From: a virus
Length of the DNA: 64,000 bases
Virus record (IMG/VR): IMGVR_UViG_3300043449_002688
Span: 1 to 64,000 of that record
Direction: 5' to 3' (one strand)
Shown here: positions 1 to 64,000 of the stretch, piece after piece
How positions within the stretch are numbered: the first letter of the stretch is position 1
Layout of the letters: the number at the start of each line of letters is the position of its first letter
Notes under the pieces: model-generated
Told to the model about the DNA's origin: nothing
Databases searched by the model: none
The model's input: the letters and a program-made list of their open reading frames with translations, nothing else
Translations under genes and position numbers: made by a program

Positions 1-385
1 CAATGTTCTTTCCTTCAGGATGAGTGTTTTGTTTTATTGATTCGTTAAAATCTTCATCATCAAAAGCTTTTTTTAGATCAAATGCAGAAAGATAATATAG
101 TGTTTCGCATAAATTTTTAGCGGATTTAAGGTATTTTTCTTCAACTAAAAGTTTATGAAAATTAGATGGTTGATTTTTTAATAAAGTATTAAGGTTTAAA
201 GGGTTTTTAATAAATTTTTCTAAATCTTCTAAATTAACTTCTATTTTTTCTGATAAATATTTTTTTAAAAGAATATGAGTTTCTTTATCTAAAGACAAGA
301 AAAAATCATTTAATGATTTTGGTATTTCCAAAACCTCTTCTTTTTTTTGTAATGATCTTTTTTTTATCCAAGATTTTAAGTCCAT
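1..385 (-). CDS. Hypothetical protein, 3' end beyond the window
   Basis: An open frame starts at the ATG at 385 (MDLKSWIKKRSLQKK...) and runs without a stop to base 1, so only the first 128 residues are visible. The product is lysine- and leucine-rich and looks mostly helical, with no motif I recognise. The ribosome binding site is weak (an AAGG about 13 bases upstream). It lies on the same strand as the structural-looking genes that follow, 17 bases downstream of the next gene's stop, so it is probably a late or virion-related gene, but this rests on position only. Confidence 0.6.
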   Translation of the reverse strand, partial: MDLKSWIKKRSLQKKEEVLEIPKSLNDFFLSLDKETHILLKKYLSEKIEVNLEDLEKFIKNPLNLNTLLKNQPSNFHKLLVEEKYLKSAKNLCETLYYLSAFDLKKAFDDEDFNESIKQNTHPEGKNI

Positions 386-402
386 TTAGTTATTATACCT
401 TA

Positions 403-1296
403 TTAGACGTTAGAACTAAATAGCTTATTGCCGTATAAAGATTTCAATCTTTGAATAATTTTAATGTATTCTTTTTCAGCCAAATCTCTTTTAGTCTGCA
501 AAAGCTGTAGCATGTTATCGCTAATAGATTGAGATAATCCGTCAGCTCCCATAGACTGGCTTACGTTTCTAAATAATGGCAATAAATTGTCTATTAAAAG
601 CATTGCAGCTTTAGCCCCAATAGCTTCATTAATTATAACAGGTACGTCGCCTTGATCGCCCATCATGCCATGTAGCACTTCTACTGTCCAATATGCAGGA
701 ACCCATCCTTGTTGACCTATAAATTGCAATATTGTAGCACCGGCTGCAGGTACGGCTGTAGCTGTACCGATTGCGGTAAATGCCGGAGAAATAGGATTTA
801 CGTTAATATATCCTCTAGCTGCATTTCCCATTTCAATCCATTCTTTGGGGATTTCATAAATTCTTCCACCAGATGGGAATTGTTTATTTGCTTCAGGATT
901 TCCTTCGTCATCTAAGATATCAGTATAATTAGAAGAACAAATAGCCAATCTAATTACTTTTTTAATGGGCTTATTTGGAACTTCTAAGAAGATATTTTGA
1001 TAGTACAAATTTGGGTCAAATGACAGCCTATGCCTACGTACAGTAGGTAAAACATCTAATTGAGATTCAAGCTCAAACATGTTCATTCCACGTTTGATTA
1101 CATCAGAAAGCATTTTATTTGTTATTTTTTCACCAGTAATAGGGCTTGTCATTGGAACGCCAAAAAAGTATCTTTCTTTTAGCGTTTTTGCATCAATTAA
1201 AGGCTCGTATCTATCTATCGGGCCAACAGAATCTATTGCCCGTTCTGGATAAATTCCACCAGTTCCTTTTTTTGCTTTAGTAAAATTAGTGCTCAT
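403..1296 (-). CDS. Putative virion structural protein (297 aa)
   Basis: The function is not recognised with certainty. It is a 297-residue soluble protein without a signal peptide. The middle (about residues 80-200) is rich in beta-prone and turn residues, including an alanine/glycine-rich segment (AIGTATAVPAAGA), and the last 50 residues form a charged helix. The start ATG is preceded by TAGGAG at good spacing. It lies 15 bases downstream of another minus-strand gene, in the half of the window that carries all head genes, which suggests a neck, tail-completion or other virion component. That assignment is an inference from context; no catalytic motif is visible. Confidence 0.6.
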   Translation of the reverse strand: MSTNFTKAKKGTGGIYPERAIDSVGPIDRYEPLIDAKTLKERYFFGVPMTSPITGEKITNKMLSDVIKRGMNMFELESQLDVLPTVRRHRLSFDPNLYYQNIFLEVPNKPIKKVIRLAICSSNYTDILDDEGNPEANKQFPSGGRIYEIPKEWIEMGNAARGYINVNPISPAFTAIGTATAVPAAGATILQFIGQQGWVPAYWTVEVLHGMMGDQGDVPVIINEAIGAKAAMLLIDNLLPLFRNVSQSMGADGLSQSISDNMLQLLQTKRDLAEKEYIKIIQRLKSLYGNKLFSSNV

Positions 1297-1311
1297 TTTA
1301 GCTCCTAAGAT

Positions 1312-1719
1312 TTAGCAGTAAAAACGTTCACTGTCGTTAACAATGACATTTAATCTTCCATCTAGCAAAATAGGAATAGTTTTGCCTCCATCGGTTAATG
1401 TAGCAGTAAGATTGCCAGAAATTTTATCGGTTGGCATCATATCAATTCGCCAAATTGACTTATCATCGGTAGGATAGGCCATTACGCCAGTTCTTGTAAT
1501 TTTTCCGCTTGAATCAATATTATCAAAAGTAAATTGCATTGTCGCAGAATTGGAAGGAATCCATCTCATTCCTTTGCATTCTGTACAACTATTTGATTTT
1601 TCTTGAATAAGTTGTATGTATATAGAATCGCCGGAGTCTTGAGTGTACTCAAGCTGGTCTACTGAACAGTAATTATTAACGCTAGAAACGCTTTCTAAAA
1701 GGCGCATGAGAATTCTCAT
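1312..1719 (-). CDS. Hypothetical protein, probably beta-rich virion component (135 aa)
   Basis: A 135-residue protein that I do not recognise. It has a CTEC pair near residue 46 and a terminal cysteine. Its second half looks like beta-strands (short alternating hydrophobic and polar runs such as GNLTATLTDGG and GRLNVIVND), a pattern common in phage head-tail connector and fibre proteins. The start has a strong site (TAGGAG, 5-base spacer). It is the first gene after a 66-base gap that contains a copy of the recurring CCTAATCTT motif 21 bases upstream of the ATG, so it probably begins a transcription unit with the 297-residue gene downstream. Confidence 0.55.
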   Translation of the reverse strand: MRILMRLLESVSSVNNYCSVDQLEYTQDSGDSIYIQLIQEKSNSCTECKGMRWIPSNSATMQFTFDNIDSSGKITRTGVMAYPTDDKSIWRIDMMPTDKISGNLTATLTDGGKTIPILLDGRLNVIVNDSERFYC

Positions 1720-1740
1720 AAAGTCTCCTATCTTTGCAAA

Positions 1741-1749
1741 AAGATTAGG
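1741..1749 (-). promoter_or_regulatory. CCTAATCTT motif, candidate phage promoter element
   Basis: On the minus strand this gap reads TAATCCTAATCTTTTT, sharing 16 identical bases with the copy at 60,244. It sits 21 bases upstream of the ATG at 1719. The same nine bases occur upstream of the starts at 11,660, 20,418, 24,390, 60,212 and 10,781. Function as a promoter is inferred from recurrence and position only. Confidence 0.45.
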
Positions 1750-1785
1750 ATTACTTTACTTTTGCGCCATTAGATTTTTTATAAG

Positions 1786-2511
1786 TTATTTTAACCTATT
1801 AGACATAGGTGCTTTTGTATTTTTTTGTTTTTGGGGCTTTGGTTTTTGAGGCTTTGGTTTTTGAGGTTTTGACTTTTTTGCTTTTTCATCATATGGATTA
1901 GGCTTAATAAGCATAGTAGTCGGCATAGATTCCGCAATTCTTGGAACCGCGATATGATCAATTATACCCCATTTAATAGCCTCATTTGGTTCTAAATACC
2001 AATCTGCATTTCGCATATCTTTCATTTTATTTTTAATTTTAGCTAATGGAATATTTGTATCTTTTGCAAAATTTACATATACCATTTCATTTAATCTTTC
2101 GAAAGATTTAGCATTTTCTGAAATATCTGCAGCTTTTCCATAAGAGACCCAAGAAGCTTCGTGGACCATCATTTGTGTGCTTGGTGCCGCAAAACGCATG
2201 CCTTTTGTTCCTGCTGCAAGCAAAAGAACGCCACATGACATAGCCATACCTAAAGCTATCGTGGCTACAGGCTTATGGGAAGATTTAATAATATCTCTCA
2301 TGGCGAGTAAAGAATGAGCATCTCCACCATAGCTATGAATATAAATAGGAATTACTGGAATTGCAGGATTTGCTTCCATATATTTAAATTGCGACAAAAA
2401 TGAAGCGGTAGTAGTATCTGTAAATTCAGATACCCAAATATAATCTTGACCTACCAAAGGTGGTAAATAAGAGTAGGCTCCTGGTTTTGCTAGTTTATTT
2501 TCTTGATTCAT
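1786..2511 (-). CDS. ClpP-like serine protease (241 aa)
   Basis: A ClpP/crotonase-fold serine protease (peptidase family S14). The catalytic triad is in the expected order: Ser92 in GMAMSCG, His117 in MMVHEAS, and Asp170 just before the WYLEPNEA segment, matching the position of the ClpP aspartate. The GGDAHS segment near residue 63 matches the oxyanion/substrate-binding loop. In phages such proteins often act as head maturation proteases, but a separate prohead protease is encoded at 18,724, so a role in degrading host or phage proteins is equally possible. The C-terminus is a lysine/proline tail with KPQKP repeats, absent from normal ClpP. The start has GGAGG and overlaps the previous stop as ATGA. 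A second ClpP paralogue lies at 3054-4106. Confidence 0.85.
   Translation of the reverse strand: MNQENKLAKPGAYSYLPPLVGQDYIWVSEFTDTTTASFLSQFKYMEANPAIPVIPIYIHSYGGDAHSLLAMRDIIKSSHKPVATIALGMAMSCGVLLLAAGTKGMRFAAPSTQMMVHEASWVSYGKAADISENAKSFERLNEMVYVNFAKDTNIPLAKIKNKMKDMRNADWYLEPNEAIKWGIIDHIAVPRIAESMPTTMLIKPNPYDEKAKKSKPQKPKPQKPKPQKQKNTKAPMSNRLK
1835..1864 (-). repeat. Tandem 15-bp repeat encoding KPQKP units
   Basis: Two perfect tandem copies of a 15-base unit (plus strand GGCTTTGGTTTTTGA), flanked by degenerate partial copies, encode the lysine/proline tail of the ClpP-like protease. This is probably slippage-driven expansion of a disordered tail. Confidence 0.8.
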
Positions 2512-2798
2512 GATTCCTCCGCTATTACTTCAACTGATTGATTATTTAACTTATGCTCTGAAACAATAATTTTTTCATATCCGCCATGCTTTCCGCAAAG
2601 GGGAGTAGCATAAAACGGCGTTTTTGATGAAATCGATAATGAAGCTGGATGGCCTACTCCACTAACAAAACATTCAATATTACCATTAGTTGACACTGTA
2701 AATCCGCCTATTAGCTGAAAATATTCATCATAAATAGGCCAAGATTTGTTTGCTTCTGCCCATCCTAATTTTAAAGAAAACCTATAGACCCTTCCCAT
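2508..2798 (-). CDS. Hypothetical protein (96 aa)
   Basis: Not recognised. A small protein of 96 residues with aromatic-rich beta-like segments and no membrane segment or signal peptide. The start has AGAGGAAA at normal spacing. Its stop overlaps the start of the ClpP-like gene as ATGA, and its own first codons overlap the end of the upstream membrane-protein gene by 17 bases, so the three are translationally coupled. No function can be assigned. Confidence 0.6.
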   Translation of the reverse strand: MGRVYRFSLKLGWAEANKSWPIYDEYFQLIGGFTVSTNGNIECFVSGVGHPASLSISSKTPFYATPLCGKHGGYEKIIVSEHKLNNQSVEVIAEES

Positions 2799-3039
2799 TT
2801 GTTTCCTCTAAAAATTTTAAAACATTTTCAAGCTTATTTTGTTTTTCTTTATTAATCCAAAAGGCTACAAAAGAAAGAAAAAACACAAATACAGAAAAAG
2901 CCAAAACAGGCTCATTTAAAATTGCCTGAAAAAGCATTATAATAGTTTGCCACATCATAAGATAAAAATTTACGTTTGCAAAAAAACCGTAAAGCTTAAT
3001 TTTTCTTTTAATTTGACTTAAAGGATCAATTTGTTGCAT
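2782..3039 (-). CDS. Small membrane protein with two transmembrane helices (85 aa)
   Basis: An 85-residue protein with two hydrophobic stretches: about residues 20-38 (FANVNFYLMMWQTIIMLFQ) and 46-62 (LAFSVFVFFLSFVAFW). Short charged termini suggest a hairpin in the inner membrane with both ends cytoplasmic. The last 20 residues are a charged helix. It lies directly downstream of the HNH-ClpP fusion gene (14-base gap). Small two-helix membrane proteins in phages include holins, but no lysis gene is adjacent, so I do not call it a holin. Confidence 0.6.
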   Translation of the reverse strand: MQQIDPLSQIKRKIKLYGFFANVNFYLMMWQTIIMLFQAILNEPVLAFSVFVFFLSFVAFWINKEKQNKLENVLKFLEETNGKGL

Positions 3040-3053
3040 TTACTTTCTCTTTA

Positions 3054-4106
3054 TTAAAGAACTTTTGTAATAACCATGTCATCTTCTTCGCCTAAGACTT
3101 TATCTGCTAGCCCTAATTTAACGGCTTCTTGAGCTGTATAAACCGTATCTTTAGAGCATTCTTTTTCCCAAAAAGAAGAATCTTTTTTAGATTTTTTAGA
3201 ATAAATATCGTACATCATTTGCCTTGCTCTTTTAGATTCTTTACTCCAAGATTCTAAAGATTTTGGTTGTCCATCAAATTCTTGCGTTCCATCGTGAATT
3301 AAAAACCTGCAATTAGCAGTCAACTGTCGTTGATCTCCAGCTTGAAAAATAATAGTTGCCGTTGAAGCTACCATTCCTGTTCCAATCATAATTTTAGGAC
3401 AATGACTATTAACTAAAGCATCATAAAAAGCCAATCCGCTGTAAAAGTCTCCGCCGTTTGACATTATTTTAACTGTTACAGGAGCAAATGGGTTAATTTT
3501 CTCCATTAGCTCTAGCCCTTTTAAATAATTAGACGCTGATTCCTCAGTAATTTCATTAAACATAAATATGGTTCTACCTTCAACGTCATATCCATTATGA
3601 AAAATTTGTTCAATCCTTAAGTTCCTAGACTCTTTAATAGAAGACAAAGCGTTAATTGTTTCTATTACAGACAATTTGTCTCCTCTTATAGAGCTACAAG
3701 TTGAACAACATGGAACCACATTATCTATACTATACCCTATTTTTTTATCTAATGAAAGTCTGTCTAATCCTACGCCAGACAAAGGTAAGTTCCCACCACA
3801 ATAAAAACATGGTTTACTGTTTAATTTGATATAATCTTCTTTAGAAAGATTCCATCTTATTTTTCTTAGTTTTGATTCAGTTTTACCTTTATTATATCTA
3901 TCATTAACTGTATAAATTCTATTTTTTTGATAAAGCTTTATAGTCTCTAAAGTTTGAGGATTAGTTTCTTTTTTATAGCAATTTACGCATTTTGGCCCTT
4001 GATATTTAACATTTTTTATTGTTTTACAAGAAATACATTCTTTAGGGCTTAAAGGTTTTGTTTCTACCGTAGAAATAACACTTGGTTTTTCTTTGGTTTT
4101 TGACAT
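3054..4106 (-). CDS. HNH endonuclease module fused to a ClpP-like protease (350 aa)
   Basis: Residues 1-20 look like a short native leader. Residues about 21-160 are an HNH homing-endonuclease-type module: paired cysteines (C23/C26, C40/C43, C100/C103), the GLDRLSLD signature around residue 115, and NVVPCCSTCSS at 129-139. Residues about 165-350 are a complete ClpP-like domain with Ser248 in GMVAS, His271 in FLIHDGT and Asp320 before TVYTAQEA. The frame is continuous, so the HNH part is either an in-frame fusion or an element removed after translation, though no intein termini are seen. The start at 4106 is chosen because AAGGA lies 7 bases upstream; a longer in-frame start at 4145 lies inside the upstream exonuclease gene. 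A second ClpP paralogue lies at 1786-2511; ClpP-like subunits can form mixed rings. Confidence 0.8.
   Translation of the reverse strand: MSKTKEKPSVISTVETKPLSPKECISCKTIKNVKYQGPKCVNCYKKETNPQTLETIKLYQKNRIYTVNDRYNKGKTESKLRKIRWNLSKEDYIKLNSKPCFYCGGNLPLSGVGLDRLSLDKKIGYSIDNVVPCCSTCSSIRGDKLSVIETINALSSIKESRNLRIEQIFHNGYDVEGRTIFMFNEITEESASNYLKGLELMEKINPFAPVTVKIMSNGGDFYSGLAFYDALVNSHCPKIMIGTGMVASTATIIFQAGDQRQLTANCRFLIHDGTQEFDGQPKSLESWSKESKRARQMMYDIYSKKSKKDSSFWEKECSKDTVYTAQEAVKLGLADKVLGEEDDMVITKVL
3627..4046 (-). mobile_element. HNH module inserted at the N-terminus of the ClpP-like gene
   Basis: This segment encodes the HNH module of the fusion described at 3054-4106 (about residues 21-160). Its cysteine pairs, DR motif and CCxxC motif match phage HNH homing endonucleases, which are normally free-standing or carried in introns. 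The boundaries are approximate and set by where ClpP similarity begins. Confidence 0.55.
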
Positions 4107-4108
4107 AA

Positions 4109-4687
4109 TTAAATCCTTATTGCCTTTTCTAAAACCTGAATGCATACAAGAGTGTCATATTTTGCGCCATGAAGCTTGGTTTGGTCTACGTTAACCCCAA
4201 GCCAATTTGCTATTGCTCCAAGACTTAAACTCTGCTCTCTTGGTATTTTACCTTGATTTTTTGCCTTTTTCAATATTTCTCTGGTATCTAATCTATCAGA
4301 TTGAAATACGTATTTATTCCAAACTGTTTTTGGAATTAAATTTAATGTAATAAATTCTTCATCAAAAGGAATATTTTGACCAATTAAGGTTAGTTTTTTA
4401 TTTCCATTTTGGGTATGTTTTTCTAATTTTTGAAATAAAAGTTTTGCTGCTTCAGCAGGAGTAATAGCTGTTTTTTGAAGTTCTTTTAGGTTTATTTTGT
4501 TAATATTTAATGCCTCTTGCGTTACTCTATATCCTACTGGATCAGTTAAAGCAAGATCTAATTCATCTATTATTTTAAATTTATCTTCGCTTACTTTAAC
4601 ACAAAAAGCAAAATAAGCTGTCAGCAAAGAATTATTTACTGGGCTTAATCCGCCAGTTTCGGTATCAAAGGCAAGATAGATTTCCAT
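4109..4687 (-). CDS. DnaQ-like 3'-5' exonuclease (192 aa)
   Basis: A DEDD-family 3'-5' exonuclease (DnaQ/RNase T fold). Exo I is FDTETGG near residues 7-13 (Asp8, Glu10), Exo II is GQNIPFDEEF with its conserved Asp, and Exo III is HGAKYDT, the DEDDh pattern. Because the phage polymerase at 45,988-50,841 is of the DnaE type, which has no proofreading domain, this protein could act as its epsilon-like proofreader; that is inferred, as the two genes are 41 kb apart on opposite strands. An RNase T-like or general DNA-trimming role is an alternative. The start at 4687 is the only one that keeps Exo I, although its ribosome binding site is poor. Confidence 0.88.
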   Translation of the reverse strand: MEIYLAFDTETGGLSPVNNSLLTAYFAFCVKVSEDKFKIIDELDLALTDPVGYRVTQEALNINKINLKELQKTAITPAEAAKLLFQKLEKHTQNGNKKLTLIGQNIPFDEEFITLNLIPKTVWNKYVFQSDRLDTREILKKAKNQGKIPREQSLSLGAIANWLGVNVDQTKLHGAKYDTLVCIQVLEKAIRI

Positions 4688-4695
4688 TTAAATAT

Positions 4696-4827
4696 TTAAT
4701 CTTCTGCTTTTTTGTCTTTTTTGTCTTTTTTAGCTTTTAAATAAAAATAAGCAGCTAAAATAGGTATCCCAAAAGGTACAAAAACTGCAAAAGCAACTCC
4801 CAGTGTTTTTAAAACTTTTTTCTTCAT
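4696..4827 (-). CDS. Small single-pass membrane protein (43 aa)
   Basis: A short gene of 43 codons. The product begins MKKKVLKTLGVAFAVF, has one hydrophobic helix (about residues 8-29) and ends in a lysine/aspartate-rich tail (KAKKDKKDKKAED). This is a single-span membrane peptide with a highly charged cytoplasmic tail. AAAGG lies 10 bases upstream of the ATG. The gene sits between the exonuclease and another membrane-anchored protein on the same strand. No function is assigned. Confidence 0.55.
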   Translation of the reverse strand: MKKKVLKTLGVAFAVFVPFGIPILAAYFYLKAKKDKKDKKAED

Positions 4828-4879
4828 TTATACTTAACCTTTAAAAAAGCCCATCCTTGGGCTAAATAAGGTAAGCCAA

Positions 4880-5341
4880 TCATTGGCCAGATTCTTCTAA
4901 AAATTTTGTCAAAGCAACATCTGCCTGTTCTTCTAAAACATTTTTTTCTTCAGAAGAAAGCTCATCTGAAACAGTAAGTACGGCTGTGCTTACATAGCCT
5001 ACTTTAAATAAGCATGCCTCATCTGAAGATGAACAAACTCCATTACCTTGCATGTGGCTCGCAATGGTATCTCCTAAAATTTGCAAACAAACATTTCCTT
5101 GAGTAAACATAATAATTGGGACTAATTCTGGATTTTCTAATCCTCTCATAATACATCCACTAACAAGATTTTTCATAACTTTTTTAGCGTTTTCACTTTC
5201 TTCAATTGCAGATGCAACAGGAGAAGGAGACAGCTTTTTTAGTAAAGTATTTCCAACCACCATAAGTAAAACCAACAAACCAACTACAACAACTTTACGT
5301 ACCCAATTACCTGTTTTCATTTTTTCTTTCACTTTTTTCAT
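4880..5341 (-). CDS. Membrane-anchored protein with periplasmic cysteine-containing domain (153 aa)
   Basis: A basic N-terminus followed by a strong hydrophobic segment at about residues 16-35 (VVVVGLLVLLMVVG) makes this a signal-anchored protein. The remaining roughly 115 residues carry four cysteines (in SGCIM, NVCLQ, GVCSS and EACLF) and would lie outside the cytoplasm, where disulfides could form. The start has AAAGGAGG at ideal spacing and overlaps the upstream stop as ATGA. I do not recognise the family; superinfection exclusion or lysis accessory roles are possible but unsupported. Confidence 0.6.
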   Translation of the reverse strand: MKKVKEKMKTGNWVRKVVVVGLLVLLMVVGNTLLKKLSPSPVASAIEESENAKKVMKNLVSGCIMRGLENPELVPIIMFTQGNVCLQILGDTIASHMQGNGVCSSSDEACLFKVGYVSTAVLTVSDELSSEEKNVLEEQADVALTKFLEESGQ

Positions 5342-5763
5342 AAAGCCTCCTTTGTATCAGAAAAGTAGGCTTCATCTATGCCTTCAAACCGCTTCATTGA
5401 TTGAGCTGCTTCAACAAGATTTTTGCCAACTAATTCAATAATTTTTTTATTTTGTTCTGTTTTATTTCCAAAAAATAATCTATTTAATTTAGATTGTTTA
5501 ACTGTAAAAGAAGTATTGTTATGATCTTTAACTACAAGAACGGCAGTATCAATTGCATCTTTTAAACTTTTAACTGTCATTTTGTAAGGAAGAACGATTT
5601 TAAGGGTTTTTAAAATTTCAGAATAAGCTAATTCAGTGTATTTAAATTTTTCTTTATCTAAAACTTTTTTTAAATGAAAATTTTTAGTAGTATTTGCTAC
5701 TATTAAAAAAGTTTCATACCAAGAAGGAAGTTGGCTATTATTTTCCTGTTGAACCAAACCCAT
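5338..5763 (-). CDS. Hypothetical protein (141 aa)
   Basis: Not recognised. A basic, mostly helical 141-residue protein beginning MGLVQQENN. The start at 5763 is chosen over the upstream in-frame ATG at 5805 because AAGGGG lies 7 bases before it; the gene then overlaps the end of the dUTPase gene by 26 bases. Its stop overlaps the start of the membrane-anchored gene downstream (ATGA), so dUTPase, this gene and the next are probably translated in series. Confidence 0.55.
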   Translation of the reverse strand: MGLVQQENNSQLPSWYETFLIVANTTKNFHLKKVLDKEKFKYTELAYSEILKTLKIVLPYKMTVKSLKDAIDTAVLVVKDHNNTSFTVKQSKLNRLFFGNKTEQNKKIIELVGKNLVEAAQSMKRFEGIDEAYFSDTKEAL

Positions 5764-6175
5764 TTTGGCCCCTTTGTGTTTCAGATAAAAATTCAACTTC
5801 TTCAAAATTTGCTTGAATTACTTCTGACAAAACACCTTGAGCAATTCTGTCGCCTTCATTAATAGTAAATGAATTTTGCGTATCAATATTTGTTACAATA
5901 ATTCCAATTTCGCCCCTAAAATCTGAATCAATTGTTCCAGGAGAATTGGCAATTCTTAAAGAAGTTTTATATGAAGTCCCAGAACGTGGTCTGATTTGTA
6001 ATTCATATCCTTCTGGGATTTCCATACAAAGACCTGTTTTAATAATAACTGTTTGTTGAGGTAAAATAATTATTTGATCAAGAGCTTGAAAATCAAATCC
6101 AGCAGCACCAGAAGTTGCATATAAAGGAGTTTTAGCGTTTACAGATGTTTTTTTAATTTTTACATTAATTTTCAT
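5738..6175 (-). CDS. dut: dUTPase (dUTP diphosphatase), 145 aa
   Basis: A trimeric all-beta dUTPase that hydrolyses dUTP to dUMP and pyrophosphate, limiting uracil incorporation and feeding dTMP synthesis. All five family motifs are present in order: I AAGFDFQA (residues 24-31), II PRSGTSYK, III with the catalytic aspartate (GTIDSDFRGEI), IV GDRIAQGVL, and V RGQNGFGSTGK at the C-terminus. Length is normal for the family. The start has AAAGGG. It complements the ribonucleotide reductase and dNMP kinase genes on the plus strand, although it is carried on the minus strand. Confidence 0.96.
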   Translation of the reverse strand: MKINVKIKKTSVNAKTPLYATSGAAGFDFQALDQIIILPQQTVIIKTGLCMEIPEGYELQIRPRSGTSYKTSLRIANSPGTIDSDFRGEIGIIVTNIDTQNSFTINEGDRIAQGVLSEVIQANFEEVEFLSETQRGQNGFGSTGK

Positions 6176-6210
6176 AAAACCCTTTATTAAAGTAAATCAT
6201 GAAAATAATG

Positions 6211-6855
6211 TTAAGGCAATTTTTTGCGTTTATTTAAAGCAGAATTTTGTTCTAGCCTATATTTTTTACCAGTATATATTTCATATAAGCTTTCAGAAAT
6301 TATATCTTTTTTGCTTAATTCAAGTACGTTTTCTGCAAGCATTTTTTTCCATTTATTAAGAATTTTTAAACTTTCTTTTTCTGGTACATTATGGACTTCT
6401 ATTTCAAAGAAAGTTTTTGCAGCAACTTTATATTGAGATTTGGGTACAGTTATTACATACCACACGATAGAAATCTCAGCTTTACCGTCTTGAATAAAAT
6501 ATATATCGCAGTCTTTGTATATAGAAAAAGAATGATTAAACCCCATTAAATTTAAGGCACGTTCTACTTCTGTTACTGGCATATCTTCTGTAATTTTAAT
6601 GTTTGCTTCATGCCGAACGGTAGTAGATTTATTAGATAGCCTTGCTTTTATTGTGATTTCGTTTAAATCAGAGCCTTGCCTATGTCTTGCCACTCTGCCA
6701 GAGTCAGATTCATAATAGTAATCAAAGCCATAAGCATGTTTTCCTTCAGCCTTATAGCTATGTTTTGAAAGAAATTCTGTTACTTTTTTATTATAAGCAG
6801 CCCTAGAAAGACTGCTTGCATCCCATTTAATTTCTATTTCTTTCAGTTTAGCCAT
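6211..6855 (-). CDS. CYTH-domain phosphohydrolase/cyclase-like protein (214 aa)
   Basis: Residues 6-10 read EIEIK, the ExExK signature that defines the CYTH superfamily (CyaB adenylyl cyclase, thiamine triphosphatase, inorganic polyphosphatase). Further alternating charged strands expected for the triphosphate tunnel follow: RVARHR, EITIKARL, EANIKI and FEIEVH. Members bind a triphosphate with divalent metal inside a beta tunnel. The substrate cannot be told from sequence; hydrolysis of a triphosphate or a nucleotide signal is plausible. The gene has its own TAGG site and lies between dUTPase and a small acidic protein on the minus strand. Confidence 0.82.
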   Translation of the reverse strand: MAKLKEIEIKWDASSLSRAAYNKKVTEFLSKHSYKAEGKHAYGFDYYYESDSGRVARHRQGSDLNEITIKARLSNKSTTVRHEANIKITEDMPVTEVERALNLMGFNHSFSIYKDCDIYFIQDGKAEISIVWYVITVPKSQYKVAAKTFFEIEVHNVPEKESLKILNKWKKMLAENVLELSKKDIISESLYEIYTGKKYRLEQNSALNKRKKLP

Positions 6856-6869
6856 TTTATACCTATTAG

Positions 6870-7208
6870 TTAAGATACAACTGGATTTTCTGTAGGTTCC
6901 ATTACATTTTCTGTAACTGGCTCAGTTGAAACTTCCATATTTAAAAATGCCTCAATTTGGTCCAAAGGTGCATTTCTTAAGCGTCTAACAGTTCTTCGTA
7001 ATGGATTCATTGCTACTGGAATATCTATTTCTTCAAAAACAACTTGTCCGTCTTCTACTTTAACTTGATCATTTTCAAAAACAGGTCTTTTAATTTTTTT
7101 ACCAGAAGGAGTATATTTAATCTCATCTTCAACTCCCATAGCTTTTAATTTGTTAGCGAGAAGTTTAGACAAAGTTTTTTTATCTTTTTTAGACAATCCG
7201 TTATTCAT
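6870..7208 (-). CDS. Hypothetical acidic-tailed protein (112 aa)
   Basis: Not recognised. The N-terminal 35 residues are a basic helix (LSKKDKKTLSKLLANKLK), the middle contains two short beta-like segments, and the C-terminal 20 residues are acidic and threonine/proline-rich, probably disordered. AGGAGG precedes the start. It is the first gene of the minus-strand run containing the CYTH and dUTPase genes and follows a divergent promoter region. Confidence 0.55.
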   Translation of the reverse strand: MNNGLSKKDKKTLSKLLANKLKAMGVEDEIKYTPSGKKIKRPVFENDQVKVEDGQVVFEEIDIPVAMNPLRRTVRRLRNAPLDQIEAFLNMEVSTEPVTENVMEPTENPVVS

Positions 7209-7233
7209 TTAAGCCTCCTGTTGGTATAAATTA

Positions 7234-7261
7234 AGAATATCTCAAAACGATATATTTGCAA
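7234..7261 (-). promoter_or_regulatory. Possible sigma70-type promoter for the CYTH/dUTPase run
   Basis: On the minus strand TTGCAA is followed after 16 bases by TATTCT, ending 26 bases before the ATG at 7208. The match to consensus is moderate. It overlaps a divergent plus-strand promoter region. Confidence 0.35.
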
Positions 7262-7268
7262 TAATTAA

Positions 7269-7297
7269 TTGCTTTTTGTAAAAAATACAAATATACT
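7269..7297 (+). promoter_or_regulatory. Sigma70-type promoter for the 89-aa gene
   Basis: TTGCTT, a 17-base spacer and TATACT (five of six to the -10 consensus) lie about 30 bases upstream of the ATG at 7327, with AAGGAG in between. The spacing and -10 match make a host-type promoter likely. Confidence 0.55.
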
Positions 7298-7326
7298 AAT
7301 TTTGTACCTTAACAAAAGGAGTAAAT

Positions 7327-7596
7327 ATGAAAAAGCAAAAAGCAGTAAGCCAAATTATCGATCAAGTTTTGGAAAATGGTCGTTGCCTTGTTAAGCTTAA
7401 TCCTAAAAATCAAAAAATGGTACGTCAATTGGCAGAAGATTGTGTTGGTAGTAGTGTTATTCGCGCTGTACCTTGGGGATGCGGCAACGAAAAATACATT
7501 CTTTTTGCTGATATTAATCCAGTCGCAGTACAAACAACAGGTGAAGTAATTTTTGTTGATTTTAAAGCTAAAAAAGTCTTGAAAAGAGTGTCTTAA
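7327..7596 (+). CDS. Hypothetical protein (89 aa)
   Basis: Not recognised. A small basic protein beginning with a helix (KKQKAVSQIIDQVLENG) followed by a beta-like second half. It is one of only three short plus-strand genes in the otherwise minus-strand left half, and has its own promoter-like sequence (TTGCTT, 17, TATACT) and strong AAGGAG site, which suggests early, host-polymerase-driven expression. Small early phage proteins of this kind often bind host proteins, but nothing here shows that. Confidence 0.6.
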   Translation: MKKQKAVSQIIDQVLENGRCLVKLNPKNQKMVRQLAEDCVGSSVIRAVPWGCGNEKYILFADINPVAVQTTGEVIFVDFKAKKVLKRVS

Positions 7597-7634
7597 TACT
7601 GTTAAGATATTAAAATACTTTTCTAGGAGTAGAA

Positions 7635-7832
7635 ATGAAAATTGATTTAAAAGATTTAAAAAAAGCTGTTCAATGGATTGAAAGCAATACAAATGCAGAT
7701 AAAGTTCAAGTTTACATAGGCGACAATAAACTTAACATTAGCACTATGGATAAATTTGGAGCACAAGTTGAAATCATTATTTTTGATGAAGCATCTATGA
7801 TGCCTAAAATTAAAAAAACAGATCTTTTGTAA
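7635..7832 (+). CDS. Hypothetical protein (65 aa)
   Basis: Not recognised. A 65-residue protein with a helix (DLKKAVQWIESNT) followed by beta-like segments. AGGAG precedes the ATG. It follows the 89-residue gene after 38 bases and is probably co-transcribed with it. The next feature is a hairpin terminator that separates it from the convergent capsid gene. Confidence 0.55.
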   Translation: MKIDLKDLKKAVQWIESNTNADKVQVYIGDNKLNISTMDKFGAQVEIIIFDEASMMPKIKKTDLL

Positions 7833-7841
7833 TATTTAAAA

Positions 7842-7868
7842 TAAAAAAGGCGGCCTTTCGACCGCCTT
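7842..7868 (-). terminator. Rho-independent terminator after the capsid operon
   Basis: A 7-bp stem, AAGGCGG with CCGCCTT, and an 8-base loop lie between two convergent genes. Read on the minus strand the stem is followed by six thymines, so it terminates the capsid transcript. Plus-strand transcripts from the small genes meet the same hairpin without a T-run. This is the clearest intrinsic terminator in the window. Confidence 0.85.
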
Positions 7869-7893
7869 AAAGTTCCATTACTTATACTAAATC

Positions 7894-9291
7894 TTAGTAC
7901 AAGTTGTCTACGATTACGTTCTTGCGAGGCTGATAGCCAGCAAGTGTCAAGAAGCGGAAGTGCGCTTCAGGAACGCTTAGATCGCTGATAGCAAGCTTCA
8001 TACGGCTGTATGGAGCAAGTTCATGGAATCCCCAAGTATCTTTTTGTACAAGGTAGCCTGTTACGAAAGCAGGAGCTTTGTTACCAAGATCTACGAATAG
8101 AGTAGTAGAAAGTCCTGAATTTTTAACTCGACCGATGTATTTAGCAGCGCCTTCAGAAGAGCCGCGATACACGTTAAAGTGAGTCGCGCCTGCTACGTTA
8201 GCGATTGTAAGCTCTACGCGGTTTCCAGCAGAAACTGCAGCAGTAGTAACTGCTTTGTAAAGACCTTCACCGATTTCGTTTTCAGCCGTTACAATATAAA
8301 CGTGTCCTGATGCAGATGGAGGAACCATTGCGCCAGAGCCAGTTACAGATGCAGTAAGGGTAGCTGGAGCAGCAGGTGAGCCGATCTGTGGACGAAGAGG
8401 AGCTGTTTTACCAGAAAGGAAACGAGAATCCTCAATAGCTACAGTACCGTTTGATACCCACTGACGACGAAGATCAGCACCTGAAGCGTCTTGAGCAGAA
8501 CCGCTCAATACGATACGTTGAATGCTGTTTGCGCCAGAACCAAGAGCAATTGCTTTGTTGTAGCCAGAAAGAACAACTGGGTCAACAAAGAGAGTCTCGG
8601 CTTTACCCATGTTCATGCGTGAACGAAGGGCAGCGTCTTCTACGATAGGTTGATCAAGTGCGCCATTCTTAGAAAGAACAACTGATTGATTTGAACCGTA
8701 AGAAGCAAACATAAGATCTTGAGTAGAAACAAGAATATCCGACATGCGGATTTGTGAATCTACGCCAAGCATGCTTGGAAGTTCAGGCATTGCAAGAGGG
8801 TTTCCGTCGAAAACACCGTTGTTTGAGAAGTCTGATTTACCTTTGAAAGAATCAAACTCGATGTCACCGGCAATTTTCATTGTGATATTTTCTGCTTCAC
8901 GATCTTCAGCCTTAACACCGTCGATAGTTTCCATCATGTTTGCTGCAACTGTTACACGAGTAACTGCGCTGTAGAAACACATTGGAACTGTCGCTCGAAT
9001 GTAATCGCCAACATTTACGTTACCGACTGCACCTTCGCGCTGAGCTGAACCACCAAATCGTCCATAAGACAATTGACGGTTGAATTGAACAAGAAGCGAT
9101 TTTGCTTTCTTGGTTGAGAAGAGTTTTTGCAATTTGATGTGGCTATCATCAAAAGTCACATTATGCATAACTGCTTCTAGGTTTTCGATCTGGAGTGCAG
9201 AACCTTGCACCAATTGTGAGGGAGCGGTATTATAGTTACCTGCCTCCAATGTTTTAACCAGACCTTCTAATGTTTTAATAAGGTCATTCAT
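7894..9291 (-). CDS. Major capsid protein (465 aa)
   Basis: Called as the major capsid protein from context and character. It follows the scaffold-like gene by one base, precedes a strong terminator, is 465 residues long and has clearly higher G+C and more regular codon use than its neighbours, as expected for the most highly expressed gene. The N-terminal 120 residues (helix, then YGRFGGSAQREG and a beta-rich stretch) fit an HK97-fold N-arm and E-loop region. Around residues 300-400 there is an insert resembling an Ig/fibronectin-like domain (alternating strands, HFNVYRGSSEG) that could decorate the capsid surface. TAAGGGAGG gives a strong start. Confidence 0.8.
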   Translation of the reverse strand: MNDLIKTLEGLVKTLEAGNYNTAPSQLVQGSALQIENLEAVMHNVTFDDSHIKLQKLFSTKKAKSLLVQFNRQLSYGRFGGSAQREGAVGNVNVGDYIRATVPMCFYSAVTRVTVAANMMETIDGVKAEDREAENITMKIAGDIEFDSFKGKSDFSNNGVFDGNPLAMPELPSMLGVDSQIRMSDILVSTQDLMFASYGSNQSVVLSKNGALDQPIVEDAALRSRMNMGKAETLFVDPVVLSGYNKAIALGSGANSIQRIVLSGSAQDASGADLRRQWVSNGTVAIEDSRFLSGKTAPLRPQIGSPAAPATLTASVTGSGAMVPPSASGHVYIVTAENEIGEGLYKAVTTAAVSAGNRVELTIANVAGATHFNVYRGSSEGAAKYIGRVKNSGLSTTLFVDLGNKAPAFVTGYLVQKDTWGFHELAPYSRMKLAISDLSVPEAHFRFLTLAGYQPRKNVIVDNLY

Positions 9292-9292
9292 T

Positions 9293-10126
9293 TTATTTTC
9301 CTCCCTTAGAGTTAATCAATTTAGCAACTTCATCTACGCCTTCTTTATACAAGAAAAAGCGATTAATTGTTTCACGTTCTGATTTAGACAATGAGCCTGT
9401 TTTAGCAAGTTCATTTGCTTTTTTCTGAATTTCTTCAGAAGTTAGCGGTTTTTTTGCAAAAGTTTCTTCGCCTTTTGCAATGAATTGCATATCAGTCACA
9501 CTTTTGCGTTGAGGTCTTGCAAGGGTTTCAAACGCTTGAGTGATAACCTTTAAAGCTTGGTCTTGTTCTTGAATTTTCTTTTCAAGAGCAGTAATCTTTA
9601 AAGATTCTGATTTTTGCATTTCAGGTTGTTCCATTTCTGGTTGACCTTCCATTTCAGGTTGTTCCATTTCTGGTTGACCTTCCATTTCAGGAGCTTGTTG
9701 CTCGTCTTGAGCATACGCTTGTCCTAGTACCTCTCGAATTACTGAAAAATGTCTTTCCAATTCTTCTGGAGGCATGCTGCTGTAGATCTGACCTAATTCT
9801 TCATCAGAAAGAGGTTGATCTTCGCCTTCATCTTGAAGGGCTTCTTCGCCTTCCATTTCTGGCTGATCTTCCATTTCTGGTTGACCTTCCATTTCTGGTT
9901 GACCTTCCATTTCAGGTTGTTCCATTTCTGGTTGACCTTCCATTTCAGGAGCTTGTTGCTCGGCAGGAGCGTCTTCTAGAGCAGGCGCAGCATCTTGTTC
10001 TCCTTGTTCCTCGCCTTCATCTTCATCTTTTTTAAGAGAAGATTTAGCAAGACTTTCAGCTTTCGCCAAAGTGTTTTCAACAGAAGAAATCAAATTGTCG
10101 ATATCCTGTTCAGTCCATTTGTTCAT
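9293..10126 (-). CDS. Probable scaffolding protein with EMEGQP repeats (277 aa)
   Basis: Very acidic and methionine/glutamate/proline-rich. Residues 61-94 and 147-170 consist of repeats of PEMEGQ/PEMEQ. Between and after them are charged helical segments (about 105-140 and 173-277, the latter likely coiled coil). Placement directly upstream of the major capsid gene, acidity and helical content fit a scaffolding protein that guides prohead assembly and is then removed. A tail-fibre or decoration function is less likely. GGAGGAGA precedes the start. No protease domain is visible, unlike fused scaffold-proteases, and the separate prohead protease is at 18,724. Confidence 0.65.
   Translation of the reverse strand: MNKWTEQDIDNLISSVENTLAKAESLAKSSLKKDEDEGEEQGEQDAAPALEDAPAEQQAPEMEGQPEMEQPEMEGQPEMEGQPEMEDQPEMEGEEALQDEGEDQPLSDEELGQIYSSMPPEELERHFSVIREVLGQAYAQDEQQAPEMEGQPEMEQPEMEGQPEMEQPEMQKSESLKITALEKKIQEQDQALKVITQAFETLARPQRKSVTDMQFIAKGEETFAKKPLTSEEIQKKANELAKTGSLSKSERETINRFFLYKEGVDEVAKLINSKGGK
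9617..9688 (-). repeat. Second EMEGQP/EMEQP repeat block in the scaffold gene
   Basis: Four near-identical short units encode PEMEGQPEMEQ twice over. The block closely matches the first block at 9845-9946, including the preceding QQAP, which indicates internal duplication of the segment. Confidence 0.75.
9845..9946 (-). repeat. First EMEGQP repeat block in the scaffold gene
   Basis: Six short units encode EMEGQP, EMEQP and EMEDQP variants. Nucleotide identity between units is high, suggesting recent slippage or recombination. The copy number probably varies between related phages. Confidence 0.75.
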
Positions 10127-10168
10127 AGTCTCCTCCTTTTAAAATTCAGTTCTTTAACCTTTAAAAAA

Positions 10169-10624
10169 TTATTGAGACTGAATCAAAGGATTGATTTCGT
10201 CAGATGGTAGAACGTCTACGAGATCGCAAACCGCAGAAAGATCTGCAACATCTGCATAATCTTGTGCGTTTACTGGAATAGAAGCGTCTGCAATTTCCCA
10301 CACTACAACTTTCATTCCTAGTTTAGCTACAGCAGCAGCCATTCTTAGTTTAAGTTGTTTAGAATCTGTATCTGTAAGATCAGAATCTTGAAGCATTTCT
10401 GCAACGTGAGGTGAATAAACTCGTTGTGGAAGTCCAAGTCCATCAACTCGGCCTGCGTTGCCATCCATTTTAATGCGTAGGCAAGCCTTAGCGGTTCCTT
10501 TTTCTACACGAATAGATGGAAGTCCATTAGCATCTTGTGCTTGATCGATTGTAGCTCCAGCAAGAGAGAGTTTTAGGCGTTGAACAAGTTCTCTCATGTG
10601 AGCTTGTGCTTTAAATGCGCTCAT
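10169..10624 (-). CDS. Hypothetical virion-associated protein (151 aa)
   Basis: Not recognised. A 151-residue alanine- and aspartate-rich protein with elevated G+C and codon use like the capsid gene, which points to high expression. It heads the three-gene unit of this gene, scaffold and capsid and has an excellent AGGAGG site. Such genes near capsid genes often encode capsid decoration or connector proteins, but the sequence shows no specific motif. A variant of the recurring motif, GCCTAATAC, lies 57 bases upstream on the same strand. Confidence 0.6.
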   Translation of the reverse strand: MSAFKAQAHMRELVQRLKLSLAGATIDQAQDANGLPSIRVEKGTAKACLRIKMDGNAGRVDGLGLPQRVYSPHVAEMLQDSDLTDTDSKQLKLRMAAAVAKLGMKVVVWEIADASIPVNAQDYADVADLSAVCDLVDVLPSDEINPLIQSQ

Positions 10625-10680
10625 TTTAATCCTCCTAAATTTAGGTAAATAGTTTTTTGGTTTGCAAAACCCATATATAA

Positions 10681-10689
10681 GTATTAGGC
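10681..10689 (-). promoter_or_regulatory. CCTAAT motif variant upstream of the capsid operon
   Basis: Minus-strand GCCTAATAC followed by TTATATATGG, 57 bases upstream of the ATG at 10,624. It matches the first six bases of the recurring CCTAATCTT motif and occupies the gap that would drive the capsid unit. The match is imperfect. Confidence 0.3.
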
Positions 10690-10718
10690 TTTACTATAAT
10701 ATTTACTTTTTGTCATAT

Positions 10719-10727
10719 CCTAATCTT
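10719..10727 (+). promoter_or_regulatory. CCTAATCTT motif upstream of the GIY-YIG relic
   Basis: ATATCCTAATCTTTCAA on the plus strand, ending 53 bases before the ATG at 10,781. It is the only intergenic exact copy of the recurring nine-base motif on the plus strand. Confidence 0.4.
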
Positions 10728-10780
10728 TCAATTAGTTGATTTTAATAAATTTTATGTTAAAACAATAGAAAGAGGTGGTT

Positions 10781-11233
10781 ATGATTACGGTTTTTCAATG
10801 TATTTTTCCTGACAACAAACAGTTTATAGGTAAAACAAAATTGCCATTAAAAAAATTTATACATCAAACTACCTTAAGGGCTAATAATAAGCCAAATACC
10901 ATATTTTTATGGGCTTTAAATAAAGCTAAAGGAGATGTTAAGTGGATAGAAATAGGAAGTTACTGGTCGAGCGTAGAAGCAAATGGCGTGTACAATAATT
11001 TAGTTAATGTTAATCAGACTTATGATAGAAATTTTGGGTATAATTATCTTACTAAAAATGGCAATAATTGGAGTCAAAAACAATCTGCTGCCGAAAAAGC
11101 AAGCTTATCTAGGTTAAGAACTAGATTAAAAAAGCTTTTACTTGCAGTAAACAATAAAAAACTTGCTAAAAGTATTGAATCTGTTATTTTGAATACAGAA
11201 AAATATCTTAAAACTATTAAGGATTCAAAATAA
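10781..11233 (+). CDS. Degenerate GIY-YIG-like protein (150 aa)
   Basis: The layout matches a GIY-YIG endonuclease: an N-terminal strand (ITVFQCIFPDN), then FIGKT in place of YIGKT, a helix, FLWALNKAKGDVKWIEIGSY resembling the conserved strand-helix-strand, an EAN segment near residue 65 and GYNYL as in the family end of domain. However the first GIY element, the YIG tyrosine, the usual arginine and the second glutamate are not seen, so catalysis is doubtful. The C-terminal 50 residues are a basic helical DNA-binding tail. It is probably a decayed or repurposed homing endonuclease between head genes. The ATG at 10,781 is preferred over a GTG two codons earlier because AGAGG lies 5 bases upstream. 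Its 3' end overlaps the convergent gene by 17 bases. Confidence 0.6.
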   Translation: MITVFQCIFPDNKQFIGKTKLPLKKFIHQTTLRANNKPNTIFLWALNKAKGDVKWIEIGSYWSSVEANGVYNNLVNVNQTYDRNFGYNYLTKNGNNWSQKQSAAEKASLSRLRTRLKKLLLAVNNKKLAKSIESVILNTEKYLKTIKDSK

Positions 11234-11660
11234 CTACTTTAACCACTACGGCTTCATTAGATATTTTATCTTTTCCAAAAATTTTATAAGAATTGCTGTC
11301 TGTAGATTTATTAACGCTTTCTTCTAAGGTCTTTAAACCGCGTTTTCTAGCCCAATCTAAAGCAGCTTTTTTTACTTTTTCATTAACTTTAGCTCCAAAA
11401 TCCATTTTAATTGTGCCATCGTCAAAAAAAGAAGCTGCAATTTGATGTTTTTTAAGTGATTTTATAGTTTCAATATCTTTAACCGCTTTTTCTACGGTTG
11501 ATAAAAGCTGCTGATCTGTTACTTTAGGAGTTTGTTGACGTAATTTTTTAATCCATCTATAATAGCGATAGCGCAATTTTGGCGGTAAAGCTTTTTCTAA
11601 GCTAGACATTTGCATTTCTTGTGTTAAATCAGCCGACAATGAATCTATATCTTTATTCAT
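11217..11660 (-). CDS. Hypothetical virion-associated protein (147 aa)
   Basis: Not recognised. It has a basic helical region (ALPPKLRYRYYRWIKKLRQQ) near residues 25-45 and a charged C-terminal half ending in beta-like VVVKVVILNP. The start at 11,660 has CGGAG 7 bases upstream; a longer reading from 11,705 would begin inside the giant gene. A copy of the CCTAATCTT motif lies 16 bases upstream, overlapping the giant gene's stop, so it may have its own promoter as well as read-through. Confidence 0.55.
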   Translation of the reverse strand: MNKDIDSLSADLTQEMQMSSLEKALPPKLRYRYYRWIKKLRQQTPKVTDQQLLSTVEKAVKDIETIKSLKKHQIAASFFDDGTIKMDFGAKVNEKVKKAALDWARKRGLKTLEESVNKSTDSNSYKIFGKDKISNEAVVVKVVILNP

Positions 11661-11676
11661 AAAAACTCCGTAATAA

Positions 11677-11685
11677 AAGATTAGG
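11677..11685 (-). promoter_or_regulatory. CCTAATCTT motif overlapping the giant gene's stop
   Basis: Minus-strand TTTACCCTAATCTTTTAT, ending 16 bases before the ATG at 11,660. It shares TTACCCTAATCTT with the copy at 20,487. Part of it is the stop region of the upstream gene. Confidence 0.35.
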
Positions 11686-14600
11686 GTAAATCTAAATACC
11701 AGCAATGCGATGGAAGTCCTAATTTTTTAACCTTAGAAAGTAATTTTGGGTTATAATTAGGATAATCTGTATAATCGCATTTTTTAAAACCATATTTTTC
11801 TGGCATTCCATCGTAAATTTCTACTATTCTTGGGTTAATATGTTTTTTGCTGTAGCTTGCATAAATACCATTAACTCGGCCTCCGCCAGACATTTCAGAT
11901 CTAATTCCATGGCCATGAATATATACTTTTTTAATTCCATGTGCTTTGGCATTTTGTAAAACTGCTTCAATTGAAGCTTTTTGCCAATTAGCAAACGCCT
12001 CATCTATTTTAGACATATGTTTTTTAATTTCTTCTGAGGTTACGATAACATCGTCTAATTTAAGCCCAGAAGGGGAATTTTGAAGCAAGTATTTAATATT
12101 TTTTCTAAATTTTTGAGCTACATCAGATTGAATTTCTTCTATAATCCAAGCATCTTTATTAGATACATCAACTCTTGACCAAGCAATTAAATGTGGAGTT
12201 GTTGGATGTAAGCCTACGTCTTGTCCTTCAATTCCGTTTGAATGTTTTAAAATAAATTGATACAGCGCCCAAGTTTTGGGGTCTTTTGAAAGTTCATTAT
12301 CGGCTTTTTGTGATGTATTTATTTGTACAACTAAATTTGGATTTTTATTGTTGTGCCTTTGCATCCCATCCCAATCTGAAAAAGTAACATGAAAAGAATT
12401 AAATTTGTCTTTTTCATCAGCTTGAGCTAAAAGATGAGTAAAATCTTCTGGAATAGCAGGTTTGTTGTTTTTGCTCATAAATACACTTTTAACTTCTTGC
12501 AAATTTTCATATTTAGGAAATTTTCTTTTAAATTCAGGCCAAGTAATTCCATCCAAAGGAATGTTTTTGATTACTTCGTAAATTTTTTCTTTAGATTTAC
12601 TTTCAGCCAAAATATCTCTTTGCATTTTATTTGCAGATATTCCGTATGATTCCATTTTTGGCGGTATGCTAGGAGGCATTTCTCTTAATAGTTTTGATCC
12701 ATGAATAGGATTTAAAAATACCGAAGGGAATCTACTGCCAGATGAAAAAGTAAAACTATTTTCTTTAACTGTTAACGAAAAAATGTTTTTAATGCTTTGG
12801 TAAGAAATTTTTGGGTTTTTTGATATGTCATTTACTAGTTTTTTGTTTTCTAAGTCATTTACTAGTTTTTTGTTTTCTAATTTATTAAAATTTTCTGTAA
12901 TTTTATTTGCCAAATAATCAGCAGTTTTATTAGATATATGCTTATTATCGATCAATCTGCCTATTACTTTATTTAATTCAAAAGAATTTTCTTCAAAAGA
13001 ATTTAAAGCTTTTTCTGCCATTTTGTCTGTGATAAAAGGAGAATCTAAGAATTTTCCTGAATATTCAAGGTCAAATAGCCCACCTTCTTTTAAAGATTTA
13101 TCAAAAAGATCATTAATTAAATCTTGACCGCCAGTGCCATTTTCAATGCATATATCTTCAGCTACTCTTTTTTCTAATGAAGGTAGTTTTTTTAAAATAT
13201 TTTTTACAGATTCTGCATTCATAAATCTTGAGCCTAACCTTAGTCCTTGATGTATTGCGTTGGAAAGATACATTGGCATTTGTTCTTTGGGATCTGATTT
13301 AGTTATCAAAGCATCCATAATTTTAGGGCCATGGGCTTTTAAGGCTTCATTATCCATTTTTTCAAACCAATTTGTTAACTGACGACAAAAATCGGGTGTA
13401 TTTTCATCTAAGGCTGACTTTATGTTTATTGGATTCAACATTTCTGAACTAATAGAAGTTTGAAATAGCATATATGGATATTCTGGGTGTTCATTTGAAA
13501 TTTTTTGCCAAACTTCAGGATTAACATTTTCTGATTTTTCAATTAGTCTTGTATATGTAGGCAATAGCTTGTCTTCTTGTCCAGGCATTTTTTCTTGGAG
13601 TTTTTTCGTTACAGAAAAAGTATTAGATAAATCTTCTCCATTAATTGGCATTTTTGCCGATTGTATGCCATCAATTGCACGAAATACAGAATTTATATTT
13701 TGTTCGTTTTCTAAATCTCCAATATTAAGATCTAAAATTTTATGACCAGCATCGCAAATTGATTTTATGGCATTTGAATATGAATTAAAAGTTTCTTTTT
13801 GGCCAACCATATCATCTTCTAAAGACGAGCCCCAAAATATAGTTGACATTGTTTCTATTTTAGAAGATAAGCTGTCGATTAAACTTTGAGAATCAACAAT
13901 CTCAGAATATTTATTAGGATTTTTAGATACATCTGAAAGTTTTTCACTTAAATGATCAAGCAACGGAGAAACATGTGTTTCAAGAAAATTATCTTTATTT
14001 AAATTGATATAATTATTGATATCTTTTTCTGGTAAGGCTCTTATTAGTTTAGTTAAATCTTGATGTTTTGTTGCAGAATTTTGCATTAATTTTGATAAAA
14101 CAAAATCTTTTCCTTTGAATTTTCCATAAATAGTTTCAAGTTTAGACCCTAAATCTTTAAAGCTTTCTGTATTATCAGATGTAACAATTCTATTAACCAA
14201 AACAGAAACGGTATTGCTATTCATGTTTTCAATAGAATTAATTAAAGAATTAAACCTCCAGCCAGATGTAGATTTTTCTAAAATTTCTTCATCATTAACT
14301 AAATTTTCACTTAAAATAGGAAGAGATTGAGCTGAAATATATTGATCTTCTGGCAAATTTAAATATATAGATTTTTTATCTTTTTCTGACAAAGATTCCA
14401 TTTTTAAAGAACGACTTAATATTTTATTGCTTCTTTCTTTTGTTTCTGGAAAAGTAGCATATTTTTGTAAAATAGAAGCAAAGAACCCGGCTTTTCCTTG
14501 ATCAGCATCTGAAAAAGATTGACTAATTTTATCTAAATATTCATTTTTTAAAACAGATGTTTCTTCATCTGATTGAGAATGTAATTGAATAGAATTTTCA

Positions 14601-17600
14601 AAAGCAGCATTTGTTTTTTTTATGCTACTTAAAGTAAATTGAGGATGGCTATATAAGTCAGAAATATTAATAATATTTTGCGGATCTAATTCTTTTGAAT
14701 TTTCAATAATTTTTGTAATTTTAGTTGATAAAGATTTAGGGGCATTATCATTTTTATATAATTTTACAAGAAAATTTATATCATTTGCTTTTGCTGCAAA
14801 ATCACCTAATTTTCCTAAAGTTTTTGCAGATAACGTCGCTATTTGATTTGTTTCTTTATAAAAAGTTTTAATCTTATCTGGTGAATTAGGAGTGTTTAAA
14901 ACATCTTCTACTAAAAGGTTGCCTACAAGATCTTTATTTTTTTGGCTTAAAGGTCTTAAAGAATTCATGATTAGATCACTATGATGCTCAGTAGATAAAG
15001 AATGTTGATCTATTAAATTTGATAAAAATTTTACTTTTTCAACATATGATGCAGCAAGAGATGTATTTAATCGTATATTCCTATATAAAATTTCTCCAGT
15101 TAAAGATTCAGGGGTTGCTCTATCTAAGAAATGCTCAACATCTTGTTTTTTTGGAAAAATTTTGCCATTTTTCCAAGAATCTAAAGTTGTTGACATAATT
15201 TTATCGCGGGTAGAAGTATCGAGAGAATCTAAGTATTCGCCAAAATTTGAAAAAGTATTTCTTAGTTCTTCTTTTTTAGATTCGCTTAATATATTTTTAG
15301 AAAGTAAAAGGTTTTTTATTTGTTTGTTTTCTTTTCCTAATTCAACCAAAAAATCTAACTTTCCATTAGTGTTTTGCATTTTATAATTATGACCTAAAAT
15401 TTCTCCAATAGCATTATTTTTAGTTTGATCATAATTTTCTAGAACATTTTCCCAAAATTGATGAGCAGACTCTTGTGGGTTACTACTTCCAGCAACAAAA
15501 TCATTAGCTTCTTTTTTTAAAAAATCTAACGCTTCATCTTGTGAGATTTTTTTATGATTAACTTTTTTGTATATTGTTTCGTTAATTGAATCTAAATATA
15601 AATTTGGATATGAATGTGCATGTTTTTTAAATATATCTGAATTATTTCTTAGCCAATTAAGATTTAAATAATGAGAAATATTGTGATCTGATGGCCTTTG
15701 CTGATCTTTAAGATGATTCAAATAAGAATCTAAAGTGTTTTTATCTTCTTCATTGTTATTATCTAACAATTTTAAAGCATTTTTTTCATAAGAAGTAAAA
15801 TCTTTATTTTTTAACTTTTCAGTATAGGTAATTGATTCATCTGGATAATTATATTTTCCAAATAAAGCGTTTTTTAATATTTCTGATGAAAATCCTACTA
15901 AATGATTGCTTCTGTCAACAACTAAGTCATGCTTTTCATCTGGAGTTAACATTTCAAATGCTTTGTCTTTTAAATCTTGAGGGGCAGTACCTGATGCGGC
16001 AACTGCAAAAGCGTGTTTTGGCGTCAAATATTTTGAAAATTTTTCTGCCTTTTCTTCATCTGATAAATTTCCATATCTTGAATCTAAAATTGTTCCATTT
16101 TTAGCATCCCATTCTGATTTTAAATATTTTGCTGAAGCTGGACCAAAGTCTTTGTTTATATATTTTTCAAAATTTTCTTCTGATAAATTTGGAAATTGTG
16201 AAATATTTTTAAGATTTTCAAGTATTTGATTTTCTTCTATAGGTTGAGGAATTCCAAATCTATTAAGAACAGTTTGGTTTTTACTATTTTGTATTTTTTC
16301 AAATGCTTTATTTAAAAAACGAGAACTTAGTGAACTTTTATCTTTTTCATTTTTAAAATGGGTATTTAAATTTAAAAGATATCCAATTTTATTTAAAGCA
16401 GAATCTTCTGCTTTTTTGTTTCCATCTTTTATTAAATTATTAAAAGAATCATAAGAATCTGGTTGGGAGCTTCTAAAAGAAAAATCTGTAAAGTTATGTG
16501 GAACTTTAAAAGCTTCTACAATATCTTCGGCATTTTGAGTTTTAATATGTTCTGGAACATCTGGAGATGAGGCTAAATGATATTTTAGTTTGAAAATATG
16601 TTCTATATCTTCTTTTGATTTGTCTTTAATTTCTTCAATATTTGTTCCTTTTAATTTTTCTGAAATTTTTTCATAAGCGTGTGCTTTTTCTTCTGGAGTA
16701 AGTTTATTAAAATGTTCTGATTCTTGTTTTTTAGTTAAAATACTAGATAATTTAACCTTTCCCTCTAAAAATCCTTTTTTAAGTTCTTGATTTGCTACTA
16801 AAGGATGTTTTCTCGCTGCATCTTGAACATCTTTCATTTTTCTGTTAAGTCCAGCTTGAACCACTTCTTTATCAGCATTTTCATGATGTAATGCTTTTAT
16901 TGCTACATTTTTATTTTTATGACCAACAAGTTCTTTTAAAATTTCTGCAGGTACTTTATCAGAGCTTAAAATATCGTTTGCATCTTCAGTTGTTTTATTT
17001 GTGTTTTCCCAAAATTTTTTATGCAATTCATCGTCAGCATTTTCATGAACTATAGCTTGTCTGCCATAACCTTTATCTAATAAATGATTTAAATGCTCTT
17101 TAGTTAAAGCTGGGTTTTTTGATAAACCGTAATTTTTTTCACTTAATTCTTCATCGTTTTGTAAAATTGCATCAATAACTTCATGTGGAAGTTTTGGATT
17201 ACGTAATGCTGAAGATATTTTTGAATCATGATATGACTCTTTAGAAGATCTAGCTGTTTTAGCAAGCAACATCGGGTCTACATTTTCATGTTCTAAAATA
17301 GCAGTAGGTAATTCATTATTACGCCAATTTGATATATCAGTTGTTGGTCTTTCTAAGGCTTTTTGGTATATCAAATTTAATTGATCTTTTGTTAATCCTT
17401 TTTGATTATTAACAAAATCTGTTAAATAATCAAATTGATCGTCTTCTGTTTCATAAGAAAATCCGTAATATTTACTTGTTGGAATTTTATTAATTTCTTT
17501 ATCCATTAATAAATTTAAAGTTTCTTTTAAGGACTCTGGAGTATGTTTTTGTGTTTTAATAGCTCCTTCTAGTCCAATTATGCTATGTTTAAGCGCTTTT

Positions 17601-18127
17601 TTATTAACTTTGTTTTGCTCTTCGCTTAAATTTTCTCCATATGAATGCTGTGGTTTTGTTTTTAATATATTTAAATAAAAATTAGGGTTAAGATTCATTG
17701 ACTCATAATGTGGAATAGAACTAGCTTCATGTGAGTCATCATCAATATCTTTTAAAATACGTTGTTCTAATGGAGATAGATCTAAATTTGAATGTTTTTC
17801 AGTTAAATGTTGAATTAAACTATAAGGTATATCTTCAGATTGAGAAGAGTTGTTAATGACAGTATTTGCATGATTAAGCGTCCAGCTAGGATGATCTGTT
17901 AAAGCTCTTGTGATTTTATAATGATGCATTAAATCTTCTGGAGAAGAAAAGTTTTCATAAATTTTGTTAAAATTTTCTTGATTTAAATTAGGATGAGAAA
18001 TAGCACTTTCAATACTATCTTGATCTTCATTAAGATATGAATCTTTTTTTTCTTTAGCTTTAGGAATAAGATCATTTAAATATGTGCTGATTTCTTCCGG
18101 CGTAGACTGATCATGCAGTTTATTCAT
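11681..18127 (-). CDS. Giant repeat protein, possible polyvalent or internal virion protein (2148 aa)
   Basis: At 2,148 residues this is the largest gene in the window. The first 450 residues contain degenerate helical repeats of about 25 residues built on NPxLxxEHLNxLL or HENADxEL cores, resembling leucine-rich-variant/HEAT-like repeats; similar helical material continues to about residue 1,700. The last 300 or so residues differ: they include WIIEEIQSDVAQKF, and later VYIHGHGIRSE and YDGMPEKYGFKK. To my knowledge the EEIQSD and YD-lP-kk patterns recur in very large phage polyproteins, including DarB-like and MuF-linked ones. It is encoded in the head operon, so it may be a capsid-internal or injected protein. 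The start at 18,127 has GGAGA 5 bases upstream and overlaps the previous gene by 8 bases; a start at 18,139 would place the site inside the coding region. Confidence 0.75.
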   Translation of the reverse strand: MNKLHDQSTPEEISTYLNDLIPKAKEKKDSYLNEDQDSIESAISHPNLNQENFNKIYENFSSPEDLMHHYKITRALTDHPSWTLNHANTVINNSSQSEDIPYSLIQHLTEKHSNLDLSPLEQRILKDIDDDSHEASSIPHYESMNLNPNFYLNILKTKPQHSYGENLSEEQNKVNKKALKHSIIGLEGAIKTQKHTPESLKETLNLLMDKEINKIPTSKYYGFSYETEDDQFDYLTDFVNNQKGLTKDQLNLIYQKALERPTTDISNWRNNELPTAILEHENVDPMLLAKTARSSKESYHDSKISSALRNPKLPHEVIDAILQNDEELSEKNYGLSKNPALTKEHLNHLLDKGYGRQAIVHENADDELHKKFWENTNKTTEDANDILSSDKVPAEILKELVGHKNKNVAIKALHHENADKEVVQAGLNRKMKDVQDAARKHPLVANQELKKGFLEGKVKLSSILTKKQESEHFNKLTPEEKAHAYEKISEKLKGTNIEEIKDKSKEDIEHIFKLKYHLASSPDVPEHIKTQNAEDIVEAFKVPHNFTDFSFRSSQPDSYDSFNNLIKDGNKKAEDSALNKIGYLLNLNTHFKNEKDKSSLSSRFLNKAFEKIQNSKNQTVLNRFGIPQPIEENQILENLKNISQFPNLSEENFEKYINKDFGPASAKYLKSEWDAKNGTILDSRYGNLSDEEKAEKFSKYLTPKHAFAVAASGTAPQDLKDKAFEMLTPDEKHDLVVDRSNHLVGFSSEILKNALFGKYNYPDESITYTEKLKNKDFTSYEKNALKLLDNNNEEDKNTLDSYLNHLKDQQRPSDHNISHYLNLNWLRNNSDIFKKHAHSYPNLYLDSINETIYKKVNHKKISQDEALDFLKKEANDFVAGSSNPQESAHQFWENVLENYDQTKNNAIGEILGHNYKMQNTNGKLDFLVELGKENKQIKNLLLSKNILSESKKEELRNTFSNFGEYLDSLDTSTRDKIMSTTLDSWKNGKIFPKKQDVEHFLDRATPESLTGEILYRNIRLNTSLAASYVEKVKFLSNLIDQHSLSTEHHSDLIMNSLRPLSQKNKDLVGNLLVEDVLNTPNSPDKIKTFYKETNQIATLSAKTLGKLGDFAAKANDINFLVKLYKNDNAPKSLSTKITKIIENSKELDPQNIINISDLYSHPQFTLSSIKKTNAAFENSIQLHSQSDEETSVLKNEYLDKISQSFSDADQGKAGFFASILQKYATFPETKERSNKILSRSLKMESLSEKDKKSIYLNLPEDQYISAQSLPILSENLVNDEEILEKSTSGWRFNSLINSIENMNSNTVSVLVNRIVTSDNTESFKDLGSKLETIYGKFKGKDFVLSKLMQNSATKHQDLTKLIRALPEKDINNYINLNKDNFLETHVSPLLDHLSEKLSDVSKNPNKYSEIVDSQSLIDSLSSKIETMSTIFWGSSLEDDMVGQKETFNSYSNAIKSICDAGHKILDLNIGDLENEQNINSVFRAIDGIQSAKMPINGEDLSNTFSVTKKLQEKMPGQEDKLLPTYTRLIEKSENVNPEVWQKISNEHPEYPYMLFQTSISSEMLNPINIKSALDENTPDFCRQLTNWFEKMDNEALKAHGPKIMDALITKSDPKEQMPMYLSNAIHQGLRLGSRFMNAESVKNILKKLPSLEKRVAEDICIENGTGGQDLINDLFDKSLKEGGLFDLEYSGKFLDSPFITDKMAEKALNSFEENSFELNKVIGRLIDNKHISNKTADYLANKITENFNKLENKKLVNDLENKKLVNDISKNPKISYQSIKNIFSLTVKENSFTFSSGSRFPSVFLNPIHGSKLLREMPPSIPPKMESYGISANKMQRDILAESKSKEKIYEVIKNIPLDGITWPEFKRKFPKYENLQEVKSVFMSKNNKPAIPEDFTHLLAQADEKDKFNSFHVTFSDWDGMQRHNNKNPNLVVQINTSQKADNELSKDPKTWALYQFILKHSNGIEGQDVGLHPTTPHLIAWSRVDVSNKDAWIIEEIQSDVAQKFRKNIKYLLQNSPSGLKLDDVIVTSEEIKKHMSKIDEAFANWQKASIEAVLQNAKAHGIKKVYIHGHGIRSEMSGGGRVNGIYASYSKKHINPRIVEIYDGMPEKYGFKKCDYTDYPNYNPKLLSKVKKLGLPSHCWYLDLP
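12827..12880 (-). repeat. Perfect 27-bp tandem duplication in the giant gene
   Basis: Two identical adjacent 27-base copies encode LENKKLVND twice. Perfect identity suggests a recent event. Confidence 0.9.
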
Positions 18128-18731
18128 TTGAATCTCCATATTTTAATGCATAAAGCATTTTTTTGCAATATTCTGGATCTTCAGCGCCAGAATAATCTTT
18201 ATTCTCTATTTCATAATCATATGATTTTGTTGATAAAGATCTAATTTGTTGCAGCTCTGATTGCCTTTTTTGTACTGCCTCAAGCATTTGTTTAGATATT
18301 TTACGCTCTGTAGAATCTGCAATAACAGGTTTTTCAAAATTAGTTGGAAAAACAGGAATTGGATTTGATGGATCTGACTTTCTTGCTACTTTAATTTTCC
18401 CAATTTTTATAGCATCAAATAAACCATCTTTTTCTTCTTGACTAAGAAGATTGTTATTTAAAACAACGGTATGGCCATCAGTTGTAATTTCAACTATATC
18501 TCCATTATCTAATATATATCTTAAAAGATTTACTGTAGGAGAATGATCTTGCGTTAATTTTAGTATTGAAGAATTTTTAACATATTTTAAAACTTGATCA
18601 AATGTTTTAAACTTTTTAGCAATTTTTCCATTTGTATTATCAACAAAAATATCCACTGCCTTTCCGTCAGTTCTGATTTCGGCTAAAGGATAAGGGCTGT
18701 TGATTGATATAAGTTTGTAAACCTTAAACAT
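18120..18731 (-). CDS. Hypothetical protein of the head operon (203 aa)
   Basis: Not recognised. The N-terminal 110 residues look beta-rich (YPLAEIRTDGKAVDIFVDN, then DNGDIVEITTDGHTVVLNN); the rest is charged and helical. The start at 18,731 lies 5 bases after GGAGG; an ATG four codons earlier contains that site and is rejected. It overlaps the protease-kinase gene and the giant gene by 8 bases each, so the three are coupled, suggesting a shared role in the prohead. Confidence 0.6.
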   Translation of the reverse strand: MFKVYKLISINSPYPLAEIRTDGKAVDIFVDNTNGKIAKKFKTFDQVLKYVKNSSILKLTQDHSPTVNLLRYILDNGDIVEITTDGHTVVLNNNLLSQEEKDGLFDAIKIGKIKVARKSDPSNPIPVFPTNFEKPVIADSTERKISKQMLEAVQKRQSELQQIRSLSTKSYDYEIENKDYSGAEDPEYCKKMLYALKYGDSNE

Positions 18732-20418
18732 TTTTGCCTCCAAACATTACATCGCTGGAAACAAGCTGTCCGGCTTTTCTTAAAGAATAATTTTTATTAA
18801 TGTAATTTTGATAATTTTTTAAATTTTTAACAGCACCTTTTACTTTGTTTTTATCTAATCCAAGCTTTAACATGTGTTCAGCAAGTTTAGCTGGATCTAA
18901 AGAATTTAGCCATTTGTGAGCTTCTGGATGTGCAGGGTGATCTGCATATGCAGTTTCTTGAAAATAAAAACCATGGTCTGGATTTGCTGTTTCAGGATTC
19001 ATAGCTAAATCATTATCAATATGATATAAATTTCCTTTTTTGTCTAGCATAATATTTCCAGAATGTCTGTCTAGATGGCCTAAAATATGATCCATCATCA
19101 TAAGCTTATGTAAATCGCCTGATTTAAAATGCTTATCTAAATGTTTTTCTATTTGAGAATTGTCCATTTCAAGCGGCGTCTTTGCATCTGGAATATGAGC
19201 CATAGCCGAAAAATTGCCAGTATGAAGCTCTGGATGAGCAAACATTGCTGTTGTTGGAACATTTTTTCCTAACCCAAAATAGTCTTTTGCTAATCTATAA
19301 TAAGAAGAAGCATTATGGGCAGTGTCACCAAAATCTCCAAAACCTACGTCACCTGATTCTGGTTTTTTTACTAAAACTCGTGTACCTGCATCGTTTTGTA
19401 AATCATATAATGATCTAGAGAATTCTTTATGGGAAGGATGAAATTCTTTTGCAGGTTTAAACGAATGCTGCATATAAAGTCCTTCTATAAGCTCATTTTG
19501 GTCGTCATCGTGAGCTATATGTCCATGAGATTTTCCAATTCTTTTTAATTGAGGTTTTGGCAAACCTTTTTTTAAAGCAAGGTCTTCGGCTAAATCTACA
19601 AAAGTGTCAATATATTCATCTGATACTTCAGGTAAAGCAGCTTTTATTATTTCTTTTAAAGGTCTTTTTCTATTCCAATCTCTAACTGCTGCTTTTACTC
19701 TATTTTTTCTATTGTCAATATATTCACGGCTAAGGGCTGCACCACCAACTAAAGCAGAAGGAGCAATATTGCCCATTCCTGCAGTTAAAGTTTTATTTAG
19801 ATCTTCTAAATGTTTAAATAATGTATCTGGAGTTATTTTTTCTTCTTCGGTCAATATAGATGAATCTAGCTCTAATAGATTAATAGCTTCGTCTATATTT
19901 TTAGACATAAATTCTATAGATTTTTTTACTTCTTCTGATTTAGCATCTTCATAAAGATCTGCAATCGCTGTTTTATTGCAACTTCTTAAAGTCATAGCAA
20001 CTCTACGACCTACTGTTTGCTTAAGTACGTTGCCATCTCTTTCTAAGGTTGCTCCTTCAATAGAAAAACCAACTAGCATTTTTTCTTTTTTAGAAGCATA
20101 GTATCTTACCATGGCAGCTACTGCTATAGCGCCTGGATGCTCTTGATCATCAAATAGCTCGCCTATAATATAAACGTAAGGTTTTTTAACAAAATCCCAA
20201 TATTTTCTTTGCCTTTCGTTTTCGCAATCATCTTTTTTAAGGATTTTTTTAGCATAGATTACGGCACCAACAATATCTTCATGTTTATTGGAGTGCTCAA
20301 AGTTAAGGACACCTTTGCCTTCAACTAAATCAGATATGTCATGATTTTCGATAATTAAGATTTCTCCTGAACTATCTATATGTTCAGATGTAGCAATCCC
20401 ATCTACTTTTAATCCCAC
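18724..20418 (-). CDS. Prohead protease fused to a PI3K/HipA-like kinase domain (564 aa)
   Basis: Residues 1-160 look like a prohead maturation protease (HK97/S78-like): an N-terminal strand (KVDGIATSEHIDSSG), a histidine region FEHSNKHEDIVG at 40-51, and VGFSIEG with candidate Ser119. Residues about 160-290 are a helical linker. Residues about 290-545 resemble a phosphatidylinositol 3/4-kinase or HipA-type kinase: a strand with lysines RVLVKKP (347-353), then HLDRHSGN (448-455) as catalytic loop and YHIDND (465-470) as metal-binding loop. Both halves appear intact. It may phosphorylate a target in the prohead or host, or the fold may be structural. The start is GTG at 20,418 with GGGGA 7 bases upstream. 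It lies between the MuF-like gene and the giant gene in the head operon. Confidence 0.72.
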   Translation of the reverse strand: MGLKVDGIATSEHIDSSGEILIIENHDISDLVEGKGVLNFEHSNKHEDIVGAVIYAKKILKKDDCENERQRKYWDFVKKPYVYIIGELFDDQEHPGAIAVAAMVRYYASKKEKMLVGFSIEGATLERDGNVLKQTVGRRVAMTLRSCNKTAIADLYEDAKSEEVKKSIEFMSKNIDEAINLLELDSSILTEEEKITPDTLFKHLEDLNKTLTAGMGNIAPSALVGGAALSREYIDNRKNRVKAAVRDWNRKRPLKEIIKAALPEVSDEYIDTFVDLAEDLALKKGLPKPQLKRIGKSHGHIAHDDDQNELIEGLYMQHSFKPAKEFHPSHKEFSRSLYDLQNDAGTRVLVKKPESGDVGFGDFGDTAHNASSYYRLAKDYFGLGKNVPTTAMFAHPELHTGNFSAMAHIPDAKTPLEMDNSQIEKHLDKHFKSGDLHKLMMMDHILGHLDRHSGNIMLDKKGNLYHIDNDLAMNPETANPDHGFYFQETAYADHPAHPEAHKWLNSLDPAKLAEHMLKLGLDKNKVKGAVKNLKNYQNYINKNYSLRKAGQLVSSDVMFGGKNV

Positions 20419-20445
20419 TGATTGATCCCCGTAATGCTTTATTTT

Positions 20446-20467
20446 GCATTATTTTTATGGATAATGC
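20446..20467 (-). other. Hairpin in the leader of the protease-kinase operon
   Basis: GCATTAT pairs with ATAATGC around an 8-base loop, between the CCTAATCTT motif and the GTG start. There is no T-run, so it is more likely to stabilise the transcript than to terminate it. Confidence 0.35.
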
Positions 20468-20486
20468 TGTACTTTTGTATAGTTAT

Positions 20487-20495
20487 AAGATTAGG
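20487..20495 (-). promoter_or_regulatory. CCTAATCTT motif upstream of the protease-kinase gene
   Basis: Minus-strand TTACCCTAATCTTATAAC, 68 bases before the GTG at 20,418, in the 86-base gap after the MuF-like gene. It shares 13 bases with the copy at 11,677. Confidence 0.45.
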
Positions 20496-20504
20496 GTAAT
20501 GTTT

Positions 20505-21359
20505 TTATTTTTCTAAATGATGGGTATGGTTTAAATTTAAGGTTAGATAATCTTCATAATCGGAAAAATTTGGTAATGGAGCGCTTTTAAGTTGCTCTGT
20601 TTTATTTAAAGCCCAATATTCCTTATAATAATCATATCCGAATTCTTTAAATTCTATTATTCCATTTGCAGTAAAACCAAAATTTGGCGGAACGAAACTT
20701 AAAGAGTGTCGGCAATTAGGGTGTAATGGAGCCTGATTAGGGGTTTTGTAATCCCATTCTTTTGGCCTAAAATATCCTTCTTTTACCTGAGATAATTTAT
20801 AAGGTTTAGGCAGTCTTATGTTGTTTGCGTCATGATACATTGCTTTGCAAAATTTACATATTTTATGATCTGTAACACCAAGAAAAACAACAGTAGGGTC
20901 TTTAACACCTATATCAGATGCCAATAAAGAAATGCCTTCTCTGCTGGCATACGCTTGTGTAATCCTAGTTTCATTAGCAACAAGCATGCTTACGTATTTT
21001 TCAGCTTTATCAAAATGATCTTTTACTGAATCTAAAGCATCTTTTTTAGTTTTTGCGTTTAAAATGTCGGCAATAATATGATTTTTAATTTTTAGCTTTT
21101 GAGCATCAAAATAATTATTTGTAATTTCGGCTAAATTTTCTACTGTTTCAGGGTCGGGGGTAGCGCCTGCTCCATATAGCATGTTAAGCGTGTATTTATA
21201 TATACCTTCAATTGTATAAAATGGGTCAGCTTTTTGTGCAATTTGAAAAAATATTCTTGGACCTTGAAAATAACGACCTAAAAGACTTGCTTTAGCTGAT
21301 TCAAACAGCATTTCAATGTGTTTTAAAATAAAATTTCGTTGAAATGGATTTAATCGCAT
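20505..21359 (-). CDS. MuF-like head morphogenesis protein (284 aa)
   Basis: The C-terminal half matches the phage Mu gpF/SPP1 gp7 family: ANETRITQAYASREG around residues 127-141, a cysteine pair in CKFCKAMY, and PLHPNCRHSLSF, the family's HPNCRH-type signature. These minor capsid proteins bind the portal and are packaged in the prohead. The position immediately downstream of the portal gene is the usual one. The N-terminal 120 residues are helical. No toxin domain is attached, unlike MuF-toxin fusions. The ribosome binding site is weak (TGGT), so translation may depend on coupling with the portal gene 16 bases upstream. Confidence 0.88.
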   Translation of the reverse strand: MRLNPFQRNFILKHIEMLFESAKASLLGRYFQGPRIFFQIAQKADPFYTIEGIYKYTLNMLYGAGATPDPETVENLAEITNNYFDAQKLKIKNHIIADILNAKTKKDALDSVKDHFDKAEKYVSMLVANETRITQAYASREGISLLASDIGVKDPTVVFLGVTDHKICKFCKAMYHDANNIRLPKPYKLSQVKEGYFRPKEWDYKTPNQAPLHPNCRHSLSFVPPNFGFTANGIIEFKEFGYDYYKEYWALNKTEQLKSAPLPNFSDYEDYLTLNLNHTHHLEK

Positions 21360-21375
21360 TTTTTACCAGCAATTT

Positions 21376-23403
21376 TTATTCTTTTTTATCTTTTAAAGAT
21401 TCCGCAATCTTGACAATTGCTTTTTTAGATTCTTTTTTCCAAGTATCCATATGCCGGTCTACCAATTGCTTATGTCTTTCTAATAATTGTTTAGAAATAG
21501 TATTATGATTGTCTTGGACATTTTTTTCTAAAAGTTGATAATTTACTGCAAGTTGCTTTTCATTTTTTTGCATTTCTGATTGATCTTGTTGCGATTCTTC
21601 TTGCATTTGACCTTCTTGTCCCATTCCAGCCGCCGCTTGCTGCTGCATCATCATTTGCTGTTGCATTTGCTGTTCTACCATCATTTGTTGTTGCATTGCC
21701 ATTTGAGCTTTTTGCAATAAAATTTGCTGATATTGAAACCAAAATGGATCTCGAACATATTGATATCTAGGGTCACTTGCAGCACCTTTTCTTCCAAAGA
21801 AATTCTCTAAAATTTCGCCCACAGTTAAATAAGTTCCCAAAATTTGTTGGAACTGTGGATTCATTGGAAAATCGCCGCCAATTTCCTTTGGAATTGGATT
21901 TTTTTCTACCTGTTCCATGACTTCATTGTAGGTCATATGAACAGCCATATCTTGTTGCAATCTAGTTGCTTCTTTTTCTGGAGAATCTTTTTCTAATCCA
22001 GCCAAAATAATTTGATGAGTTTTAGCTAATTCTTCATCAATATGAGGCAAAATATGTGTGTTTAAAAAATCCTGCAATTCATATATAAGCGGTCTTAATC
22101 CAACGTCTCTTGCTGCAGTTAATTTCCATTCATTATCTGATTCAGAAAGCGCTTGCGTATTTGTTCCGCGAGCAAGATGTGCATATCCTGGAAGTTCTTC
22201 TGGAGAAATTTGGAAAGAAGAAAGAATTGTTCTTGCGTTATTATCCAAAAGATATTGAAATTCTGCATCGCGTCCAGAAGTATCAATTGCTTGCCAAGCT
22301 AAATCGTCAGATGTGCCGACTCCAAAAACTGGCATTCTCCATGAATTTTGAACAGAATTTATAGATTGATGAAATTGTAATCGAATTCTTTGAACTGTTC
22401 CTTCATCAATGTCGTCCGATTTAAATACTAGCATTCCTCTAGCAGCACGACCATGTTGAAAATAAAGCTTATTGTGTACAGTGATATTAATATGCGTCGT
22501 GATTGCGTTTAAAGCTTGGTCAATTGGAGTAAGCGGATATCCATTGTATTCAACGTTTGTAGTTGGATACATATTATGAACTACTAATTCTTCCGCTGTA
22601 AAAGCTTGAACTGGCTTTCCTTCAATAGTTTGAACCCAGCGATATTCATCTTTTTTATATTTTTCAACATCAAATCTTTTATTTTTCATTTGCTGTAGCA
22701 TTCTTAATGCTTCAGCTCTTAAAGATTGATCTTTTTCAGATTGTGGTAAAATTTTATATATAGTACCTGCGTCTACAGCTCTAAACGCATACATATATTT
22801 TTTGCCGGTATTTTTATTTATACCCCAAATTCTTTCTACGGCAAAACGGCCATATCCTAATCCATCTCTTGTAATTAATTTAAATAATTGAGAAAGATTA
22901 ACTTTATCAGTTTCTTCGTCTTCTAAAGTTCCATGCCCGCAATTCCAAAGAACTTTTTTTACTTTATCTATTTTTTCTTGCAATGCTCTCTGTTCTTCTT
23001 CAGAACGAACAGCATTTTTGTCCATGTCTTGAAACTCAAATCCAACAGCAAATCGATGTGGTCTTGGGCGACCAAAAGCAGAGGCGTGATTTGATCTTGC
23101 TTGTAAAATTTGGCAAACTAATTCATCGCCTTGTGGACCTATAACTCTTTTAATAATATGATCTGGAGTTAATCCAGTTTTCATCCGATAAAAACCATGC
23201 ACTCCTGCAAAGTTTTTTTGCGGATCTACTTCAAATGCCATTCTTTCCATTTCTTGAGCAGAATGGGTTTGTAAAGACTTTAAAATCATTCCAAGAACAG
23301 AGTCTGGTTTAATATTAGAGTCCTGCTCTTCTTTTTTAAGAAGAGCGTCGGCATTTGGATCTATAGCTATTGCTGTTTTCTTTTTTGGTTTTTTATCGTC
23401 CAT
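21376..23403 (-). CDS. Portal protein (675 aa)
   Basis: The dodecameric ring through which DNA enters and leaves the capsid. Evidence is its place between terminase and MuF, its length, and the portal-like core at residues about 170-480: a strand region around FAVERIWG, VVHNMYPTTNVEYNGYPLTP with the ITTHINITVHNKLYFQHG helix, and ARTILSSFQISPEELPG followed by a long helix. Residues about 555-615 are an unusual methionine/glutamine-rich stretch (QQQMM, QQMMMQQQ), followed by a basic helical end. The ribosome binding site is poor; the gene follows the 326-residue gene by 6 bases. Confidence 0.85.
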   Translation of the reverse strand: MDDKKPKKKTAIAIDPNADALLKKEEQDSNIKPDSVLGMILKSLQTHSAQEMERMAFEVDPQKNFAGVHGFYRMKTGLTPDHIIKRVIGPQGDELVCQILQARSNHASAFGRPRPHRFAVGFEFQDMDKNAVRSEEEQRALQEKIDKVKKVLWNCGHGTLEDEETDKVNLSQLFKLITRDGLGYGRFAVERIWGINKNTGKKYMYAFRAVDAGTIYKILPQSEKDQSLRAEALRMLQQMKNKRFDVEKYKKDEYRWVQTIEGKPVQAFTAEELVVHNMYPTTNVEYNGYPLTPIDQALNAITTHINITVHNKLYFQHGRAARGMLVFKSDDIDEGTVQRIRLQFHQSINSVQNSWRMPVFGVGTSDDLAWQAIDTSGRDAEFQYLLDNNARTILSSFQISPEELPGYAHLARGTNTQALSESDNEWKLTAARDVGLRPLIYELQDFLNTHILPHIDEELAKTHQIILAGLEKDSPEKEATRLQQDMAVHMTYNEVMEQVEKNPIPKEIGGDFPMNPQFQQILGTYLTVGEILENFFGRKGAASDPRYQYVRDPFWFQYQQILLQKAQMAMQQQMMVEQQMQQQMMMQQQAAAGMGQEGQMQEESQQDQSEMQKNEKQLAVNYQLLEKNVQDNHNTISKQLLERHKQLVDRHMDTWKKESKKAIVKIAESLKDKKE

Positions 23404-23409
23404 TTTTTA

Positions 23410-24390
23410 TTACTCGCAAGTAAAATATTTTATATTGCAATTCGTAATAGATTTATTGATTATTTCACAACTGTATGTGTTTCCCCATTTATGAAGATAC
23501 CCAGGTAAAGTTTTGTCTCCGGCTTTTACAGGAGATACTTTATTGGAATTATCCATGCCATTGTCAAATCTAATTACGCATTCTTGGTCAGCTTCAATAT
23601 AAATTAATTTTTTAGTTCCAGTATAGAAAACCATTGAATCTGACAAATAAGAAACAGATGTTTCTTCTGGGATCGGCATAGAACTCATTATAAATAATTC
23701 TGTGGGAGTCACATCTTTAATCTCATAAACAGAAAAAGATGCAGGAGAAAAAGAACCTGAAATACTTAGTTTATTTCCTTCAGACAATAAATCATCAGAA
23801 TAAAAAATTACATCTAAACTACTGTCTGCTACAAATTCAGTTACGCCTTCAAATTGAGAAGTAACTTTTCTAATTGCTGAAATTTTTGTACCAGAAACTC
23901 CAATTACAGTCCAATTCCCAGAATTTAAAGGATTAAATGCAAAACTAGGCAAGGTTGAATAAGTTTTTAATCCTGAAATTCTCATAATGTCGCCAACTTC
24001 GACGTTTGAAAGATCGGCTCCAGAATAATCAAAAACTGCCAAAGCATTATTGTTAATAGTTACATTGCAGCTACTAAGGCCAGTAACACTTTTTTGTGTT
24101 TTAAATGTTCCAGAACCTGAATCGATCTTTAGTTTATAAATTGAATCAGAAGGTGAAGCTAAAGTTAAATCTAATACAGATGTGGAATCTAATCCAACAG
24201 TTAATGAATTTTCAAAAATTTTAAAAGATTGCCCTGGTTTTAATACCAAATTGTTTTGGTAAGGATTTTTAACTGGCAAAGATTCCATTCTTCTGCGGTG
24301 GTCTATTGCCCTCATATGGGGATTATCGGTAACGGTAGGGTCTCCATAACAAAGTAGCTGGTTAATTATATTTAATATAAAATCTGCCAT
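23410..24390 (-). CDS. Hypothetical beta-rich structural protein (326 aa)
   Basis: Not recognised. Residues 1-50 contain a helix and a basic segment (MRAIDHRRRMESLPV); residues 50-326 are almost entirely short beta-strands with many serine, threonine and asparagine residues, typical of virion surface proteins. Sitting between the large terminase and portal genes and carrying a strong AGAGGA site, it is likely to be a head decoration, neck or head-fibre protein. A copy of the CCTAATCTT motif lies 38 bases upstream. Confidence 0.6.
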   Translation of the reverse strand: MADFILNIINQLLCYGDPTVTDNPHMRAIDHRRRMESLPVKNPYQNNLVLKPGQSFKIFENSLTVGLDSTSVLDLTLASPSDSIYKLKIDSGSGTFKTQKSVTGLSSCNVTINNNALAVFDYSGADLSNVEVGDIMRISGLKTYSTLPSFAFNPLNSGNWTVIGVSGTKISAIRKVTSQFEGVTEFVADSSLDVIFYSDDLLSEGNKLSISGSFSPASFSVYEIKDVTPTELFIMSSMPIPEETSVSYLSDSMVFYTGTKKLIYIEADQECVIRFDNGMDNSNKVSPVKAGDKTLPGYLHKWGNTYSCEIINKSITNCNIKYFTCE

Positions 24391-24428
24391 TTTATCCTCT
24401 ATAGTATTAAAATCTCTATTATTATTTT

Positions 24429-24437
24429 AAGATTAGG
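24429..24437 (-). promoter_or_regulatory. CCTAATCTT motif just after the terminase stop
   Basis: Minus-strand AAGCCTAATCTTAAAAT, immediately after the terminase stop and 38 bases before the ATG at 24,390. It would start a separate late unit for the portal and head genes. Confidence 0.4.
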
Positions 24438-24438
24438 C

Positions 24439-26304
24439 TTATTCGTCGTTACCGCCAAAATCCCAAAAAACAGAGCCGCTATTACCTTTTTCACTACCAG
24501 AAGGGCCTGTAGCAAGTTCTCTTGCTTTTTGAGTAAGCCAATCTTCGTATTTTCTTTCTGTTATATTATTTGCTATCTGTGTATTATTTACATTGCTTAA
24601 TGGATTATATACTTGTCCTTTTTTCTTTGGTTGAAAAAGGTTTTGAGCCATGTATCTTAATGAATCTGCAACGTCTGCTACTTCAGAATCATCTGGCTCT
24701 TGGGTTAAATTGCCGTTTGAGTCAAGCAAAAAGCAGTGTTCGGCGAATACTTTTAATAGCCAGTCGTTTCTATCATGTCGAATTACCTTAAGCCTTCTAC
24801 GCCCTGTAGCGTCGATAATTTGGCCCCTTACGGCAGATATTCCGCCCATAATATCTTTTTTAAATTCTCCGCATGGCATTTTGTTGTTTTTAAAAGCCTT
24901 AATAAACATTGGCTGAGCGGTATCGCAAAACCATTTTTTAGGCCTATACATGTCTCGTATACTTTTTGCCAAATCCATCATCTGTTCAAATTCTAACCCA
25001 GAAACAGAATAAGTGTCAACTAACCACCATTCTCCATTTGGCATTATTGCAGACACAGTTATTGCAAATGCATGTCTAAAGCCCCAATCTGTTCCGCAAT
25101 AAAACTTAATATCTTTTTTATGTAAACTTTCTATTAAAAAAGGTAATGTTATGCCTGCTGGAGCTTTATCGCCAGTAAAAGCTTCCCATGCTTGGGCTAA
25201 AGTATATGTATTGCCATCAATATCTTTATTTAAAAACCTTGGATATACCATACCGGCTGAAGACGGTTTCCAGCACATAAGCTGTGCTTCAGCTAAATCT
25301 GGGTCTGTTTTTTTAAATTGAGATATGGTAAAATCTATAGGTTTCCATAATCCGCCCTTATCAGAATCTTTTCTTTCTGCAAGTCTGCCGCGACAAACAG
25401 GCAAAAGAGAACATGTAGCGCATCCTCCCATAGCTTCAAATTTATCAAATTTTTCTTGTTCTTTATTGGTTAAGCTTATGTATTCTGATTCAATTATTGT
25501 TTTAAGAGGCAAGCTTTGCGATAAATATAAGGTTTGTAAAGGTAAATCTGGCCTATGCCTTTCCGTAGGACACTTTTCGGTTATATCAATAATATTCCAT
25601 CTTCGAACTTTATATCCATTTTTAGCTGCCTTTTCCATTTCTTTGGAAAAAAGCCCTCCAGGGAATTTCATTGTGGAAGTTTTAATAGTAATTGGGTATT
25701 GTCCATTGAATACCCCTGGAATCATTTGAGCTTCTTTATAAGCTCGTATGCCTTCTTGAGATCTAATAGTATCAATTTCGTCTATAGTAAATAAATTGGT
25801 GTGAGAAGAGTTTGCTCCTGTAATAGTGCAAACAATAATTTTCATAAAAGAAACTGTGCCATCTGGATTTTTAATTGAAATTTCTTTTGCGTTTTGGGAA
25901 TTTAAAGCTCTATTGTGATATTCAAGGTATGGTGCTACTTTTTCCATAAAAGAATTAATATATTTTTGTGCAGCAGTAGCTTGAGGAACAATTGCTGCCA
26001 TATGAGCTAAAGTAGCGCCAAAATGTATCATCATTATAACGCCAAAAACTGCTTCAGAAAGAGTTTTATAGCTTTCTCTTGATGAAATTACTATAATTTC
26101 TGGGTTTATATTCCCTTCATTTTTTTTATAACTCATGTAAGTTTCATACATCCAGTCTATTGGGCTAGAATTTGAATCAGGGTCTACCCATGAGTCTGGA
26201 AAATCTAATTCTAAAAAAGTAGAAATCCAATTTTTAATATGATCTTTTGTTTCAAATTTAGCTAAAAATACCTTTGCTAATAAAGGGTCTACAATGTTTG
26301 CCAT
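24439..26304 (-). CDS. terL: Terminase large subunit (621 aa)
   Basis: The ATP-driven DNA packaging motor and headful or site-specific nuclease. The N-terminal ATPase has a Walker A variant SSRESYKT near residue 75 and Walker B plus catalytic glutamate in LFTIDEID near 170. The C-terminal RNase H-like nuclease has GTDWGFR, FCDTAQP and DVADSLRY carrying its acidic residues. A cysteine cluster (CATCSLLPVCRGR, about residues 295-307) could bind zinc or an iron-sulfur cluster and is not in T4 gp17. AAAGG precedes the start. The gene is preceded by the glycosyltransferase and, before that, a probable small terminase. Confidence 0.95.
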   Translation of the reverse strand: MANIVDPLLAKVFLAKFETKDHIKNWISTFLELDFPDSWVDPDSNSSPIDWMYETYMSYKKNEGNINPEIIVISSRESYKTLSEAVFGVIMMIHFGATLAHMAAIVPQATAAQKYINSFMEKVAPYLEYHNRALNSQNAKEISIKNPDGTVSFMKIIVCTITGANSSHTNLFTIDEIDTIRSQEGIRAYKEAQMIPGVFNGQYPITIKTSTMKFPGGLFSKEMEKAAKNGYKVRRWNIIDITEKCPTERHRPDLPLQTLYLSQSLPLKTIIESEYISLTNKEQEKFDKFEAMGGCATCSLLPVCRGRLAERKDSDKGGLWKPIDFTISQFKKTDPDLAEAQLMCWKPSSAGMVYPRFLNKDIDGNTYTLAQAWEAFTGDKAPAGITLPFLIESLHKKDIKFYCGTDWGFRHAFAITVSAIMPNGEWWLVDTYSVSGLEFEQMMDLAKSIRDMYRPKKWFCDTAQPMFIKAFKNNKMPCGEFKKDIMGGISAVRGQIIDATGRRRLKVIRHDRNDWLLKVFAEHCFLLDSNGNLTQEPDDSEVADVADSLRYMAQNLFQPKKKGQVYNPLSNVNNTQIANNITERKYEDWLTQKARELATGPSGSEKGNSGSVFWDFGGNDE

Positions 26305-26315
26305 AACTAACCTTT

Positions 26316-26340
26316 TAAAACATTAATATTCAATGTTTTA
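26316..26340 (-). other. AT-rich hairpin between glycosyltransferase and terminase genes
   Basis: A perfect 9-bp inverted repeat, TAAAACATT and AATGTTTTA, with a 7-base loop. It overlaps the glycosyltransferase stop and ends next to the terminase ribosome binding site. Without G-C pairs or a T-run it is a poor terminator; it could modulate terminase translation. Confidence 0.35.
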
Positions 26341-27231
26341 TTTTACTAATTGAAAAATTTTTTTATATTTATAAATTGTTTCCATTGAAGCTGTAGCAAT
26401 CCATTGGCAATAAGATGCTGCGTTTAAAAAAGCTTCATCAAAAGAAACAGCCCAGTCTTTATATGTTTGTTTAAAATAAGCATGTTTTGACCATGGAATA
26501 TCAGAATGCCAAGCATGAATATGTAAAACATTGCTGCCAATTAAAGAAGTTTCCCAACATTTATTGTCCAAAGAATATAAATTTACATGTTGATTGTTAA
26601 AACAATGGTTAATTGCTATTTCGCCTGCAATCATAGAAACTACGCCAGAATGAAATCCGCTTTCTTTATCAATATTATTTTCTTTAAAATATTTATTTAA
26701 TAAAAATTCTGTTATTTCTGATTGCAAACTAACAACATTTAAAACATATTGTGTTTTTGAAAAAAAAGACGCGCCTACATTTGGCATATTATTATGCTGA
26801 AGATTTAACTCTTTACTAACTTTTTTAATAAAACTTATTTTAATATCGTCTTTTTGATCGTAGTACCCGCCTTCTCCTACCATAAATTTACTAGGAGTAT
26901 AGTTTTTTAAATTATGGGTCAAAAAAACATCGCAATCTGTTTTTAGTAAAAAATCATATTTTTGTAAAGGTTCATTATATTCTTTTAAGCAAAAATAATG
27001 AGAATTTAAAAATTTATACTGCTCTGCCATTCTTGTGTAAGGCATTTTTATAGGAATAACTCCTGGGAAGTTTTTAATTCTTTCTTCTGCCGTAGGATTA
27101 TAATAAACTACAAGATCGTATTCTTCTTCTAATGAATGCAAAAGCCAAGTCTTGTAAAGCCAAGTTAACTCTTGCTCTATTTTATCATAATCATCTAAAT
27201 AAACGGCAATTGCTTTTGTATTATTTTTCAT
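26338..27231 (-). CDS. Putative glycosyltransferase, GT-A-like fold (297 aa)
   Basis: Looks like a nucleotide-diphospho-sugar transferase: an N-terminal strand (TKAIAVYLDDYD), then LLKTDCDVFLT near residue 98, containing the DxD metal-binding motif in its usual place, and later GEGGYYDQ, GASFFSK and ESGFHSGVVSMI, which fit acceptor-side loops. It probably adds a sugar to phage DNA, to a virion protein or to a host surface molecule; the sequence cannot decide. The ATG at 27,231 overlaps the upstream stop by 11 bases; an alternative start at 27,252 adds seven residues, and neither has a good ribosome binding site. Its place between the two terminase genes is unusual. Confidence 0.72.
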   Translation of the reverse strand: MKNNTKAIAVYLDDYDKIEQELTWLYKTWLLHSLEEEYDLVVYYNPTAEERIKNFPGVIPIKMPYTRMAEQYKFLNSHYFCLKEYNEPLQKYDFLLKTDCDVFLTHNLKNYTPSKFMVGEGGYYDQKDDIKISFIKKVSKELNLQHNNMPNVGASFFSKTQYVLNVVSLQSEITEFLLNKYFKENNIDKESGFHSGVVSMIAGEIAINHCFNNQHVNLYSLDNKCWETSLIGSNVLHIHAWHSDIPWSKHAYFKQTYKDWAVSFDEAFLNAASYCQWIATASMETIYKYKKIFQLVK

Positions 27232-27895
27232 TTGTTTGTTTTCTTTTGGCATCTGCTAATATTTTTAATATGGTGGCTGCATCTTCAGTTTCTAAAGTCT
27301 CTATGCCATTCCCAGCAGCAGAATTTATACTTCCGGTAATATTAACATCTAAACTTTGTTTTGATTCGTTTATATTTTTTACAGTAATATTTTTATCTTG
27401 GCCAGTAATTTTCATCAATCCTTCAACAATGTCTTTTAGTGTTTTTAGCGAACCAATATTTAAGGCTTCTTCAAGTTCTTTTTCATCACCAGTTTGTAAA
27501 TATCTTTTTAGCTTTGCACTATTTTTCTTTTTTGCAGCCAAAAGCATATCAGACATTAAGTCTGCTGTTTCTAATTGAGCTTGAGTAACCTTATTTTTGA
27601 TATCATTTTGAAGGCGAATTGCATATTCGTCTTTTTGAGCATCCCATTTAAATTTAATTCTAGCGTCTAATATAGCGCCATAAGGAAAAGCTTTGTTTAG
27701 TTTCCATATATCGTAACAATTTGTCCCATTGAGAAATAATTCAAAAAATTTAGCAGCAGTATCTGGAGAAAGGGGATGTCCTCCGTTTTCTAAATAAGAA
27801 ATAAGCTCTTCTCTTTCTTCGGTGGAAAGAAATAAATTCATTTCGGCAAGATACTTTTCATTTCTTATTTGATCTATTTTAATGATATTAGACAT
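27221..27895 (-). CDS. Probable small terminase subunit (224 aa)
   Basis: Called from position, two genes before the large terminase, and layout. The first half is helical with a possible helix-turn-helix around GTNCYDIWKLNKAFPYGAI, the middle is a long charged helix suitable for ring formation (TADLMSDMLLAAKKKNSAKL), and the C-terminus is variable and acidic. That is the usual arrangement of DNA-recognising small terminases. Sequence similarity to a named family is not evident to me, so a general DNA-binding protein remains possible. The start at 27,895 has AGAGGG 6 bases upstream; a reading from 27,931 lies inside the upstream gene. Confidence 0.6.
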   Translation of the reverse strand: MSNIIKIDQIRNEKYLAEMNLFLSTEEREELISYLENGGHPLSPDTAAKFFELFLNGTNCYDIWKLNKAFPYGAILDARIKFKWDAQKDEYAIRLQNDIKNKVTQAQLETADLMSDMLLAAKKKNSAKLKRYLQTGDEKELEEALNIGSLKTLKDIVEGLMKITGQDKNITVKNINESKQSLDVNITGSINSAAGNGIETLETEDAATILKILADAKRKQTNEK

Positions 27896-28214
27896 TTTTA
27901 CCCTCTGAGCTGTAAATAGCTTTTTTATCATATTTAAAAACTATTTTAGTATTATCCCAAAGTATAAGCCTAGTCCATTCTTTAATGGCAGAAAACATTT
28001 GTTTTGTTTTTTTAGTATTTTTAATATTTCCTTTTAATTCAAAAATAACCGTTTTATTTTCTGCACTTACTTTTGCTACAGACGAAAGAACTCCTGGGAT
28101 TAATTTAGGCCAAACTTTTAACTGTAAAGCTTGGGCTTCATGAATAACCCCTGTTTTCATGGTCATCATTTTTAAAAGCATTAATTGTTCTTCTAAATTA
28201 TTAATATTATCCAA
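27888..28214 (-). CDS. Hypothetical protein, TTG start (108 aa)
   Basis: Not recognised. A basic 108-residue protein, helical at the N-terminus (MDNINNLEEQLMLLKMM) and with beta-like segments in the middle (KTVIFELKG). The best start is a TTG at 28,214, five bases after GAGAGG and overlapping the upstream Mre11-like gene by 8 bases, the same overlap geometry as several neighbouring pairs; the first ATG is 11 codons further in without a site. It overlaps the small terminase gene by 8 bases. Confidence 0.55.
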   Translation of the reverse strand: MDNINNLEEQLMLLKMMTMKTGVIHEAQALQLKVWPKLIPGVLSSVAKVSAENKTVIFELKGNIKNTKKTKQMFSAIKEWTRLILWDNTKIVFKYDKKAIYSSEGKNV

Positions 28215-29211
28215 TTGAACCTCTCAACTGAGGGCAAGCCTCATAAACTTGAATTAAAACTTCGTTTTTAATTTCTTCTGGCAGATTTTGTTCTTTAAAA
28301 TATTTTAAAAAAGAAGCTGGTATTCCATCTGATTCTTTAACTTTAATTTCTTTAAAAATATCGGTATAAGAACAGTAAACTTTTGTTCCTGTAGGAATTT
28401 TTGTTTCAATTTTTTCACACCATTTTTTTGTACCACAAAGCTGAATATAAGTCTTATTGGTAAATTCTACATTTGGTATTTTATCGCCTTCTTTTAGAAT
28501 TATTTCTTTAAAAGGTTGGCAAACGCTTTCTGGGGTTGGCATAAAAGTTTCAACATTATTAATTGGGTCATAAATATGGATTCCTTTAATTTCTCCAATA
28601 TCAGACTTGGTAAGGTGCCTTGGGGTTCCCAAATAAGATATATTGCCGAAACTTTGTTTTTTATGAAAATGACCTACCCTAAAATATAAATCGGTAGGCA
28701 AGGTTGTTGGATCAACTCCATGGGGAGCATAAGCACCAGATTCATACATGGCTCCTTGAAACTCTTGGTGACAATATATTGTTTTTACTCCATTTGAATA
28801 AAGATTCATGGTTTCTTTTAAAAATTCTTCATTACTTCTAATAAAACCAATAGCTCCTATTTTTGGATAAAGAATCTTTCCTTTTTTATCTATAAGATTT
28901 CCTTTTTCCCAAAAAGCAAACATGGCGCTTTCGGTTCCTTCGCTGTTCCTATCGTGATTTCCTACAAGATAATGAATTTTGTTTTTTGGCAATATTTCTG
29001 ACAATTTATGGGTAGCTGAAGTCCAAAAATTAATAACTTCTACTCTTGCTACTCCAAAATCATTAAATTGATCTCCTAAAAAGATTAAATTTAGGTTATC
29101 TTCTTTTTTCTTTAGTTCATTAATAATATCGACAATCCAATCAATAAATTTGACAGATTCTTCAATATTATCTTTTTTAACATGCATATCGCCAATTTCA
29201 ATAAATTTCAT
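28207..29211 (-). CDS. Mre11/SbcD-like nuclease, T4 gp47-like (334 aa)
   Basis: A calcineurin-like metallophosphoesterase with Mre11 motif order: GDMHVKKDN (residues 7-15), LGDQFND, VGNHDRN, CHQEF and GHFHKKQ. The domain is followed by a beta-rich cap and a C-terminal helical part (YFKEQNLPEEIKNEV) that would contact the ATPase partner. With the Rad50/gp46-like protein at 36,188 on the other strand it would make a nuclease complex that resects DNA ends for recombination-dependent replication and degrades host DNA. Placement on the minus strand, apart from its partner, is unusual, since the pair is normally adjacent. Confidence 0.9.
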   Translation of the reverse strand: MKFIEIGDMHVKKDNIEESVKFIDWIVDIINELKKKEDNLNLIFLGDQFNDFGVARVEVINFWTSATHKLSEILPKNKIHYLVGNHDRNSEGTESAMFAFWEKGNLIDKKGKILYPKIGAIGFIRSNEEFLKETMNLYSNGVKTIYCHQEFQGAMYESGAYAPHGVDPTTLPTDLYFRVGHFHKKQSFGNISYLGTPRHLTKSDIGEIKGIHIYDPINNVETFMPTPESVCQPFKEIILKEGDKIPNVEFTNKTYIQLCGTKKWCEKIETKIPTGTKVYCSYTDIFKEIKVKESDGIPASFLKYFKEQNLPEEIKNEVLIQVYEACPQLRGSIG

Positions 29212-29212
29212 A

Positions 29213-29512
29213 TTAGTTCTCTTTAGCTATATACCCTACAATTTCAGTTTCTGGCACTAAGACAAAAGATAATCCTTCAAATTCTAAAACTTGTTTTGCC
29301 CAAGGAGTTAGTCCAGCATCTCCTTTTAAAATAACATAGTCTCCAGGATTAAGGCTAACGCTTTCGCTTTGGTAGTTTAATAAAACTTTTGATTTTGTAA
29401 GTTCTACCCTTTGAGCAATTGTAGCAATTCCGCCTTTAATTTGAGCTTCTATTTTTTTAAAAACCGGCTGTTGAATTGCTATATATCCTTTTTTTGTAAA
29501 AATTTTACTCAC
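29213..29512 (-). CDS. groS: GroES-like cochaperonin, GTG start (99 aa)
   Basis: Length and layout match GroES/T4 gp31. An N-terminal strand YIAIQQPVFKKIEAQIKGGI aligns with the GroES start and mobile-loop GGI. A central strand LTKSKVLLNY follows, then LNPGDYVILKGDAG (GroES vkvGDrVlf...ag) and LSFVLVPETEIVGYI (GroES y-il-e-dIlavi). GroES caps GroEL and closes the folding chamber. Its likely partner is the phage GroEL at 34,150. The start is taken as GTG at 29,512 because GGAGG lies exactly 5 bases upstream; earlier ATGs overlap that site. It overlaps the sigma-factor gene by 8 bases. Confidence 0.78.
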   Translation of the reverse strand: MSKIFTKKGYIAIQQPVFKKIEAQIKGGIATIAQRVELTKSKVLLNYQSESVSLNPGDYVILKGDAGLTPWAKQVLEFEGLSFVLVPETEIVGYIAKEN

Positions 29513-30539
29513 ATAAACCTCCATACATGTCGCCAAATTTCATTAATACAATCTTTTTTTCTAAAACAGTTAATTGATTAAAAACGCTTAACATTTTAAT
29601 ATTAATTTGTAAATTCTCTACTTTGTCGTGAACAGATTCAGACGTATCTATAAATTTTTCAACAAAAGAGTGTTGTCCGTCAATTTTTTCATCAATACTG
29701 ACACCTTGATTTGCTGCAGCTTCAATTCTTTCAATATCAGAAGATGTAACGCCGCCGAATGATTGAGATACATAATCAACAACTTCTTCTTTAGAAATAG
29801 ACATTTTTGTTTCTTTGGCTTTTTTAGTTCTATATAAAATTCTTTTTTCTTTTGGAGGCAATTTTACCAAAGTTTGACTATTGTTTTCTTGCATTTCAAG
29901 AGTCATTTTTCCTATTGAGACTCCGTTAAATTCTCTATTATTTGTTATTCTTCCTTTTGCCGGAACAAATTTATCAACCGCAATCAATAGTCCTTCTGCT
30001 GCATTTTGAATTAAATCCATGTAATCTAAATATGGATTAGAAGTATTTCTCCAAAATAAATTAGCTCTATTGATTGCTAAAGGTAAATTTTTTTCACATA
30101 TTGCTTTTCTTATATCTTCCATTTTATTTAAGATTTTTGTTAAGGCACTTTTTTTTCTTCCTGTGTATTTTTCCAAAGCCCAAACACAAAATTTATAATT
30201 TATTTTAAATACTTGTAATTTTTTATAATTTTTTTGATGAAAAGCTGTGTACATTTTTTTAGAAAAGGTATCTTGCCTTTCTCTAAAATATACTCTAGCC
30301 GACAGCATATTTCCTTTGCCATCTTCATCATCTAAAATAAAATGCATAAACTGTTCATATATTTTGTTTCCATGAGGAGTATCTAATAGCGTTTTTTTAA
30401 ATGTTTTTTCTAAACTAATCAACTCATTAATGTATTGTTTTGTTTGTTTAGATTCTTTATTTTCTTTTTCTCTTAACATTACATTCATTTCTTCAACAAA
30501 AGAAATAAATAATATATCTGATTTGATATTCTTCCTCAT
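29505..30539 (-). CDS. Sigma-70-like factor lacking the region 4.2 HTH (344 aa)
   Basis: Residues about 145-195 match sigma region 2: NLPLAINRANLFW, then NPYLDYMDLIQNAAEGLLIAVDKF, the core-binding and -10-recognising segment. Residues about 210-230 (SIGKMTLEMQEN) may be region 2.4/3. The C-terminus LTVLEKKIVLMKFGDMYG looks like the start of region 4.1, but the protein stops seven residues later, before any helix-turn-helix, so -35 recognition is not expected. T4 gp55, the late sigma factor, is likewise built without region 4 and reads only a -10 element. AGGAG gives a firm start, overlapping the helicase stop as ATGA. No frameshifted HTH follows, because the GroES gene begins there. Confidence 0.72.
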   Translation of the reverse strand: MRKNIKSDILFISFVEEMNVMLREKENKESKQTKQYINELISLEKTFKKTLLDTPHGNKIYEQFMHFILDDEDGKGNMLSARVYFRERQDTFSKKMYTAFHQKNYKKLQVFKINYKFCVWALEKYTGRKKSALTKILNKMEDIRKAICEKNLPLAINRANLFWRNTSNPYLDYMDLIQNAAEGLLIAVDKFVPAKGRITNNREFNGVSIGKMTLEMQENNSQTLVKLPPKEKRILYRTKKAKETKMSISKEEVVDYVSQSFGGVTSSDIERIEAAANQGVSIDEKIDGQHSFVEKFIDTSESVHDKVENLQINIKMLSVFNQLTVLEKKIVLMKFGDMYGGLCE

Positions 30540-33088
30540 CCTATCTCCTGAACTTCACCAAGCTGATTGTAAATAGCCATTCGAGCATTACAATGCCTTT
30601 CCATTGATGGAGAACCTTCGACTTTAAAATCAAAAATAAAAGCATCTTTTTTATTATCTGTAACTCTAGTAGCTCTGCCTATTCCTTGTTTAACTTGAAT
30701 TTCCGATGTTCCGCCTTGCAAGTAAATTAAAGCCCCAGTAGGTTGAAGGTCTACTCCAGTAGAAATAGCAGAAGTTCCGATAATAAGTTTGGTTTCGCCT
30801 TTATTAAATCGTTCTACAATTGCTTCAGTGTCTGATTTCCAGTATTCTTTAGGAACAATATCTTTTAAGTTAGTTCCATCGGCATTTTGTCTGTTTGATA
30901 TTCCGCCGTGAGCAAATTCAAAAGGAACAGTAATATAATTTTTTAATTGCATAAACTGAGCGAATTCATCTATCAAAATAACTGTTTGTCTGTTTAGCAA
31001 ATTAACGCATTTATGTGCAATTTCTCCAGCCAACTTATTGACGTTTGGATTTAAATAAAGTTGTTGTCTTGTTTCTTTATTAATATCATTTGCTCCAGAA
31101 AACCCATGCGATTGAACTTTAAATATTTTAAAAAAAGGTCTAGAAAGATATCCTTTTTCTACTAATTCTTTAAAATCTTTTCTGTAAACTGTAGGACCTG
31201 TAATGCCTTTTAAAATCATTTCAGAGCCATCGGTTCTAATTTGTGTAGCAGATACAAAAAAACGATAATAACAATCTTTTAAGAGATTCATTACAACTTT
31301 TTCAAAAGTCTCTGCTGGGGTAGTATGACAATTATGTGCTACGATTCCTGTAGCGCCCGATGAAACTATAAAATTATGATTATCTTCAACTTCTATATCG
31401 TAAAGGTTAGATAAATATTTTTTTCTTTTTGGCAAATTAAATGAAAATTTTTCAACAGATACTACTTGTGAGTATCCATATTTACTTTTTTCAGGAATCC
31501 ATTTGTATGTTCCAACAAGATTTTGAAATCTTTTTGAAATTTTATAAGAAAGAGAAGGGTGTATATAATTTGATATCTTTTTGCTTAAAAGATTGTAACC
31601 TTCTTTGCTAAAAAGAATATACTTGTATCCTTTATTGACAGCAACTCGACATTCAATTCCTTTATTTTTAAACCAAGTGACAATAATTTCTTGAGATTGA
31701 TCGTCAAAAGATGATGTATGTAATTCGCCTCTATTGTCGCCATTTCCGTATCCATCATCCATAAACCATACGGCTAGCCCTTTATCATTTACATTTTCTA
31801 AAAATTCTTTTGTTATTTGTTTTTTTCTTTTTTCAAAAGGCAATTTTGAATAAAAAAGTTTTGTAGAAAAACGGTAAGCTGGTTTTTTTGCATATCCATT
31901 TTTTTCAATAAATTCTATATTTTTGATTCCTAAAAGATTTGCTCCCCATTTTAAGTAATTTAATTGTTTTGCAGAATGAATAACTCTCATTCTTATTCCA
32001 TTTTTATGAATAGAAATTGAACCGTCTCCCAAATAACTGCCTAAGATATATTGTTCTGAATCGCCTAAATATTCTGGAGAAAATGAACTTTTTTTATCAT
32101 TAACATTTCCTAGTATAAAATGTTTTTTTGTAAGATCCCCAGCTTTTACCCAACCTAAATTTGTTAATATTTTATGATCAGAAGTGCAAGAAAAGGTGGA
32201 ATTTGAACACCTTACTTTTACCATATTATCTTTTTTTTCTCTTTTCCACGTATTAGTTATTGTTTTATATTCAAATTTTTTTTCTATTTCGTTAAAAGAT
32301 AAAACTTTAGGAAGAGGTTTGCCTTTAATAAAATTATTATGCAATGTGCTTATTCTTATTGGGCCTTTTTCTGTTGCTATTTTTGTATCATAAGGAAAGC
32401 ATTCGTCCCATATTAAAACGTCTGTTTTGGTTAAATTATTCCATTGCTCTGAACCTTCTTCAACTCTTACTAAAGCTTGAGCTGTAGCAACAGTAAACAA
32501 TTTGTCTATCTCTTTTTTACCATCACCATACTTACCAATATATTTTTTACCAAAAAGTTTAATAAATTCTTTGTAAAGTTGATCTGTAATTGAGGCAGAT
32601 GGCGTAGCAATTATTGTTTTAAGGCCTAATCTTTTACAGAGTTCATAAATTATCCGACTTTTGCCTGAACCTGTAGGCAATTCAATTGCTCCATGACGCG
32701 CTTTTATAAGCTCTTCAACTGCTTCGCTTTGATAATCTCTTAAGAGTTTAGGTTGAGATGCCCAAGGAATTAGTTTACCTTCATCCAATTTATTTAAATT
32801 ATTGGTTAAATCCCAGTGAAATCTATTTTGTAAATCTTTATAAAGACCAGAATAAGTATATGGGTTGCCGGAATCATCATAAAACAACAAACATTTTTGC
32901 ATTTCAGACTTAAGTTGATCAAGCCTTTGATTAAAGCTATCTGGATCTGAATTTGCCCAACGATAATTTTGTTTTAATTTTTTAATTTGATAATCAACGC
33001 CGCGATCTCTAAATGTAAGAAAATTTTTTACTTCTTCTGAATCAGAAGGAAGATAAATCTTTGAAAAATCCATAAAAGACAATTTCAT
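30536..33088 (-). CDS. uvsW: UvsW-like superfamily 2 helicase with an intein (850 aa precursor)
   Basis: An SF2 DNA helicase interrupted by an intein. N-extein residues 1-229 hold the Q/motif I region: RDYQSEAVEELIKA, then ELPTGSGKS (136-144, Walker A) and ATPSASITDQ (motif Ia). The DEAH-box aspartate-glutamate (228-229) is followed by the intein (230-586) and then by CHTTP, so splicing restores DECH. After it come SATQIR (motif III), IGTSAISTGVDLQP (motif V) and QGIGRATR (motif VI). The mature enzyme would be 493 residues, close to T4 UvsW, which acts in branch migration and origin R-loop unwinding. The start at 33,088 is next to the divergent region; its GGGG site is only 1-2 bases from the ATG. 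Confidence 0.9.
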   Translation of the reverse strand: MKLSFMDFSKIYLPSDSEEVKNFLTFRDRGVDYQIKKLKQNYRWANSDPDSFNQRLDQLKSEMQKCLLFYDDSGNPYTYSGLYKDLQNRFHWDLTNNLNKLDEGKLIPWASQPKLLRDYQSEAVEELIKARHGAIELPTGSGKSRIIYELCKRLGLKTIIATPSASITDQLYKEFIKLFGKKYIGKYGDGKKEIDKLFTVATAQALVRVEEGSEQWNNLTKTDVLIWDECFPYDTKIATEKGPIRISTLHNNFIKGKPLPKVLSFNEIEKKFEYKTITNTWKREKKDNMVKVRCSNSTFSCTSDHKILTNLGWVKAGDLTKKHFILGNVNDKKSSFSPEYLGDSEQYILGSYLGDGSISIHKNGIRMRVIHSAKQLNYLKWGANLLGIKNIEFIEKNGYAKKPAYRFSTKLFYSKLPFEKRKKQITKEFLENVNDKGLAVWFMDDGYGNGDNRGELHTSSFDDQSQEIIVTWFKNKGIECRVAVNKGYKYILFSKEGYNLLSKKISNYIHPSLSYKISKRFQNLVGTYKWIPEKSKYGYSQVVSVEKFSFNLPKRKKYLSNLYDIEVEDNHNFIVSSGATGIVAHNCHTTPAETFEKVVMNLLKDCYYRFFVSATQIRTDGSEMILKGITGPTVYRKDFKELVEKGYLSRPFFKIFKVQSHGFSGANDINKETRQQLYLNPNVNKLAGEIAHKCVNLLNRQTVILIDEFAQFMQLKNYITVPFEFAHGGISNRQNADGTNLKDIVPKEYWKSDTEAIVERFNKGETKLIIGTSAISTGVDLQPTGALIYLQGGTSEIQVKQGIGRATRVTDNKKDAFIFDFKVEGSPSMERHCNARMAIYNQLGEVQEIG
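31331..32401 (-). mobile_element. LAGLIDADG intein in the helicase DEAH box (357 aa)
   Basis: The element spans precursor residues 230-586. It begins with Cys1 (CFPYDTKI, block A), has CTSDHKILT as block B (301-309), two LAGLIDADG-type motifs (ILGSYLGDG near 348 and LAVWFMDDG near 438), YDIEVEDNHNF as block F and GIVAHN followed by Cys as block G. All residues needed for splicing (Cys1, block B His, penultimate His, terminal Asn, Cys+1) are present. The endonuclease motifs keep their acidic residues, so homing may be active. The insertion point is inside the essential helicase motif II. Confidence 0.93.
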
Positions 33089-33188
33089 ACCCCGATTGTC
33101 TCAAATTTTACATGTAAATGCAATAATTTATTGATGTTTTATTAATGTTTTTAAATAAAAATTGCCGGCGGCGTCTGTTTACGTATTA

Positions 33189-33278
33189 AATATGTCACCT
33201 TAGTAAACTAATAACATTCTGTAGTAATTACATTCAATATTACTAACGTAGTTAAATAGATTACTAAAGTGACATATT
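33189..33278. promoter_or_regulatory. Long inverted repeat in the divergent region: operator or origin candidate
   Basis: Two 18-base arms (AATATGTCACCTTAGTAA and the complement of TTACTAAAGTGACATATT, 17 of 18 matching) enclose 54 bases that contain further TAGTAA and TTACTA copies arranged symmetrically. A possible promoter (TTGCCG, 16, TATTAA) ends at the left arm. The region sits in the 205-base gap where transcription diverges, beside a winged-helix protein gene. Function as an operator, iteron array or origin is inferred. Confidence 0.55.
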
Positions 33279-33293
33279 CTTTCCTTTTACAGG

Positions 33294-34169
33294 ATGATTA
33301 TCCAGAAACAGCTCGCGCCCGACAAAAAAATATGTTACTGTTTAAATATGAGAACAATTAAAATAGCTAAAAAAGCGATATTTGATATATCGCATTATGA
33401 CGATAGGCATATAAAACGATCTGACTGGGAAAACCCTCCAAACTTTAGTAATCTCAAAAAAGCAAAAGATGTTTTTAAAACAAAAAAACACATTAATTAC
33501 CAGAAGTTATATACATTGCTTATAGCTAGAAGTAATGAATTAAAAGGTGATACTAAAGTTTCAAACGAAAATGTTGCTAAAATTTTAAAAATTTCAGTTA
33601 GACAAGTAATTAGATGTTTTCAGTTTTTAGAAAAACATAGGTTGATTTCTTCTATTAAAAAATGTTATAATTTCAATGGAAAATACAAGACAGTTAGAAT
33701 TATAAGGGTTTGGCTTACTTATTATAAGCACAAGTGTCGTCCAACCTATGAAAAAGTGTTTAAAAATGATATTCGTCCAGGCAAAGAAAAAGACGAACAA
33801 ATTTCTAGAAAAATTCCATTAAAGTTTAGGGTTTGGGGTAACTTTGTACCTAAAGCTCCTTGTAAATTTAAAAAAGAATTTGTTCCAATGAAAAAAATGG
33901 ACTACAGTTGGTTAAATTTAACAAAGCAAGGTTATATCAACAACGATATGAATATTGCTATTAACCAAATAGAAACAATAGCTTCTGACGTTAACATGAG
34001 AAAAAACATTTATAGTATTGTTGGGTACAATAAAGATTTTCTTATTTATAAAAACACCGGAATTAAGAAATCTGATAAATACAAAAAGAATTTTTCAGTA
34101 AAAGAAGAAACAAAATTTTTAAAGCAAAAATTTGAGCACTGGAGGGAAAATGGGCCTATTTCAAACTAA
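33294..34169 (+). CDS. Winged-helix DNA-binding protein, possible replication initiator or regulator (291 aa)
   Basis: Residues about 65-135 look like a winged helix: a helix (NYQKLYTLLIARSNEL), then VSNENVAKILKISVRQVIRC as helix-turn-helix and FLEKHRLISSIKKCYN as wing, similar to the N-terminal domain of replication initiators and phage O-type proteins. The rest is very basic (lysine-rich), as expected for DNA binding, without a recognisable catalytic motif. It is the first gene of the rightward run and lies beside the inverted repeat, its likely target. The start is uncertain: the ATG at 33,294 directly follows AGG, and one at 33,348 has no site. It overlaps the GroEL gene by 20 bases. Confidence 0.65.
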   Translation: MIIQKQLAPDKKICYCLNMRTIKIAKKAIFDISHYDDRHIKRSDWENPPNFSNLKKAKDVFKTKKHINYQKLYTLLIARSNELKGDTKVSNENVAKILKISVRQVIRCFQFLEKHRLISSIKKCYNFNGKYKTVRIIRVWLTYYKHKCRPTYEKVFKNDIRPGKEKDEQISRKIPLKFRVWGNFVPKAPCKFKKEFVPMKKMDYSWLNLTKQGYINNDMNIAINQIETIASDVNMRKNIYSIVGYNKDFLIYKNTGIKKSDKYKKNFSVKEETKFLKQKFEHWRENGPISN

Positions 34170-35925
34170 TAAACCTAAATCAGCTTCAAAGGTAATGATT
34201 CCATCAAGCCAAAAACTTGAGAACGAAGTTTTAACAACATTAAACCATATTGCTGAAATGGTAGGGGTTACATTAGGCCCAGGCGGAAAACAAGTTCTTA
34301 TTGAAAGACCAGAAATTGGAATGAAGCCTATTATGACTAAAGATGGAGTTACAGTTATTAAACATCTTGGTTATGAAGAAGCTACAAAACAGCTTATTCT
34401 TGAGGCAGCTAGAGATGCAGCTATTCGAACAGCAAACGAAGCTGGAGATGGAACAACAACTGCTACTATTCTTTCTAATAGTATTGCTCAAGCAGCAGCT
34501 TCGGTAGTAAAAGCAAACCCAAAACTCAGTCCTCAAAAAATAGTAAGGGAAATGCAAAAACTGGTTCCATATCTTACAAAAAAAATTGAATCTTACAAAA
34601 TTGATGTAGATGGCGAAAATTACGATGACGTTTTACTTAAAGTAGCTACGCTTTCTGCTAACGGAGATTCAGAGCTTGCTTCATCTATCGTCAAAGGTCT
34701 TGATTTAGTTGGAGAAGAAGGAGATATGACAATTGTTGAATCTCAAGGTCCAAGCAAATATGAAATTAATCGCATCAATGGATATACTGTTGAAAGAGGA
34801 TATGAAGAATCTTGTCGTAATTTTGCTAATGGCTTTATCAATGATAAAAGCGGAACAATGGTTGTTCTTGAAAAACCAATTTTTATTTTATACGATGGCA
34901 TTTTAAATGACATGTCTCAAGTTTTTGAACCTCTTACTCGCTTAAACGAACATTTTAATGAAATTAAATCTGATTCTAAAAATGTTGTAATTGTTGCTCA
35001 TGGTTTTTCTGAAATAGTGTTAGGCGATTTGCATACGAATTGGAATCATCCTCAAACTACAATTAAAATGTATCCAATGTTGACGCCAGAAAGAGCTATT
35101 CAGAATTGGAGGACTAATTTCCTTTATGATCTTCAGGCTTATACTGGAACTCCTGTTTTTAACCCAATAGATAAACCTATCGTAGATATGGACCCTCAAA
35201 TTTTGGTAGAAAATAATCGCGTTACTAGAGTAGAAGTATCTCGATACAAATCAATGATTTTTGCAAACGAAGATCAAGAAGCTATTTCAATTAGAGTAGA
35301 GGAATTGCGACTACAAAAACAAAATCCAGAATCAGAATATGAACTAAATGATCTTAATGTTCGTATTGGAAAGCTAACCTCTGGTATCGTTCGCTTAATT
35401 ATTTCTGGCCCATCTGCTGGCGAAACCAGAGAAAAAAGAGATAGAGCAGATGACGCATGGATGGCGATTAAGGGAGCAATTAATTATGGAGCTGTTCCTG
35501 GCGGTGGGTATGTATTAGTACGTTTAGCTGCAGACTTATCAGTAACCTCATCTAAGATGCCGATTGGAACAACAAGATATGCTACTGAAATTTTATCTTT
35601 AGCATTATTAGCGCCAGTAGAAACTCTTTATAGAAATTATGGCTATAATGAAGAAGAAATTGGCCAACAAATAACAGCCATCTTAAATAATGATTCCCAG
35701 GCTTTTGATGTTTCTGAACAAGAATGGGTAGATAAACATAGCCTTTTAGACTCGCTACCAGCGGTAGTAGAAGCAGTAAGGAACAGTATTTCTATTGCAT
35801 CATTGCTTGGCACTGTTGGAGGTATTGTAGCTTTTAAAAGGGACTATGATTCAGATAAACAAGAAGAAAAGCTTGTTAGACAATTTGAAACGAGTATTGG
35901 TGAAAGAGGAAGCTTAAGGGAATAA
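34150..35925 (+). CDS. groL: GroEL-like chaperonin (591 aa)
   Basis: A group I chaperonin subunit. Conserved ATP-binding elements are present: EMVGVTLGPGGKQ (36-48), TKDGVTV (63-69, the GroEL Asp52 position) and GDGTTTATIL (99-108, Asp87 position). The hinge and apical regions follow, and RADDAWMAIKGAI with AVPGGGYVLVRLA near the end match GroEL's C-terminal equatorial domain. At 591 residues it is longer than GroEL (about 548), with extra length in the apical/intermediate part. It lacks the GGM tail. It presumably folds phage proteins, with the GroES-like protein at 29,213 as lid. The start at 34,150 has GGAGGG; an upstream in-frame TTG is rejected. Confidence 0.93.
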   Translation: MGLFQTNKPKSASKVMIPSSQKLENEVLTTLNHIAEMVGVTLGPGGKQVLIERPEIGMKPIMTKDGVTVIKHLGYEEATKQLILEAARDAAIRTANEAGDGTTTATILSNSIAQAAASVVKANPKLSPQKIVREMQKLVPYLTKKIESYKIDVDGENYDDVLLKVATLSANGDSELASSIVKGLDLVGEEGDMTIVESQGPSKYEINRINGYTVERGYEESCRNFANGFINDKSGTMVVLEKPIFILYDGILNDMSQVFEPLTRLNEHFNEIKSDSKNVVIVAHGFSEIVLGDLHTNWNHPQTTIKMYPMLTPERAIQNWRTNFLYDLQAYTGTPVFNPIDKPIVDMDPQILVENNRVTRVEVSRYKSMIFANEDQEAISIRVEELRLQKQNPESEYELNDLNVRIGKLTSGIVRLIISGPSAGETREKRDRADDAWMAIKGAINYGAVPGGGYVLVRLAADLSVTSSKMPIGTTRYATEILSLALLAPVETLYRNYGYNEEEIGQQITAILNNDSQAFDVSEQEWVDKHSLLDSLPAVVEAVRNSISIASLLGTVGGIVAFKRDYDSDKQEEKLVRQFETSIGERGSLRE

Positions 35926-35927
35926 AA

Positions 35928-36188
35928 ATGGCTTGGTTTTCTTATAAGTGCAAAGAACATGGAATTTTTACAAAATCTTTAGAAAAAAGAGAAAAAACTG
36001 TTTTATGCCCTATTTGCAATCAAAATAGTGTAGCAATTATCAAATCTGGTACAATATCAGTAGTAGAAAAGCTTGATAATGGTGCCATGTCTAGATCTGT
36101 TGAAAGATTGCACAATATTGAAGAAATAATGAACGATAGAGCAGACAACCATGATAAAAAAATGGGAATAACTGAAGAGGAAGATTAA
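35928..36188 (+). CDS. Small zinc-ribbon protein (86 aa)
   Basis: Residues 8-30 contain CKEHG and LCPICNQNS, a Cys-His/Cys-x-x-Cys arrangement like FmdB-type zinc ribbons. The remainder is charged and helical. It lies 2 bases after GroEL and overlaps the start of the Rad50-like gene by one base (TAATG), so it is translated with both. Its role is unknown; a nucleic-acid or protein-binding accessory is likely. Confidence 0.65.
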   Translation: MAWFSYKCKEHGIFTKSLEKREKTVLCPICNQNSVAIIKSGTISVVEKLDNGAMSRSVERLHNIEEIMNDRADNHDKKMGITEEED

Positions 36189-37963
36189 TGTCTTCATATA
36201 GACTAAGCTATATTGAAATAGAAGGATTTCGATCTTTCTTTGAAAGGCAAAGAATAGAATTTCCAGAAAAAGGCATGATTTTAATTTCTGGAAAATATAA
36301 AGGAAATCTTGTTTCTTCTGGAGCAGGAAAATCATCTATTGTAGAAGCTATCGCGTTTGCCTTAGATATATGTGATATTCCCGCTACTGAATTAAAATGT
36401 TGGCATTCAAAATCTTTGTACGTTAAATTAGGAATAACAAACGGAATCGATCTTATTGAAATAGAAAGAACCCCTAAGCTTAATTTAATCATAAATGGTA
36501 GCTCATGGTCAGAACTTTCTCTTGGGGCAAAAGAAAAACTTTACTCTTTACTAGGATTAAGCCCAGAAATCCTTTCTCAAGTATCTTATCGTCAACAAAG
36601 AGAAAAAGGCGTTTTTTTAAATTCAACAGACTCTGAGTTAAAAAAATTCTTAACCAAAACCTTAAAATTAGAACAAATTGAATCGGAAGCTGAATCTTTT
36701 AATAAAAAAGCTACTAATCTTAAAAACAATATCGAAATGTTAAAAAGAGATATCGATAATTTGGAAAGCTTTTTAGCTTCTTCTATTGTTACCGACGAAG
36801 AAATTAATCAAGCTAAAATTTCTTTAGATTTATGTATTGAAAAGCTAAACAGCTTGAATGAACCAAACAGCTTGTTATTTCAAAATGAAATTAATCAATT
36901 AAATTTAGATTTATTTGAAGTACAAAAAAATATTATAAATATTTCTAAAGAAATTGAAAAAATAGAAGATTTAAAAAATAAAATTTTGTTGATAAAAAAC
37001 GAAAATTCTCAGCTTAGAGATCAAATCGTGCTTGGCAATTCTGAGCTTAATAAGCTTAAAAGTAATATTTGTCATACTTGCGAAAGACCTTTTAACGGAG
37101 AAAATCATTCTCATATTGCCGCAGCAAAAGAAACTCAAGTTAACGATATGATAGCTAAAATGAGATTTAACTTAGAGTATATCAAAAACGCAGAAAACGT
37201 ACTAATATCTTTAGATTCTCTAAAATTGCAAAAAGATTCTTATCATAAAAAACAAAATGAGCTAAATTTAAAAAAACATGAAATTACCCTAAAATTAGGG
37301 CAAGCTAATGCTCCATTAGATTTAGCGCTTCAGGCAAAAAATTTTGCGCAATCAAATTACAATACCTTGTTATCTAAAAAGCAAGCTTATGATAATATTG
37401 TTTCTAAAATACAGCTTGCAAAAACACAGTTAAATAAAGAAGAAAAAGATTATTTGATTAATTTTTACTGCGGAAAGACTATAGGCAAAAGCGGATTCTT
37501 GGCTTTTATTTTTGAAGAAACTTTGGTTGGCATTCAAAATCGATCAAACGAAATAATAAAACATATTCCTAATATTGAATCTTTTAATCTTGAAATATCT
37601 ACTACAAAAACTACAAAAACTACAAAAACTACAAAAGAAGAAATTAAAAAAACTATCTTAAAAAATGGTTTTGAGGTATCCTTTAAGAGTCTTTCTGGAG
37701 GTCAACAAGCCGCTATGGAGCTTTGTACCGATTTAGCTGTAGCAAAAGAAATAAAACAAAAGGCTGGGGCTGGAATTGGCTGGATTATGTTGGACGAAGC
37801 AATGGACGGATTGGGATCTGTAGAAAAACAAGCAGCTTTAGAAATAATAAAAGACAAATTTGATGGCCAAATTTTTATTATTGATCATTCTACAGAAATT
37901 AAAGAAGCTTTTACTCAAGTTATTGAGGTAGAATACGATGGAAAATTCTCAAAAATTGCTTAG
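36188..37963 (+). CDS. Rad50/SbcC-like ATPase, T4 gp46-like (591 aa)
   Basis: An SMC-family ATPase. The N-terminal head has IEIEGFRSF and Walker A in SSGAGKSS (near residues 44-51). The Q-loop YRQQREKG follows, then long coiled coils (about 150-440) broken by a zinc hook NICHTCERPF near 297. The C-terminal head has the ABC signature LSGGQQAAMEL, Walker B IMLDEAMDGLG and an H-loop IIDHST. It would work with the Mre11-like nuclease at 28,207. Four perfect TTK repeats precede the C-terminal head. GAGGA gives a firm start, coupled to the zinc-ribbon gene. Confidence 0.93.
   Translation: MSSYRLSYIEIEGFRSFFERQRIEFPEKGMILISGKYKGNLVSSGAGKSSIVEAIAFALDICDIPATELKCWHSKSLYVKLGITNGIDLIEIERTPKLNLIINGSSWSELSLGAKEKLYSLLGLSPEILSQVSYRQQREKGVFLNSTDSELKKFLTKTLKLEQIESEAESFNKKATNLKNNIEMLKRDIDNLESFLASSIVTDEEINQAKISLDLCIEKLNSLNEPNSLLFQNEINQLNLDLFEVQKNIINISKEIEKIEDLKNKILLIKNENSQLRDQIVLGNSELNKLKSNICHTCERPFNGENHSHIAAAKETQVNDMIAKMRFNLEYIKNAENVLISLDSLKLQKDSYHKKQNELNLKKHEITLKLGQANAPLDLALQAKNFAQSNYNTLLSKKQAYDNIVSKIQLAKTQLNKEEKDYLINFYCGKTIGKSGFLAFIFEETLVGIQNRSNEIIKHIPNIESFNLEISTTKTTKTTKTTKEEIKKTILKNGFEVSFKSLSGGQQAAMELCTDLAVAKEIKQKAGAGIGWIMLDEAMDGLGSVEKQAALEIIKDKFDGQIFIIDHSTEIKEAFTQVIEVEYDGKFSKIA
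37601..37636 (+). repeat. Four perfect 9-bp repeats in the Rad50-like gene
   Basis: ACTACAAAA occurs four times in tandem, encoding TTK repeats just before the ABC signature of the ATPase head. It is a possible slippage hotspot; changes in copy number stay in frame. Confidence 0.9.
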
Positions 37964-38369
37964 ATTTAGCTTAAAAGATACAGCTCCATCCGAAGCTTTA
38001 GTTGAATATTTCGATAACTTATATTGGAATAGCTCTTTATATATGTGCCTTGTAAATAACAAAGATAATTCTCCTGGATTATATTTAGAAAAAACTAAAA
38101 ATTATGAAAAAATTATTAGAGTTTTTACTGGAGTAGAAGAAGCTTCTATATATGCAGAAATTGTAGCTGAAAAAGAATCATTGCCGCTTGAATCAGTAAA
38201 AAAATGGGAAATTAAATTTTATGATCTTATAGAATATCTTAATAAGGTTAGTAAAAAATATAAAGAAAATAATAAAACTGTAATTAAAGTTGTTGCATCT
38301 GGAGTTTACGAAGAAAAACTAGTAGAATTAGATGTGTTGTGGACTGACATCGAAAAGTTTATTAATTAG
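37938..38369 (+). CDS. Hypothetical protein (143 aa)
   Basis: Not recognised. A charged 143-residue protein beginning MENSQKLLRFSLKD, with alternating helices and strands and no cysteine cluster. It overlaps the end of the Rad50-like gene by 26 bases and has GAGG 10 bases upstream of its ATG. Its place between recombination genes suggests an accessory function in DNA metabolism, without direct support. Confidence 0.55.
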   Translation: MENSQKLLRFSLKDTAPSEALVEYFDNLYWNSSLYMCLVNNKDNSPGLYLEKTKNYEKIIRVFTGVEEASIYAEIVAEKESLPLESVKKWEIKFYDLIEYLNKVSKKYKENNKTVIKVVASGVYEEKLVELDVLWTDIEKFIN

Positions 38370-38378
38370 AGGGTTTTT

Positions 38379-38603
38379 ATGAAAGCTATGGTTTTAAAAA
38401 ATGATTTTTCTAAGCAATTACAAGATACAAATACAAGTATTTTAGATTTAACTAATCAAATTAAGGCTTTAGAAGTTAAGCGTGAACAATTAAAAGGCGC
38501 TGTATATGCTTTAGAAACTTTAATTAACCTTGAATCAGAGTCAGTTACAGAAAATGCAGAAAAAACAGAACCAACTAATTTTGAGCTAAAAAAAAAGAAA
38601 TAA
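38379..38603 (+). CDS. Small coiled-coil protein (74 aa)
   Basis: Not recognised. Residues 10-50 form one predicted coiled coil (DLTNQIKALEVKREQLKGAV) and the C-terminus is acidic then lysine-rich. AGAGGG precedes the ATG. It is probably an oligomeric adaptor in the plus-strand replication run. Confidence 0.55.
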   Translation: MKAMVLKNDFSKQLQDTNTSILDLTNQIKALEVKREQLKGAVYALETLINLESESVTENAEKTEPTNFELKKKK

Positions 38604-38622
38604 CCATTGAAGGAGATATTTT

Positions 38623-38934
38623 ATGGGAAGAAAAAAAGGAAGCTCTGCACCTAAAACACCATTTGAAAAATTGGTTGCAAAACTTAAAGAAGTCGATCCG
38701 TATTTTGTTGAATCAATCTATTCTTCCAAAGATGAAGATCTTAATTCAAAATTTGGCTCGCTTGCTAAGCAAATGACTGAAATTGAAAATGCCCGTGACA
38801 ATGACGACGATCTTAAGGCTAAAAAAGAAGAACTTAAGGTTTTAAATGAAACTTACACAGAACCGCTTAAAGCAATTAAAATGAAAAGAAAATTTATCTA
38901 TAAAGTTTTAGAAGAAAGAGGAAAAGTTCCATAA
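38623..38934 (+). CDS. Hypothetical helical protein (103 aa)
   Basis: Not recognised. A lysine- and glutamate-rich, all-helical protein of 103 residues starting MGRKKGSSAPKTPFEKL. AAGGAG precedes the ATG. Its stop abuts the GTG start of the RuvC-like gene, so the two are coupled; an accessory of the resolvase is possible but unproven. Confidence 0.55.
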   Translation: MGRKKGSSAPKTPFEKLVAKLKEVDPYFVESIYSSKDEDLNSKFGSLAKQMTEIENARDNDDDLKAKKEELKVLNETYTEPLKAIKMKRKFIYKVLEERGKVP

Positions 38935-39513
38935 GTGAAAATACTTGGCTTAGACGTTAGCACTAAAACAGGGTACGCCGTTATGGAAAGCGACGTACTC
39001 ATAGAATATGGACTTCTTAAGTCAGATGCAATTGTATCTGACGAATTAGAAGACTTTTTAATGCTAAAAAGAGCTGAAATTGCATCAAATAAAATTTTAC
39101 AGCTTATTGAAAAACATAAGCCTGATTTTATTTTTTGCGAACAAACAAATGCTGGAAAGTTTCGCGGAAGTCAAAAACAATTAGAATTCATTCATTGCAA
39201 ACTTTTAACAGAAATATTAAACATTAAAATGTCAAAAAAATTTTTTTATGTAGATACATCAAAATGGAGATCAAAATTAGGCGTAAAACTTTCTAAGGAA
39301 CAAAAGAAACATAATAAAAATGTTAAAATTGGAACTTCTAAAGGAAAGATTACACCTAAACATCTTGTTGTTTCTTGGGTAAATGAAAAGTTTAATTTAA
39401 AAATGTTAAAAAAAGATCACGATATTTGCGATGCAATAGCTATTTGCGTTTTTGGTAAACAGGCTACGACTTCAGTTCAAAAATATGACCTAGATAATAT
39501 ACTTAAAAATTAA
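38935..39513 (+). CDS. RuvC-like Holliday junction resolvase, GTG start (192 aa)
   Basis: An RNase H-fold nuclease of the RuvC type. The first catalytic aspartate lies in LGLDVSTKTGYAV (Asp7), the glutamate in FIFCEQTNAG (about 66), and the last acidic pair in HDICDAIAICVFG near residue 170, all in RuvC order. Length is slightly above the family. It would cut recombination or replication branches before packaging, the role T4 gives to gp49. The GTG directly follows the previous stop; AGAGG lies about 12 bases upstream. Confidence 0.85.
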   Translation: MKILGLDVSTKTGYAVMESDVLIEYGLLKSDAIVSDELEDFLMLKRAEIASNKILQLIEKHKPDFIFCEQTNAGKFRGSQKQLEFIHCKLLTEILNIKMSKKFFYVDTSKWRSKLGVKLSKEQKKHNKNVKIGTSKGKITPKHLVVSWVNEKFNLKMLKKDHDICDAIAICVFGKQATTSVQKYDLDNILKN

Positions 39514-39531
39514 ATAACAGCAGGAGTTCTT

Positions 39532-40494
39532 ATGGCTTTGTTAGACACCAGAGAAGTTTATAAGCCTTTTAAGTATCCTCAATTTGAGGAAATTCATAGA
39601 AAATTATATACAAGTTTTTGGCATCCAGATGAAATCTCTCTTAGCGAAGATTTAACGGATTTTAACTTTAAACTTACGGATAACGAAAAAGAGATCGTTT
39701 CTCGTATTTTAAAAAACTTTGTTCAATCTGAAATCCATGTAGGATGTTTTTGGGGAGACTTTGTGTCTTCTTGGTTTAAGCATCCAGAAATTCAAAACAC
39801 ATCTAGATACATTTCTGGTAACGAAACTATACATGCAGTTGCTTATGATTTACTAAACGCGACTCTTGGACTAGAAGAATACGATAAGCTTAAACAAGAT
39901 AAAAAGCTTTATGCCAGAATTGAAATGCTTTCTAAGAAAAAAGCTAAAACTAAAGAAGATATATTAAAACAAATATTTACAATGTCAGTAATGGGAGAAG
40001 GGGTTTGTTTATTTTCTTCTTTTATTACACTGTTTGCTTTTACAAAAAAGAACATTTTAAGAGGATTAGGCCAAATTATTAGCTGGAGCACTTTAGATGA
40101 GCAACTTCATTCTGAAGTAGGTGTTATTCTTTTTAATATTTTAAAAAAAGAATATGATTTATTTGATGAAAAAATGAAAGATGAGCTTTATAAGATAGCA
40201 GAAGAAATTGTAGAAATGGAAATGAGCCTTATTGATAGGGTTTTTGAAGATGCAACTACAGATGTTGTTTCAAAAGAAGCTATTAAAAATTATATTCACA
40301 ATAAAGCTAATAAACAGTTAAAAAAAGTTGGATTAAATAAAAAATTTAAAGTAGATAAAGAACTTTTGAAAGAAACAGATTTTTTTGATATTATGATTAA
40401 CGGAGAATCTGTAGTAGACTTTTTTGCCAATAGAGAAACTAATTACTCTAAAGGTCTTTTAATTTTTGATGATAAGATTTGGAGTAACAAATGA
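39532..40494 (+). CDS. nrdB: Ribonucleotide reductase class I beta subunit (320 aa)
   Basis: The radical-generating subunit of class I ribonucleotide reductase. Metal ligands are present: a glutamate in NFVQSEIH, ETIHAVAY giving ExxHxxxY with the radical tyrosine, Glu in MGEGVCLF and ExxH in DEQLHSEVG. The C-terminus (ANRETNYSKG, then a tail) fits binding to the alpha subunit. It converts ribonucleotides to deoxyribonucleotides with the next gene. AGGAG gives a firm start, and it overlaps nrdA as ATGA. Confidence 0.95.
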   Translation: MALLDTREVYKPFKYPQFEEIHRKLYTSFWHPDEISLSEDLTDFNFKLTDNEKEIVSRILKNFVQSEIHVGCFWGDFVSSWFKHPEIQNTSRYISGNETIHAVAYDLLNATLGLEEYDKLKQDKKLYARIEMLSKKKAKTKEDILKQIFTMSVMGEGVCLFSSFITLFAFTKKNILRGLGQIISWSTLDEQLHSEVGVILFNILKKEYDLFDEKMKDELYKIAEEIVEMEMSLIDRVFEDATTDVVSKEAIKNYIHNKANKQLKKVGLNKKFKVDKELLKETDFFDIMINGESVVDFFANRETNYSKGLLIFDDKIWSNK

Positions 40495-42221
40495 CAGTTT
40501 TAGAAATCTTAAAACAAAAAGATGAAGCACCAGAATGGTTAACAGAAGAATCATTAAAAATGCTTGAAGGCGGATACCTACAAAAAGGTGAAACTCCTAA
40601 AGATGCATACAAAAGGGTTTCTAAAGTTATATCTTCAGATCTTAATAAGCCAGAACTTGAATCTGTTTTTTTTGAAATGATTTGGAAAAATTGGCTTTGC
40701 CCTGCTTCTCCAGTGTTAGCCAATTCAGGAACAAAAAACCTACAAATTTCTTGTTTTTCTGGAACCCCATTAGACGACACATATGACATCATGAGACACA
40801 TCCAGGAAATGGTTATGTTAACAAAATACGGCGGTGGAGTTGGCAGCTCATTTTTGTCTCTTAGACCAAAAGGAAGCGCAATTTCTAGGGGCGGATATAG
40901 CGACGGAATTGTTCCTTTTTTAAAAACATTAGAGTCTGCCATAGACGGAACTAGACAAGGAGCTACTAGACGCGGTGCCGTTGCTTCATATTTACCTTTA
41001 AACCATGGTGATATTGAAGAATTTTTAGATATTCGCAAGCCTACGGGAGATTTAAACCGAAGGTGCTTAACAAAATCCTTTCATAACGCTGTTATAATTG
41101 ATAATGAAACAATGGAAAGAATTAATAACGAAAATGGGAAAGAACGTGCTCTTTGGAATAAATTGATGACCAACAGGGTTGAAACTGGTGAACCATATGT
41201 AATGTTTACAGACAATTCAAATACAAATTGTCCAAATGTTTACAGAAACCGAATTACTCAAAGTAATCTTTGCTCAGAAATTATGGCCCCTGTTACCGAA
41301 AAAGAAACCTTTGTCTGTTGTTTATCTTCTATTAACGCAGCAAAATATAATGAATGGAAAAATTGGAAATGTCAAAAAACAGGCAAAACTTTTATTGAAC
41401 TTTGTATCTATTTTTTAGATGGGGTTTTAACTGGGTTTATTAAAAGTGCCTCTCAGCTTCCAGGATTAGAAAATGCCGTAAGATTTGCTGAAAATCATAG
41501 ACTTTTAGGATTAGGCGTTTTAGGCTGGCATACTTTATTGCAAGCTGAAAATATCGCTTTTGAAAGTTTTGAAGCAATGACTTTAAATGCAAGCTTTTTC
41601 CAAAGCATGAGAAAACTTGCCGATAAAGCTAGTATAGACTTAGCTAAAGAATATGGCGAATGTAAAGAAACGGCAGGCACTGGAAGAAGAAATACAGCTA
41701 CCCTAGCTATTGCCCCTACCATGTCAAATTCTGTGCTTTCTGGCGGGGTTTCGCAAGGAATTGAGCCTATTACAGCCAATCTTTTTGTTCAAAAAGGAGC
41801 TAAAGGTAATTTTATTAAAAAGAATCCTGCTTTATTAGCTAAACTACTAGAGCTTGGAAAAGATACATCAGAAGTATGGGAACAAATTAATCAAGACAGA
41901 GGATCTGTAAAAAATTTAAAATTTTTGTCTCAAACTGAGAAAGAAGTTTTTGCTACAGCAAGAGAAATTAATCAATATGCAATTATTAGGCAGGCTGCTC
42001 AAAGACAAAAATGGATAGATCAGGCTCAAAGTATTAATTTGTTTTTTAGCCTGCCTCAGTCTAAAAATGATATAGTAAAAGCAGCCAAATACATTAATGA
42101 AGTTCATATAGAAGCTTGGAAATCTGGCATTAAAAGCCTATATTACCTTAAAACAGAAAGCCCAATTAAAGGCGAAAGCGTTTATAAAGAAGCTAGCGAA
42201 TGTAAAGCTTGTGAGGCTTAA
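40491..42221 (+). CDS. nrdA: Ribonucleotide reductase class I alpha subunit (576 aa)
   Basis: The catalytic subunit. ASPVLANSG and LQISCFSG hold the first redox cysteine, the glycine-rich KYGGGVGSSF follows, the active-site loop is QSNLCSEI (radical Cys and Glu), and LSSINAAKY supplies the partner region. The tail ends CKACEA, a Cys-x-x-Cys pair for reduction by thioredoxin or glutaredoxin. At 576 residues it is shorter than bacterial NrdA (about 760), with no ATP-cone at the N-terminus, so dATP feedback inhibition is probably absent. The ATGA overlap indicates coupling with nrdB. Confidence 0.95.
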   Translation: MTVLEILKQKDEAPEWLTEESLKMLEGGYLQKGETPKDAYKRVSKVISSDLNKPELESVFFEMIWKNWLCPASPVLANSGTKNLQISCFSGTPLDDTYDIMRHIQEMVMLTKYGGGVGSSFLSLRPKGSAISRGGYSDGIVPFLKTLESAIDGTRQGATRRGAVASYLPLNHGDIEEFLDIRKPTGDLNRRCLTKSFHNAVIIDNETMERINNENGKERALWNKLMTNRVETGEPYVMFTDNSNTNCPNVYRNRITQSNLCSEIMAPVTEKETFVCCLSSINAAKYNEWKNWKCQKTGKTFIELCIYFLDGVLTGFIKSASQLPGLENAVRFAENHRLLGLGVLGWHTLLQAENIAFESFEAMTLNASFFQSMRKLADKASIDLAKEYGECKETAGTGRRNTATLAIAPTMSNSVLSGGVSQGIEPITANLFVQKGAKGNFIKKNPALLAKLLELGKDTSEVWEQINQDRGSVKNLKFLSQTEKEVFATAREINQYAIIRQAAQRQKWIDQAQSINLFFSLPQSKNDIVKAAKYINEVHIEAWKSGIKSLYYLKTESPIKGESVYKEASECKACEA

Positions 42222-42264
42222 AAAGATATTTTACAATTTAAAATAATAATGCTAAGGTAGTATT

Positions 42265-43095
42265 ATGAATAATCTAAATAATAATTTTTTAGAAAACGAA
42301 GATTTAGAAAACGATGAAATTTACGAAGAAATCGTAGAAGAATTTCTTGAGGAAGAGCAAGAAGAAAATGAAATTCTTTCTGAAGCAGAAAAACGTATTG
42401 AGCAAGCCAATTTATATCAAGCTTTATTAAAACATGATCTTTTTGCTCCAGGTTCAGCTCGTCAAGAGATTATTGATTCAGTTAGGAAAGAATTTAAAAC
42501 TTTTATTCTTTCTAGATTAGAAACATTACTTGGCATTAAGCAAGAAAACCTAAAATTAGAAGCACCTCAAGTGCAAAATATTTTTTCAGACGAAGAAGTA
42601 TCTGCATTAAAAGCCATTGCCTCTAGGTTAGCTAAAAAAGAATCATCAGCTTCACCTTCTCCTATTATTAATCCAATTCAGAATCAACAACAGCCTGTTG
42701 TTCATCAAAAGCCTATTATTAACACCATAAACGGCAATCAAATGCCAGTTGCTGAAAAAACTACAAAAAAAATAGTAAAAAAGACTATTATTCATAAGAA
42801 AAAGGCAGATGACCACGCTACCGATTCCTTAAGATATGAACATGCTCCTGTAGCAAAAAAGACAAAAAAACGTCAAACTCAAAATATTTCTTCAGTTACA
42901 GGAGAAGATTATAGCCAAGCCGTAGTAGAAGACAATGAAGCTTTAAGACCTAGAGGAATGCCAAGCCAAGCAGAAATGGATGCCATTAATGCAAGGCAGG
43001 CGGAGATGAATTCTAGGTCAGCGTCTCCAGTTAACGGAGAAGCCGGTACAGCGGGACTTGGAGCAAAAATTGCTGCCGCTTTAATGAAATCTTAA
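42265..43095 (+). CDS. Hypothetical acidic/basic disordered protein (276 aa)
   Basis: Not recognised. The first 45 residues are strongly acidic (EIYEEIVEEFLEEEQEE), residues 50-125 are helical, about 130-225 are low-complexity and lysine-rich (EKTTKKIVKKTIIHKKK), and the end is alanine/methionine-rich. The mixed charges suggest a scaffold or nucleic-acid-binding protein. AAGG precedes the ATG after a 43-base gap from nrdA. Confidence 0.55.
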   Translation: MNNLNNNFLENEDLENDEIYEEIVEEFLEEEQEENEILSEAEKRIEQANLYQALLKHDLFAPGSARQEIIDSVRKEFKTFILSRLETLLGIKQENLKLEAPQVQNIFSDEEVSALKAIASRLAKKESSASPSPIINPIQNQQQPVVHQKPIINTINGNQMPVAEKTTKKIVKKTIIHKKKADDHATDSLRYEHAPVAKKTKKRQTQNISSVTGEDYSQAVVEDNEALRPRGMPSQAEMDAINARQAEMNSRSASPVNGEAGTAGLGAKIAAALMKS

Positions 43096-43118
43096 TTTAA
43101 ATTAAAAAAGGAGATTAT

Positions 43119-43739
43119 ATGAATACTTTAGACAAAGTTTTAACACTGGAAACAAAAGTTACAGATATGCAATCTGCATTAGGAAATTTTCAAGTACAAG
43201 CTCAACAAGTTATTCAAATTTTAAATGCTAATATGCAAAAACAAGATTTAGTAGTTAACAGGCTTATGTCTATTGAACAAAGTTTTGCTGCTATGGCAAA
43301 AACTATGAATGCTATTGTACAAGAGTTAGAAGAAACTAAAGTTTTAAATTCCTCAAGCGTTATGAAACGAATTCGAACAATGGACGAAAGTGCAGAAAAA
43401 GCGCGAGTTAGTGCAATGCTTGAGCATAAAGCTATTCAAAAGGCTGAAGTTATTACTGAAAACTCTATGCTAGTAACTTCTCAAATAATTAAAAAACAAG
43501 ATGGTCAAACAGAGGTCGTTGCCGAATATCGAGTTTTTGAGCTTTCTTCGCCAATGCATGATAAAGAAGTCGTACAAAAATTTATCGGCAAATCAGTTGG
43601 TGATGTTGTAGAAATTACAACAAGTGATGCAACCCTTTGTACTACAATACTTGAAGCATACGATCATGTTCAAATGAGTAATCAAGAGCAGTTTTTTGAT
43701 GAAAATAATACTATTGAAACCGAAACTTCAGTAGGGTAA
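43119..43739 (+). CDS. Hypothetical coiled-coil protein (206 aa)
   Basis: Not recognised. Residues 1-100 are a long predicted coiled coil (KVTDMQSALGNFQVQAQQVIQ) and 110-190 are a small mixed alpha/beta domain (KVEITTS-like strands around GKSVGDVVEITTSDA). AAAAGGAG precedes the ATG. A short hairpin (GGTAAT/ATTACC) follows the stop at 43,735-43,754 without a T-run. Located between nucleotide metabolism and replication genes. Confidence 0.55.
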   Translation: MNTLDKVLTLETKVTDMQSALGNFQVQAQQVIQILNANMQKQDLVVNRLMSIEQSFAAMAKTMNAIVQELEETKVLNSSSVMKRIRTMDESAEKARVSAMLEHKAIQKAEVITENSMLVTSQIIKKQDGQTEVVAEYRVFELSSPMHDKEVVQKFIGKSVGDVVEITTSDATLCTTILEAYDHVQMSNQEQFFDENNTIETETSVG

Positions 43740-43773
43740 TCTTAATCTATTACCTATAGTTAAGGGGTTTAAA

Positions 43774-45063
43774 ATGGCTTCAAAAAAAGAATCAAATAGT
43801 AAAGAAAAGGCGCTTGAAGGAAAATCTCTTATAAGTGCAATTGCAAAAGACATAAAATCTATTGCAAATCAAGCTGAGATTGACCCAGCTTTACTATCTT
43901 TGCCCAAATATTATGAATTTGGTGGAGGATTTAAAGAATGGCAAATGAGAAAAGTTGGCGGATATAATGCTATTAAGAAAACTTTTTTTGAAAAAGATTT
44001 AGAAAAAGATCGTGCAGCAATTGGAGAACTGAAAGATTTAAGGAAAAGATATCTTCAAGTAGAAAAAAGCCTTGAAGAAAGAGAACTTTTTCTTGAAAAA
44101 CTTAAAGAATCCGTACTTAATATTGCCCCTGTTAAACTTAAGCCGTTTCAATATGGATTAAAAAAGAAAAAGAAAACAAGCAGAGTAGTTAATGCCTTAC
44201 TTTCTGATCTTCATTTTGGCTCAGATCTTGATGAAAGGGAAACTGGGCATAAATGGGGCAAGGTAGAAGAATCAAGATGTTTTGCTAAAGTAGTAAAAAA
44301 CATTTGTAATTACAAAATGCAATATCGCCCAGAAACAAAACTAATAGTATCTATTCTTGGTGATATAATCGAAAACTCTTTACATGGAGTGTCTAGCTCA
44401 GCTCCACTTCATGAACAAGCTTGCAGAGCTATTCATTTGCTATCTCAAGGAATCGCTAGATTTTCAGAAGCATATCCAGAAGTAGAAGTTTATTTTGCTG
44501 TTGGCAATCATGGAAGAGATGTAGGTATCCATCATGGAAGAGCAACTTCTCAAAAATGGAATGCAATTGAATCAACAATTTATTATGCTGTTAAAACTGC
44601 TTGCCGACACCTTACAAACGTAAAATTTACTCAACCATTAACTCCTTGGGTTGTATATGAAGCTTGCGGACATAAGGTATATAATACCCACGGCGATACA
44701 AATTTTAATATTGGCAATCCAGGAAGTTCTGTAAACATTAAAGCAATTGAAGGTGCTGTTAATCGCTTAAATTCATCATTGAAAGATGACGAAAAGTATG
44801 CCGTAGTAGGAATAGGCCACGTCCATCTTTCTTTAAGCACACAGCTTCCAAATGGAACTTTTGTTATCATGAACGGAGCGCTAGTCCCGCCTAATTCTTA
44901 TGCACAAACATTTGGCATCATGAAATCTCCACAAAATCAAGTTATGTGGGAAACTACAGAAGAATTTGCAGTAGGAGATCAAAGGTTCGTTAACGCTAAT
45001 GGAGCAGAAAAAGATGCTACTTTAGATGAGTTTATTCGACCTTTTGAAACAATCGAAAAATAA
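43774..45063 (+). CDS. Metallophosphoesterase-like protein (429 aa)
   Basis: The C-terminal 290 residues carry calcineurin-type motifs in order: LLSDLHFGSD (Asp-x-His), ILGDIIEN (Gly-Asp), VGNHGRD (Gly-Asn-His, with Gly where many have Asp/Glu), NTHGDTN and GIGHVHLS. The N-terminal 140 residues are charged and helical, with a possible coiled coil, and may bind a partner or DNA. It is distinct from the Mre11-like gene at 28,207. The substrate could be nucleic acid or a nucleotide; a role in replication or repair is inferred from its neighbours. AAGGGG gives a firm start. Confidence 0.8.
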   Translation: MASKKESNSKEKALEGKSLISAIAKDIKSIANQAEIDPALLSLPKYYEFGGGFKEWQMRKVGGYNAIKKTFFEKDLEKDRAAIGELKDLRKRYLQVEKSLEERELFLEKLKESVLNIAPVKLKPFQYGLKKKKKTSRVVNALLSDLHFGSDLDERETGHKWGKVEESRCFAKVVKNICNYKMQYRPETKLIVSILGDIIENSLHGVSSSAPLHEQACRAIHLLSQGIARFSEAYPEVEVYFAVGNHGRDVGIHHGRATSQKWNAIESTIYYAVKTACRHLTNVKFTQPLTPWVVYEACGHKVYNTHGDTNFNIGNPGSSVNIKAIEGAVNRLNSSLKDDEKYAVVGIGHVHLSLSTQLPNGTFVIMNGALVPPNSYAQTFGIMKSPQNQVMWETTEEFAVGDQRFVNANGAEKDATLDEFIRPFETIEK

Positions 45064-45074
45064 CCGAGGTTTTA

Positions 45075-45404
45075 GTGGCAAAATCTAACGGCGATAGAGC
45101 AGACGGATCAGACAAGCTTAGAGTTGCAAAAAAAAGAATTGAATCTTTAAAAAGAGAAGTAGACAAGTTAAGAAAAGAATTAAATAAAGCTAGACAATTT
45201 GTTGAAGAAGCTAAAAATGTTTTAGAAGAAAAACAAATAGAATACGACGAAACGCCCAGAAAGAAAAAAAAGGAGATCTATGGCTGCGACAATTGCGGCA
45301 AAGGTGAATATGAAACCTTTAGTCTTACAGTTGCCGGAGTCGTAAAATTTTATCATACTTGCAGTTTATGCGGAAGTAGAAAAGTTGAGATTAAGAAAGA
45401 ATGA
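45075..45404 (+). CDS. Coiled-coil plus zinc-ribbon protein, GTG start (109 aa)
   Basis: Residues 15-60 are a coiled coil (KKRIESLKREVDKLRKELNK) and residues about 68-105 carry CDNCGKGEYE and TCSLCGSRK, a four-cysteine zinc ribbon. The GTG at 45,075 has GAGG upstream. It overlaps the next gene as ATGA. Such proteins often bind nucleic acid or polymerase subunits; no specific assignment is possible. Confidence 0.6.
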   Translation: MAKSNGDRADGSDKLRVAKKRIESLKREVDKLRKELNKARQFVEEAKNVLEEKQIEYDETPRKKKKEIYGCDNCGKGEYETFSLTVAGVVKFYHTCSLCGSRKVEIKKE

Positions 45405-45781
45405 AACTATGGTTTGCTTCAAATGAAAACATACATACAATTGAAGTTGTCTTTCAAATAGAAACAACAAAGGCAGATTTACAGCATGTTCAATATGAAG
45501 CAAATAAAGCTGTTGAAAAACAAAAATCTATTACTGCTGCAATTCAAGTTTTAAAAAGAAATTTAAAATTTTTAAAAACCGAAGCAGAAATAGTAAGTAT
45601 TAATCAGTATAAAAAAACCATATATCAACTTTCTGGCCTTTATCAAGAACAACTTAGTATTTTGTATGATATCTCGGAATATAAAAAAGAAATTAATTTT
45701 TTGTTAGAAAAAATTCAAATGCTAGAATTTAAAAAAGAACAGGTTAAATTCAGGCTTTTGGAGTTTAAAAAAAATGAATAA
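45401..45781 (+). CDS. Hypothetical coiled-coil protein (126 aa)
   Basis: Not recognised. After a beta-like N-terminus (MKLWFASNENIHTIEVVF) nearly the whole protein is helical and charged, with heptad-like spacing in residues 30-120. The start overlaps the previous stop as ATGA and its stop overlaps the next gene by 8 bases. It may be an oligomeric partner of the neighbouring zinc-ribbon protein. Confidence 0.55.
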   Translation: MKLWFASNENIHTIEVVFQIETTKADLQHVQYEANKAVEKQKSITAAIQVLKRNLKFLKTEAEIVSINQYKKTIYQLSGLYQEQLSILYDISEYKKEINFLLEKIQMLEFKKEQVKFRLLEFKKNE

Positions 45782-46001
45782 AATTGAACTTATTGAAAAA
45801 ATCAAAAATGATGACGATTTTATTAATTTGTTAAAATATAACAACAGTTTAAAAAACCTATTATCTGAACATCCCACAGGAGTATCTGATTCAGTTATAT
45901 GCAAAGCGCTTTGTATATCTCAAGCCGAGCTTGACGAAGCCCTTAGATCTGCTATAATGAAATTCAAAGAAAGTGTTGGGATTACCGATGACGAAATTTA
46001 A
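45774..46001 (+). CDS. Small helical protein, possible HTH (75 aa)
   Basis: Residues 35-60 read HPTGVSDSVICKALCISQAELDE, which resembles a helix-turn-helix used by small DNA-binding proteins. The rest is acidic and helical. Its ATG is 10 bases after GGAG and its 3' end overlaps the dnaE start by 14 bases, suggesting coupling with the polymerase. A regulatory function is possible but not shown. Confidence 0.5.
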   Translation: MNKIELIEKIKNDDDFINLLKYNNSLKNLLSEHPTGVSDSVICKALCISQAELDEALRSAIMKFKESVGITDDEI

Positions 46002-48090
46002 ACAGCTAATCAATCCTCATTCTCATTCAGATTACAGTTTAGACGGTGCAGCAACAGTTTCTCAAATAGTTGAAAGAAATAAACAACTTGGCGCTTCATA
46101 TGTAACCTTAACAGAACATGGAAACATGAATTCTGCTATGGAGTTATATAAGACAGCAAAGCAAAAAGGCATTACCCCCATTCTTGGGATGGAAGCTTAT
46201 CTAATCAACCCTTGGCACAATGAATATGTAGAAATTTATCGAAAAGCTATTTCTTCTGGAGTATTGCAAATAAGAGAAAAAAACCCAGAAGCTATTGAAA
46301 ATGCCATTCAAAAAAAGGCAATGAATCATTATTTACATATTACTGTCCATTTTAAGGACGCTTGGGCTTATCAATATTTTTGTAAAATTTCCCCAAAAAT
46401 GTGGTCTCGTTCTATTAAAAAATACAGCGAAGAAAAACCATTGATTACAATGGAAGAATTAGAAGCCGCCGCAGGCCATATTACTATTGGCTCTAGCTGT
46501 ATGAAGGGTCCAGTTCAATACTTTATGTTGCCATCAAAAGATGGACTGATCCCTCCTCAGCCAGAAAAATCAAAATACATGTATGAATGGCTGAAAAGAA
46601 TTGCAGGAAAAGAAAGTTTTTTCGTAGAAGTTTTTCCTCATCAAGTTACACATGAATGGCAAAAACCAGAAAAAGATTATTCTGGTCGAATCATTAAAGA
46701 AGGCTATTTTAAAGCCCACGAATGCACCTGTCATGCTCCAAACGGAGATTACCAAAAACCTCTTAATGAGTGGGTTATACATTTAGCAGAATCAAACAAG
46801 GATAAGGCCATTATTTCTTTAGATTCTCATTATGCGACAAAAAATCAAAAAGTTATCCAAGATGCAAGGCTTGGAAATGGCGATGAAAATTGGAGATTTT
46901 ATAATTATTATCACATAATGTCCACAGAAGAAGCCGCTGAAGTTTTAAGAAAAACGCTTGGCATTAATGATAGAAAAATTGAAGAATGGGTTGAAAACTC
47001 ATATGATTGGGCTTCAAATTTTGATTCTTTTAAGCTAGAAACTTCTGAAACACGATGGATTTTAGCTGGAGATTCAGACCGATTTATGAATAGGTTAAAA
47101 TCAACTATTGATAAATGGGGAAGGATGGATTGGTCAAATCAAGAAATGGTTGACCGACTTAAACATGAAATTCAAGTTTTAGCTCATAATAAAAAGCTTA
47201 ACCTTTTGGCTTACTTTGAAACGATAGAAGATGTTGCTAATTTTTGCAGAGAAAATGGCGTATTAATGAACGTTCGAGGCTCTGCAGGCGGGTCACTATT
47301 GCTTTATTTAATTGGGGTTAGCGGCATTAACCCAATGAAACATGACCTTTCTTTTGGACGATTTTTGACTGAAGGAAGAATTGAAGCAAATACTCTTCCT
47401 GATGTTGATATGGACGTTTCAGATCAAGAAAAAGTTATTGAATACTTAAAAAGTAAGTATGGAGATGGCATTTGCAGGCTCTCAACTGATTTATTGCTTC
47501 GAATTAAATCTTCAATTAAAGATGCAGAAAGATCTATATTAGGTAAGGTCAGAAAAGAAACTGAAGATCTTTGTAAAAAACTGCCCTCTACTCCACAAGG
47601 AACCGAAGATATTGCATTTATTTTTGGGTTTAATGACAAAAATACTGGCGAACATATTCCTGGCATTTTTGATAAAAATTTTGCATTACAAAAATATGCA
47701 GAGGATAATGCTGAGATTTGGAATGTAGTAAAAGAAATGCTTGGAATCCAACGCAATAAAAGTTCGCATGCTTGTTACGTTGGCGAAACCCTAATCTTAA
47801 TTTACGAAGACAACCAAGTAAAAGAAAAAAGGATAGATGCATGCGACGGAAAAACAGTATTTACAGGCCAAGGCTCGATAGCCAAAGCAAAATTAATAAA
47901 CCAGGGGAAGAAAAAAGTAAAAAAATACACACTAGAGAACGGAAAAACTTTAGTTGTAACTCCAGATCATTTGATGTTAACGAAAAAAGGCTGGATGACA
48001 ATAGAGCAAGTTTTTCAAGAGGGAGAGGGCCTAATATCACTATCGAAGACTGTAGACGGGCTGCTGAAGAAAGAAAAGGAAAGTGTTTAA
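45988..48090 (+). CDS. dnaE: DNA polymerase III alpha (DnaE), N-terminal part fused to a split-intein N half (700 aa)
   Basis: The N-terminal 595 residues are family C polymerase. The PHP domain starts at once (NPHSHSDYSLDG, residues 9-20; then TEHGNMN and GMEAYL). The polymerase core begins near residue 415 with RGSAGGS, and PDVDMDVSD carries two catalytic aspartates. At residue 596 the sequence SSHA is interrupted by Cys and an intein N half, so this ORF alone is not a functional polymerase. The C-terminal part is encoded at 48,886-50,841 behind a matching intein C half. The start at 45,988 has TTGGGA 7-8 bases upstream; a GTG five codons earlier is rejected. The PHP metal ligands look intact, so PHP-type proofreading is possible. 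Confidence 0.92.
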   Translation: MTKFKQLINPHSHSDYSLDGAATVSQIVERNKQLGASYVTLTEHGNMNSAMELYKTAKQKGITPILGMEAYLINPWHNEYVEIYRKAISSGVLQIREKNPEAIENAIQKKAMNHYLHITVHFKDAWAYQYFCKISPKMWSRSIKKYSEEKPLITMEELEAAAGHITIGSSCMKGPVQYFMLPSKDGLIPPQPEKSKYMYEWLKRIAGKESFFVEVFPHQVTHEWQKPEKDYSGRIIKEGYFKAHECTCHAPNGDYQKPLNEWVIHLAESNKDKAIISLDSHYATKNQKVIQDARLGNGDENWRFYNYYHIMSTEEAAEVLRKTLGINDRKIEEWVENSYDWASNFDSFKLETSETRWILAGDSDRFMNRLKSTIDKWGRMDWSNQEMVDRLKHEIQVLAHNKKLNLLAYFETIEDVANFCRENGVLMNVRGSAGGSLLLYLIGVSGINPMKHDLSFGRFLTEGRIEANTLPDVDMDVSDQEKVIEYLKSKYGDGICRLSTDLLLRIKSSIKDAERSILGKVRKETEDLCKKLPSTPQGTEDIAFIFGFNDKNTGEHIPGIFDKNFALQKYAEDNAEIWNVVKEMLGIQRNKSSHACYVGETLILIYEDNQVKEKRIDACDGKTVFTGQGSIAKAKLINQGKKKVKKYTLENGKTLVVTPDHLMLTKKGWMTIEQVFQEGEGLISLSKTVDGLLKKEKESV
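47773..48087 (+). mobile_element. Split intein N-terminal half (IntN, 105 aa)
   Basis: It starts with Cys1 (CYVGETLILI, block A), and has TPDHLMLT as block B (Thr-x-x-His). It follows the extein sequence NKSSHA. It ends at the ORF stop with no HEN domain in the same frame. Complementary block F and G sequences are on the IntC ORF 800 bases downstream. The last 18 or so residues overlap the endonuclease coding region. Confidence 0.9.
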
Positions 48091-48920
48091 GCGAGGAATA
48101 TAAAGGATTAAAATACCCACTTAAATGGCAATGTGATCATGGGCATTTATGGATATCAAATTTTCATAATATAAAATATTCAAAAACTTGGTGTCCATCT
48201 TGTTTTAAAAATAAAACTCGCCATAGGTTAACTTTTAGTTTTGAAAAAGTTAAAACAATTTGTTTATCAAAAGGATTTGAAATCATTTCTAAGGAATATA
48301 AAAATAGCTTAGAACAAATTGAAGTCAAACATATACCTTGCCAAACATCTTTTAAAACTACCTTTCATAATATTACGCATAAAAAAGTTTGTCCAGAATG
48401 CTCTTTAAGAAAAAGAGCCGATATAATAGAAGCTGAAAATTTAGTTAAAGTAAAAGAAGGAAAAATAATAGGTTTTGCTAAAAAATCTAAAAATAATTCA
48501 ACATGGGAATGCGCTAAAGGCCATCAATGGAGAACCACTTGGAGTAATATTAAAAAAGGTTCTTGGTGTCCTTTTTGTGCAGGTAAAAAAAGTATTTCTT
48601 CAATACATAAACAAGCTGTTGCTAAATTATATCAACATAAAAGATGGGATGCTGAAAAAGGATATCAGACTACAATCGAATTAGAAGATATCGTAAATGC
48701 ATTAAAGTCTAAATGTGTTTATTGTGACAATAATGCTACCAATGTAGATCGTAAAAACTCAAATTTAGGGCATTTAAAAGAAAATTGTGTTCCATGTTGT
48801 GGAAGATGTAATAGAGTCAAAAATAATTGTATTTCTTATGAAACCATGCTAAAAATAGGCAAGATATTAAAAGAAGAGGAACAAAATGAAGATAATAAAA
48901 GCGGAGGAGCTGGGTTATGA
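47841..48920 (+). CDS. Free-standing homing endonuclease between the split dnaE halves (359 aa)
   Basis: This frame lies in the -1 frame relative to dnaE and the intein halves. The protein (from ATG 47,841) has three zinc-finger-like repeats of the type CxxGHxWxxxxxNIkxxxxWCPxC at about residues 98-121, 167-187 and 224-246. These are followed by an HNH-like domain at 292-327 (CVYCDNN, VDRKNS, NCVPCCGRCNRVKNN). Such repeats are typical of phage homing endonucleases. AAAGGA lies 7 bases before the ATG, so the first 83 residues overlap the IntN gene and have no clear domain. Recognised similarity begins near 48,036. The gene would spread the fractured dnaE allele by cutting intein-less copies. 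Its end overlaps the IntC ORF by 35 bases. Confidence 0.8.
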   Translation: MRRKNSIYRPRLDSQSKINKPGEEKSKKIHTRERKNFSCNSRSFDVNEKRLDDNRASFSRGRGPNITIEDCRRAAEERKGKCLSEEYKGLKYPLKWQCDHGHLWISNFHNIKYSKTWCPSCFKNKTRHRLTFSFEKVKTICLSKGFEIISKEYKNSLEQIEVKHIPCQTSFKTTFHNITHKKVCPECSLRKRADIIEAENLVKVKEGKIIGFAKKSKNNSTWECAKGHQWRTTWSNIKKGSWCPFCAGKKSISSIHKQAVAKLYQHKRWDAEKGYQTTIELEDIVNALKSKCVYCDNNATNVDRKNSNLGHLKENCVPCCGRCNRVKNNCISYETMLKIGKILKEEEQNEDNKSGGAGL

Positions 48921-48993
48921 GCAAGTTTATGACTTATCAGTTTTTCACGAAGATCACAGTTTTGTTCTTGAAACTGGCAATGTAACGCACAAT
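48886..48993 (+). mobile_element. Split intein C-terminal half (IntC, 36 aa)
   Basis: Thirty-six residues beginning MKIIKAEELGYEQVYDL. Block F is VYDLSVFHEDHSFVLE and block G is GNVTHN, followed by Cys+1 of CGFIICDKPV. Length, sequence and penultimate His plus terminal Asn match known split inteins of DnaE (for example cyanobacterial IntC of about 36 residues). Confidence 0.92.
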
Positions 48994-50841
48994 TGCGGAT
49001 TTATTATTTGCGATAAGCCAGTAACTGACTATATGCCTGTTATTAAAATAAATAACGAATGGGTCACAGGCTTTTCTCCAAAGTCAGTTGAAGCAGCAGG
49101 CGGCGTTAAATTTGACTTATTGGGCCTTAATACATTAAGAGACATTCAAATTTGCCTGGATTCTATTAGAAAACGAACAAATGAGAATCTAGATCCATGG
49201 AATTTGCCTTATGACGAAAAAGTTTGGGATATTTTTATAAAAGGCGATGTTGATGGAGTTTTTCAATTTGATACACCAACAATTCGTCCATATGTCATAA
49301 AAACAAAGCCAAAGACCATTGATGAACTTGCTGCGCTAACGGCTCTTGGCAGACCTGGAACGCTAGATGCCCCTGCAGGAGACTCTACGGCAAGGACATT
49401 AGCAGAGCTTTATGTTGACAGAGCAAACGGCGAACCTGTTCAGTATTTGCATTCTGATCTTGAACCTATTTTAAAGCAAACTTATGGAATTCAATTGTTT
49501 CAAGAACAAACAATTAAAATTTTTACATCAATAGGCGGAATGTCTGATGCAGAAGCCGATGAGGTTCGTAGAGGTATAGGCAAAAAGAATAAAGCAGTTC
49601 TTGATATAGCTGCAGAAAAACTTAAGATTGCCTGCTTAAAAAGAGGATGGACCGAAGAACAAGTTGCCGTATTAATTCAACAAATTGAAGCATCTGCTAA
49701 CTATTCTTTTAACAAATCACATGCAGTTTCATATGCTTATGTAGCTTACGCTTGCATGTATTTAAAAACAAAATACAAGCTTGATTGGTGGAAAGCCATT
49801 CTTTCTAATGCTACAAAAGATGAACTTGCTACTAAATTTTGGAAAAACGTACAAGAATTTACCACACTTCCAGATATTAATATTTCTACAGATGATTATG
49901 AAATAGTTGAAAACAAAATCGTAGCGCCTTTTTCAATCCTTAGCGGTGGGGTTGGTGAAAAAGCTTATGAAAGTTTAATGAAAAATAAACCTTATAAAAA
50001 TCTTGAGCACTTTGTTTCTTGTCATTTTCCTACAAAAGAAGAAGAAGATCGCAAGAAAGCCTTGAAAAAGAATGGTATTGATTTAGAAAAAAATGTAAGA
50101 AAATCAGCAGTAACTGCAGCTATAGCTAGAAAATTAATTGCTGGGGGCGTTTTAGATTCATTATTCGAGCCAAATATGTTAATTGAAGAAAAATTGTTTC
50201 AATTTGAACAAGTTAGAGGTCAAATTAAAGGCAAAAAGCCAGAAAAAGTGCCAGATGAATATGTTGGAGTATCTACTTTAGGTAAATACTTATTAAGAAA
50301 AGAGCTTATTCAAATCCATTCTGACGATTTAAGAGAAATAATGCTCCCTAGCCGACATGGTAAAAAACTACCTTGCAGAATTGGAAATGAATATGAGTCT
50401 TGGTTTTCTCAAGATGGGGTAATTGTACTTGATGGAAATCAAATACAATGGTTTAGAAAATACTTTGATTTAGGCGTTTCTATAGAAACTTTAGTTCAAA
50501 AATTTGACAGTCTACTTCAAAATAAAGACCCTTATCAAATTTCTGTTCCTAGTCAAATAGGACACAATGAAAGGTATTTCCAGGCAATAGGTTATGTTGT
50601 AGGCGAAAAAGCTTTTCCTTACAAAAATAAAACCAAACAAGCAACTAGATTAGTTATTGATTTTAATGGATATTTTACTGAAGAAATGATGTGGCCAGAG
50701 CAAGACGAAGACCAAGCGGAAATGGGCTTTAAAAGCCTTCCCGTATTGGCAATATTTGGATTAAATAAAAAAGGAATTTATTTAAAAAAGGTTTTAAAAC
50801 TCTTGAGCGAAACTGACTTAGAAAAGTACAACATGACTTGA
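48886..50841 (+). CDS. dnaE: DnaE C-terminal part behind the intein C half (651 aa)
   Basis: Residues 1-36 are IntC; residues 37-651 are the C-terminal 615 residues of the DNA polymerase III alpha subunit. Extein sequence CGFIICDKPVTDYMPV continues exactly where the first ORF breaks (SSHA). It contains KFDLLGLNTLRDI, TALGRPGTLDAPAGDS-like palm/fingers motifs, YGIQLFQEQTIKI, RRGIGKKNKA and SANYSFNKSHAVSYA, then the beta-flap tail. Trans-splicing with the N ORF would give a polymerase of about 1,210 residues. The start ATG overlaps the endonuclease end; a GGAG site is not seen close by, so coupling with the upstream gene is likely. Confidence 0.92.
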   Translation: MKIIKAEELGYEQVYDLSVFHEDHSFVLETGNVTHNCGFIICDKPVTDYMPVIKINNEWVTGFSPKSVEAAGGVKFDLLGLNTLRDIQICLDSIRKRTNENLDPWNLPYDEKVWDIFIKGDVDGVFQFDTPTIRPYVIKTKPKTIDELAALTALGRPGTLDAPAGDSTARTLAELYVDRANGEPVQYLHSDLEPILKQTYGIQLFQEQTIKIFTSIGGMSDAEADEVRRGIGKKNKAVLDIAAEKLKIACLKRGWTEEQVAVLIQQIEASANYSFNKSHAVSYAYVAYACMYLKTKYKLDWWKAILSNATKDELATKFWKNVQEFTTLPDINISTDDYEIVENKIVAPFSILSGGVGEKAYESLMKNKPYKNLEHFVSCHFPTKEEEDRKKALKKNGIDLEKNVRKSAVTAAIARKLIAGGVLDSLFEPNMLIEEKLFQFEQVRGQIKGKKPEKVPDEYVGVSTLGKYLLRKELIQIHSDDLREIMLPSRHGKKLPCRIGNEYESWFSQDGVIVLDGNQIQWFRKYFDLGVSIETLVQKFDSLLQNKDPYQISVPSQIGHNERYFQAIGYVVGEKAFPYKNKTKQATRLVIDFNGYFTEEMMWPEQDEDQAEMGFKSLPVLAIFGLNKKGIYLKKVLKLLSETDLEKYNMT

Positions 50842-50882
50842 TAATTTACATTTAATATATTAAAATTAATTTAGGAGTAAAT

Positions 50883-51602
50883 ATGAATAAACTTAAAGAA
50901 ATGCTTAATGAAATCAAAGAACAAAAAGCTATGTTGGCCGTTAACCCAGAAGATGTAGACCCTCGCATTCGAAACACTTTTGAAGGCGAATTGCGCAATG
51001 CAACAGAACGCTTAAAAGAATTAGAAGAAGCTTATAAAAATGCTGTTATGGAACATACTGTAGTTATTGTCGTTAAAGGCTCTGAAGCAGAAGAATTTGC
51101 TTCTGTAGCAAAAGAAGCGGCTGTAGCTTTAGATTATAAATTCATTTTAAGTGACATTGTAACGGCTCTTAGAGAAAGAAATGCTCCAGAACCATACGAT
51201 ACAAATACTCATTTTTTGTTATTGGATGAATTAAATAAAATTAAACTAAAGTATAATATGGTAAGATTGCCAATTCCGCAAGTAAATGGATACAATGACA
51301 ATGTTTATGGCTCAGATCTTTATACTGCAATCGATATTTTATTTGAAAAAAATTATGGAGAAGGACTGTATTCTGCCGTTGTACGCAGAGAAATTGGAAA
51401 AATTGCTTTAAGCGGTGAATTTCAAGGCAAAAAACTGCCAGTGTTTTTATACAATCATTCCGGTAAAGTTGATGTAAATTTTTTACCAATTCCAGTTAGT
51501 GTTATTGAAATTAATGAAAAGATGGACAAAGAAAAAGTTTTAGGTAAAATTAAAGAACTAAGAAGCGTTATTAATGGAAACAAAAAAGAAGGCCAAGAAT
51601 AA
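50883..51602 (+). CDS. Hypothetical protein (239 aa)
   Basis: Not recognised. Residues 1-60 are a helical hairpin or coiled coil (KLKEMLNEIKEQKAMLA, RLKELEEAYKNAV); residues 60-239 are a mixed alpha/beta domain with VVIVVKGSEAEEFASVAKEA and FLLLDELNKIKL. It lies between the polymerase and SSB genes with an AGGAG site, in a replication context. Confidence 0.6.
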   Translation: MNKLKEMLNEIKEQKAMLAVNPEDVDPRIRNTFEGELRNATERLKELEEAYKNAVMEHTVVIVVKGSEAEEFASVAKEAAVALDYKFILSDIVTALRERNAPEPYDTNTHFLLLDELNKIKLKYNMVRLPIPQVNGYNDNVYGSDLYTAIDILFEKNYGEGLYSAVVRREIGKIALSGEFQGKKLPVFLYNHSGKVDVNFLPIPVSVIEINEKMDKEKVLGKIKELRSVINGNKKEGQE

Positions 51603-51619
51603 GGCTAAAAGGAGAAAAT

Positions 51620-52681
51620 ATGAATAACGTACAAATTGGAAAAGCAAATTACGAAAAAAATGCTACTGGATTTGGTGGAGGCTTGTCTTGGTTTTATATC
51701 GAAGACAATAAACCTAACGTATATCGAGTTTTACCACCGCTAAAATCTTTGGCTCCAGCAGGTAAAATTGCTAAGTATTATCGAGTACATCGCGGTATTC
51801 GAGGCACTGATAAAAGACAAAAACCTTTTATGTGTATTGAAGAATCTGATTATAAAACAAAAGTAATTACTCAACATTGCCCAATTTGCGACCATGTTCG
51901 AGATCTAGAAAAAAATCTTGAAAGCGCAAGACTTTCTGGAGCTACTAAAGAACAGCTTATGGAAGTTCGAAAAAATACCATTTTTCCACTACAAAGTGAA
52001 GGTAAATATTATCTGAACGTAGTAAACCAAGAAGGTAAAATGGGCGTTTTATCAGTTGGTTCTAAAATGTTTGCCGGATTTACTGCTTTGGCAAAAGAAA
52101 TGGAATCAAAAGGATTTGATGTCACTGGAATGCAAGGAATTTATCTTAATTTCAAAAAGACAACAGCATTTAAGGGCGACAAAAACGCTGTACTTGCTGT
52201 AGAGCCGTACTTGGCTCCATCAGGGGATGGATCTTTTAGATATGTAACCCATGATCTTACTCAAGATGTGATTAATCGCTTAGACAAAGAAACAGCAGAT
52301 CTTGGCAATTTGTTTAGGGTTTTGTCTTCAGAGCAAATCGCTACCATTATGTCTTACGAGGGTGAAGCTAGAGCTAAGCTGATGGACACTTACTTTGATG
52401 CACCAGAAAAAGTTCAAGCTCAAAGCGTAGACGCCACAGTTCCTGGCACTAACGCTACCTTAGTAAGTAATGTTGTAGCTTCTCCAAGTGGAGGCTTTCA
52501 ATTGAATACACCATCTTTGCCGCCACAAGAACCTGTTGTGCCAAACAATAATGTTGGAGCTTTTTCAGGCACAATGACTTCTGCTCCTCAAGGAATGGGT
52601 CAAACTGTAGCTTCAGCTATGGTTAAGCCTATGGGTCAATTAAGCGATGATGAATTTTTAAGCATGATGCAGAAAAAGTGA
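51620..52681 (+). CDS. Single-stranded DNA-binding protein, T4 gp32-like (353 aa)
   Basis: The overall plan matches T4 gp32: a basic N-terminal stretch, an OB-like core containing the zinc-type segment HCPICDHV near residue 90, then YYLNVVNQEGKMGVLSVG and KMFAGF, and an acidic-aromatic C-terminus (LSDDEFLSMMQKK). A flexible glycine/proline/alanine-rich linker (about 270-335) precedes the tail. gp32-type proteins coat ssDNA and recruit helicase, primase and recombinase through their acidic tail. It is followed by a UvsY-like candidate and UvsX, the same order of partners as in T4 recombination. AAAAGGAG gives a firm start. Confidence 0.78.
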   Translation: MNNVQIGKANYEKNATGFGGGLSWFYIEDNKPNVYRVLPPLKSLAPAGKIAKYYRVHRGIRGTDKRQKPFMCIEESDYKTKVITQHCPICDHVRDLEKNLESARLSGATKEQLMEVRKNTIFPLQSEGKYYLNVVNQEGKMGVLSVGSKMFAGFTALAKEMESKGFDVTGMQGIYLNFKKTTAFKGDKNAVLAVEPYLAPSGDGSFRYVTHDLTQDVINRLDKETADLGNLFRVLSSEQIATIMSYEGEARAKLMDTYFDAPEKVQAQSVDATVPGTNATLVSNVVASPSGGFQLNTPSLPPQEPVVPNNNVGAFSGTMTSAPQGMGQTVASAMVKPMGQLSDDEFLSMMQKK

Positions 52682-52688
52682 GATTATT

Positions 52689-53249
52689 ATGAATAATCTT
52701 TCTGAACCAAGAGTTTTGAGAGTGCCTCGCGGCACTCCAAATAAGCCTCCATTAGAACTTAACATGGAGCTTCTTGATACTGCAGAGAAAAGATTGCATG
52801 AAGTAAGGTTAGCCAATCCTGCTATGTCTAAAGACTTAGAAGGGCTTTTTAACGAAGCAGCTAACCTTGCTACTAAATATCTTGCTTGGATTAAATATGA
52901 AATTTTGCAAGCAGAAAAAAATTACTCATTAGATAGGGCTACAGTCATTTTAGAAAAACTTCCAGAAGAAGCGCTTAAATTAAAAGAAAAAGGCATTAAA
53001 ATAAATGAAGATTACAGAGAAGCTTTAATTATTAGAGATGAGGCTTGCGCTAAATCTTTAGATATATTAAACTCACTTAAAGCTGTGCAAGCTTTATTAG
53101 AGGCTTGTTCTGAAACTTTTATTAGAGCGCATTATTCTTCTAGAAACAAAGAAAAAGAACTAGCCCCTACTCCTAATTTTAATGGAATTGTAGGGCAAAC
53201 TTTTGAAGTGCCACAGGCCAATTTTATGGGTAAAATCGGAGGAAAGTAA
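52689..53249 (+). CDS. Candidate recombination mediator (UvsY-like), 186 aa
   Basis: Not assignable from sequence alone. The middle (residues 45-150) is all helix with lysine, glutamate and aromatic side chains (KYLAWIKYEILQAEKNY), as in T4 UvsY, which loads UvsX on gp32-coated ssDNA. It sits directly between the SSB and UvsX genes and overlaps uvsX by one base. T4 UvsY is shorter (137 residues). A general coiled scaffold is an alternative. Confidence 0.45.
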   Translation: MNNLSEPRVLRVPRGTPNKPPLELNMELLDTAEKRLHEVRLANPAMSKDLEGLFNEAANLATKYLAWIKYEILQAEKNYSLDRATVILEKLPEEALKLKEKGIKINEDYREALIIRDEACAKSLDILNSLKAVQALLEACSETFIRAHYSSRNKEKELAPTPNFNGIVGQTFEVPQANFMGKIGGK

Positions 53250-54331
53250 TGAACAAATTTTTGTCTAAATTAAGAAAACTAGAAGGCGCGGTTGATTTTA
53301 GCGTAGGTAACAGCAAAATGCTCGATACACTAAAATGCCCAAGCCCTTCCGTTAACTGGGCATTTGCTACACCAGGATATGGCATTCCTTATGGCTCTTC
53401 CATGCTTTTGTATGGCCCACCAAAAGGCGGCAAATCTATTATTACTAATGCTTTTATTGGCCAACTTCATGCCGACGACCCAGAAGCAATTGCAATTAAA
53501 TTTGATACAGAAATGAGAGGCGCTTTTCAAACAAATGGCGCGTCTTTACAAAAATGGGGAATTGATCCAGAACGATTTATTTCTTATGATGTAAATCAGC
53601 CAGAACTAATTTTTGATAGAATTAATACAGAAATTGATGCTCTTTGTCAAGAAGGAGCAAAAATTAAACTGGTTATTATTGACTCTTTGTCTAATATTGT
53701 TGGGCGAAGAACTCAAAATGCAACATCTGTTTTAACTCAACAAATTGGCGACCAAGCATTAACTCTTAAAGATGGACTAATGCAAATTCTTCCAACTTTA
53801 AGAAAACATGGTATTTGCCTTATTGCTACGGCACATGTTCGAGCTGAAATGGACATGAAAGAACAAATGAGAGGCAAAACCGTAAAAATGCATGCTTCAT
53901 GGGCAACAAAGCATATGTTTGAATTGTTTTGTTATGTAGAACCTAATAGATCTAAAGACGGAAGAGTAAGCTTAGGCGGAGAAGAGTTTACAGATAAAGA
54001 AACTTTGGATTTTATGGATAAAGCTCAAAAAACTGGCCATAAAATTCGATTTAGAGTAGAAGAAAGCTCTTTTGGTTTTGCAGGAAGAACAGCAGAATTT
54101 ACTTTAGATTACAATGAAGGTATTACCAATAAATACGAAGAAGTATTTACCCTTGGGGTTAATTATAAAATTATTGAACGCCCAAATAATGTAACTTATA
54201 AGTATGGGGAAAATCAATACCGAGGGCTTCCTGGCATTCTAACGGCCTTACGAGAAAATCCAGAATTACAAAAAGAAATTTTGGAAAAAGTTATGGCTAA
54301 AGATAGAGATATTTTGAATGCGACAGTCTAA
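53249..54331 (+). CDS. uvsX: RecA/UvsX-like recombinase (360 aa)
   Basis: A strand-exchange ATPase. Walker A is LYGPPKGGKS (near residue 56), the second strand carries IKFDTEMRGAF, Walker B is LVIIDSLSNI (about 142-151), and CLIATAHVRAEMDM resembles the L2/L1-side loops. It forms filaments on ssDNA for recombination-primed replication and repair. GGAGG gives a strong start in a TAATG overlap with the preceding gene. Confidence 0.93.
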   Translation: MNKFLSKLRKLEGAVDFSVGNSKMLDTLKCPSPSVNWAFATPGYGIPYGSSMLLYGPPKGGKSIITNAFIGQLHADDPEAIAIKFDTEMRGAFQTNGASLQKWGIDPERFISYDVNQPELIFDRINTEIDALCQEGAKIKLVIIDSLSNIVGRRTQNATSVLTQQIGDQALTLKDGLMQILPTLRKHGICLIATAHVRAEMDMKEQMRGKTVKMHASWATKHMFELFCYVEPNRSKDGRVSLGGEEFTDKETLDFMDKAQKTGHKIRFRVEESSFGFAGRTAEFTLDYNEGITNKYEEVFTLGVNYKIIERPNNVTYKYGENQYRGLPGILTALRENPELQKEILEKVMAKDRDILNATV

Positions 54332-55338
54332 TGGCTTCAAGAAATAAAATTATAGAAATATTGCAAGAAAATGGCCTGGATTTCAAAGAGAAGTCCAGGA
54401 CTTTTGTTGGCATCCCTTGTCCTATGTGCGGAAGGGAAGATAAATTTTCTATTTTAAAAGCAAATGGACATACTATTTGCTATAGAGGCTCTTGCGATTA
54501 TGGCAAAAAAAGCTTTGTTGGATTTATTCAAGCGCTTTTAGGTGTTTCTACTGAAGAAGCAATAGAAAAACTTAAGGGTGAAAAAGATGAATTTAAAGGA
54601 ATTTTAGATTCAGGTTTGATTTTAGACTTTGAAATAAAAGATCCTTTTGAGATAAAAGACGAAATTGAATCAGATCTTTTGTCTGAGCTAGAAGCAAAAA
54701 CTTACCCAGAATGGTATATGATACCTGTTGTTTCTTTAGAAGCAAAAGAAGGTATGGATTATTTAGAAAGTCGCGGTATTACAAAAGAAATTGCCCAAAA
54801 ATTAGAAATATATTATTCTTCTTTTTATAAAAGAGTATATTTTCCTATAAAAATTAATGGAATTTTTTACGGATATCAAGGTCGGGCTATTAAAAAAGTT
54901 AGCGATAAAGATAGAGTTAGGAATAACGAAGGATTTCGGCGTGACACTTTAGTTATGTTTGCCGATAATTTATTAACGTGCAAAGATGCAATCTTGGCAG
55001 AAGGTCCTGTAGATGCAATAAAATTTGACCTAGTAGGCGGATATGTTGCTACCATGGGAAAAGAAATCACAGAAAAGCAATTGCAAATTATATTAAATTA
55101 TAATCCAGACAGAATATTTCTTGCCTTAGATGACGATGCATCTTACGAAATGATGTTATTGATCGATAAAATTCCCAAGCCAATTTATAAAATAGAAGTT
55201 CCAGAATCTTGCAAACAAAGATGCAAAATCTTAGGTAAAAAAGCAGATTTTGGAGAATGCACGTTTGAAGAAGCAAAAGAAGCAAAAGAAAATGCAAAAC
55301 TTTTAAAAAAAGAATCTTTATTATTGTATTTAAAGTAA
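54331..55338 (+). CDS. DNA primase, DnaG/gp61-like (335 aa)
   Basis: The N-terminal zinc finger has CPMCGREDKFSI and a later CYRGSC (residues about 28-55). The TOPRIM domain lies at about 218-270: AILAEGPVDAIKFD with its glutamate and IFLALDDDAS with the DxD. It synthesises RNA primers for the lagging strand and pairs with the helicase encoded 38 bases downstream. It is short for a DnaG, without the helicase-binding C-terminal domain, as in T4 gp61. It overlaps uvsX as TAATG and lacks a clear ribosome binding site, so it depends on coupling. Confidence 0.9.
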   Translation: MASRNKIIEILQENGLDFKEKSRTFVGIPCPMCGREDKFSILKANGHTICYRGSCDYGKKSFVGFIQALLGVSTEEAIEKLKGEKDEFKGILDSGLILDFEIKDPFEIKDEIESDLLSELEAKTYPEWYMIPVVSLEAKEGMDYLESRGITKEIAQKLEIYYSSFYKRVYFPIKINGIFYGYQGRAIKKVSDKDRVRNNEGFRRDTLVMFADNLLTCKDAILAEGPVDAIKFDLVGGYVATMGKEITEKQLQIILNYNPDRIFLALDDDASYEMMLLIDKIPKPIYKIEVPESCKQRCKILGKKADFGECTFEEAKEAKENAKLLKKESLLLYLK

Positions 55339-55375
55339 AACACTGGAATAATAAAGCATACCGTTCGGAGTCCAA

Positions 55376-57034
55376 ATGTCTGCTGAAGAAAAACAAGATT
55401 ATTTTGTTATAGATCAGCCAGCAATGCTTGCAATTATTGGACATTGTTTGTCTGATTTGCAGTTTTTAAGAAATTGCGCTAAAAATTTAACAAAAAGCCA
55501 TATCGAACATCCTATTCTTGCAGATTTATATGATTACATTTCAGGATATTATAAGCAATTTGAATGCGCTCCTACAGTTAATGAAGTAGAAAGCCATTTG
55601 TTTGCAAAGTATCCCGATAAAATATCTTACGATAAATATAGACTTGCTTTACATGAATCTGTAGCTAAAAGAGAAAATTTTTCAAAAAAAATGCTTACAA
55701 CTAGGATTTCTGGTTGGCTAAAACTTATTACCATGAAAAAAGGGTTAGTTCAAACAGCCCATCTTTTTAATGGCAATAAATATGATCAAGCTGAAAGAGA
55801 GCTTTCTCAATTAGCAGTAAAGCTAAGAGAAGCTAAATTTGAAGAAGAAACTAGAGCAAATCTTTCTAATATTCGAGATAGACTTGATAAGCTTGCCTTG
55901 CAAAAAGGCGAGGCTTGTACTTTAGGAAATGCAGAATTTGATAATGCTGTATTAGAAGGCTCAAAACTTACTGGACCTACAGTCTCTCTAAGCGACTTAA
56001 AAACGCAAACAAGCGGCTGTTTGTTACCTGGAGAAATTACCATGGTTCTTGGTCCATCAAACTCAGGTAAAACCACTGCTCTAGCGACAATTGTAGTTTC
56101 AAATATAGCTATTGGCAAAAAAGTTTGCATAGTAAGCCATGAAGAAAGCGAAGATAAAATGGCTATTAAGCTATTTCAATCTTTTACAGAGCTTACTGGC
56201 GAAGAAATGTCATATTACAATAGCAGTAAATTTGAAAACGCAGAAAAAACATGGAAACACTTGGCAGAAAAAAATCTGTTTACGTATGAATGGATTAAAC
56301 CTGGAAGAATGTTTTGTGAAGATGTCATAGATATGATCTCTAATGAACATGAAAAACAAGTAGTTGAAACCGGCAAAGGATTCGATCTTGTTCTTGTTGA
56401 TTATCCTGCAAAAACAAAAAGCCGTGATTATGGAAAAAATAAAAACGATTGGGATGAAAAAGAGTACGTTTACGAACAATATCGGCTTTTAGCAAGAAAG
56501 TATCAATTTCATTGTATAACTCCAGTTCAAACAAACCGAGAAGGATTTAGAGCAAATAAAGACGGGGCGCAAATGCTAGACATGGACAATGCTGCAAGCG
56601 GTTTCGGAATCATGACCCTTGCTGACATTGTAATTTCTATCAACAGAAGTTACAACGACGTTTCTTTGTTTGTCGTCAAATTCTTTATAGCAAAATCTCG
56701 TCAAGGTCCAAATAAAAAGACCTTTATATCAGAAACTAGGTATGATCTTGGCCGAACTCATGGTGTAGGCTATGGATGCTTTGTAGCTCCTCCAGTAGAT
56801 GCAAATAAAATAGATGACAATTACATTACACATCATTTAAGTGCTACAGGAAGGCCCAAAACTAAAGCATTAATTGATAGATTAGCAGAACGAAATGCTA
56901 ATCTAATTCTTGAAAATATCCCTTCGGCAAAGGGCAGTGTGCCAATTCAAGAAATATCGTTAAAGCAAAATTTACAATCTGCTAAAAATTTAGCAGAAAT
57001 TAAAGTAGATTCTAAAGGAAATCCAATAACTTAG
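55376..57034 (+). CDS. DnaB-like replicative helicase (552 aa)
   Basis: A RecA-fold hexameric helicase. The N-terminal 180 residues are helical. The ATPase domain has GEITMVLGPSNSGKTTALA (Walker A), IVSHEESEDKMA, a Walker B in FDLVLVDYPAKTKSRDYG, and FHCITPVQTNREGFRA as the sensor/arginine-finger segment. It unwinds the fork ahead of the polymerase together with primase. CGGAG precedes the ATG after a 37-base gap. The last 80 residues are basic and may interact with the primase. Confidence 0.9.
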   Translation: MSAEEKQDYFVIDQPAMLAIIGHCLSDLQFLRNCAKNLTKSHIEHPILADLYDYISGYYKQFECAPTVNEVESHLFAKYPDKISYDKYRLALHESVAKRENFSKKMLTTRISGWLKLITMKKGLVQTAHLFNGNKYDQAERELSQLAVKLREAKFEEETRANLSNIRDRLDKLALQKGEACTLGNAEFDNAVLEGSKLTGPTVSLSDLKTQTSGCLLPGEITMVLGPSNSGKTTALATIVVSNIAIGKKVCIVSHEESEDKMAIKLFQSFTELTGEEMSYYNSSKFENAEKTWKHLAEKNLFTYEWIKPGRMFCEDVIDMISNEHEKQVVETGKGFDLVLVDYPAKTKSRDYGKNKNDWDEKEYVYEQYRLLARKYQFHCITPVQTNREGFRANKDGAQMLDMDNAASGFGIMTLADIVISINRSYNDVSLFVVKFFIAKSRQGPNKKTFISETRYDLGRTHGVGYGCFVAPPVDANKIDDNYITHHLSATGRPKTKALIDRLAERNANLILENIPSAKGSVPIQEISLKQNLQSAKNLAEIKVDSKGNPIT

Positions 57035-57042
57035 AGGTAATT

Positions 57043-57546
57043 ATGCCACAGATTATTAAACTTTTAATGGCAGCAATTGTATTAGTAGCAGTTTCTTTTA
57101 TGGTAGGTCGCCATAATGCTCCAGTTAAAACTGTAACAAAAGTTGAAGAAAAAATAGTAGTAAAAGAAGTAATTAAATGGAAAGAAAAAAAAGTTAAAGA
57201 TGAAAACAAAAATAAAGAAACGGTTATTGTAGAAACAGTGTATCCAGATGGTACAATTAAAAGAGAAACCAGAATAATCGATAAAGGAACTATTAAGGTA
57301 GCAGTAGAAAAAGAAGGCTCTAAATCTTCCGAAAAAACAACTACTGTTTCTAAAGAACAGCTTCAAGTGTCGGACAATAAACAGTGGAATGTTTCTGTAC
57401 TTGCTGGAACGGATAAATTAAGTTATAATGATTTAAAACTAGACTATGGACTTCATGTTCAAAAAACCATTCTTGGTCCTTTTTCTTTAGGAGCGTTTGG
57501 ATTAACTAATGGGTCGGTAGGCTTAAGTGTCGGAGGGTCTTTCTAA
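57043..57546 (+). CDS. Membrane-anchored coiled protein with beta-rich tail (167 aa)
   Basis: Residues 1-22 (MPQIIKLLMAAIVLVAVSFM) are an N-terminal membrane anchor. Then follows a charged coiled region (about 30-110, lysine/valine/glutamate-rich) and a beta-rich C-terminal domain with glycine repeats (GPFSLGAFGLTNGSVGLSVGGSF). An i-spanin-like topology is possible, but no o-spanin partner or holin is adjacent. It is coupled to the serine-protease gene through TAATG. Confidence 0.6.
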   Translation: MPQIIKLLMAAIVLVAVSFMVGRHNAPVKTVTKVEEKIVVKEVIKWKEKKVKDENKNKETVIVETVYPDGTIKRETRIIDKGTIKVAVEKEGSKSSEKTTTVSKEQLQVSDNKQWNVSVLAGTDKLSYNDLKLDYGLHVQKTILGPFSLGAFGLTNGSVGLSVGGSF

Positions 57547-58355
57547 TGGTTAAAAAAATTACGGTAAGCACTACCAAAATCCTTGTTTTAATGTCTTTTA
57601 TTTTCAGTTTAGCTGTCCTTTCCCCATTTCTTTATCGAATGGCGCTTAGAGGTTTTTTAACGTCTAAAGTTGTAAAAATGGAAGTTCATGTTAATAATCG
57701 AGCGCTTGGCGGCGGGACTGGGTTTTATGTTAAGGGGAAAAGTGGGAAAACCTATATTTTAACCAACAGGCATATCTGCGACATACCTGAATCTGCTGTG
57801 TTAAAGTTAATTCCAAAATCAGGAAAAGATAAAAATCGTCCTATAAAAGCGAAAATTATAGAGGTTTCTAATAAAAGCGATTTGTGCTTAATTGAATCTC
57901 CCGACAATACTAACGGCCTTACAGTAGGCGATAGTTTAGAATTAGGAGATTTAATTCATTATGCTGGCTACCCCAGATTACAACCTCTTACGATGGATAC
58001 AGGAGAAGCAGTAGGCTATAATTTTATTGGCGTTTTTGTAGGCTTTATTGGCGAACAAGTTAGCGAAAAGCAATGTAAAGCAAATAAAGATATGCAAATA
58101 AGAGAAATTGTAGCTCCTTTTATTAAAAAAACTGATTCTGGAAATGAAGATTTATTTTTTATTAAACGAAAAGTTTGTATTCAATTTGCCAATTCATTAG
58201 TAACAACATTTACAATTTATCCAGGAGCTTCTGGAAGTCCAATTGTTAACTGGAAAGGCGATTTAGTGAGCGTAGTATATGCTGGCCCAGCAAATGGAGG
58301 CTGGGGTTGGGGAGTTTCGCTTTCTCAAATTAAAGAATTTTTGCTACAGAGGTAA
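57546..58355 (+). CDS. Trypsin-like serine protease, membrane-anchored (269 aa)
   Basis: A chymotrypsin/DegP-like protease with the triad in order: His in LTNRHICD (about 75), Asp in NKSDLCLIE (about 112), and Ser in YPGASGSPIV (about 231). A hydrophobic N-terminus (ILVLMSFIFSLAVLSPF, residues 12-30) anchors it or exports it. No PDZ domain follows, so it is a shortened DegP-type enzyme. It would act in the envelope, perhaps on host envelope proteins during infection or lysis; the target is unknown. GGAGGG precedes the coupled start (TAATG). Confidence 0.82.
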   Translation: MVKKITVSTTKILVLMSFIFSLAVLSPFLYRMALRGFLTSKVVKMEVHVNNRALGGGTGFYVKGKSGKTYILTNRHICDIPESAVLKLIPKSGKDKNRPIKAKIIEVSNKSDLCLIESPDNTNGLTVGDSLELGDLIHYAGYPRLQPLTMDTGEAVGYNFIGVFVGFIGEQVSEKQCKANKDMQIREIVAPFIKKTDSGNEDLFFIKRKVCIQFANSLVTTFTIYPGASGSPIVNWKGDLVSVVYAGPANGGWGWGVSLSQIKEFLLQR

Positions 58356-58357
58356 AA

Positions 58358-59071
58358 ATGGGCAGAACTATTATTGCTATAAGCGGCTGGGCTAAATCAG
58401 GAAAAGATACTTTAGCTAATTTTTTAATTAAAGAAAAAAACGCCAAAAGACTAGCCTTTGCTGATTCTTTAAAAGAAATGGTAGCTGCCCAATACAATAT
58501 TCCATTAGAATGGACGCATGATCAGTTAAAAAAAGAAATCCCTTTAAGGGGAATGCCAGTTGAACCTAAAGATTCTTTTTCAAAAATGATAGCTAAATTT
58601 ATGTATAAAGAATTTAGAACTTGGACAGGGCAAACGCCTTCTGGATATTGTTTTTTTGATCACGATTTAGGGCATATTACTCCTGATGGTATTTTTTATG
58701 GAATTGCAAAGGGCGAGAAATTAAAACTTTTTTGGACACCTCGTGCCTTGTGCATACTTGAAGGGTCTGTTAAAAGAACAGCTAATTCAGAATATTGGGT
58801 CAAAAAAGCTATAGAGAAAGCAGATAAAAACGGCCTTTTCGTTATTTCTGATCTTAGATATCAATCTGAAATTTACTCAATTAAAACTTCTATGTCTGAA
58901 GAAGATACGTTAGTGACTGTTAGAGTTAATAGATTTGAAAAAACTCAATCAAATGATCCGTCAGAAAGAGATTTAGATAATGCTGAATTTGATCACGTTA
59001 TTAAAAATGATGGCACTTTAGAAGAATATATGTTAAAAATTAACAATATGCTTAAAGAAAGAGGGCTATAA
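58358..59071 (+). CDS. Deoxynucleoside monophosphate kinase, T4 gp1-like (237 aa)
   Basis: A P-loop kinase: AISGWAKSGKDTLANF carries Walker A (residues 8-16 region), followed by RLAFADSLKEM. The LID-like part is WTPRALCILEGS, and FVISDLRYQSE near residue 165 carries the Walker B-like aspartate and the base-recognition arginine, with RVNRFEK and FDHVIKNDGTLEE closing the fold as in dNMP kinases. It phosphorylates dNMPs to dNDPs, supporting a phage dNTP pool with ribonucleotide reductase and dUTPase. AGAGG gives a firm start. Confidence 0.85.
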   Translation: MGRTIIAISGWAKSGKDTLANFLIKEKNAKRLAFADSLKEMVAAQYNIPLEWTHDQLKKEIPLRGMPVEPKDSFSKMIAKFMYKEFRTWTGQTPSGYCFFDHDLGHITPDGIFYGIAKGEKLKLFWTPRALCILEGSVKRTANSEYWVKKAIEKADKNGLFVISDLRYQSEIYSIKTSMSEEDTLVTVRVNRFEKTQSNDPSERDLDNAEFDHVIKNDGTLEEYMLKINNMLKERGL

Positions 59072-59283
59072 TGGACAAAAAAGCTGTTGTTGCAAAACAT
59101 CCAAGAATTAAAACAGGTTTTGTTGTAGATATCTTTTTTGGCAAAGAAATTGTCGAAAGCCTTTCTTTTGCGCGAAAAAATTCAAAAGAAGATAATTTAA
59201 AAGATTTGTTTAAATGGTTGCAAAATATTAAAAGTTTTGGAGAAATAAATGTTTACGTACCAAATGGTTCAAATTTATCTTGA
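59071..59283 (+). CDS. Hypothetical small protein (70 aa)
   Basis: Not recognised. A basic 70-residue protein beginning MDKKAVVAKHPRIKTG, with helix and strand segments. It overlaps the dNMP kinase as TAATG (AGAGGG upstream) and the next gene by 35 bases. Confidence 0.55.
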   Translation: MDKKAVVAKHPRIKTGFVVDIFFGKEIVESLSFARKNSKEDNLKDLFKWLQNIKSFGEINVYVPNGSNLS

Positions 59284-59473
59284 ACAAGCTTTTAAAGATT
59301 TGGATTTAGCAAGATCAGCTATGTGGGAAGCTGTCCAAAATACTAATATGGCAAAAGATGCAATAGTTGAAGCAAAAGTTGCAGATGCTCGTGCTCATAT
59401 TAAAGATTTAGTTGCTAGATTAGATGAAATGAATGTACAAATTCAAAATATTAAAAATAAATCAAACGAATAA
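59249..59473 (+). CDS. Hypothetical helical protein (74 aa)
   Basis: Not recognised. Nearly all helix, with a coiled-coil pattern (KVADARAHIKDLVARLDEMN). The ATG at 59,249 has GGAG 7 bases upstream. It is the last plus-strand gene of the replication run and meets the minus-strand lysis genes directly (adjacent stops at 59,473/59,474), with no room for a terminator. Confidence 0.6.
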   Translation: MFTYQMVQIYLEQAFKDLDLARSAMWEAVQNTNMAKDAIVEAKVADARAHIKDLVARLDEMNVQIQNIKNKSNE

Positions 59474-59785
59474 TTAATCTACATGAACGTATTCAACATC
59501 TTCTTTGTCGCACCACTTGCAAAACCTTCTATGTCTATTAAATAACAAAATAACGCTCCAAACGTGATAGCAAGCTTCTTGTTTTTCAAAAAGCTTCTTT
59601 TGAAGATCAGTAAATTTTTTACCTTCTTCAATTGACATGTTTGAACCTTTTTTCTTTAATTCTTTTAGCTCTTTTAAAATCTCAGATACTTCAGATTGCT
59701 CCCAAGAAGTTAAACTGTGTTCTTGGCTATCATTACAATCCCAATCTTCTTCGCTTCCCCACATATCAATCAAGTTTTTTGTCAT
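59474..59785 (-). CDS. Hypothetical protein with possible zinc motif (103 aa)
   Basis: Not recognised. The C-terminal part has ACYHVW followed by RRFCKWCDKED, a Cys-His-Cys-x-x-Cys arrangement that could bind zinc. The N-terminal part is acidic and helical (SEILKELKELKKKG). The start at 59,785 is chosen for GGGACGG upstream; a longer reading from 59,932 lies inside the M15 peptidase gene. It overlaps that gene by 20 bases. Confidence 0.55.
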   Translation of the reverse strand: MTKNLIDMWGSEEDWDCNDSQEHSLTSWEQSEVSEILKELKELKKKGSNMSIEEGKKFTDLQKKLFEKQEACYHVWSVILLFNRHRRFCKWCDKEDVEYVHVD

Positions 59786-60212
59786 ATTTACCGTCCCATA
59801 TATTAGGATTGCATGGAGGCTTTGTTGAAGGTATAAAAACTCTTTTATTTGATTTTGGTGGATATATTTGAAAATGGACCCAAGACCCACATCCATTTGT
59901 CCACCTGATATCTTCAATCCAAAGTCCAGCATCTTTTATAATTTCTAAATTATTTATAACCCATTTAGCAAAATCTCCAGAGTCGTTATCATCTATATCT
60001 ATAGCTGCCCCTTTATAATGCCAAGAGGTAGGCGACCCACCTTTTGGTGCATCCTGCGGTCTCCTATACCCATCATTTACCTTCATTGGTTTGCCATAAG
60101 CAGATCTAACTATATTTATTCTTTGTAAAAGAATTTGCAAATTTTTTTGAATTTCTTCAGAAAGATCTTCTAATTTAGCTCTATTCATTAAAATTTCTTT
60201 CATTATTATCAT
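59766..60212 (-). CDS. M15-family peptidase, probable endolysin (148 aa)
   Basis: A D,D-carboxypeptidase-like fold as in VanY/peptidase M15 and the T5 and CwlK endolysins. Residues about 44-85 contain NDGYRRPQDAP and TSWHYKGAAIDID, giving the first zinc His and the Asp, and WVHFQIYPP near 112 provides the second zinc His. No signal peptide or cell-wall-binding domain is seen, so release needs a holin. It would cleave peptidoglycan stem peptides or crosslinks. AAAGGTG precedes the ATG and a CCTAATCTT motif lies 31 bases upstream, as for late head genes. Confidence 0.85.
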   Translation of the reverse strand: MIIMKEILMNRAKLEDLSEEIQKNLQILLQRINIVRSAYGKPMKVNDGYRRPQDAPKGGSPTSWHYKGAAIDIDDNDSGDFAKWVINNLEIIKDAGLWIEDIRWTNGCGSWVHFQIYPPKSNKRVFIPSTKPPCNPNIWDGKYDKKLD

Positions 60213-60243
60213 AAAACACCTTTAATAACAAATATTTACAAAA

Positions 60244-60252
60244 AAGATTAGG
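60244..60252 (-). promoter_or_regulatory. CCTAATCTT motif upstream of the endolysin gene
   Basis: Minus-strand TAATCCTAATCTTTTTT, 31 bases before the ATG at 60,212. It is identical over 16 bases to the copy at 1741. Confidence 0.45.
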
Positions 60253-60258
60253 ATTATA

Positions 60259-60287
60259 TTGATTTAATAAAAAAACATTGATAGACT
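60259..60287 (+). promoter_or_regulatory. Possible sigma70-type promoter for the 76-aa/def/map run
   Basis: TTGATT, a 17-base spacer and TAGACT end about 16 bases before the ATG at 60,304. Both boxes match consensus in four of six positions, so the call is moderate. Confidence 0.35.
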
Positions 60288-60303
60288 GAACAATAGAGGT
60301 TTT

Positions 60304-60534
60304 ATGCGTATCATATTTTTAGCACTTATTTTGTTCTTCTATTCTCCTAATGCTATTTCCTGCGAAATAGATATAGATATTTTACAAGGAAAAACCTTAA
60401 AAGAATCTATTGTTGTTATTCGTATTAACGAAAAAAGATATGAAAAAACTTTAAAAATAGATAAAACAACTGAAAGTCAAATTTTTGATTGGGCAGAAAA
60501 AACTTTTAGCGAGGAATGTAATGAAGCACTTTAA
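60304..60534 (+). CDS. Small secreted or periplasmic protein (76 aa)
   Basis: Residues 1-20 (MRIIFLALILFFYSPNAISC) look like a signal peptide, possibly with the cysteine as a lipoprotein or cleavage-adjacent residue. The mature part is about 55 residues with a beta-like, then helical, layout. AGAGG gives a firm start. The 3' end overlaps the deformylase by 14 bases. The function is unknown; an exported inhibitor or lysis accessory is possible. Confidence 0.6.
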   Translation: MRIIFLALILFFYSPNAISCEIDIDILQGKTLKESIVVIRINEKRYEKTLKIDKTTESQIFDWAEKTFSEECNEAL

Positions 60535-60988
60535 GGTATTAAAACATCCAAACCCAAAACTAAAACAAGTAGCAGAACCTGTTGAAACTTTTAATGAAGA
60601 ACTTAAGAATACCGTACTAAGGATGATTAATACGGTAAAAAAAGAAGGCGGGATTGGCCTTGCCGGTAATCAAGTAGGCGTATTGCAGCGTATCATTATT
60701 ATCGATACCCTTAAGGCTGATAAATCTAGAGGTTTTTTTGGAGCTTTAATAAATCCTACTATTGTTTCAAAAGCTCTTGATAAAACTGTTTACCCTGAAG
60801 GATGTTTAAGTTTTCCTAATGCTCAATATTGGGTTGAAAGAAACAATGCTATTGTAGTAAAGTTTCAAAATGTTATGGGAGCAGTTCAAGAAAGGGAATT
60901 TAAGGGCATCACGTCAATTTGTATTCAGCATGAAATAGATCATTTAAATGGTGTTACTTTTGATACCAAAGCTCAAATTTTATTGTGA
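60521..60988 (+). CDS. def: Peptide deformylase (155 aa)
   Basis: All three family motifs are present: GIGLAGNQVG (motif 1), EGCLSFP (motif 2, cysteine metal ligand) and QHEIDHLNG (motif 3, HExxH). It removes the formyl group from nascent proteins. The start at 60,521 has AGGA 5-6 bases upstream; a reading from 60,485 lies inside the upstream gene. It is followed 6 bases later by methionine aminopeptidase, so the phage carries the complete N-terminal methionine excision pathway. Confidence 0.95.
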   Translation: MKHFKVLKHPNPKLKQVAEPVETFNEELKNTVLRMINTVKKEGGIGLAGNQVGVLQRIIIIDTLKADKSRGFFGALINPTIVSKALDKTVYPEGCLSFPNAQYWVERNNAIVVKFQNVMGAVQEREFKGITSICIQHEIDHLNGVTFDTKAQILL

Positions 60989-60994
60989 GTAAAA

Positions 60995-61771
60995 ATGAAA
61001 TACGACAAAAACTTTGTTTTAAATATGAAAAAAGCAGGTAAACTTGCTGCGAAAGTTTTAAATGAAGTGGTTCGTCATGCAAAAAAAGGTGTTACCACTA
61101 ACGAATTAGATCAAATTGCATACGAACATACTCTTTCTCTTGGCGCAGAAGCAGCATGCCTTGGGTATAAAGGTTATCCAAAAACCATATGTACTTCTAT
61201 TAATGATATTCTTTGCCATGGCGTTCCTGATGACACAAAATTAAAAGACGGAGATATAATTAATATTGATGTAACAATTAGATTACCTTCAGGTCATCAT
61301 GGCGATACTTCTATAACTGTTTATATTGATGGAGAAGAAGCGGATTCCGATAAGACACAAAAGCTTGAATTAATATCTTTAGCAAAACAAGCAAGAGATG
61401 CAGGAATTGCGGCTGTAAGGCCAAAAGGTACGGTAGGCGATATTGGATTTATGACATATAACGCTATTAATAAGTATAAAGGAAAATATGCTGCTGCTGC
61501 AGATATTGGTGGACATGGAATTGGCAAAAAATTTCATGATCATCCTTTTGTACCGCCGACTGGCACTTGGGGAGATGGCTTTATTCTTAGGCCCTGGACA
61601 TGCATTACAGTTGAGCCAATAGTAGTTGATGGCAATCCTGCCTATTCGTCTCATAAGATTGAAAACTCAGAGATAGTGTTATTTAAAACATTAAGCGGTA
61701 AAAATGCTTGCCAATTTGAGCACACTGTATTAGTAACTGACGTAGGTTATGAAATTTTAACTTTGGAGTAA
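60995..61771 (+). CDS. map: Methionine aminopeptidase (258 aa)
   Basis: A pita-bread-fold metallopeptidase, type I. Metal ligands appear in INIDVTIRLPSGHHGDTS (two aspartates), GGHGIGKKFHDHP (His), TVEPIVV (Glu) and CQFEHTVLV (Glu), in standard order; the substrate-pocket ILCHGVPD is also present. It removes initiator methionine after deformylation. Length is normal. The short gap to def (6 bases) suggests co-translation. Confidence 0.95.
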   Translation: MKYDKNFVLNMKKAGKLAAKVLNEVVRHAKKGVTTNELDQIAYEHTLSLGAEAACLGYKGYPKTICTSINDILCHGVPDDTKLKDGDIINIDVTIRLPSGHHGDTSITVYIDGEEADSDKTQKLELISLAKQARDAGIAAVRPKGTVGDIGFMTYNAINKYKGKYAAAADIGGHGIGKKFHDHPFVPPTGTWGDGFILRPWTCITVEPIVVDGNPAYSSHKIENSEIVLFKTLSGKNACQFEHTVLVTDVGYEILTLE

Positions 61772-61773
61772 TT

Positions 61774-62334
61774 ATGAATCCAAATATTGTATCTTTTTTT
61801 TCAAAAGCATTATCTTCATACGAATACCATTTAAGAACTTTAGTTGATCCTTCTATAGAAAGATATGTATATGATGGCGTTCATTGCCCAACAGGAAAAT
61901 ATAAATATTATATCATAGGCACACCAGCAATATTCTCTATTTTAACAAAGCATTTAACTATTAGGTTAGAAATGAGAGATACGATTCATTTAGACAATCA
62001 TTTGAAAAATCACACTCATTTTATTGGAATGTTTGTGTATCATGAAGATTCAGACAGAATCCATGTTTCCGCTTGCAGAGATTTTAAAACTGGGGATAGA
62101 GCAGCAACTGTTGTTTCAGATGAAATTAACGATTTTGTATATAAGGCGAATCTTTTGTACGGCAACTCTCCGGTTCAATTGCCGTTAGGTTTTTCTCAAA
62201 AAAACTTTAACGATGAACAGCCATCAAAGCCTGTAAAAACTTCTAAATGTGATTGCGGAGCTTTTGTTTTAGGTTATAAAGATTCAGACGATTATGCACA
62301 TTCTAGATGGTGCAGTGCCTTAAATAAAGGCTAA
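61774..62334 (+). CDS. Hypothetical protein with C-terminal cysteine/histidine motif (186 aa)
   Basis: Not recognised. Residues 1-140 are a mixed alpha/beta domain (SYEYHLRTLVDPSIERYVYDG, YYIIGTPAIFSILT, THFIGMFVYHEDS). The last 25 residues contain CDCGAFVLG and YAHSRWC, a Cys-x-Cys and His-Cys set that may bind zinc. GGAG gives a firm start, and it follows map by 2 bases. Its 3' end carries a terminator hairpin downstream. Confidence 0.6.
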   Translation: MNPNIVSFFSKALSSYEYHLRTLVDPSIERYVYDGVHCPTGKYKYYIIGTPAIFSILTKHLTIRLEMRDTIHLDNHLKNHTHFIGMFVYHEDSDRIHVSACRDFKTGDRAATVVSDEINDFVYKANLLYGNSPVQLPLGFSQKNFNDEQPSKPVKTSKCDCGAFVLGYKDSDDYAHSRWCSALNKG

Positions 62335-62606
62335 AAAGTCCAGATGACCTTAACTGTAGGGTCATCTTTTGCTTTTACAACTAAAGAAAAATTATTGTTA
62401 ATGCCAATAGAAGCTTCTTGAGCCACAGCAGCTCCAATAATTGGAGCTGCAATTTTTACTACGGCATAATCTATCTTCTTTTCAATTTTTCTTTTAGCTT
62501 GTTCTAATTCTTGCACAAATTCAGGGTTATATGCATAGTATGCTGGCGTAACCTTTTCGCAAAGGCCATTAATACAAGCTGCAACAATACCTATTTCTAA
62601 GATCAT
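62331..62606 (-). CDS. Hypothetical protein next to the subtilisin gene (91 aa)
   Basis: Not recognised. The N-terminus (MILEIGIVAACINGLCEKV) is hydrophobic with two cysteines, and residues 45-70 contain a weakly hydrophobic alanine-rich stretch. It overlaps the subtilisin gene as ATGA, so the two are coupled; a subtilisin inhibitor, chaperone or substrate is possible. Its stop overlaps the plus-strand gene by 4 bases. Confidence 0.55.
   Translation of the reverse strand: MILEIGIVAACINGLCEKVTPAYYAYNPEFVQELEQAKRKIEKKIDYAVVKIAAPIIGAAVAQEASIGINNNFSLVVKAKDDPTVKVIWTF
62342..62370 (+). terminator. Intrinsic terminator after the def/map run
   Basis: An 8-bp stem, AGATGACC with GGTCATCT, and a 10-base loop are followed by TTTTGCTTTT on the plus strand. 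It lies within the 3' coding end of the convergent 91-residue gene and would end the def/map transcript. Confidence 0.65.
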
Positions 62607-63259
62607 TTAGCTTTCCTTGTAAGAATAAATGCAGTTGCTTTTGCGGTAGACTGAGATGTTCCACTAAGAGTAACACCAAATCCAGTTTGATCTTCTCCAT
62701 TCAAAGTAACATCCACAATCTTGCCTTTGTTGGAGGATTTATGATAAACCCCTGCTAACCCATTTCCTACAACTACAATTCGTTTGTCTAAGCAAGCTGG
62801 ATAATAGTTGCATTTTTTATTTAAATCAAAAGACTCGTTGCCTGCTGCCACAACAATAATAGTTCCAGAATCTAATAGTTTTTTTAAAAGCTGATATTCT
62901 TTTGCCCATATTACATTGCCACCAGCAGAAATATTTAAAATATCTGGTTTATCTTTTGCAATTTCAGCTAAAGCATTCATGTAAGATTTAAAATTCCCAT
63001 CTTTGCTTTTTTTAGAAAAACCTTTATAAATGTTTATACAATAATCTATTTTTTTTGGAGTATTTTCAATAATTAATCCAACAACATTTGTGCCATGTTC
63101 AGAATTTTCCCATAATTTTTCATTAGTAAAATTTTTTGTTTTGCAAATTTTTTTATTATGCATATGCTTAGAGCTAATTCCGCTGTCCAAAACAGCAACT
63201 TGAATTTTTGCAAAACAAACAACAGGCATTAAAACAAATAATGATATTGATTTAATCAT
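62603..63259 (-). CDS. Secreted subtilisin-like serine protease (218 aa)
   Basis: A subtilase (S8). The triad is in order: Asp in VAVLDSGI (residue 25 region), His in EHGTNVVGLI (about 55) and Ser in SGTSQSTAKA (about 203), with the oxyanion Asn in AAGNES. Residues 1-18 (MIKSISLFVLMPVVCFA) form a signal peptide, so the enzyme acts outside the cytoplasm. At 218 residues it is a minimal subtilase without a propeptide. The ATG has no clear ribosome binding site, and a promoter predicted at 63,266-63,294 would start transcription at about the ATG. Confidence 0.85.
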   Translation of the reverse strand: MIKSISLFVLMPVVCFAKIQVAVLDSGISSKHMHNKKICKTKNFTNEKLWENSEHGTNVVGLIIENTPKKIDYCINIYKGFSKKSKDGNFKSYMNALAEIAKDKPDILNISAGGNVIWAKEYQLLKKLLDSGTIIVVAAGNESFDLNKKCNYYPACLDKRIVVVGNGLAGVYHKSSNKGKIVDVTLNGEDQTGFGVTLSGTSQSTAKATAFILTRKAK

Positions 63260-63265
63260 ACTTAA

Positions 63266-63294
63266 AGAATACCACTTTGTTGACTTTAAATCAA
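63266..63294 (-). promoter_or_regulatory. Promoter for the subtilisin gene, possibly leaderless
   Basis: On the minus strand TTGATT, 17 bases and TATTCT end seven bases before the ATG at 63,259, so transcription would begin at or near the start codon. Its -35 box shares a palindrome (TTGACTTTAAATCAA) with the divergent plus-strand promoter. Confidence 0.5.
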
Positions 63295-63308
63295 ATAAAT
63301 GGTCTAAT
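63280..63308 (+). promoter_or_regulatory. Strong sigma70-type promoter for the 130-aa gene
   Basis: TTGACT, a 17-base spacer and TCTAAT match the consensus in five of six positions each, ending 29 bases before the ATG at 63,338. It is the best host-type promoter in the window. Confidence 0.65.
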
Positions 63309-63337
63309 ATTAATACAACCCAAGGAAGGAGGGTAAA

Positions 63338-63730
63338 ATGTTCTCATCAGAGCTGTCTGCAAAAGAGCTAAAAGATATAACTAATATTTTAGAAAACCTT
63401 AAAGCTATTGGAATTGTTAGCGATTATGATATAACAAAAGGAAGTGTTAGTATTTGCGACACTTTTTCGGCCATCAGAAGGATGGAACGGCATGCCTTTA
63501 ATGCCTTTAAATTAGCTTTTCCGGATTCTATTATTAGAAAAACTGCCATAGATTTTTATTTAGCAAGCTTAATGAACAATAATCTCAAAATGGGACTAGA
63601 TAAAAATTCTATTATTTTAAGCATGTTACTCTCTTTAGAAAAAGAGAATCAAAATCAGTTTAAAGATCTTTCCAAAATACTAGTTAAAGAGTTTTCTCAT
63701 TACAATTTTGAAAAAATAAAACTTCAATGA
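63338..63730 (+). CDS. Hypothetical helical protein (130 aa)
   Basis: Not recognised. All-helical, 130 residues, no cysteine motif or membrane segment. AAGGAGGG and a strong host-type promoter precede it, which points to early expression. Such genes often encode small regulators or host-takeover proteins; none is identifiable here. Confidence 0.6.
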   Translation: MFSSELSAKELKDITNILENLKAIGIVSDYDITKGSVSICDTFSAIRRMERHAFNAFKLAFPDSIIRKTAIDFYLASLMNNNLKMGLDKNSIILSMLLSLEKENQNQFKDLSKILVKEFSHYNFEKIKLQ

Positions 63731-63739
63731 ATTTTTTAC

Positions 63740-63768
63740 TTGTATTAAAATAAAAACAATGCTATCCT
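63740..63768 (+). promoter_or_regulatory. Extended -10 promoter for the last gene
   Basis: TTGTAT, 17 bases and TGCTATCCT, an extended -10 pattern (TGn before the box), end 17 bases before the ATG at 63,786. Confidence 0.45.
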
Positions 63769-63785
63769 TATTTTAAGGAGGCATT

Positions 63786-64000
63786 ATGGCTAAAATTAAT
63801 GTTATTTCTGATTCGCTGGGAAATGAATTTTATCAAGCTACTGCTAATCATGAAACTTTCGGTAAACTAAATGAAGTAAAGTTTCAAAGCAAAAAAAGCA
63901 AAGAAATAATAGATTTTTTGGTTCAATATAATGTAGAAAAATGTGAAGCTGAAAGAGCAATCGATCTTCTTGACATTGAAGGTCATAATGCTGCTATTTT
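63786..64000 (+). CDS. Hypothetical protein, 3' end beyond the window
   Basis: An open frame from the ATG at 63,786 (MAKINVISDSLGNEFYQ...) to the end of the window, 71 residues visible. The start has TAAGGAGG at ideal spacing. The visible part is helical at its end (EAERAIDLLDIEG). Not recognised. It probably forms, with the preceding 130-residue gene, part of a rightward run of small early genes. Confidence 0.6.
   Translation, partial: MAKINVISDSLGNEFYQATANHETFGKLNEVKFQSKKSKEIIDFLVQYNVEKCEAERAIDLLDIEGHNAAI

What the first reader, a model, noticed from the sequence alone, without database searches (positions are those of the whole stretch)
45988..50841. Fractured dnaE: polymerase split by a split intein with a homing endonuclease gene between the halves
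The first ORF ends 105 residues after SSHA with an intein N half (CYVGETL..., TPDHLMLT). The second starts with a 36-residue intein C half (block F VYDLSVFHEDHSFV, GNVTHN then Cys) and resumes DnaE exactly at CGFIICDKPV. A third ORF with zinc-finger repeats and an HNH domain lies between them. The essential replicative polymerase therefore depends on protein trans-splicing. 'Fractured gene' arrangements with split inteins and free-standing endonucleases are known from environmental data, but this combination in a phage dnaE, with an HNH enzyme bearing three zinc repeats, looks unusual. Splicing residues (Cys1, block B His, His-Asn, Cys+1) are all present.
Basis: partly seen in the sequence, partly recalled or inferred. 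Interest (0 to 1): 0.88.

Follow-up and report, generated by a model that had tools for sequence, protein, structure and literature searches.

The report
Phage polymerase gene split by intein
In this phage the gene for the DNA-copying enzyme is cut into two pieces, each carrying half of a self-splicing protein tag (a split intein), with a DNA-cutting 'homing' gene squeezed between them; it is a clean new example of a rare but already known arrangement, in a polymerase type for which I found no earlier phage report.

Summary
A phage DnaE (Pol III alpha) is broken at SSHA|CGFII. The first ORF (45988-48090) ends in a 105-residue intein N half; the last (48886-50841) begins with a 36-residue intein C half. 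A frame-3 ORF between them, overlapping both, encodes three treble-clef repeats (DUF4379) and an HNH nuclease domain. Seven relatives (49-71% identical) and Myxococcus phage Mx1 have uninterrupted DnaE at exactly this codon. One relative (L021) carries a contiguous LAGLIDADG intein at the same site. The break separates the presumed catalytic aspartates, so neither half can be a complete polymerase; trans-splicing is the best explanation but untested. The nuclease is of the PacI-type 'D-R' HNH class. The layout matches 'fractured genes': I re-read a published case (PolB of phage MIJ3) and found more in TerL and NrdJ of viral contigs. So it is a new member of a known kind, with a target (DnaE), site and endonuclease that I did not find reported. 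Open question: how the endonuclease is translated, since no ATG/GTG/TTG lies where its coding signal begins and its only ATG lies deep inside the intein N half.

The parts
45988..47772 (+). dnaE N-extein (PHP domain, NTPase domain, LPDVDMD motif); ends SSHA
47773..48090 (+). IntN, 105 aa (Cys1, block B TPDH) plus stop; the last 18 codons look like read-through into the endonuclease region
   Evidence: TIGR01445 26.8 bits, PDB inteins, codon bias
47841..48920 (+). Homing endonuclease ORF in frame 3 (ORF open from 47772; first ATG 47841; coding-like and homologous part 48033-48917; possible AUC start at 48036 or 48042)
48069..48587 (+). Three DUF4379-type treble-clef zinc repeats (approximate limits)
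   Evidence: (three stretches)
48714..48821 (+). Core of the PacI-type HNH domain (CVYC ... DR ... GH ... N ... CCGRCNRVK)
   Evidence: alignment; PacI profile match E=3.3e-9; Foldseek probability 1.00
48874..48879 (+). Shine-Dalgarno-like AAGAGG before the IntC ATG
   Evidence: -6.0 kcal/mol, top 5% of the region
48886..48993 (+). IntC, 36 aa (block F VYDL, terminal His-Asn)
   Evidence: TIGR01443 21.3 bits
48994..50841 (+). dnaE C-extein, native Cys+1, KFDLLGL motif, finger domain, HHH, plus stop

Best explanation
A split intein of the ordinary Cys1 / His-Asn / Cys+1 type interrupts phage DnaE between Ala and the native Cys of the H-A|C motif. The two halves are made from separate, closely packed ORFs. 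IntN and IntC associate, the intein excises itself, and the exteins are joined into one DnaE of about 1,210 residues. Between the halves sits a homing endonuclease gene (three zinc repeats plus a PacI-type HNH domain). It presumably cuts the empty dnaE junction of related phages in mixed infection, so that the intein-plus-endonuclease cassette is copied in. Shown: anatomy, exact empty site, splicing motifs, domain assignments, recurrence of the layout in other phages. Inferred: trans-splicing activity, cleavage of the empty site, homing.
For: Intein models above cut-off and PDB split-intein matches. Exact empty site in seven relatives and Mx1 with native Cys+1, and a different contiguous intein at the same codon in L021. 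IntC has its own ATG and SD. Codon bias changes frame at the domain boundaries. Catalytic motifs are divided between the halves. HNH domain of PacI type. Same layout in MIJ3 PolB and in TerL and NrdJ of other viral contigs.
Against: No splicing or cleavage data. A single assembly. The endonuclease lacks an ATG/GTG/TTG where its coding signal starts.
Confidence: 0.88

Rival explanations
1. A contiguous intein with an in-frame HNH domain that only looks fractured because of two assembly or sequencing frameshifts (frame 1 to 3 near 48033, frame 3 to 1 near 48886).
For: No ATG/GTG/TTG near the start of the endonuclease coding signal; a contiguous intein exists at this site in L021.
Against: IntC has an ATG exactly at its first strand with a ribosome site. 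Two independent indels exactly at domain borders would be needed. The same three-ORF layout with overlaps recurs in other phages.
Confidence: 0.05
2. A split polymerase whose halves only associate without splicing; the intein is dead.
For: Phage Pol III alpha split into separate proteins is described (PMC7824862), and a recurrent tail-bearing split of DnaE without a recognisable intein occurs in remote relatives.
Against: All splicing residues and motifs are intact, the splice junction is exact, and the +1 Cys is kept.
Confidence: 0.05
3. RNA-level splicing (group I or II intron) removes the insert.
For: Phage pol genes are sometimes interrupted by endonuclease inserts without an intein (KLEB27-3 and JD001).
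Against: No Rfam intron match in 45500-51200 even at E up to 1; both borders carry intein coding sequence.
Confidence: 0.02

Closest known systems
'Fractured genes' (Dassa et al. 2009, NAR 37:2560, doi 10.1093/nar/gkp095; text not held, contents from citations and memory)
   Same: Conserved enzyme gene broken by a split intein with an endonuclease gene between the halves, mainly phage
   Different: DnaE target and PacI-type HNH; as I recall, half of the published set carried Vsr-like endonucleases. Whether DnaE was among their genes could not be checked.
Split PolB of Pseudomonas phage MIJ3 (PMC6892783)
   Same: Replicative polymerase, IntN ORF, HEG ORF, IntC ORF, tightly packed
   Different: Family B polymerase, Ser1 intein, HEG with DUF723 repeats and no detectable similarity to the window's
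Cyanobacterial split DnaE intein (Npu/Ssp DnaE)
   Same: DnaE host protein; nearest solved intein relatives by sequence
   Different: Other insertion site (about residue 774 vs 520 of NF007079); from general knowledge, halves far apart on the chromosome and no endonuclease between
PacI-type HNH nuclease
   Same: CxYC, D-R, G-Y/H, N and CxxCNxxK pattern; fold match
   Different: The window protein adds three zinc repeats and sits in a homing context; PacI is a restriction enzyme
CapR/DUF723/DUF4379-repeat phage homing endonucleases (PMC10448857, PMC12350094)
   Same: N-terminal zinc-repeat targeting module
   Different: Those carry T5orf172 or EDxHD/Vsr nuclease domains

Membership tests
Fractured gene | Conserved enzyme coding region broken in two by IntN and IntC | tested here: met
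Fractured gene | Endonuclease gene between the two halves | tested here: met
   it overlaps both halves
Fractured gene | Intein-less alleles exist at the exact site | tested here: met
Fractured gene | Trans-splicing restores one protein | not testable with these tools
   needs co-expression
Fractured gene | Endonuclease cuts the empty allele | not testable with these tools
   needs a cleavage assay on intein-less dnaE
Canonical Cys1 split intein split at the endonuclease site | Cys1, TxxH in block B, block F, His-Asn end, Cys+1 | tested here: met
   sequence; models; alignments
Canonical Cys1 split intein split at the endonuclease site | IntN about 100 aa and IntC about 40 aa | tested here: met
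   105 and 36 aa; the typical sizes are given in PMC11923092
Cyanobacterial split DnaE intein | Same insertion site in DnaE | tested here: not met
   C-extein starts at 521 of NF007079, whereas other IntN halves align to about 774-855 of that profile
PacI-type HNH nuclease | Conserved D-R, N, CxYC and CxxCNxxK with the PacI fold | tested here: met
PacI-type HNH nuclease | DNA cleavage with a Tyr general base | not testable with these tools
   Y230 is invariant, but its correspondence to the PacI catalytic Tyr was not verified
Group I or II intron | Intron RNA structure | tested here: not met
   no match

The most novel reading that the evidence does not exclude
The endonuclease has no conventional start where its coding signal begins. 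It is made at low level either from a non-AUG (AUC) codon behind a strong ribosome site embedded in the IntN sequence, or by frameshift as a DnaE-N/IntN/endonuclease fusion, so the dose of the selfish nuclease is set by translation of the polymerase half.
Probability: 0.3. Interest if true: 0.58.

Novelty: new member of a known kind. Interest (0 to 1): 0.48.

Why it matters
A replicative polymerase whose two catalytic halves should work only after protein trans-splicing is a clear test of how deeply phages tolerate split inteins, and it offers a new natural split intein whose empty sites are known. One dnaE codon seen in three states (empty, contiguous LAGLIDADG intein, fractured with a PacI-type nuclease) makes the route from intein to split intein testable within one phage clade. 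The TerL series (contiguous L108, split without nuclease L105/L106, split with nuclease L107) does the same.

Tried and rejected
RNA intron: no Rfam match. Same intein in sequenced phages: the joined intein against 50,697 phage records hit only BL3 TerL. KLEB27-3 and JD001 looked like parallels by annotation but show no intein halves. Single-sequence searches for the C-extein and for the endonuclease found nothing; two- and three-sequence alignments worked. Bacterial genomes with the N-extein gave only remote DnaE. 'Broken HNH because D-R replaces D-H' was rejected: PacI and most viral homologues have D-R. A -1 slippery heptamer (A AAA AAA, about 47919) exists, but slipping there would destroy IntN, so it is probably chance.

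Full report
Observation. The window is part of a 154,801-base viral record. Its dnaE lies in two ORFs: 45988-48090 and 48886-50841. Pfam places PHP and the Pol III alpha NTPase domain in the first, and the end of that domain, the finger domain and HHH_6 in the second. The first ORF continues past SSHA for 105 residues that match the intein N-terminal model (26.8 bits, cut-off 24.5); the second opens with 36 residues matching the intein C-terminal model (21.3 bits, cut-off 15.6). Joined, the halves hit solved inteins, Npu-type DnaE and gp41-1, with E down to 5e-7. Cys1, TPDH, VYDL, THN and Cys+1 are all present.

Empty site. Tblastn on viral contigs shows continuous DnaE, with N-extein end and C-extein start on neighbouring codons, in L006, L007, L012, L013, L008, L009 and L011 (49-71% identical in the N part) and, more distantly, in Mx1. 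L010 is uninterrupted up to residue 591 of 594, where its contig ends. The junction HA|C (HP|C in some) with native Cys at +1 is visible. Mx1 also shares the neighbourhood: metallophosphatase, DnaE, SSB, RecA-like, primase. L021 carries a contiguous 329-residue LAGLIDADG-type intein at the identical codon. It is only weakly alike to the split intein, so either the site was invaded more than once or one old intein has diverged greatly.

Why splicing should matter. LPDVDMD is in the N half and KFDLLGL in the C half. From knowledge of E. coli Pol III alpha (D401, D403, D555) these motifs carry the metal-binding aspartates, so neither half alone can be a complete polymerase. This is inference from homology, not an activity test.

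The endonuclease. Three DUF4379 treble-clef stretches and a DUF723 hit are followed by a nuclease domain aligned with 12 other viral ORFs; C228, Y230, N251 and C256 are invariant, and D239, R240 and K263 nearly so. The profile finds PacI at E=3.3e-9. The AlphaFold model is confident only in this domain (pLDDT above 90 over about residues 191-260; overall mean 63.5), and Foldseek's top match is PacI with probability 1.00 but a modest E-value of 1.8e-3. In PacI, Asp and Asn hold the metal and Tyr replaces His as general base (PMC4081073), so D-R here is the norm of the class, not a defect. I did not verify which PacI tyrosine corresponds to Y230. CapR, DUF723 and DUF4379 repeats are known targeting modules of phage homing endonucleases with other nuclease domains (PMC10448857; PMC12350094).

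How the frames fit. Codon log-odds trained on window genes favour frame 1 in IntN up to about 48032 (+0.19), then frame 3 from 48033 (+0.21 over the endonuclease; other frames -0.51 and -0.98). The last 18 codons of IntN look like read-through (-0.41) and the frame-3 stretch after ATG 47841 is not clearly coding-like (-0.17). No ATG, GTG or TTG is available near 48033 in that frame. ATC at 48036 has the best ribosome-site score of the candidate starts (-8.5 kcal/mol, about the top 1% of the region), against -5.4 for ATG 47841 and -6.0 for the IntC ATG. The start of the nuclease is therefore unresolved. The endonuclease (28-29% GC) is AT-richer than IntN and IntC (37%) and DnaE (34-35%); this fits separate acquisition but does not prove it.

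Known or new. The published MIJ3 PolB locus was re-read: the PolB-N/IntN ORF overlaps the start of an endonuclease ORF, which abuts the IntC/PolB-C ORF (PMC6892783). Its endonuclease has DUF723 repeats and no detectable similarity to the window's. A search with three intein N halves found more fractured genes in viral contigs: TerL with HNH_3 (L107, L110, L114), NrdJ (L117), split TerL without a nuclease (L105, L106), and a contiguous mini-intein at what looks like the same TerL site (L108). So the layout is recurrent and known. I found no report of a phage DnaE example in the held literature, but the founding paper (Dassa 2009) is not held. The cyanobacterial split DnaE intein sits elsewhere in the protein (about 774 vs 520 of NF007079).

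Limits. An assembly-frameshift origin is unlikely but not excluded.

Verdict. Confirmed and interesting: a new member of the fractured-gene kind with a new target, a new site and a distinct endonuclease. What remains surprising is the translation start of the nuclease.

Noticed in passing
window 30536-33088 (-): A DEAD/ResIII helicase carries a contiguous LAGLIDADG_2 intein inside its motif II (WDE|C...HN|CHTT); a second intein in the same phage.
   Followed up: partly
L016, L019, L033, L034, L039, L050 (about extein residue 485): Remote relatives have DnaE broken after the first catalytic motif. The N half ends in a conserved tail (VVEVEAEDGTKHVLPEDFRVET.G...WW) and in several the stop overlaps or adjoins the next ATG. 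The tail looks faintly like a degenerate intein N half. Unexplained.
   Followed up: partly
L034 5900-7400, L038/L072 about 6400-7446: LAGLIDADG-type intein at another DnaE site, GRG|SAGG, with Ser+1.
   Followed up: partly
L112 about 3850-4250: Contiguous intein at yet another Pol III site (KGIM|C) in a related phage.
   Followed up: no
L107, L110, L114, L117; L105/L106; L108: Fractured TerL (HNH_3 between the halves) and NrdJ, split TerL without nuclease, and a contiguous mini-intein at apparently the same TerL site: an apparent evolutionary series.
   Followed up: partly
L104 292-2172 (Brochothrix phage BL3 gp2/gp3): The large terminase gene is split by a split intein with no endonuclease between; annotated as a terminase and an unnamed gp3.
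   Followed up: partly
L075 2129-3958: A PacI-type HNH gene sits between two fragments of what looks like a DNA cytosine methylase; no intein halves seen.
   Followed up: no
L003 (KLEB27-3) 3300-4309; L004 (JD001) 2504-3334: Polymerase genes interrupted by endonuclease inserts without inteins, perhaps introns. The JD001 insert is a DUF4379 + GIY-YIG/T5orf172 ORF annotated only in part.
   Followed up: partly
L070 8200-9100: DnaE interrupted after C-extein residue 66 by about 900 bp of unknown nature.
   Followed up: no
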